From positions 1-22,089 of IMG/VR virus record IMGVR_UViG_3300037320_000039: DNA of 22,089 bases, one strand, 5' to 3'. Source of the DNA: a virus. The notes below the pieces were generated by a model, which saw only the letters and a list, made by a program, of their open reading frames with translations, did not search any database and was not told where the DNA came from. This document shows positions 1 through 22,089 of this stretch, piece after piece. Each line of letters starts with the position of its first letter. Within the stretch, counting starts at the first letter, position 1. The translations under genes were made by a program, and so were the position numbers.

Positions 1-237
1 CCAAGTTTCAGCACTTTCCATCAAAATTGAATTTCTTAGCTCTAAACCATCCAATCGACTTAATAGCCCATCGTATTGGTCTTTATAGTGCTTTAAAAAA
101 ACATCGTATGTTCGTTGCATTGCTTCAACAGCGTTTGCATTGTCTTTTTTTTCAGCAATTTTGCTTGTCTTTCTACCTGTAATAAATAAAATTATTCCAG
201 ATATAACGGCGCCTAAGTATTGTAAGTTTTCCTGCAT
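1..237 (-). CDS. Partial small membrane protein with coiled coil, spanin-like
   Basis: The reading frame starts at ATG 237 and runs off the left edge of the window after 79 codons, so its C-terminus is unseen. The protein begins MQENLQYLGAVISG and has one hydrophobic segment at about residues 7-20. A basic stretch (GRKTSKIAEKK) follows, and then a long charged helix rich in E, K, Q and L that looks like a coiled coil. One N-terminal membrane anchor plus a coiled coil, directly downstream of a holin-like gene, is the layout of inner-membrane spanin subunits (Rz-like) and of other phage lysis accessories. The topology is seen in the sequence; the spanin role is inferred from position. A terminator hairpin ends 14 bases before the start codon. 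It could instead be a general phage membrane protein of unknown role. Confidence 0.6.
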   Translation of the reverse strand, partial: MQENLQYLGAVISGIILFITGRKTSKIAEKKDNANAVEAMQRTYDVFLKHYKDQYDGLLSRLDGLELRNSILMESAETW

Positions 238-250
238 TTAGTAAAGATAA

Positions 251-279
251 AAAAAAAGGAGATTTTACCCTCCTTTTTT
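251..279 (-). terminator. Rho-independent terminator between holin-like and spanin-like genes
   Basis: GGAG (258-261) pairs with CTCC (270-273), and the stem is extended by six A:T pairs. Read on the minus strand, the stem closes and runs into a T tract of nine bases. It begins eight bases after the holin-like stop codon and ends 14 bases before the next ATG. The A-tract on the other side means it could also act on plus-strand transcripts, but no plus-strand gene approaches it. Confidence 0.8.
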
Positions 280-286
280 GTAAATA

Positions 287-454
287 TTATTTTTCAGTTC
301 CTGTAACTCCCGCATCTTTTGAAGCCAATAATCCCAAAGATACTGCAATAGTTGTAATCGCTCCCGCTACTTCTGTTGTAATATAGCCCATTGATACGGC
401 TACGCCTAAAATTGCTACTGCTATGCCTGCAACTGTTGTTTTCCAGTTTTTCAT
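287..454 (-). CDS. Putative holin, 55 residues
   Basis: This short gene starts MKNWKTTVAGIAVAILGVAV and ends with a charged tail (ASKDAGVTGTEK). It has two hydrophobic stretches, at about residues 8-24 and 30-46, joined by a short turn (MGYITTEVAG). A KNWKT-type N-terminus, two small-residue-rich membrane helices and a terminal KDA segment are typical of small holin-like proteins found at the end of tail modules in many phages. A holin would form membrane lesions that release or activate the lysis enzyme. No endolysin is visible, so it may lie beyond the left edge. The start lies 16 bases after the fibre gene stop, and a terminator follows immediately. Confidence in the gene is high; the holin role is inferred from topology and place. 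Confidence 0.7.
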   Translation of the reverse strand: MKNWKTTVAGIAVAILGVAVSMGYITTEVAGAITTIAVSLGLLASKDAGVTGTEK

Positions 455-470
455 TTTATGTTTGTTTTAA

Positions 471-2591
471 TTAATTATATACTCTAATTTCAATTGATCC
501 TTGCAAAGTTCCATCCGAAGCAGTGCCGTTAGTTTTTGAGCCTACAACAATTTGATTTGCGCTAATTCTACCAATTGAGGAAGTAAATTCCGAACTAATG
601 GAATGTATGTTATTTTTTATATTTAAAAAAGTTTTATTTACTACGAAAGCGGATGTTAAAGTTCCTATATATTCTCCTGTAACGTTGTAAGACCATACGG
701 GCGCACCGCCCAAAGTATTTTCTAAAACAGTAGCTACTGGTGCGGTTGTTCCTGATTGACTTAATAAGGCGGTGTAAACTTTGTAGGGTCTAAAAGAGTT
801 TACCTGTCCTAAAGTAGCTAGTTCTGTTTCTAACTCTGCGGGTGATGCTATTACTGTACCGCTAAATTTTCCATTGCCTGCTACGTCAAGTCTTTCTGTT
901 GGGGTTGTTGTGTTTATGCCTACGTTTCCGTTTTGCAAAACAGATACGCGTATAGCACTCGCAAAAATACTGAAAGCTCCTTGCGCACCCCCAGAGTTTG
1001 CAAGTAATCCATAACCTACTGTGTTTGTTCCGTCACTATTTAATATTGCAGAATCTTTTACATTTGTGTTGCTATTTGTCTGGATATAAGTACTTTGTAA
1101 TCCTGTAACTTCAAAATTTCTAGTTCCTGTTATTGAACCAACCAAGACGTTACCGTTTGCCAATTCAGTAATGCCACTATTCCCAACCGTACCACTTGCT
1201 GTGAATTTAGTTAGTTGGTTTGTTGTTCCTGAGCCTGCTATTTTTGTATTTAATCCCACATTAACCGCGTCAACAGTCGTATACTTTGCACCGGTGCCGT
1301 CAACTGTTAAACTATTTTGTTTGTTAGCTACGTCTTCTGCGGTATATCCTAAAGCTGGTGATGCAACTGAACCGTTTGCAGTTGTTCCAATTGAAGGAGC
1401 AAAAATAGCTTGTGAAATGTTGCTTAAATCAACTGTGTTTCTTGTCAACACAATTGCGCCAAGATATAAACCATTTTCAGCAATATCTAAATCAGTTACA
1501 AAAACGTCTGAATTTAACGCTGTAATTGCGGCATTAAGAGTAGTAAAAACTCTTTGCCCCAGTTGTATGCGAATTACCCCGTCTTGAAAGATATAAACTC
1601 TTTGAATAGTCGCTAACGTTGCAGTAGCAGCTACAGGTGTAATTGTCCCGTTTAAATCATAAATTGCTGGAGTTATATCTGTTATGTCTGATCCCTCTAC
1701 TCCTGTTTGAGTCCTATACCTAAAAGTGATAGGTTCCTGCGCTGCCAAAGTAAACGAATGGGGTTGCGTTGTTAAATTGTCAAAATTTGCGCCCGATTTA
1801 AAAACGCGCCCTAATTCCTTTTTTATTTTTAAATTATTAGATACTGGAAAAACTCGATTACCGCTTAAAGATCGAAACCCTAGAGCTTCTAAAATATCTT
1901 GCACTTGACCACCAATTTCAATATTAACCGTCGGTTGATTGTCAATGTAAGTTACTGCCGAATTATTTAAATGAATTAAGACCCCAATCCTTATATAATT
2001 ACGCCTTTGTGTCGCTGTAAGTGGTACGTTTGTTAAAAATAAATCCCCATTAATATCAACGGCCACGTATGTTTGTTTTTGAGTAGCTAGATTAGGTATT
2101 GTATTAGCTATCTTAGCCGTCCAAGTAACCTTTGTATAAGTTGTATTATCAGGATCAGAATGACCATTGACAACGTAGCCAAATCCTGCGGAAAGATCAA
2201 ACTTTGCTGCATCAGTGTTTATTGTTAATAAGCCTCCTTGATTTAATCCTGTTGCACCTGTGTGCGCTATTGTATTTATTAAAACTTTATCGCTTGCTGT
2301 AGATAATCCTGCCTCAGTGGTTGTTACCGCTGGAACTACGGGACCGCTACCAGTTGAGCTAAGTAATTGAAAAGTATTTGCATTTTTATTTCCAATACTA
2401 ATGTTAGTGTTAAGAGTGCTTTTTAAAATGAACCCTAATTCTTTTGTTGCCGCATCTTGAACAGTTACCCTAGTTGCGGCTGATTTCTCTGCAGCGTTCG
2501 TCAATAAAATATTTTCAATTGGCGTTGCATCCGCACTTTGAGAAATTGACAAGTACGGCAAAAGAAGTAATAATAAAAGTAATTTTTTCAT
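471..2591 (-). CDS. Tail fibre / receptor-binding-like protein with N-terminal signal peptide
   Basis: This 706-residue protein is rich in G, T, N, V and A. From about residue 130 to 400 it contains a region (motifs NGHSDPDNTTYTKVTW, TATQRRNYIRIGVLIH, ALGFRSLSGNRVF, RVYIFQDGVIRIQLGQ) that I recognise from tail-fibre or baseplate-attached proteins of several phages. The segment around residues 555-585 (GNVGINTTTPTERLDV, then GNGKFSGTVIAS) is typical of the shaft preceding the tip in Bacteroidota phage fibres. No S74 auto-cleaving chaperone is visible after it; the tip is about 120 residues and ends EIRVYN. Unexpectedly, the N-terminus (MKKLLLLLLLLPYLSISQSA) is a textbook Sec signal peptide: two lysines, eight leucines, then a polar cleavage region near residues 18-21. 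It lies four bases downstream of the other fibre-like gene. The likely role is host-receptor contact. The exact domain names were not checked. Confidence 0.8.
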   Translation of the reverse strand: MKKLLLLLLLLPYLSISQSADATPIENILLTNAAEKSAATRVTVQDAATKELGFILKSTLNTNISIGNKNANTFQLLSSTGSGPVVPAVTTTEAGLSTASDKVLINTIAHTGATGLNQGGLLTINTDAAKFDLSAGFGYVVNGHSDPDNTTYTKVTWTAKIANTIPNLATQKQTYVAVDINGDLFLTNVPLTATQRRNYIRIGVLIHLNNSAVTYIDNQPTVNIEIGGQVQDILEALGFRSLSGNRVFPVSNNLKIKKELGRVFKSGANFDNLTTQPHSFTLAAQEPITFRYRTQTGVEGSDITDITPAIYDLNGTITPVAATATLATIQRVYIFQDGVIRIQLGQRVFTTLNAAITALNSDVFVTDLDIAENGLYLGAIVLTRNTVDLSNISQAIFAPSIGTTANGSVASPALGYTAEDVANKQNSLTVDGTGAKYTTVDAVNVGLNTKIAGSGTTNQLTKFTASGTVGNSGITELANGNVLVGSITGTRNFEVTGLQSTYIQTNSNTNVKDSAILNSDGTNTVGYGLLANSGGAQGAFSIFASAIRVSVLQNGNVGINTTTPTERLDVAGNGKFSGTVIASPAELETELATLGQVNSFRPYKVYTALLSQSGTTAPVATVLENTLGGAPVWSYNVTGEYIGTLTSAFVVNKTFLNIKNNIHSISSEFTSSIGRISANQIVVGSKTNGTASDGTLQGSIEIRVYN

Positions 2592-2594
2592 AAT

Positions 2595-3086
2595 TTAAAA
2601 GAAGTTTATTTGTATTCTATTTCCTGTATTCATTATTTTTGTAATTGTTAATTGATCTGTTGTTTGGCTCCACTCTCCACCCTGAGCAACTGTACCCTCG
2701 TACAATTCTATTCTATTTAATGAAACCCTGTCAACTGTTGTGCCTAGCGGTAAGGTGAATACGCTTGTTCCTGAATAAGTTTCAACTTGTGCAGCTTGTC
2801 TGGTAATACTAAAGAATAATTCTTTGCCCTTAACATAGTCGTCTGCCGTTTCATCGTTCTGCAGCAAATCCGCTTGTACGTTTACTTCGGCACCTGATGC
2901 AATTGCGTTCAATTTGACTTGTAAAAGAGTTGTAAAGTCGTTTGCCGACAAACCTTTCCCAGCTTCTTTATCAACTTTTTGATCGTACAGCTCTAACGTC
3001 ATTGCGTTAATTAGAGTTATTGCCGCGCGTAAAGTATCGCCTAGTCCATCATTGGGACTGCTTGTGTTTATTACTACTCTACTCAT
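2595..3086 (-). CDS. Small fibre-like structural protein
   Basis: This 163-residue protein begins MSRVVINTSSPNDGLGDTLR. The pattern N-x-PNDG-x-GD-x-LR-x-A-x-x-x-IN is a repeated signature of phage fibre attachment segments, where it usually precedes a trimeric shaft. The next region (GKGLSANDFTTLLQVKLNAI) resembles the linker seen in head-fibre and tail-fibre proteins of Bacteroidota phages. The C-terminal half is predicted beta-rich and ends RIQINFF. I chose ATG 3086 because its ATGA overlaps the TGA of the connector gene by four bases. An in-frame ATG at 3098 would add four residues (MEKT) and overlap by 16 bases. It sits between the connector and the large fibre, so it may adapt a fibre to the virion or form a head fibre. 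The precise location in the virion is unknown. Confidence 0.7.
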   Translation of the reverse strand: MSRVVINTSSPNDGLGDTLRAAITLINAMTLELYDQKVDKEAGKGLSANDFTTLLQVKLNAIASGAEVNVQADLLQNDETADDYVKGKELFFSITRQAAQVETYSGTSVFTLPLGTTVDRVSLNRIELYEGTVAQGGEWSQTTDQLTITKIMNTGNRIQINFF

Positions 3087-3562
3087 GGTTTTCTCCAATT
3101 AAAATTAGACTTCGCTCTTAAAGTGCTAGGCGCTTTCCGTTCAGGTAAATTTAATAAATCTAAATAAGTTACCATTCGAATTTCCAGACCAACCGCTAAC
3201 TTTAAATATCTATCAGCCATTTTTTTTAAGTCATCCGGTGTCTGCTGCGTCTTCTCTGGGGTAACTAAATAAGCACCGTTTTGCGAAACTTTTACAATAC
3301 CTAGTTGCAAGTAAAAAGAACAGGTAAAGTATGCTAAAATTATCTCAATGTAATCATTATACAATAGCAAGTAATTTCCCTGTAATCCTGCAAGTGACGA
3401 ATAATCTGTGACTATTTTTAAATACAACGCGTCGCCTAGTATTCTTTTTATCTCATTATTTTGAGCCATGAAGATAAAAGGCGAAATAGTGTCATTGTCA
3501 ATGTTTGCGTCAAACCCGCTTAATTTTGAAATGCTAGATATGTCTGTTAATAATTTACTCAT
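3083..3562 (-). CDS. Putative head-tail connector protein
   Basis: This 159-residue, mostly helical protein follows the portal gene with an eight-base overlap. Motifs include NNEIKRILGDALYLKI near residues 35-50 and an aromatic, hydrophobic helix (YIEIILAYFTCSFYLQLG) near residues 71-88. A basic C-terminus (RAKSNFNWRKP) closes the protein. The early 'I-x-x-I-L-G-x-x-L-Y' motif, the helical bundle and the place right after the portal match the head-completion or connector proteins that Bacteroidota phages carry there. Such a protein would form a ring under the portal. The family resemblance is recalled, not searched, and the general connector role is more secure than any specific family name. 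Confidence 0.6.
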   Translation of the reverse strand: MSKLLTDISSISKLSGFDANIDNDTISPFIFMAQNNEIKRILGDALYLKIVTDYSSLAGLQGNYLLLYNDYIEIILAYFTCSFYLQLGIVKVSQNGAYLVTPEKTQQTPDDLKKMADRYLKLAVGLEIRMVTYLDLLNLPERKAPSTLRAKSNFNWRKP

Positions 3563-4664
3563 TTTCTATTGATGTTTTTGAAACAATTACTTTTTCCTGA
3601 CCAAAATTTACAAAATCAATCTCACAATTAGCATTTATTTTTTTAAATATCAAATTAAAATCATCAAGCAATATCTCACGCAATGGATTAATTGTGCCTA
3701 AATATAAAGAATCTGTCGCCATTGCTATCTCGTCAGCATTGCTACTAAACCCGCTGCTTCCGGGTCTTGAAAATAAAATGTTCATCGCTTGGTGCGCTGC
3801 CATCAATTTGAACTCTGCCGTCTCGTCATAAGTGACAAACTGCTCGTTTCTGCCACGTGGCTCAATCGTATCAATTATAATTGCATCTTGCGGTCCATCA
3901 TTCAAGGAAATTATTACACCGTCACCATTTTTAGTTCCGATATAATCTTCTTTAACTTTTGTTTTAATTTGCTCAACCTCATCTTCCAATACCATTCCAG
4001 CATTATTGACGTTAATAATTGTTTTGCCTTGAAAACCTCGTGTAATATGATTTACTGCATCATCAATTAATGCACTTTCAATTTGCGCGCTTTTAAAACC
4101 GCTGAACCAATCAGGAAAAGGGAAAAAAGGCTCAGACGATAAAGTTTTAATGTGAATTATTTCAATTGCATTTTCGTTTGTATGTCTGGAAAATTTAGGT
4201 ACAAATGAAGGCACAAACTTTGTCTTTTCAGTATAATCAAAAGAATACCAATATCCAGTGACGTCCATGTAGTCAGAACTCTTTTTATTGATGTCAATCT
4301 GTAAACCAACTCTAACAGTAGGTGTATGCTTAATTTTAATTGGTTTGCCTGCAAGGTTTATAACTTGAGGGAATGCGCTTCCATCTCGCTTAAAATCAAG
4401 ACAAATCATTCTAAGGTCAGCTTTACTAATATAATCGTGTGGATTTAAAGATCCACTTTTGTCAATTAATCCATTACCTACAATATAGTTAACAATTGTC
4501 TTAATTATAAATGCATTGGTCGGGCTGTCATCGTAAGAATCGCGATACTTTTTAAAGTTATTGTTATTCTCTCCGTTTAAAGTGTATTTTTGCGCTAAAT
4601 TTGCCTTAGTAATACCCTTATCGTATGCTGAATGTTCGGTATATGATACTCTTTTATTAGCCAT
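3555..4664 (-). CDS. Phage portal protein
   Basis: This 369-residue protein is the most likely portal, the ring at the capsid vertex through which DNA passes. The N-terminal third has the typical portal sequence DSPTNAFIIKTIVNYIVGNG (about residues 45-64), followed by a region with KADLRMICLDFKRDGSAFPQ. The C-terminal third has FSRPGSSGFSSNADEIAMAT and then LYLGTINPLREILLDDFNLI, the stem-clip-like helix pattern seen in portal proteins near their C-termini. It starts at ATG 4664, two bases after the stop of the preceding gene, and overlaps the connector gene by eight bases. At 369 residues it is short, as portals commonly exceed 400. It is unusual that it lies downstream of the capsid genes and not between terminase and protease. 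Confidence 0.82.
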   Translation of the reverse strand: MANKRVSYTEHSAYDKGITKANLAQKYTLNGENNNNFKKYRDSYDDSPTNAFIIKTIVNYIVGNGLIDKSGSLNPHDYISKADLRMICLDFKRDGSAFPQVINLAGKPIKIKHTPTVRVGLQIDINKKSSDYMDVTGYWYSFDYTEKTKFVPSFVPKFSRHTNENAIEIIHIKTLSSEPFFPFPDWFSGFKSAQIESALIDDAVNHITRGFQGKTIINVNNAGMVLEDEVEQIKTKVKEDYIGTKNGDGVIISLNDGPQDAIIIDTIEPRGRNEQFVTYDETAEFKLMAAHQAMNILFSRPGSSGFSSNADEIAMATDSLYLGTINPLREILLDDFNLIFKKINANCEIDFVNFGQEKVIVSKTSIENE

Positions 4665-4994
4665 TTAATTGTAGAATTTTGTATTTAAAATCTTAGAGTA
4701 ATTTTGCACGCTTTCTGTTTGCCCTACGATTAAAATCTTGCCTAAAGATACTATTTTTTCGCTGATATTTTCTATTAACGTATAGCTAATTTTATCTCCA
4801 ACTGCTGATACTGGGAAAGTTGCAAAAGTAATCTTGTAATTTTCGTTATCTAGCAAGGTAACTGTCGCTATTATCTGGCTCGCTACATTTGTATTTTCGT
4901 TAATTAGCAAAAATCTAAGCTGTTTTGATAGATCTAAAGTGTATCTTGGTACTATTTCAAACGATAAGATTGAATTTTGTCTTAGTATGTCCAT
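4665..4994 (-). CDS. Small beta-rich phage protein of unknown function
   Basis: I do not recognise this 109-residue protein. It starts MDILRQNSILSFEIVPRY and alternates hydrophobic and polar residues in a way that suggests a single beta-sandwich domain (LRFLLINENT, IATVTLLDNENYKITFATF, VGDKISYTLIENISEKIVSLGKILIVG). Domains of this kind in phages often form the base of a fibre or baseplate attachment, but nothing here fixes that role. The gene is the first after a strong terminator and abuts the portal gene, so it may be expressed at a lower level than the capsid and tube genes upstream. No transmembrane segment or signal peptide is seen. Confidence 0.6.
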   Translation of the reverse strand: MDILRQNSILSFEIVPRYTLDLSKQLRFLLINENTNVASQIIATVTLLDNENYKITFATFPVSAVGDKISYTLIENISEKIVSLGKILIVGQTESVQNYSKILNTKFYN

Positions 4995-5013
4995 GTGTTA
5001 AATAAACTAAATT

Positions 5014-5040
5014 AAAAAACGCGCTGTAATATACAGCGCG
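5014..5040 (-). terminator. Strong rho-independent terminator after the tail-tube-like gene
   Basis: A perfect nine-base-pair stem, CGCGCTGTA (5020-5028) with TACAGCGCG (5032-5040), has a three-base loop. On the minus strand it is followed by six T residues (5014-5019). It lies 27 bases after the stop codon at 5067 and 20 bases before the next start at 4994. Its high G+C stem stands out from the AT-rich surroundings. Confidence 0.88.
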
Positions 5041-5066
5041 CTCTAATCACGCAATAAGTCCCTCCT

Positions 5067-5579
5067 TTAAACTATTGGCAATAATGCTGCATTGTATGCC
5101 GTTACTCCTGCTGGTGCTAAGGTATAAGCTAAATCAATTTCTTTTGAATTAATTGTGACAGTAAATCCTTGAGAATCTGATCCGCTAACTAATGTCATTA
5201 CATCGCATCCGTTTAAAGATCCAAGCACACGGATTACTCCGTTGTAATCTTCAATAAAAATGGTTTTTAAAATGCCTGAATCTGTTTGAATCTCGTTTCT
5301 TAAAGTTAGATCATTACCTGGAATAAAAAAGGTATTTACGCCTACATACTCGTTAGTTCTGGTTGCTTCGTCAAACGTCCCTGTCTCAATTAAATTATTG
5401 GCAGTTGCTCTAACCTCTACTCGAGCTATAGATAACGCGCCCATAATTGCAGGTAATGCAACCACACCCGCTACCGTGTTTACAACTGGAGTTGATGCAA
5501 GAAACGGGGCAAAAGACACCGCTTTGATACCTTTCATTGGAGCCTTTCGGCTTATTAATCTTGATTTTGTAAGGCTCAT
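5067..5579 (-). CDS. Putative major tail (tube) protein
   Basis: This 170-residue protein has a short basic N-terminus (MSLTKSRLISRKAPMKG), a small-residue hydrophobic stretch, and then a beta-rich body. The part KTIFIEDYNGVIRVLGSLNG (about residues 106-125), followed by GSDSQGFTVTINSKEIDLAY, resembles the conserved end of tail-tube proteins of Bacteroidota phages. In that group a 'V-x-D-x-NG-x-x-R-x-x-G-x-x-NG' segment is followed by a glycine-containing 'F-T-V-T-x-x-x-x-E' strand. Tail tubes are made in high copy, which fits the strong terminator directly after the gene. It lies two genes after the capsid gene. The role is inferred from this pattern and place; a minor capsid or decoration role remains possible. 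Confidence 0.55.
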   Translation of the reverse strand: MSLTKSRLISRKAPMKGIKAVSFAPFLASTPVVNTVAGVVALPAIMGALSIARVEVRATANNLIETGTFDEATRTNEYVGVNTFFIPGNDLTLRNEIQTDSGILKTIFIEDYNGVIRVLGSLNGCDVMTLVSGSDSQGFTVTINSKEIDLAYTLAPAGVTAYNAALLPIV

Positions 5580-5581
5580 AA

Positions 5582-5965
5582 TTAAAGTGCTTTTACGTAA
5601 ATGTTAACAGTTGCTTTATAAGATACTGCTGCATTTGTTAGATAATTTGGATCATTAAAATTTCCTACTTCAACATTTGTAGTTAGAGAAATTAACTGTC
5701 CGTAAGTTGTTACCGTTGCTGTTGCTAAAAAATCCAAAGCAATTAAATCAACAATTTGCTTATTAATTCCAACTGTTGAATTGTTAAAGATCCCTAGCAT
5801 TGTTGCTTGTGGAGTTGCCGCTTCAACTGTTGCTTTTGCTATATTTAACGTTACCGTTCTAACATATTCAAAATCATTAAAAGCCGCCACCGTTGGTCTA
5901 GTATATCCAGATGGTATTTGTAAATCTGATAGGGAATTTAACGCCCCTAAATTTGAAATGGCCAT
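5582..5965 (-). CDS. Phage structural protein of unknown role, 127 residues
   Basis: This 127-residue protein lies between the capsid gene and the tail-tube-like gene, ending two bases before the latter starts. It begins MAISNLGALNSLSDLQIPSG, is rich in A, T, V and N, and has few charged residues. The N-terminal part has a Y-V-R-T-V-T-L-N-I-A strand pattern, and the end (AAVSYKATVNIYVKAL) looks like a beta hairpin. Low charge, beta content and location suggest a virion protein such as a tail, decoration or head-completion component. I do not recognise the family. A capsid-gene terminator ends about 15 bases upstream of its start, so it is probably made in smaller amounts than the capsid protein. 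Confidence 0.6.
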   Translation of the reverse strand: MAISNLGALNSLSDLQIPSGYTRPTVAAFNDFEYVRTVTLNIAKATVEAATPQATMLGIFNNSTVGINKQIVDLIALDFLATATVTTYGQLISLTTNVEVGNFNDPNYLTNAAVSYKATVNIYVKAL

Positions 5966-5979
5966 ATATTTTTAGTTTT

Positions 5980-6003
5980 AAAAGGGGTAATTTTCATACC
6001 CCT
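5980..6003 (-). terminator. Hairpin terminator after the major capsid gene
   Basis: AGGGGTA (5983-5989) pairs with TACCCCT (5997-6003) around a seven-base loop. On the minus strand the stem is followed by four T and then a mixed A/T run. It starts nine bases after the capsid stop codon and ends about 15 bases before the next ATG at 5965. The short T tract suggests partial termination. Confidence 0.7.
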
Positions 6004-6011
6004 AATTAATA

Positions 6012-7028
6012 TTATCCTCCGTAAAGTACACCGTCAGGGTGTGACATTACAGTTGCATCTAGTGTGTAGATTGTTCTCACAAACATTACATCACTATCGT
6101 TTGCTACCTTTCCAGTTTCAAATGAAGCCACATCTGCCATAGAATCAGTACTCATAAAAATAACTGAAGGTCTTTGAACGTAAACAAATCCTGTAGGGAA
6201 TGGAACGAACTCGATAACAACTCCATTAAATGAAATTATTTCGGCCTTTCCTGTTCCAGTCACTAAGAAGTTCACTTGTTGCGCTGCACCTACTGCATTG
6301 TTTGCAGTTAAGATTAATTGTCTATGCTCATAAGGTGCGTACATTACTGGTAATTCAGGCGCTTCAAAACTTTCAGGCTTAATTTTTACAAATATTTTTC
6401 CGTACTCAACAGCAATGTTTCCAGATGTCAAAGTTGTTCCTGCTACCTTAATGTAGGCTCCCAATGCTGTTTCATCAAATAACACTCTTGACAATACACC
6501 GTCTACTCCTGCCGGATCAGCTGTGTATCCTGCCGCTGCTGCTTTTGCAGATGTAGAAATACTACCTTGTGCCGCGCCAGCTGTTAATCCCGCAATTGAT
6601 GCTTGAGCACCTGCAGAAAATGCTGACCAGAATTTTAATTGAGCATCTTGTGATGTCTTAGGTCCTGTCAATTGTAACACCTGAGTGTTAAACTCGTTGC
6701 TATCAATGTTAAAAGCTCCAGTTGCCATGTCTTTATTAAAACGAGACTGTCTTAATGCTTCCATTTTAAACGTGTACTTGTACTCGATTTTTTTAGGATT
6801 AGCGACACGGTCTCTTAATACTGGCCCACCGCTTGAAGCTAATGCTTCTCCTGTATAGGCTTGACCTACTACAGTTACGGAAGTTTCCGTGATAATTGTC
6901 GATGCTTTTACGTCATCGGCAAAGTTTACAATACCTTTCTCAACCGTTTTGTTGGCGAAAAAGATTTCTTGAATAATTGGTGAGACTGCCTCTCCTCTAA
7001 TTGCTACTGGGCTGTAAGTTAATGCCAT
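6012..7028 (-). CDS. Major capsid protein
   Basis: This 338-residue protein is the likely HK97-fold major capsid protein. The context is characteristic: a protease with a coiled-coil tail, one small gene, and then this gene. Features include a helical N-terminus with SPIIQEIFFANKTVEKGIVN (residues 16-35), in keeping with an N-arm and spine helix. A central segment rich in alanine, serine and glycine (about residues 140-175) follows. Later come KIFVKIKPESFEAPELPVMY and a beta-rich C-terminus (FVPFPTGFVYVQRPSVIFMS, then VMFVRTIYTLDATVMSHPDG). The length is normal for the family. It starts at ATG 7028 with an A/T-rich leader without a Shine-Dalgarno motif and is followed at once by a terminator hairpin. 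No motif alone is diagnostic; the assignment rests on length, composition and neighbours. Confidence 0.78.
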   Translation of the reverse strand: MALTYSPVAIRGEAVSPIIQEIFFANKTVEKGIVNFADDVKASTIITETSVTVVGQAYTGEALASSGGPVLRDRVANPKKIEYKYTFKMEALRQSRFNKDMATGAFNIDSNEFNTQVLQLTGPKTSQDAQLKFWSAFSAGAQASIAGLTAGAAQGSISTSAKAAAAGYTADPAGVDGVLSRVLFDETALGAYIKVAGTTLTSGNIAVEYGKIFVKIKPESFEAPELPVMYAPYEHRQLILTANNAVGAAQQVNFLVTGTGKAEIISFNGVVIEFVPFPTGFVYVQRPSVIFMSTDSMADVASFETGKVANDSDVMFVRTIYTLDATVMSHPDGVLYGG

Positions 7029-7057
7029 AGTTGTCTAATTTATTTTTTTGTTAATTT

Positions 7058-7402
7058 TTAAGTGAAATACGCTATTGCACTTATTGTTCCTAAGTTGTTT
7101 AATGTTCTAGTAGCAATAACACGATGATACCTATTCCTTAATCCTGAAAATGGAATTGTAAAAACACTATTACCCGCACTTGCTGTTTGAGTTGCTGCTT
7201 CAAGTGCATCCCAATTAATACCATCGTTAGATTCTTGCATCGAAATCACAACATCCCCCGTACCTATTGAATTCGCTATAACTTGTAAACCAACAGTAGC
7301 AGGATTGTACCTAATAGGTAAAGTTTCCATGTCCATAGCAGGACCCGTAAAAGCTACTCCTGCAGGCGTCCCTAATGGTATTAATTGAATTAACGTCCCC
7401 AT
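7058..7402 (-). CDS. Small beta-rich structural protein between protease and capsid
   Basis: This 114-residue protein starts at ATG 7402 directly after the protease stop (TAAATG arrangement). The N-terminus (MGTLIQLIPLGTPAGVAF) is followed by what looks like a single beta sandwich (GDVVISMQESNDGINWDALE, then NSVFTIPFSGLRNRYHRVIA). The 'ES-x-DG-x-NWD' turn is familiar from small structural proteins of many Bacteroidota phages, which contain a domain of this shape. Its place between protease and major capsid protein suggests a capsid decoration protein or head-fibre base. This is inferred from position; I cannot name the family. Confidence 0.6.
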   Translation of the reverse strand: MGTLIQLIPLGTPAGVAFTGPAMDMETLPIRYNPATVGLQVIANSIGTGDVVISMQESNDGINWDALEAATQTASAGNSVFTIPFSGLRNRYHRVIATRTLNNLGTISAIAYFT

Positions 7403-8419
7403 TTACTTAAATTTTTTGTCTCTGTATCTTTCTAATGCGCTCATTTCTTCAACGTTTTTCCCGTCCGAAGCTGGTTTCAATCCCTTCTTTAACTCGTCCG
7501 TCATTTCAATTGATACCTTTTTAATGGCAGCGTTTTCTTTTGACATCATAGTGTTACCTTCTTTTAATGCTACAATTTGCGCTTTAAGATCATTGTTCTC
7601 AGCTTGCAAATCATCCATCATCTTTGTCATGTCTGGCTTAGCTTCTTCCTCCGCATCTTCCTCCACAAATGGAACCGCGTCAATAACAAATCCGTTCTCG
7701 TCGGTTGTCATTACTAAGCCGTCAATTGTTTCGGTAATACTTGCAAATGGCACTCCGTCAATGTCAGTAAGTAAACCCCCAATTTCTTTTTTGTCTAAGT
7801 AATAGGCTTTCTCTCCTACCATGTACATGTCGCCTAAGGCCTCAGCCATAAGTACTTTCTTAACGCGTGCGTTAAATTCTTCGTCTGTCATTTCTATCTT
7901 TTTTTCTTCGGTTAATACTGGTTCTAAATAAGCTTCTATTGAAAAGCCTTGTAATTTTCCTGATTTTATGTCTTGCCAAACTTCTGCGTTATCAACTTTT
8001 TGCGCCATGACAAGATCACCTTTTCTAACATCCATTCCAATAACTGCCGCCTTGTCTCTTTCCGCATCCATTACGATCCAACTTTCAAAAATATACATGT
8101 CACTTCTAATCTTTCCATCATGGTTAACAGTAGCGCCGTTGTGACTATTATTTTTAAAGAAGTTTTGCTGCAAATTCTCAACTGTCTCCTCGCTGTAGAA
8201 TACCATTGCGGGCTCTCCGTTTATATCTTTTCTTGGGATTAAAATGTTTGGCCGCATTGCAACTGAATAGATTACTTGCTTTTCTTCGTCTGCAAATTGC
8301 AACAATTTAGATTCGTCGTCAAACATTACTAGAGTAGTTCTTGTCGCGGGACTTTCTACCGTCGACATTCTAAAAACTCCCGTTTCTCCTTTTGTATATT
8401 GTAATTCGTATTTTTTCAT
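7403..8419 (-). CDS. Prohead protease (XkdF-like) with C-terminal scaffold-like coiled coil
   Basis: This 338-residue protein matches the XkdF-like phage serine protease pattern. A histidine lies in KNNSHNGATVNHDG (near residue 93). The signature ESWIV...VRKGDLVMAQKV follows at about residues 112-142. The likely catalytic serine is in KLQGFSIEAYLEP (near residue 160). The rest (about residues 175-338) is acidic and then strongly coiled-coil (MMDDLQAENNDLKAQIVALK), ending in a basic tail (LERYRDKKFK). Protease fused to a scaffold-like tail is a known design in which capsid assembly is guided and the scaffold then cleaved. I chose ATG 8419 (MKKYELQ). An in-frame TTG five codons upstream lies next to the terminator T tract and is less likely. 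A terminator hairpin sits 12 bases before this start. Confidence 0.82.
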   Translation of the reverse strand: MKKYELQYTKGETGVFRMSTVESPATRTTLVMFDDESKLLQFADEEKQVIYSVAMRPNILIPRKDINGEPAMVFYSEETVENLQQNFFKNNSHNGATVNHDGKIRSDMYIFESWIVMDAERDKAAVIGMDVRKGDLVMAQKVDNAEVWQDIKSGKLQGFSIEAYLEPVLTEEKKIEMTDEEFNARVKKVLMAEALGDMYMVGEKAYYLDKKEIGGLLTDIDGVPFASITETIDGLVMTTDENGFVIDAVPFVEEDAEEEAKPDMTKMMDDLQAENNDLKAQIVALKEGNTMMSKENAAIKKVSIEMTDELKKGLKPASDGKNVEEMSALERYRDKKFK

Positions 8420-8431
8420 AATAATTTTTAA

Positions 8432-8473
8432 CAAAAAAAAGCCTGCCCGAGTATCAAATCAGGTAGGCTTTTT
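8432..8473 (-). terminator. Terminator-like hairpin just upstream of the protease gene
   Basis: AAAAAGCCTGCC (8436-8447) pairs with GGTAGGCTTTTT (8462-8473), with one imperfect pair. On the minus strand the stem runs into eight T residues and then reaches the protease ATG within 12 bases. It lies 123 bases after the preceding gene stop. It fits either a terminator for the upstream cassette or an attenuator in the protease leader. Confidence 0.8.
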
Positions 8474-8507
8474 ATTCACAATTTAAAAAACAATAGGTAA
8501 AATGCAT
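8472..8507 (-). other. Possible 11-codon leader ORF ending at the hairpin
   Basis: An ATG at 8507 opens a tiny frame, MHFTYCFLNCE, whose TAA stop overlaps the base of the hairpin at 8432-8473. It lies about 15 bases downstream of the start expected from the promoter candidate at 8529-8559. The placement resembles an attenuation leader peptide. A frame of this length can easily arise by chance, so it is recorded only as a possibility. Confidence 0.2.
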
Positions 8508-8528
8508 CTTCACATTTTTTTGGATATG

Positions 8529-8559
8529 TAAATATAGTTATAATTTGCAAACTATACAA
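8529..8559 (-). promoter_or_regulatory. Candidate Bacteroidota-type promoter upstream of the protease gene
   Basis: On the minus strand, TTG (8557-8559) is separated by 20 bases from TATATTTA (8529-8536). The flavobacterial consensus is TTG, 17-23 bases, TAnnTTTG, so only the last base of the -7 element differs. Transcription would begin near 8522 and reach the hairpin at 8473 after about 50 bases. Confidence 0.45.
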
Positions 8560-8596
8560 AAAAAAACTCAATAAAATTAATTATAGAGCTTTTGTG

Positions 8597-8794
8597 TTAT
8601 TTTTTTAATTCAAGGAAATCAATTTTATTTTTATTTCCTACTAAAGTATTATACTCTAGTTCGATCTTTAAAGAATTAAGTATCTTTCCAGCAGTGTTAG
8701 CTAGTTCCTTACCGTCTTTTAATTCCATTTCTTTAGACTTTATTTTCTCATAATTGTCTAGTAAACTGTCTCTTAAATCTGTGATGTTTTGCAT
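8597..8794 (-). CDS. Small helical phage protein paired with the zinc-ribbon gene
   Basis: This 65-residue, highly charged protein begins MQNITDLRDSLLDNYEKIKS and continues with KELANTAGKILNSLKIELEY. The pattern L-R-x-x-L, then a 'K-x-x-x-E-x-K-x-x-K-E-L-A-N-x-A-G-K-I-x-N-S-x-K-x-E-L-E-Y' helix pair, is a widespread small-protein theme in phages. I recall such proteins next to zinc-ribbon or endonuclease-like genes, but no function is established. Two amphipathic helices suggest a helical hairpin that may bind a partner or DNA. It overlaps the end of the zinc-ribbon gene by 22 bases, so the two are probably co-translated. It is followed by 120 bases containing a promoter candidate and a terminator, which separates it from the protease operon. 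Confidence 0.65.
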   Translation of the reverse strand: MQNITDLRDSLLDNYEKIKSKEMELKDGKELANTAGKILNSLKIELEYNTLVGNKNKIDFLELKK

Positions 8795-9234
8795 AATCTT
8801 TTTGTTTTAATTATTATTTTTTGAACTTCTATTAATTCAGGTGTTACTTCTTCTTTTTTAAATCCTTTTTTAGTTAGTATGCATTTAAGATAACTATCTC
8901 TTAATTCTTTAACCACTAAATCACTATAAGCTTTTACAATTTCAGGATTTGCTTCCTGCCATTTTTTTTTAAGTTCTTTAATTTTTTCTGGATTATTTTC
9001 TGTATATTTTTTTCTATGTTTTTTAGCTTTTTCTGTATTTTTACTTATCCATTTTTGATGTCTAATCCTACTGGCTTCTTTTGCTTCTGGTCTTTCCATA
9101 TATTCTTTACAGTATTCAGTAAAACATTTTTTGCACCTAGACATTAATCCATATTTACCGTTTTTTCGTGCATTAAAATTATGAAGATTGGCCTCTAGTT
9201 TTAAATTACATTTAGTACAAATTTTAATTTCCAT
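8773..9234 (-). CDS. Zinc-ribbon protein, possibly nucleic-acid binding (HNH-associated type)
   Basis: This 153-residue, very lysine-rich protein starts with a likely four-cysteine zinc ribbon: Cys6 and Cys9 in KICTKCNLK, and Cys34 and Cys37 in SRCKKCFTEY. Residues 45-105 form imperfect repeats of a basic helix (NTEKAKKHRKKYTENNPEKI, then KELKKKWQEANPEIVKAY). The C-terminal section (LRDSYLKCILTKKGFKKEEV, then TPELIEVQKIIIKTKRL) is a conserved ending I have seen in phage proteins often annotated as HNH-associated. No complete HNH (beta-beta-alpha-metal) motif is visible, so nuclease activity is not supported. A DNA- or RNA-binding role is the cautious reading. It has its own promoter and leader hairpins and interrupts the structural genes between tape measure and protease. 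Confidence 0.7.
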   Translation of the reverse strand: MEIKICTKCNLKLEANLHNFNARKNGKYGLMSRCKKCFTEYCKEYMERPEAKEASRIRHQKWISKNTEKAKKHRKKYTENNPEKIKELKKKWQEANPEIVKAYSDLVVKELRDSYLKCILTKKGFKKEEVTPELIEVQKIIIKTKRLCKTSQI

Positions 9235-9251
9235 AAGTTCTATAAATTATA

Positions 9252-9275
9252 AAAGCACCTCTGTAAAGGTGCTTT
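9252..9275 (-). terminator. Leader hairpin / weak terminator before the zinc-ribbon gene
   Basis: A perfect nine-base-pair stem, AAAGCACCT (9252-9260) with AGGTGCTTT (9267-9275), encloses a six-base loop. The minus-strand stem is followed by only a short T run (TTTTATAA). It ends 17 bases before the zinc-ribbon ATG and lies downstream of the promoter candidate at 9314-9345, so it would be part of the leader of that gene. Confidence 0.6.
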
Positions 9276-9289
9276 AGATTTTGAATTGA

Positions 9290-9309
9290 AACGTATGTCT
9301 TTATACGTT
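9290..9309. repeat. Inverted repeat at the predicted transcription start
   Basis: AACGTAT (9290-9296) and ATACGTT (9303-9309) form a seven-base-pair inverted repeat around GTCTTT. It begins just downstream of the -7 element at 9314-9321 and so covers the expected transcription start. This position suits a protein operator or a 5' end stabilising hairpin. Confidence 0.45.
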
Positions 9310-9313
9310 GGGA

Positions 9314-9345
9314 CAAATATAAGTATAAAGTATTACTGTAAACAA
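9314..9345 (-). promoter_or_regulatory. Promoter candidate with perfect TAnnTTTG element
   Basis: On the minus strand, TTG (9343-9345) is followed after 21 bases by TATATTTG (9314-9321), an exact match to the flavobacterial TAnnTTTG -7 element at an accepted spacing. The site is in the 134-base gap between the tape measure stop and the zinc-ribbon start. It implies that the zinc-ribbon gene and its partner are transcribed independently of the tail operon. Confidence 0.6.
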
Positions 9346-9368
9346 TAACTTTAACATTTTATTATGAT

Positions 9369-11369
9369 TTAAAAACTATTCTTATTAACTAATACTTGTA
9401 CATTTTTTTGTGCTTTTGTTATATCTGACTCATTAACGCTGACTTGTATCGGTGGTTGGTCCGCTTGTGCTCGCCCTAAACTCTGACCGATTTGATTTTC
9501 TGCGGTGTTGTTAAATGCTACTGGAGGCGGTGCTGCTGCTCTACCTCCACCGCCTACACCGCCTACGCTTGAACCGCTTACACTACCGCCACCACCTAGC
9601 GCGCTTAATCCTTTTGAAGTGGCCGCAATTATTCCAGCTATTCCAATACCAGCACTAATTGTATTTTGTGTTACTAATGCTGCTGCAGCTGCTACTGATG
9701 CCCCTGCTGTAGGAATAGCTAATGCCGCTCCTGATGCTGTCGCCGCAATGTTCGAAGCGTTTGTATTAACGATTGATTTAGCAATTCCAACGGCTCCGTC
9801 CGCAATTAACGCGCCTTTTTGTATAGCTTTATTTCTGCCAAATAAATTAGCAATTAATGAAATTCCTGCTGATATATTTTCGTTAGCTTTTTGCCTAATT
9901 GTTTTTTTGGTATCTTCTAAAAATCTTTCTACTTCAATTTGTTTGTCAGCCGCTACCTTTGCTTTATCTGCTTCCGTGGCAAAAAACTCATCATTTAAAA
10001 CAGCAAGTACTCTTTTGTGTTCTGCTTCAACTTCCTCAGTGCCTAAATTTGCTAATTTTAACGCCTCTAACTTTATCGCATAAGCTTCATTTTCTGCTTG
10101 TACTTTTAATTCATTTTCAGATAGCAGCGCATTAGCTGTCGCATTTGCAGCGTCTGCTTGTAATTTTAAACCATCTTCAAAAGCTTTTTCATTATCTAAT
10201 GCAATTTTATTAAGTCTGTCAGTTTCGGCTTGACGTTGTGCTGTTGCTATTTTATTTAACTCATCATTATGTCTTTTCTGCTCTTCAACAATTAATTTGT
10301 TTGCCTCTTTATTTTTTGCAATTTGCTCTTTTTGTACTGCTTGTCTTGCGTCGTTTATCGCCTTAATTCTTGAAGTCTCTTCGCTGTCTGCTCTTCTGTC
10401 AAGTCTGTTAAATGCTCTTTTATTAGTAGACTGCTCCTCTTGCAATCTAAATAAAGCTGTCTCAGCGTCCGCTTGCTTTTGCAAGTCTTCAGCGCTAGTG
10501 TCAGATAAACTATTGGCTGTTTTTATTGCATTTAATCTCTTTTTTGCGTTGGCTAGTTCTGCATCAGTTTGCTTTCCTTCTGCAATTCTTACGGCATCAA
10601 TTGCTTTCTTTTTATCGGCATAGCTTGCGTTTTCATCAGTTATAATTTCTTTACTAGCTGCTAAATCTCTGTTTAATCTAGCACGTGTTACGCCTAAGTC
10701 ACGCATTGCATCATTAGCTTCTTGCAAAAATCTTTTAGCGTCTGAAGCCTGTTTAAATTCTTTTTCTACTTCCGATCCAAAACCGCTTATCGCATTTTTG
10801 GCATCATTGGCCGCGCCAATAAAATCTCCAGTAAACAATTTACCAACAGCGCCTGCAAGGCTTAAAAACCTATCGCGCAACACGTCTACTACGGCACCGA
10901 TTCCGGTCATAACCCTATCTAATGCTTCGCCTCCTTCTTTAGTGCTAGTAAAAGCTTTAAATAATAATGCTAATGATCCAGCAATTAATACAATTGCAAG
11001 TACTAAAGGATTAGCAATCAACAACGCCATCTGTTTTAGCATTGCTTTCATGGAACTAATAACACCGCCAATACCACCACCCATCTGTTCCAATGATTGT
11101 GTAGTATTTTTGGCTGCCTTTGACTGCTCACCGTGCGCAATAACAGCGTCTTTCTGCGCTGCCGTTGCTTTTCTTTGTGATAATTCTAAAGCTTTTATTT
11201 GAGCTTCTGTTTTGCCTTCTGTGTCAAGTAAAGCCTTGTTAGCTTTTTGAAGCTGCAAGGTACTTTCCTCTACTTTTATTAACGATTTTGCCAGGTTATT
11301 AGAATCTTTTGCAGCCTGATCCGCGTTATTGTCGAAACTAATTTTAACTTTTCTTTCTTGCTCTGCCAT
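9369..11369 (-). CDS. Tail tape measure protein
   Basis: This 666-residue protein shows the tape-measure layout. A helical N-terminus (residues 1-95) contains NNADQAAKDSNNLAKSL and has many K, A, Q and E residues. A hydrophobic segment at about residues 113-140 (LLIANPLVLAIVLIAGSLAL) is followed by a long coiled coil rich in A, K, E and D at about residues 200-480. Next is a small-residue hydrophobic region (about residues 490-600, including ASGAALAIPTAGASVAAAAA), and then a glycine-rich linker (GGGGSVSGSSVGGVGGGG) before the C-terminus. Tape measures set tail length and are ejected with DNA; this length would fit a tail of roughly 100 nm by the usual 1.5 angstrom per residue rule. The start ATG 11369 lies two bases after the preceding gene. 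No tail-lysozyme domain was seen. Confidence 0.88.
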   Translation of the reverse strand: MAEQERKVKISFDNNADQAAKDSNNLAKSLIKVEESTLQLQKANKALLDTEGKTEAQIKALELSQRKATAAQKDAVIAHGEQSKAAKNTTQSLEQMGGGIGGVISSMKAMLKQMALLIANPLVLAIVLIAGSLALLFKAFTSTKEGGEALDRVMTGIGAVVDVLRDRFLSLAGAVGKLFTGDFIGAANDAKNAISGFGSEVEKEFKQASDAKRFLQEANDAMRDLGVTRARLNRDLAASKEIITDENASYADKKKAIDAVRIAEGKQTDAELANAKKRLNAIKTANSLSDTSAEDLQKQADAETALFRLQEEQSTNKRAFNRLDRRADSEETSRIKAINDARQAVQKEQIAKNKEANKLIVEEQKRHNDELNKIATAQRQAETDRLNKIALDNEKAFEDGLKLQADAANATANALLSENELKVQAENEAYAIKLEALKLANLGTEEVEAEHKRVLAVLNDEFFATEADKAKVAADKQIEVERFLEDTKKTIRQKANENISAGISLIANLFGRNKAIQKGALIADGAVGIAKSIVNTNASNIAATASGAALAIPTAGASVAAAAALVTQNTISAGIGIAGIIAATSKGLSALGGGGSVSGSSVGGVGGGGRAAAPPPVAFNNTAENQIGQSLGRAQADQPPIQVSVNESDITKAQKNVQVLVNKNSF

Positions 11370-11370
11370 A

Positions 11371-13632
11371 TTAAAAATTTAAACCGGTTAATTTTGTTTT
11401 TCCGTCTGTCAATACTATAGCTGCATCGATAAATTGATACCTTTGCTCGCTTATAATGAACTCATTTTGCGCTCTAAAACCTGTCGGGATATTGCTTTCG
11501 CCTTGATTAAGGTTACTAAAGTTTAAAAATATCTCGTTTGCTGGTAAATTTAAAGTAAACTCACTCTTGTAAGTATTAGGATCTAGCAACAACTCGATAA
11601 AACTATTGTAATAATTCAAAAATAAAGAATCTGTGTCAATTCCTATTGCGCCAAAAGCTAAGGTTTTACCATTAAATGAATTGCGGTAACTAGCCTCTAG
11701 CAACCCAAACAATGGCTGATTAATTGTCGGAGTGTATTCAATTGACACAGGATTAAACCCAAGTGTTTTTGGTTCTAAATAAAACAAAGTAAACTCTTCG
11801 TAAACTGGTTTATACCTAACGGCACCACTATCCAATACAGTTGGCGTGTCTTTTGAAAACCCGTAGCAACTTTTAACTCCTGACGGATGGCTTATAAGAA
11901 TACGCTGATTCATAATGCTGTATTCCGTTTTAACCTCATACTTTGTTGGTTTAGGCACGGTCACTAACGGATAGACTAATGAGCCAAAAGTATCGCCATT
12001 AAAATAGGTCCCATCAAAATATTTTGAAGCAAAAGGAGTAAATGAATACAAATTATACTCGTTTGCTTTTTTCTTATTTAATGTGGCCACGTCAACAAAA
12101 GAAGTGTAGTCTACTATTCTTTTTGAATATGGCTTATTATCTTCCTCAATGTCGTCAGGGGTCAACCAATACATAGATTGATCTGGTAGTCCTGTACTAA
12201 CAACCGAGATATTAAATGTTTTAAAAAAGTCTCGCAAAAAGTCAGTACATTTCTTTTTAGGTAACGCTGTAATTAAATTAAACTTATTACCGCCTAGCGT
12301 GCCTGATGCTGTGTTATTTCTTGACGTATGGGAGTAGTTTGCACGTGCTGTTCTATTTGACAAACCAACTCTTCTGGTATAATTAAATCGCTGTATAGTT
12401 TGGTATTCCAAAAATTCCCATTTCAACAATGTAATAGGCAAAATTTCAACGCGTAAAAACAGATCTCCATTAGCGTCTAGCATAGTTGGATTCTCCGCTC
12501 TAGTGTCAGTTATACGGGAAGTAAAAAAATTACCGTCAATTTCTTGGCTGTCTAAAATTATGCCCGTTGCATCATTAATTAAATTTACTTTTATTTTAGT
12601 CTCTGGTCCTTCAAGCGAAACCAAATTATTAAAAATTACATTCACGTCAAACCCATCCGACCATCCGCCTTGCTCACCTGAATTGGCGTTATTACGATCA
12701 CACTTAAAAACTCCAGTTGCTGGATTTGAAGTCATTAACCACTTTACATTTAACAATGCAGGAACGTTAACAGCGTTATTATCTTGTTTAAAATCATAAC
12801 GAAGCGCAACAATTGGATTGTAATTAATTAAAGGGAATGCTTTTGCATCAGGAACAACAAGGCTTTCCGAGCTGCACCAAACAAAAATATCACGAACTTC
12901 TGGTCTTTCAAAAATTGGGCAAATTATTGGAGTCCCTATTTTTAAAACTAAGTGTTCCATAATTGTCATAAAACTTACAGCGGGTCTAACTTCTGCTAAT
13001 GATATTTGATTAACAGTAGCTTCTGTTCTGCTTTGCTTGAACGCAATGTTATCCACTACGTCAAGATTTACTTCGTCGTATGTGAAAATTCTATTATTTG
13101 AAATAAATGGAATGCCAAAACGCATCACTATATTAGTGCTAGGAATAAGTTTATTTACTATTGATCTCATCCTATCGCGTAACGTTATGTAATTCCATTC
13201 TACTTTTACAGCGTCATCAAAGCCACCATTAGCGTCTTGAAACAATGTTTGAATAGTTGTATCTCCAAGCCTATCTGTCAAGCTGGTCAAATTACTTGCA
13301 AAAGAAGTTTTTAAAGTTTTTTGATCTTGTAATTCATAATCTGATTCATCAAAAGTAATTTTTCCAGATTGAAATAAAAATCCAGAAATGTAAATCATCG
13401 AATCAAATTCGCCTGTCAAATTGGCACGTTGTATTTTTTCATTGCCAATAAATCCACAAAGTATTTTATTTTTGTCCGTAGCTTTTAGATTAAACGACTG
13501 AGTAAAAGGACTGAAGATCTTTGAAATATCAGTAAGATCCTTCGACGTTAATTTAAAATTAATAAGTTCCGTTGGCTCTACGTCTAGCAAGTAGAAATTA
13601 TTGTCAGTGTGCTTGATGTATATCTGGATCAT
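11371..13632 (-). CDS. Large tail protein, probable tail-tip or baseplate component
   Basis: This 753-residue protein starts MIQIYIKHTDNNFYLLDVEP and soon reaches LTDISKIFSPFTQSFNLKAT (about residues 33-52), followed by NKILCGFI. Bacteroidota phages often carry a large protein beside the tape measure whose N-terminus has this 'D-I-x-K-x-x-S-x-F-T-x-S-F-x-L' pattern. In those phages the protein is thought to belong to the tail tip or distal tail. The rest is mixed beta structure with many aromatic residues. A segment around residues 560-640 contains SYSIMNQ-like and KSCYGFSKDTP motifs I cannot assign. It is separated from its neighbours by one base on each side, so it is translated within a tight operon. 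No catalytic motif is evident. The tail assignment comes from the neighbours and the N-terminal pattern. Confidence 0.65.
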   Translation of the reverse strand: MIQIYIKHTDNNFYLLDVEPTELINFKLTSKDLTDISKIFSPFTQSFNLKATDKNKILCGFIGNEKIQRANLTGEFDSMIYISGFLFQSGKITFDESDYELQDQKTLKTSFASNLTSLTDRLGDTTIQTLFQDANGGFDDAVKVEWNYITLRDRMRSIVNKLIPSTNIVMRFGIPFISNNRIFTYDEVNLDVVDNIAFKQSRTEATVNQISLAEVRPAVSFMTIMEHLVLKIGTPIICPIFERPEVRDIFVWCSSESLVVPDAKAFPLINYNPIVALRYDFKQDNNAVNVPALLNVKWLMTSNPATGVFKCDRNNANSGEQGGWSDGFDVNVIFNNLVSLEGPETKIKVNLINDATGIILDSQEIDGNFFTSRITDTRAENPTMLDANGDLFLRVEILPITLLKWEFLEYQTIQRFNYTRRVGLSNRTARANYSHTSRNNTASGTLGGNKFNLITALPKKKCTDFLRDFFKTFNISVVSTGLPDQSMYWLTPDDIEEDNKPYSKRIVDYTSFVDVATLNKKKANEYNLYSFTPFASKYFDGTYFNGDTFGSLVYPLVTVPKPTKYEVKTEYSIMNQRILISHPSGVKSCYGFSKDTPTVLDSGAVRYKPVYEEFTLFYLEPKTLGFNPVSIEYTPTINQPLFGLLEASYRNSFNGKTLAFGAIGIDTDSLFLNYYNSFIELLLDPNTYKSEFTLNLPANEIFLNFSNLNQGESNIPTGFRAQNEFIISEQRYQFIDAAIVLTDGKTKLTGLNF

Positions 13633-13633
13633 G

Positions 13634-14791
13634 CTACAAGATATTATTTATAAAGTTATTCGTCTCTTCAAATTCCAACGCATAAGATATAGAACTTTTT
13701 TCGTTTAATCTAGTCTTTATTGTGAAATCATTGCCAACAAATCTAACGGGAATCTGAGTAAATTTACTATAAAATCCTAGATCAGCAAGCGTCACAACGT
13801 CACTATCTACCGTGATCGCTGTGTTGTCAACTGTAACAGTAGTACTGTCAACAGTAATACCTGCCTGAACATCTGTAAAAACGTCATCACCAAAGATAAT
13901 TAGGTATATTTTTGAGCTACTTTTCAACTCGCGTATCTGATAATTATTGCTTTCGTCAATTAATCCAGTGTTAATAGCAAACTTTCGGAACCCTGTAGGC
14001 GATCCGTTTTGTTTTAGATGCTGAATCTGACTATTAATCTGTAATGGGTTGCGATAAGTGCTAGCAAACTCGTCTCTTTTGATTGGTTCCTGAGTGACAA
14101 ACTTTCCAAAAGGAGTAAACGTGTCCCACAAACCTAATCTATTTAAGTAAGCCAGCTTACAAGTAACGCCTGTCTGTTGCAATCTTGTAACTGGTACAAC
14201 TATTTGCTGCAGGATTAATCCATTGGCTCCAGATCCTGACTGAGAAGTCGCTACAACTGTAGTAAGATTAATAGTAAACTTATCATAATTAATTGATTTT
14301 GCAAACTTTCTAGCAGTTTCCACGTCATTGTAGCTGCTGTAAGGACCGCCCAATTGCTCAAACGAATAACGATAACCCGAAGTAGCAAAGAAAGATCCTA
14401 ATTGCTTAACGCTCTCGGTATCTACTTTATAAACGATATGAAAATAAACCCCTTCCCCCGCTGTCGTCGCTCCTGATGTTGTGTTGTACGCATATTGGGG
14501 GTTATTTTTATTGAGGTTAGAACTTGTGATGAATGCTTTTATTTCGTTATGCAATTCAATTGCAATGTAGTTGTCTGCTGGGCTAATTTTTTTAACATTG
14601 TTAAAAACAAGCCTAGGCGTTGCAGGAAGATCAGCAGTCTGGAATCCTCTCCATATATAAACTTCAATTGTAACGCTTGCAATACTTGCGTCTGCTAATT
14701 CATTTTGAAAATTAAAATGTACCGGAGACTCTGCTAAATAAATCTGAGCCTTAGTACTTATATTGGTTAATGTGGGCGTGGCTAATGGCAT
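13634..14791 (-). CDS. Tail-associated structural protein with tandem heptapeptide repeats
   Basis: I cannot place this 385-residue protein in a named family. It begins MPLATPTLTNISTKAQIYLA and appears beta-rich. Motifs include SVTIEVYIWRGF near residues 40-51 and YNTTSGATTAGEGVYFHIVY near residue 105. A region after residue 195 contains PVTRLQQTGVTCKLAYLNRL, which suggests a domain with strands and a conserved tryptophan (GLWDTF). Residues 312-332 hold three near-identical heptapeptides (ITVDSTT, VTVDNTA, ITVDSDV). The gene is packed tightly between a small neck-like gene and the large tail protein, one base from each, so a tail-tip or tail-fibre-attachment role is likely. Proteins of similar length and place occur in other Bacteroidota phages without known function. 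Confidence 0.6.
   Translation of the reverse strand: MPLATPTLTNISTKAQIYLAESPVHFNFQNELADASIASVTIEVYIWRGFQTADLPATPRLVFNNVKKISPADNYIAIELHNEIKAFITSSNLNKNNPQYAYNTTSGATTAGEGVYFHIVYKVDTESVKQLGSFFATSGYRYSFEQLGGPYSSYNDVETARKFAKSINYDKFTINLTTVVATSQSGSGANGLILQQIVVPVTRLQQTGVTCKLAYLNRLGLWDTFTPFGKFVTQEPIKRDEFASTYRNPLQINSQIQHLKQNGSPTGFRKFAINTGLIDESNNYQIRELKSSSKIYLIIFGDDVFTDVQAGITVDSTTVTVDNTAITVDSDVVTLADLGFYSKFTQIPVRFVGNDFTIKTRLNEKSSISYALEFEETNNFINNIL
13796..13858 (-). repeat. Three tandem 21-base coding repeats
   Basis: Three imperfect 21-base units encode ITVDSTT, VTVDNTA and ITVDSDV inside the 385-residue tail protein. A fourth degenerate unit (VTLADLG) follows to about 13775. Such a repeat may form consecutive turns of a beta strand stack and could vary in copy number through slippage. 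Confidence 0.7.
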
Positions 14792-14792
14792 A

Positions 14793-15146
14793 TTAAACTA
14801 TTGGACTAATTAATAAATCGATAATATTTTTTATGTAAACATTAGTAGCGTCTGGAAGAAACTCTTCAATAGCATTAAGCATAGGGGTGTTAGTCAAATT
14901 TTCTCGATCCTTTGGAGTTGGTTGGCCTTTTGGAGTATTGAATTGTCCGTAAACCTTTTCGGATAAAATCAAAACATTAAACGGCTTGACACCTCGACCA
15001 ACACTATCACGTAAGTGATCTTTTTGAATCTTACTAACTTTTGAGTTGCGTCGAATTGTGACTTTAATAACGTCGCCTAATTCAAGTAAACTATTCTTCG
15101 TTAGTGCTTCCACTTCCTTCTGTTGTATCGTCTTTCTTGCTGCCAT
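14793..15146 (-). CDS. Small neck / tail-completion-like protein
   Basis: This 117-residue protein begins MAARKTIQQKEVEALTKNSL. It contains LGDVIKVTIRRNSKVSKIQK (about residues 22-41), then a segment with HLRDSVGRG and a C-terminal helix (NVYIKNIIDLLISPIV). The combination 'K-I-x-K-x-x-L-R-D-S' followed by strands is loosely like the small proteins that complete necks and tails (HK97 gp10-like). This is a weak resemblance. The start at 15146 makes it overlap the preceding gene by 56 bases. No nearer ATG exists, and the closest alternative would be a GTG at 15113. It ends one base before the 385-residue tail gene starts. It belongs to the tail operon, but its specific role is unclear. Confidence 0.6.
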   Translation of the reverse strand: MAARKTIQQKEVEALTKNSLLELGDVIKVTIRRNSKVSKIQKDHLRDSVGRGVKPFNVLILSEKVYGQFNTPKGQPTPKDRENLTNTPMLNAIEEFLPDATNVYIKNIIDLLISPIV

Positions 15147-15519
15147 TTGCTATCGTTAAAGATTTTAGTAATTGCTTAATCTTGTCAGTACCTACATTTG
15201 CCTGAGATATTGCCGACCTTCTTATTTCCCTTCCTGTTCTTGTTGTTCCTTTTACCGTTGTTTCTCTACCTTCTTCATCTTCAAAAATTACCTTCCAAGG
15301 CAAGTCTTTAGGTATCATCCTTTCAGCATTAGCAATTAACTTGCTGTTGGTTCCGTAGGCTCCATAAAATAATTGACGAAATTCAATTGATTTAGTTTTT
15401 CCGATGTATGCCCCGCGCATTGTATCTTTTAACAATCCGGAATCAACTCGAGCAGTATTCTTTGAAGCTCTTATCACTTCTCTAATGTACTGCCTGATTT
15501 GCCCTACACTATATTCCAT
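15091..15519 (-). CDS. HK97 gp10-like tail-completion protein (tentative)
   Basis: This 142-residue protein begins MEYSVGQIRQYIREVIRASK. The segment ARVDSGLLKDTMRGAYIGKT (about residues 23-42) and the following EFRQLFYGAYGTNSKLI match the gp10-like pattern, in which a 'TG-x-L-x-x-S/T' motif precedes strands and an 'F-Y-x-x-Y-x-x-x-G-T-x' motif. The C-terminus is a hydrophilic tail (GSKKDDTTEGSGSTNEE) whose coding sequence is shared with the start of the next gene. Proteins of this type sit between the connector and tail terminator and help join heads to tails. Its start overlaps the preceding gene by 11 bases. The assignment is by pattern and neighbours. Confidence 0.55.
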   Translation of the reverse strand: MEYSVGQIRQYIREVIRASKNTARVDSGLLKDTMRGAYIGKTKSIEFRQLFYGAYGTNSKLIANAERMIPKDLPWKVIFEDEEGRETTVKGTTRTGREIRRSAISQANVGTDKIKQLLKSLTIANGSKKDDTTEGSGSTNEE

Positions 15520-15967
15520 TTTGATGCATCATAAATGTGGCGGAAAACTTAACACCATCAAGGGCGTTTCGTTCGTCTTTTCTAACTGGCTCAAATGTAG
15601 AAATGCTGCCGTCAACAATTTGTATGTCAAGATCATTATGGTCTTTTAATATTTCCATTAAAAAATTGTTTGCGATGCTATCGGTAATACCAATGTTGTC
15701 AATGTAGTTTGTGTCAGCTAACAACTTAGATCCTGTTGATGTCTTTGTGTCGTCGCGTTGGTTTAGCACTTCAAAAGCAATTATGTATTGTCTGTTATAC
15801 CAGTCAGGTGCTGGTCCAGATAGCAACTGAATAGAGACAAGCGGGTAAACATTCTCTTTTTCCACGTCAACTACGTCGTCATCTTTAAAACAAATAGTGT
15901 TAACAAGCGGTATCGCATCGTATACCTCAATGATAAATGTTAATAATTGTGATAATTGATTTGCCAT
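15509..15967 (-). CDS. Tail-terminator-like protein (tentative)
   Basis: This 152-residue protein begins MANQLSQLLTFIIEVYDAIP and has the core YPLVSIQLLSGPAPDWYNRQ (about residues 41-60), then YIIAFEVLNQRDD. A later helix is IANNFLMEILKDHNDLDIQI, and the end is LDGVKFSATFMMHQNGI. An N-terminal helix, a 'YP-x-V-x-I' strand, a central strand with 'F-E-V-L' and a C-terminal strand are the fold order of tail terminators, which cap the tail tube before head joining. The sequence similarity is only at the level of this pattern. It overlaps the gp10-like gene by 11 bases, and seven bases separate it from the preceding gene. Confidence 0.5.
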   Translation of the reverse strand: MANQLSQLLTFIIEVYDAIPLVNTICFKDDDVVDVEKENVYPLVSIQLLSGPAPDWYNRQYIIAFEVLNQRDDTKTSTGSKLLADTNYIDNIGITDSIANNFLMEILKDHNDLDIQIVDGSISTFEPVRKDERNALDGVKFSATFMMHQNGI

Positions 15968-15974
15968 TATTTTT

Positions 15975-16508
15975 TTATTTTACTCCTTCAATTATTCTTT
16001 GACCTGTTAAATAGTTTGCCCAAAAAAAGAACTCACTTACCTTCCATTGCTCTACTGCCTTATACTTTGTCATATCTCCTTTGCAGATGACATCCATCAA
16101 TACAACATAGTTTCCAAACCTTTCTACAAATTCCCTTTTTAATTCTGACCCCGTCGTCTCTTTTGCATCTTCACCGTATTGCGGGGGGTCAAAAATAAAA
16201 TCATACAACTCATAATGCATTCTTTGCTGACAAAGAAACTCCATAATAATGAATGACATGTTGTGAATGTAAATAGTTTGCCACCATTTTTTAACTACAA
16301 ATATAGCACAAAATTTAGTATAATCTTCATCTTCAAGGTACATTTCTGCATTAACTAATTGATCTAATGTAAGATCTTGTATCTCCTTACACTTAAATTT
16401 CTTTACAGGCTTTTTCTCTAGTAGTATCTTAGTCAAGAAATTACACTTTACATTCTCGCCTTGAGATCTTATCTTTGAAAATCTATTCAATGTTATGCCT
16501 AAGATCAT
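15975..16508 (-). CDS. Phage protein of unknown function, possibly tail-chaperone-like
   Basis: This 177-residue protein begins MILGITLNRFSKIRSQGENV. Its middle has the segment LTLDQLVNAEMYLEDEDYTK and the aromatic stretch VVKKWWQTIYIHNMSFIIMEF, and then an acidic linker. The first of these, an 'L-T-x-D-Q-x-V-x-A-E' helix followed by a hydrophobic part, resembles the start of the tail assembly chaperones of Bacteroidota phages, but only weakly. No slippery sequence or frameshift was established. It starts the structural series, three bases after a 25-residue micro-gene. No transmembrane segment is certain, because the hydrophobic stretch is broken by charged or polar residues. Placement supports a role in tail assembly. 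Confidence 0.55.
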   Translation of the reverse strand: MILGITLNRFSKIRSQGENVKCNFLTKILLEKKPVKKFKCKEIQDLTLDQLVNAEMYLEDEDYTKFCAIFVVKKWWQTIYIHNMSFIIMEFLCQQRMHYELYDFIFDPPQYGEDAKETTGSELKREFVERFGNYVVLMDVICKGDMTKYKAVEQWKVSEFFFWANYLTGQRIIEGVK

Positions 16509-16511
16509 AGA

Positions 16512-16589
16512 TTATCCTTTAGGGTTGCAGTTTACGGATCCAAATAAATAATTTGATACTATGTCGTATATTTTTTCTAGTAATTTCAT
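16512..16589 (-). CDS. Candidate 25-residue micro-gene
   Basis: An ATG at 16589 encodes MKLLEKIYDIVSNYLFGSVN followed by CNPKG and a stop, three bases before the next gene's start. It is only three bases after the membrane micro-gene upstream. The frame looks like one amphipathic helix. Tight spacing on both sides supports translation, but the length makes it weak evidence on its own. No function can be given. Confidence 0.35.
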   Translation of the reverse strand: MKLLEKIYDIVSNYLFGSVNCNPKG

Positions 16590-16592
16590 AAG

Positions 16593-16748
16593 TTATAAAT
16601 TAAAGATTAAACGTAAAATAACTAATATAGATTTTAATACTACCCACATAATTGACATGGAGAACGCACCTAATATAATCGTCCCCAAAATAAAGTTTCT
16701 GTTTTTCATGATATTATTTTTTGTTTTAGGCTGGGTTTCTGGCTCCAT
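16593..16748 (-). CDS. Candidate 51-residue single-pass membrane protein
   Basis: An ATG at 16748, directly after an in-frame TAA, opens a 51-residue frame. The hydrophilic N-terminus is MEPETQPKTKNNIMKNRNF. One or two hydrophobic helices follow, from about residue 19 to 48 (ILGTIILGAFSMSIMWVVLK, then SILVILRLIFNL). The pattern is a small membrane protein, as in phage superinfection or holin-like factors, but the role is unknown. A second ATG at residue 14 could start a 38-residue form. A plus-strand frame of 63 codons overlaps this gene, and codon-level evidence between them is not decisive. Tandem spacing with the neighbours favours the minus strand. Confidence 0.5.
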   Translation of the reverse strand: MEPETQPKTKNNIMKNRNFILGTIILGAFSMSIMWVVLKSILVILRLIFNL

Positions 16749-16794
16749 TTAACATTTCCGCCTTGTTCGGTTTTATCCTTCTGCACCTATTTTA

Positions 16795-16953
16795 TTATAT
16801 ATTAAATACTCTATGTACTTTATAAAACCATTTAAACAAAATTTTACCGTCTTTATAAATACATTTTGTGTAAAGATATCTACCACAATCTGAATAATTA
16901 AGCGGAGTCCTAATAGCCCCGCTTTTACTTTTATATTCTTTATTTAAAATCAT
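16795..16953 (-). CDS. Small basic protein, 52 residues
   Basis: A 52-codon frame begins MILNKEYKSKSGAIRTPLNY and ends YKDGKILFKWFYKVHRVFNI. Its ATG (16953) shares a base with the stop of the preceding gene (TAATG), a sign of coupled translation. It is rich in K, Y and F and has two cysteines (YSDCGRYLYTKC), spaced in a way that could bind a metal or form a disulphide, though nothing decides this. No family was recognised. It ends with a double stop (TAATAA), followed by about 46 bases without a gene. Confidence 0.55.
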   Translation of the reverse strand: MILNKEYKSKSGAIRTPLNYSDCGRYLYTKCIYKDGKILFKWFYKVHRVFNI

Positions 16954-17126
16954 TAATAATTAGTTATTAAATCCCAAGCATTAGAGAATTGAGTGATTGA
17001 ATTTAAAGCCATTATAGTTTCTATTTCTGAAAGTCCTGATTCTTTGACTAAATTAGATAATTCAATTTTAAATCCATTTCCTGTAGTTGCTAATCCTTTT
17101 CTTAATATGTTTAAAACTGTTATCAT
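16953..17126 (-). CDS. Small protein, 57 residues, possible terminase-adjacent accessory
   Basis: This 57-residue protein begins MITVLNILRKGLATTGNGFK and continues with an acidic-hydrophobic helical part, ELSNLVKESGLSEIETIMAL. It is probably helical and soluble. It is the first gene downstream of the promoter candidate at 17163-17192, with a leader of about 30 bases. The stop overlaps the next gene by one base. No family was recognised; its position after terminase suggests a small phage accessory protein. Confidence 0.55.
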   Translation of the reverse strand: MITVLNILRKGLATTGNGFKIELSNLVKESGLSEIETIMALNSITQFSNAWDLITNY

Positions 17127-17162
17127 AATTTCTATATTTTGTCTTTCGCTTTATTGCTGGTG

Positions 17163-17192
17163 TAAAGATACATAAGCAATTGAGTTATTCAA
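17163..17192 (-). promoter_or_regulatory. Promoter candidate downstream of terL
   Basis: On the minus strand, TTG (17190-17192) is followed after 19 bases by TATCTTTA (17163-17170), which differs from the TAnnTTTG consensus only in the last base. It lies in the 94-base gap between the large terminase stop and the first micro-gene and could start transcription of the tail operon. The same TATCTTTAC string also precedes the starts at 237 and 20206. Confidence 0.5.
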
Positions 17193-17220
17193 CCACAATA
17201 AACAAAACTTTAACATTACT

Positions 17221-18624
17221 TTAACCTTTCATGTACTTCTTATACTTGTCACTAAACATAGAAACTAATATGTACCTCATCGTATCGCAGGCGTGCCCAA
17301 ACTCTTGATAGCTTTGACCGGTAAGTTTGTCCTTAATTACTTTTTTGTTTACCTTACCCTCTTCATTCTCTGTGCAATATTGATAATCATTAATTGAATT
17401 GCGACATCTAGAATCAAACGCAATTGTGATGCCCTCAATTTCTCCAGCTAATAATTCATTAGTAAAGTTTCGGGACATGATGACAGATGGATTAGCGCGA
17501 GGTATTCTAAAGTCAGGCCGCATCAATTTTAAATATCCTTTAATCAATAAGTAGAAGTTTTGACCCTTTTGAATCTTAGTGTCTTGTTTGCGACTGGTTG
17601 CGTCTCCATAAATAAAAAGCCCTTGCCTATTTGATCCGTATCTTTTTATAAATTCTTCGCACGTGTCTTTTAAGGTGTTTAAAGGATCTTTTAACATTAT
17701 CTCATCTATCTGTCTTAAAACATTATTTGATAGCTGAAATACGTTGCACGTCAAGTAAGGCAGTACGTTTTCGTCAAACGATATGTGAATTGGTAGTGCT
17801 GGATCATAAGGGTAGTTACCTACGTGCTTATCACTTTTAAATTGTTTTAAAAACTCTCCTCCAGTTCGGAGTTTACCCCAATTACCTAAAGCATAAATGT
17901 TATAATAATTAATGTCATTTATTTTATCTCGCTCAAAATCTGCAATAACGTGGACGTCAATAAACCCGCCACCTTTACCGTTACCAACAATCCAAATATT
18001 GTCAAGATAACAAGTCCGCAGAACCAAAGTGTCTCCTGATTCGTTGAACTGCTTAGATTGTATTTTGCTTTCAATATCTGTAAAAATTTCATTGTCAAAT
18101 ATTTGTGTTTTTATAAATGAAAGTTCAGACACTGGATTAAAAATCCCGATAATCTGCTGCCCAACTAACCCTCTTAAACGTTTCTTGACCTGTTTAAAGT
18201 CAATCATGTCAAACTGCGAAAGCTCTTCTAGGCATATTTTTTTTATACCAGACAATCCTTTTATCTTCTCACTGTCATCTAGTCCCTTAAATCTAACGTA
18301 TGATCCTGTCAATAAACATTCAATGTAGTGCTTTTGTATTTTGAAGTAGTCGTTTAGGCCCCAATCGTTAATTATTGTTTTAAAATCTTGGAATACTGAT
18401 TGTTCAATGTCAACCGAAAATTTTCTAAATATTAAGCTATTATTATCTACGCCCTCCATCATGTAAACAATTGATTTCTGTACGTAAGAGAATGTTTTTG
18501 AAGATGAGGAACCGCCATAAATAAAGATGAAGCGTATCTTCTCGTCAGAAAACGCTCCATCTATTTCGTGATACAATTCGTTAAATATCCCGTCTTCAAA
18601 TTCTATACTTTCGATTCCAGTCAT
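17221..18624 (-). CDS. terL: Terminase large subunit
   Basis: This 467-residue protein is the DNA-packaging motor. The ATPase domain has a Walker A variant GGSSSSKT at residues 37-44 and a Walker B segment KICLEEL at residues 129-135, with the acidic pair E133-E134. The C-terminal nuclease domain carries the expected three acidic positions: D284 in PIHISFDENV, D341 in LFIYGDATSRK, and D447 in HACDTMRYIL. The length is typical of the Terminase_3-like (PBSX-type) group, and the two-domain order is intact. It lies 400 bases downstream of the small subunit gene, with two small genes between. Its start overlaps the end of the preceding small gene by 29 bases. It would cut concatemeric phage DNA and drive it through the portal. 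Confidence 0.93.
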   Translation of the reverse strand: MTGIESIEFEDGIFNELYHEIDGAFSDEKIRFIFIYGGSSSSKTFSYVQKSIVYMMEGVDNNSLIFRKFSVDIEQSVFQDFKTIINDWGLNDYFKIQKHYIECLLTGSYVRFKGLDDSEKIKGLSGIKKICLEELSQFDMIDFKQVKKRLRGLVGQQIIGIFNPVSELSFIKTQIFDNEIFTDIESKIQSKQFNESGDTLVLRTCYLDNIWIVGNGKGGGFIDVHVIADFERDKINDINYYNIYALGNWGKLRTGGEFLKQFKSDKHVGNYPYDPALPIHISFDENVLPYLTCNVFQLSNNVLRQIDEIMLKDPLNTLKDTCEEFIKRYGSNRQGLFIYGDATSRKQDTKIQKGQNFYLLIKGYLKLMRPDFRIPRANPSVIMSRNFTNELLAGEIEGITIAFDSRCRNSINDYQYCTENEEGKVNKKVIKDKLTGQSYQEFGHACDTMRYILVSMFSDKYKKYMKG

Positions 18625-18805
18625 TCGCCAAATTTACGTAAAATTCTTTAATTTGTTTCATTGTAAAGGCTTCAAAGTCAAAATTCAATACATCAAATTT
18701 AAAAGCATTCCAACTAATAAAAAAAATAAACAAACATCTGCAACAGTCATCTTCCGGATTAATTCTAATAAGTAAGATCGATTTTTTAAGGAGTAGTATT
18801 TTCAT
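18596..18805 (-). CDS. Small protein with hydrophobic N-terminal half, unknown
   Basis: A 69-residue frame between two terminase genes begins MKILLLKKSILLIRINPEDD. Two cysteines and the hydrophobic stretch CRCLFIFFISWNAF follow, and it ends with a basic, soluble part (MKQIKEFYVNLANDWNRKYR). It overlaps the upstream gene by 20 bases and the large terminase by 29 bases, so it is translated in a compact operon if real. An internal ATG at 18661 could start a 21-residue form (MKQIKEF...) that overlaps the terminase. The hydrophobic half could be a membrane segment, but the charge distribution is not typical. No family was recognised. Confidence 0.4.
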   Translation of the reverse strand: MKILLLKKSILLIRINPEDDCCRCLFIFFISWNAFKFDVLNFDFEAFTMKQIKEFYVNLANDWNRKYRI

Positions 18806-19046
18806 CTCGTTTTAATATTTTACCGTTTAATTTTACCGCTGTCATTCCAGATATTCCATCATCCTTCCAAATAATACCTCTGTGTTCTAAACTTTTGTAT
18901 TCTTTTTTACTACATACTTTTTTCATATTAATATGAAATAATACAACTTGTGATATATCATACATTAGGTCTACAAAATTATCTTCAGTAGCTATATTAA
19001 AAATATCCTCAATCGTAATTAGATGATGTTCCTTAATCTTTTTCAT
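18786..19046 (-). CDS. Small unknown protein between terS and terL
   Basis: This 86-residue protein begins MKKIKEHHLITIEDIFNIAT and contains DNFVDLMYDISQVVLFHINM, then KKVCSKKEYKSLEHRGIIW. It appears mainly helical in the first half and beta-like at the end (AVKLNGKILKRD). It overlaps the end of the small terminase gene by 14 bases and the next small gene by 20 bases. I do not recognise the family. The context is DNA packaging, but this may be a small accessory gene inserted there. Confidence 0.6.
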   Translation of the reverse strand: MKKIKEHHLITIEDIFNIATEDNFVDLMYDISQVVLFHINMKKVCSKKEYKSLEHRGIIWKDDGISGMTAVKLNGKILKRDENTTP

Positions 19047-19479
19047 CTCTTTTAATTTTTACAATTATTTTTTTAGGTGCTGCAGGTGTAACATCTTCAA
19101 TTTTCTCTACTAGACTATTTAATCTTTGCGTAATGCTCGTGTTAAATACTCCTGTCATTCCTCCAGTAATCTGATTGGACCTAATTTCTTCTTTAATATG
19201 CGAGCAGATAGGCATAAAGTCAGAGTAAAGGCCGTCCTGATTTTTAAAATATTGATGAATAACTCCATAATTTTTATAACAAAATACACTAAACCCTTCC
19301 ATCGTGTAAGGTAATTTTAAATCATCGCTCATTCGCTGCCCTTCTTTGCCTACATACTGGACTTTTTGCCAGCTACCTGCTTGAATTATTAAATCTTCTT
19401 TATATAATTCAAAAGCTCTTTCCAATTCATCTGGTGTTCTAAATACCCTTGTCGGGTGTATGTTTCCGTTTTTTGCCAT
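19033..19479 (-). CDS. terS: Terminase small subunit
   Basis: This 148-residue protein has the layout of Bacteroidota phage small terminases. An N-terminal pattern 'F-R-T-P-D-E-L-E-R-A-F-E' (about residues 13-24) comes first. A tryptophan-containing loop (AGSWQKVQYVGKEGQ) is followed by LPYTMEGFSVFCYKNYGVIH, which looks like a helix-turn-helix that binds the packaging site. A C-terminal oligomerisation part follows (IRSNQITGGMTGVFNTSITQ). The end is lysine-rich (KIIVKIKRDEKD). Its ATG overlaps the stop of the preceding gene by one base (TAATG). It recognises viral DNA for packaging and hands it to the large subunit. Its place 400 bases before a secure TerL supports the call. Confidence 0.8.
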   Translation of the reverse strand: MAKNGNIHPTRVFRTPDELERAFELYKEDLIIQAGSWQKVQYVGKEGQRMSDDLKLPYTMEGFSVFCYKNYGVIHQYFKNQDGLYSDFMPICSHIKEEIRSNQITGGMTGVFNTSITQRLNSLVEKIEDVTPAAPKKIIVKIKRDEKD

Positions 19480-19946
19480 TATAATAATTTTTTGTTAACT
19501 ATTTCTGCCCATTCTCCGTCTTCAAAAATGCAATCATCCCCAATAACTAAAGCATTAATACCACATGAACTCATTTTAAAGCCATCTTCTCCAATAGCTC
19601 TAATATACTTATATTTTCCAAAAATACAATACAAACCTTTTTTGTATCCCATCTTAATTGCTGCTCTTTTTAATGCGTCAAAAACTTCATCTTGAGTTGC
19701 TGGTTGCCAATCCTTATGCAAACCAAAATCCAAAATACCTTCAAAAGAACCATCATTCCACACGCAATATCCAGTAAAAGAAAATACTTCGTCTAATATT
19801 TTTTCGCAAAAAGCAATAATTCCATAATCACTTTTATACCATTTCCCTTCTTCTACAAAATTATCAAAAGCATCCGGAAACATTTCTTTAACTTTAGGAT
19901 CTGTCAAGCTTCTTAATTGTTCTTTTGTAATTGTGAAATCACTCAT
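19479..19946 (-). CDS. Conserved phage protein of unknown function, 155 residues
   Basis: This 155-residue, acidic protein begins MSDFTITKEQLRSLTDPKVK. The segment HKDWQPATQDEVFDALKRAA (about residues 77-96), then IKMGYKKGLYCIF, is a motif I have seen in small phage and plasmid proteins that share a 'W-x-P-A-T-x-x-E-V-F-x-A-L-x-x-x-A-I-x-x-G-Y' block. No function is assigned to that block. The end (DDCIFEDGEWAEIV) looks like a short beta part typical of the same proteins. It overlaps the preceding gene by four bases (ATGA) and leads into the small terminase gene by one base, so it is co-transcribed with the packaging genes. Confidence 0.6.
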   Translation of the reverse strand: MSDFTITKEQLRSLTDPKVKEMFPDAFDNFVEEGKWYKSDYGIIAFCEKILDEVFSFTGYCVWNDGSFEGILDFGLHKDWQPATQDEVFDALKRAAIKMGYKKGLYCIFGKYKYIRAIGEDGFKMSSCGINALVIGDDCIFEDGEWAEIVNKKLL

Positions 19947-20206
19947 CGTTTTATATTTAATGTTAATTTTATTTCTTCTTCCTCAAAACCTTTTGCTTTC
20001 AAATATAATGCTTTTGTTGTTACTGTCATGTATTCCCAACCCTTAATACTGTCAATTTCATTGATTAGAGACAAAACTGGCATGTTCAAATCAATTGAAA
20101 GACTTTTAACGTCATAAGTATCGAAACATAAAAGAAAGTGCCTTAAAACGTCTATTTTGCATTTATGCTTTGTTGGTGTAATTCCGTGTTGTGATATATC
20201 TTTCAT
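19943..20206 (-). CDS. Small unknown protein, first gene of the packaging operon
   Basis: This 87-residue protein begins MKDISQHGITPTKHKCKIDV and continues with LRHFLLCFDTYDVKSLSIDL and later EYMTVTTKALYLKAKGFEEE. The middle could form a winged-helix-like fold (a helix, a turn with 'D-L-N-M-P-V-L-S-L', a helix and a short beta hairpin). That would make it a candidate regulator, but the similarity is only suggestive. It is the first gene downstream of the large inverted-repeat region. Its start is preceded within a few bases by TATCTTTAC, and an inverted repeat (20196-20219) spans its start codon. Confidence 0.6.
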   Translation of the reverse strand: MKDISQHGITPTKHKCKIDVLRHFLLCFDTYDVKSLSIDLNMPVLSLINEIDSIKGWEYMTVTTKALYLKAKGFEEEEIKLTLNIKR

Positions 20207-20219
20207 TTTGTAAAGATAT
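20196..20219. promoter_or_regulatory. Inverted repeat across the start codon of the first packaging-operon gene
   Basis: ATATCTTT (20196-20203) and AAAGATAT (20212-20219) are perfect inverted repeats separated by eight bases that include the ATG at 20204-20206. In the mRNA they could form a hairpin that hides the start codon; in DNA they could be an operator overlapping the candidate -7 element TATCTTTA. Confidence 0.45.
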
Positions 20220-20276
20220 TAATAAATTTAGTTTATGTTTATTTTTTTAACGCTTTGTTAACAATTGCTTTTTATA

Positions 20277-20580
20277 GCGTTCAATTATTGAACGCTCTGT
20301 TCAGGGCTTAAAGTCAATGGTAGTAAGGGCTGCCACGTTTTTTGAACGCTTGAACGCAAAATTGAATATCTTTTTATTAATACATACGTACGCATAGAAG
20401 TATTATATATTATATTAACAATATTATTCTTACATATATTATATATCTATATGTAATAATATGTAAGAATTTATAAGTTTCTAAAAAGATATTTAGAATT
20501 GCGTTCAAGCGTTCAAAACTTACGGCAAGCCTTGCTATCATTGATAAAAAGCCTGAACACAGCGTTCGTGACTTGAACGC
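20277..20580. repeat. Seven perfect GCGTTCAA/TTGAACGC units plus one degenerate copy
   Basis: Perfect octamers occur at 20277-20284, 20288-20295, 20342-20349, 20350-20357, 20501-20508, 20509-20516 and 20573-20580. A degenerate copy (GCGTTCGT) is at 20562-20569. They are mirrored about the centre: an outer pair and an inner tandem pair on each side. The tandem pairs are head-to-tail with no spacer, and the unit GCGTTCAA begins every eight bases. This is the signature of a protein binding cooperatively. Confidence 0.85.
20426..20470. repeat. AT-rich inner palindrome of the origin-like region
   Basis: ATTCTTACATAT (20426-20437) and ATATGTAAGAAT (20459-20470) are perfect 12-base inverted repeats around a 21-base A/T centre. 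They lie inside the core between the two large arms but are offset by about 20 bases from the large dyad centre. The stretch would melt or extrude easily. Confidence 0.75.
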
Positions 20581-20656
20581 TATTTTTGCAAAATTGTAAG
20601 TTAAATATTATATTGCTGTTAAATTTAACAAAACTTTTGTAGGAATGTATATAAAC

Positions 20657-20681
20657 AAAAAAACCGCTTTTTAGGGCGGTT
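20657..20681 (-). terminator. Rho-independent terminator after the 58-residue gene
   Basis: AACCGC (20662-20667) pairs with GCGGTT (20676-20681) around an eight-base loop. On the minus strand the stem runs into seven T residues. It lies 47 bases after the stop of the 58-residue gene and protects the origin-like region from transcription arriving from the replication genes. Confidence 0.82.
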
Positions 20682-20727
20682 ACGAACTCATCAACAACGA
20701 GCAAGCACAATAGCATTATTTGCAAGG

Positions 20728-20904
20728 CTACATTTTGTCTTCGATATGATTATACATTAACTGCATTACCCAAGCGTTTTCAAATTCATACATCCCACAG
20801 GTTGTGCAAGCTTCCTCCATGGTATCATAGTAGTTTATTTTACCTTGTTTATTTTTCATAAAATCCATATTTCTAAGGTCTATTATTACAAATTGTCCTT
20901 TCAT
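20728..20904 (-). CDS. Small phage protein, 58 residues
   Basis: A 58-codon frame begins MKGQFVIIDLRNMDFMKNKQ. It continues with the segment YYDTMEEACTTCGMYEFENA, and then WVMQLMYNHIEDKM. A C-x-x-C pair (CTTC) sits in the middle. The ending 'Y-E-F-E-N-A-W-V-M' followed by 'Y-N-H-I-E' is a phrase I recall from small early proteins of Bacteroidota phages, without known function. A terminator lies 47 bases downstream, which suggests it closes the early/replication transcript. The 85 bases before its start contain no gene; the leader is A/T-rich without a Shine-Dalgarno motif. Confidence 0.6.
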   Translation of the reverse strand: MKGQFVIIDLRNMDFMKNKQGKINYYDTMEEACTTCGMYEFENAWVMQLMYNHIEDKM

Positions 20905-20989
20905 TTTGTTTTTAAATTTAATTTAGTGCTGATAATCCGCCCAGCACATTACAGCGTATAAAATATATTGCACATTGCTGCTATTAATT

Positions 20990-22089
20990 TTAACTATTTA
21001 AAATTTTATTAATACTTCCCAAGCTTATCGAAAAATGTTTAGCCAATGCCCGCTGGCTCATGTTAGGGTCCTTTGTATGCAATAGTTTTACCTTTTCCAA
21101 TATTGTCATACCCTTAGTGTCAAATAAGATGTTCTTGGCCTCCTTTTCGCTTGACACTTCTTTGCTAACCAATTCATATTGAAACATGAAATATTTTACC
21201 AACCGTATTGCTTTTTTAACTGAACCCACATTTATTTGTGCGTCTCTTAATTTCTGGAATGGATAGACGTAAACGCTGTCGAGAATATGCATAAGTAAAA
21301 TAAAGCGACCAAAGTATGTGGCCATCTTGCTGTAAGCGCTTTTTGTGCCGTTAGATAGTTCCGAGCCGTCCGCGATCATATCTTCAATTTTTCCGTTATA
21401 GTCAAACCAAAGATCTTTCGCCTCATTATCCATGTGGTAATAATCCACATTAAGATCACCGTTTTCTTTTGTAAATTCTGTTTCTTTTATTAATTCAAAT
21501 AAGCCACGTACATAGCTATCGTAATTGTTAGCAACATTACCACCTACATCTTCTTTGGTCATTTTACCAGTTTGAAAGTTACCACTAACGAATAAAAATC
21601 TGTCCCAGAAACCATTGTCTTTTAATTGTTCGGTCATTAGACTTGTTAATATTTTAGGCTGAATTCCTCCGAAAATTGGTAAATACGGATCGTAAAGTAT
21701 GGAGGACATACCTACTCCTTTTCTAGCTGCTGAAATATCAGAGTAGGAAAAAGCAGAAAGATACTTTTCAATATCAGACCCTTTGTTGTACTTTCCTGAA
21801 TTAGCAACAAGACCGCTAATTTCATCCAGAACAATCGCTACCCCTCTTAAATTCTGGCTATGTATCTGTATGTAGGCTTCGATAGTTGCGTCGCCAACGT
21901 ATAATCTTGGCTGAACAGGTTTATCGTCGCTTACATCGTCGCTGTGCGCTTTTAACTTAGACAGGTAATCTTTATACATTTCTGATTCAATCGACCTAAT
22001 AGGCTTCATAAAAGGGGCAGTCGATGGGGTTTTTTTACTTCCCGCTTCCCCAATAATAATATTCCAGAATACCGCCCACTCTCTCCATG
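20990..22089 (-). CDS. DUF3987-type P-loop replication protein (5' end outside window), with C-terminal HTH
   Basis: The open frame continues through the right edge, so the real start is outside the window; an internal ATG at 22009 should not be taken as the start. Just upstream of that ATG the frame encodes WRE-WAVFWNIIIGEAGSKKTP, a P-loop in which the usual sixth glycine is lysine. DUF3987 proteins commonly relax this position (for example to methionine). A Walker B-like GVAIVLDEISGLV follows, and then YLPIFGGIQPKILTSLMTEQ and NGFWDRFLFV, phrases typical of the DUF3987 ATPase core. The last 25 residues (MSQRALAKHFSISLGSINKI) form a helix-turn-helix. Members are found in phage and plasmid replication modules and are thought to act as helicase/primase-associated ATPases. 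Its place next to the origin-like repeats fits replication. Confidence 0.75.
   Translation of the reverse strand, partial: WREWAVFWNIIIGEAGSKKTPSTAPFMKPIRSIESEMYKDYLSKLKAHSDDVSDDKPVQPRLYVGDATIEAYIQIHSQNLRGVAIVLDEISGLVANSGKYNKGSDIEKYLSAFSYSDISAARKGVGMSSILYDPYLPIFGGIQPKILTSLMTEQLKDNGFWDRFLFVSGNFQTGKMTKEDVGGNVANNYDSYVRGLFELIKETEFTKENGDLNVDYYHMDNEAKDLWFDYNGKIEDMIADGSELSNGTKSAYSKMATYFGRFILLMHILDSVYVYPFQKLRDAQINVGSVKKAIRLVKYFMFQYELVSKEVSSEKEAKNILFDTKGMTILEKVKLLHTKDPNMSQRALAKHFSISLGSINKILNS

Follow-up and report, generated by a model that had tools for sequence, protein, structure and literature searches.

Helicase gene and mirrored repeat element

The window, that is, the whole 22,089-base virus record analyzed here, carries terminase, portal, and tape-measure genes on its minus strand and ends within a gene encoding a DUF3987 protein, so that the 5′ end of this gene and all DNA upstream thereof lie outside the window. 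In a Pfam scan, the encoded protein matched DUF3987 (E 1.7e-43), with a weak C-terminal helix-turn-helix (HTH) match and no match to DUF927. A sequence profile search of solved structures with the helicase returned nothing useful. When its AlphaFold2 model (pLDDT 84) was used for fold comparison, MCM chains came out on top of the matches listed (best Z 15.4, rmsd 3.6, 259 residues); SaPI Rep structures were absent among these matches, which is still compatible with a distant kinship. We therefore predict an AAA+ helicase of the MCM-like kind that ends in an HTH; DUF3987 proteins have been previously predicted to be replicative helicases of mobile elements (PMC5862659).

On the 3′ side of the helicase gene, 393 bp from the DUF3987 stop, lies a large inverted repeat (Table 1). 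A minus-strand self-BLAST recovered it at positions 20274-20583 (71% over 321 columns, E 3e-42), and a repeat search delineated arms of 72 nt (76%) and 32 nt (84%), consistent with the match at 79 of 102 arm positions reported originally. The arm alignment score of 63, compared with a mean of 13.8 and a maximum of 26 in 1,000 dinucleotide shuffles, shows that the repeat is real; the best other 337-bp segment of the window clear of the element scored at most 19. Nine perfect copies of the octamer GCGTTCAA are present in the window, and the seven that had been claimed for the element, in mirror order, were all located there (20277, 20501, and 20509 on the plus strand; 20288, 20342, 20350, and 20573 on the minus strand). 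From left to right, an outer palindromic pair and an inner tandem pair precede the core, followed by the mirror image, in which the eighth octamer is degenerate. The pentamer GTTCA, found in nine copies against 0.4 expected, is the unit that matters, with the octamer and the TGTTCAGG block representing two contexts of it. The core does span the predicted 107 bp but, at 84% A+T (about 90% in its best 80 bp, vs. 65% for the window), falls short of the almost pure A/T composition ascribed to it. The predicted terminator on one side of the element corresponds to a terminator-like stem.

Table 1. Features of the helicase-element locus (window coordinates)
Feature	Position	Strand	Remarks
Whole element, proposed replication origin	20261..20597	.	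Inverted repeat; arm-score shuffles
Outer iteron GCGTTCAA	20277..20284	+	Half of 21-bp palindrome AGCGTTCAATTATTGAACGCT
Outer iteron	20288..20295	-	Other half of 21-bp palindrome AGCGTTCAATTATTGAACGCT
TGTTCAGG	20298..20305	.	Additional GTTCA site; mirror at 20552-20559
AAAGTCAATGG block	20310..20320	+	Between outer and inner groups; motif common to phage elements
Inner tandem iterons TTGAACGCTTGAACGC	20342..20357	-
AT-rich core	20379..20485	.	84% A+T; proposed unwinding element
Inner tandem iterons GCGTTCAAGCGTTCAA	20501..20516	+
Shared block, right-arm copy (TTTATCAATGAT)	20537..20548	-
CCTGAACA	20552..20559	.	Mirrors TGTTCAGG
Outer iteron, degenerate	20562..20569	+	GCGTTCGT
Outer iteron TTGAACGC	20573..20580	-
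Terminator-like stem	20662..20681	-	Ends helicase-side operon before the proposed origin; stem also in relatives L056, L062, L063
DUF3987 gene, predicted MCM-like AAA+ helicase, proposed initiator	20990..22089	-	5′ end lost at contig end
Helicase C-terminal HTH tail, proposed iteron reader	20993..21127	-

Conservation of the layout in phages and plasmids

Relatives were collected from IMG/VR in scans that used as query the helicase, the small terminase, or an alignment. An inverted element occupies the same place in L056-L062, L071, L072, and L079, as well as in the more distant L264, L265, L268, and L270-L273. The DUF3987-adjacent architecture is found in at least 10 distinct related phages and several plasmids. 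The common plan consists of mirrored outer and inner repeat groups around an AT-rich core. With the elements aligned on this core and the groups assigned by hand from element coordinates, most elements display four groups spaced by approximately 60-70 bp, center to center, whatever the repeat word. The words themselves vary among relatives (GTTCA, GTTCG, GGTTGC, GTTAAC, GATTCA, TGTCC, and GGTGTAAA; as listed by element, GCGTTCAA, ATGAACA, GTTCG, GCAACC, GTTAAC, AAGATTCA, AATGTCC, GGTGTAAA, and ACTTCACA), and in close relatives with different repeats, conservation along the alignment is highest in the AT-rich core. A AAAGTCAATGAT-like block between the groups is common to the phage elements (212 vs. 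155-176 in shuffles); when elements from plasmids and genomes were tested, the motif learned from phages was absent (combined p=0.89). A universal block, CTTGCTATCATTGAC, was considered and rejected: as a 17-mer, it yielded 32 matches in 257 Gb, about the number expected by chance, and the tested plasmid and genome elements lack the motif.

In whole-locus scans, the top bidirectional 8-mer cluster mapped just 3′ of the DUF3987 gene in most related phages and was usually the only such cluster. Among plasmids, clusters lie 3′ of the gene in L276 (Priestia; +202) and in L287 and L289 (Bacteroidales; +44 and +20), whereas five cyanobacterial plasmids have them within the gene, in its 3′ end, at -390 to -538. 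The latter (L275, L280, L281, L283, and L284) each carry a private 8-mer in 6-12 copies, in both orientations, at a near-constant distance from the stop. The exceptions to the scan were L262, L269, L266, L274, L282, L286, and L288, with no cluster at the expected place in L262, L269, L282, L286, and L274; in L285, the cluster next to DUF3987 ranked second best. The elements of L056 and L062 fell below the scan threshold because their repeat flanks vary. In L266, eleven GTTCAAAA repeats (1500-1950) are located upstream, not downstream, of the DUF3987 gene.

The positional rule was assessed out of sample by searching 395 Bacteroidota genomes with PF13148 and taking 55 matched regions, with the top cluster scored as positioned at the gene 3′ end when it fell between -600 and +1200 from the DUF3987 stop. 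Any cluster was detected in 23 of the 55 loci, and the top one was at the gene 3′ end in 16 of these 23, compared with 4.8 expected (p=7e-7). The scan found no cluster in the other 32 loci, so either many chromosomal DUF3987 genes lack an origin of this kind or the scan misses theirs. In a control set of 167 unrelated viral loci (1.42 Mb), strong clusters were present in only seven; these were of two kinds, with six belonging to one family.

Further repeat elements were also noted. In one phage family (L137, L141, L147, L190, L205, and L228), a stretch of at most 400 bp contains seven copies of ACCTTCAC, in both orientations, and is a candidate for a different type of origin. In L131 (~6000-6450), seven ATTACAGA repeats and a CTTGCTATCATTGAC block make up an element that looks similar but lies between the genes for a DEAD-type helicase and for a different type of primase-helicase; given this other initiator, the layout may be wider still. 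In another phage group (L119, L146, L158, L172, L173, L179, L184, L187, L198, L219, and L220), a non-coding element recurs in which CTTGCTATCATTGAC is flanked by AGTTAC/GTAACT repeats.

Covariation of the repeats with the helicase tail

The repeat word and the C-terminal HTH of the helicase covary. The helicases of L060 and L061 are 97% identical, and 8 of their 15 differences are concentrated within the last 45 residues (p=2.7e-5); the element of L061 contains 12 copies of GTTCA and none of GTTCG, whereas that of L060 contains eight copies of GTTCG and none of GTTCA. In a set of 24 elements, the more similar the tails, the more similar the repeats, also after correction for the remainder of the protein (partial r=0.44, p=0.0003); the 8-mer words entering this correlation were hand-picked, and closely related pairs contribute strongly to it. 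In the clade of the window, the tail is almost constant, and GTTCA is retained, with variation in the flanks alone. The near-identical tails of the window and L056 helicases are, however, associated with different bases flanking GTTCA, which counts against the explanation proposed below. A reader of the octamer other than DUF3987 was considered, because the helicases of L056 and L062 share 97% identity with that of the window and the octamers differ; this objection is resolved by the common core GTTCA, with only the flanks being different. From the sequence comparisons, the DUF3987 helicase is probably the protein that recognizes the element.

Near the helicase gene, several relatives encode an N6/N4 DNA methyltransferase with a conserved frame and a hypervariable middle (L056:6835-7428, L057:4892-5518 and 6823-7440, L058:9117-9719); L057 has two versions, and an extra copy in L059 is split into two open reading frames. 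Marking of the repeats by this enzyme was rejected, given that L056 and L062 have the same repeats and different hypervariable regions and that L060 has no methyltransferase match in the stretch examined. The variability possibly reflects shuffled specificity against host restriction.

Proposed function of the element and alternative explanations

The element is very probably the site where genome copying starts in a phage of Bacteroidota-type bacteria, judging from sequence comparison. Under the full explanation, to which we assign a probability of roughly 0.83, it is a phage replication origin run by DUF3987 through GTTCA iterons, melting of the AT-rich core, and bidirectional loading. The helicase would bind GTTCA-core iterons through its C-terminal HTH, with one multimer, presumably a hexamer, on each arm, and the mirrored arms would place one helicase ring on each side of the core, with the two rings oriented in opposite directions. 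We infer that the core would then melt and the rings load, with replication running bidirectionally; the DUF6371/zinc-ribbon protein encoded upstream in relatives is the probable primase. As partners, the initiator tail and the iterons would drift together, leaving each phage with a private origin word. The interpretation of the original prediction is thus sustained as far as the origin is concerned, by the layout conserved next to the helicase and by repeats that track its DNA-binding tail; two of its side claims are not supported. The proposed GC-skew check showed no turn at the element, an uninformative result because the skew follows the gene strand. Points against the explanation are the 32 Bacteroidota DUF3987 loci in which the scan detected no cluster and the five other loci (L262, L269, L274, L282, and L286) that lack one where it would be expected.

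The foremost alternative, itself quite unlikely, is that the element serves in regulation, as an operator or as a control region acting in both directions, with the repeats bound by a repressor of the flanking operons. A suitable repressor could be the small HTH protein of ~100 aa, with a C-terminal HTH resembling the helicase tail, that adjoins the element in L057 (7920-8234), L060 (8091-8405), L062 (7593-7895), and L063, and promoter-like sites in the core modestly outnumber those in shuffles. However, the gene for this protein is missing from the window, L056, and L059, the cyanobacterial plasmids have their cluster within the helicase gene and not at a promoter, and at least eight sites, arranged in four groups of fixed geometry around a core of 80-90% AT, are more than an ordinary operator would have. 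The small protein may act as a repressor or in copy control, in competition for the iterons, and a regulatory side role of the element is possible as well.

Less likely still is an origin that depends on DNA structure, as in pRN1, where the initiator would recognize a large stem-loop located on the 3′ side of the replication gene. The arms of the window are 71% complementary, and the essential stem-loop of pRN1, ~100 bp in length, has diverged in sequence with its structure kept (PMC4234260). Once the iterons are masked, however, every element except L059, which remains clearly above, has an arm complementarity equal or close to that of shuffled sequence: the arm score of the window falls to 18 against a shuffle maximum of 17, and most elements are in the shuffled range. 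Because repeat masking largely removes the arm complementarity, and the shared block in L072 is a direct repeat, the element is not a hairpin, and the suggestion that the arms fold as a whole can be abandoned.

Two further functions are, to an equal extent, the least probable of those considered. For a terminase packaging site (cos/pac), the small and large terminase genes do lie 0.8-3 kb beyond the element, but the element tracks the helicase gene, including in plasmids, which need no such site, and where other genes intervene, and is not tied to the terminase. A partition (centromere-like) or incompatibility site would fit the repeat arrays typical of such sites and the ParA/ParG genes near the DUF3987 gene of some cyanobacterial plasmids, but the cluster in these plasmids is inside the DUF3987 gene, not by parA, and no partition protein was found among the window proteins searched. 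A mobile, MITE-like inverted-repeat element, for which dispersed copies had been named as the signature, was rejected: the phage and plasmid collections contain no copy, and genome matches are confined to the AT-rich core.

Beyond the window, the odds somewhat favor the view that DUF3987 helicases define a large, previously unrecognized class of self-specific replicons, found in several phyla among both phages and plasmids. In this class, the 3′ end of the helicase gene would carry an origin of four iteron groups in mirror order, with a word rewritten along with the C-terminal HTH, such that near-identical phages can differ in origin specificity. DUF3987 proteins are common in mobile elements and annotated as unknown, and the element provides a testable origin for this helicase family; the part of the full-text literature on DUF3987 that was searched describes no origin and mentions no iterons, which does not prove novelty. 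The combination of switching repeats with a constant position and geometry provides a rule for locating origins in uncultured phages and plasmids, and origins of this kind suggest shuttle-vector replicons for Bacteroidota. L060 and L061 represent a natural near-identical pair with an apparently changed origin specificity, which makes the protein-DNA code directly testable.

Comparison with known replication origins

The pRN1 origin also includes an essential inverted repeat just 3′ of a replication gene; it is, however, a stem-loop without iterons, whereas here the symmetry is carried by iterons. In phage P4, the initiator helicase alpha likewise acts on origin repeats (ori, crr), which are bound by its winged-helix domain (PMC4234260), but alpha fuses primase and helicase, unlike the separate helicase gene, of another family, found here. 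The C-terminal domain of SCCmec Cch2 binds short iterons directly downstream of its own gene, in a putative origin, although these are only three direct iterons, and inverted repeats are dispensable for Cch2 binding (PMC7581432).

The closest parallel is with the pri-rep-ori region of SaPI/PICI elements. The original prediction knew of no element with this layout, which holds for flavobacterial phages as far as searched but not for SaPI/PICI origins, as described in two reports (PMC6092414, PMC7581432). In these elements, the origin lies directly 3′ of the initiator helicase gene, in SaPIs just downstream of rep, where it is read by the C-terminal domain of Rep (PMC7581432); PICI origins always comprise two iteron sets flanking an AT-rich region, as does the element described here (PMC6092414); and the iterons are element-specific and recognized by a C-terminal DNA-binding domain (PMC6092414, PMC7581432), a recognition that is predicted in our case, in line with the covariation of tail and repeats. 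The differences are that the SaPI Rep helicase family corresponds to DUF927 (PMC5862659), from which the DUF3987 helicase is set apart by sequence, that the DUF6371/zinc-ribbon protein is separate and encoded upstream, that the repeats follow a four-group mirror geometry, and that the host of the element is a tailed phage, not a satellite. With its helicase outside the SaPI Rep family by sequence, the system would resemble SaPI/PICI in its working without being a member, and, by analogy, the best reading of the element is a SaPI/PICI-type rep-ori layout run by DUF3987, in which AT-rich DNA with a set of iterons on each side follows the gene of the initiator helicase.
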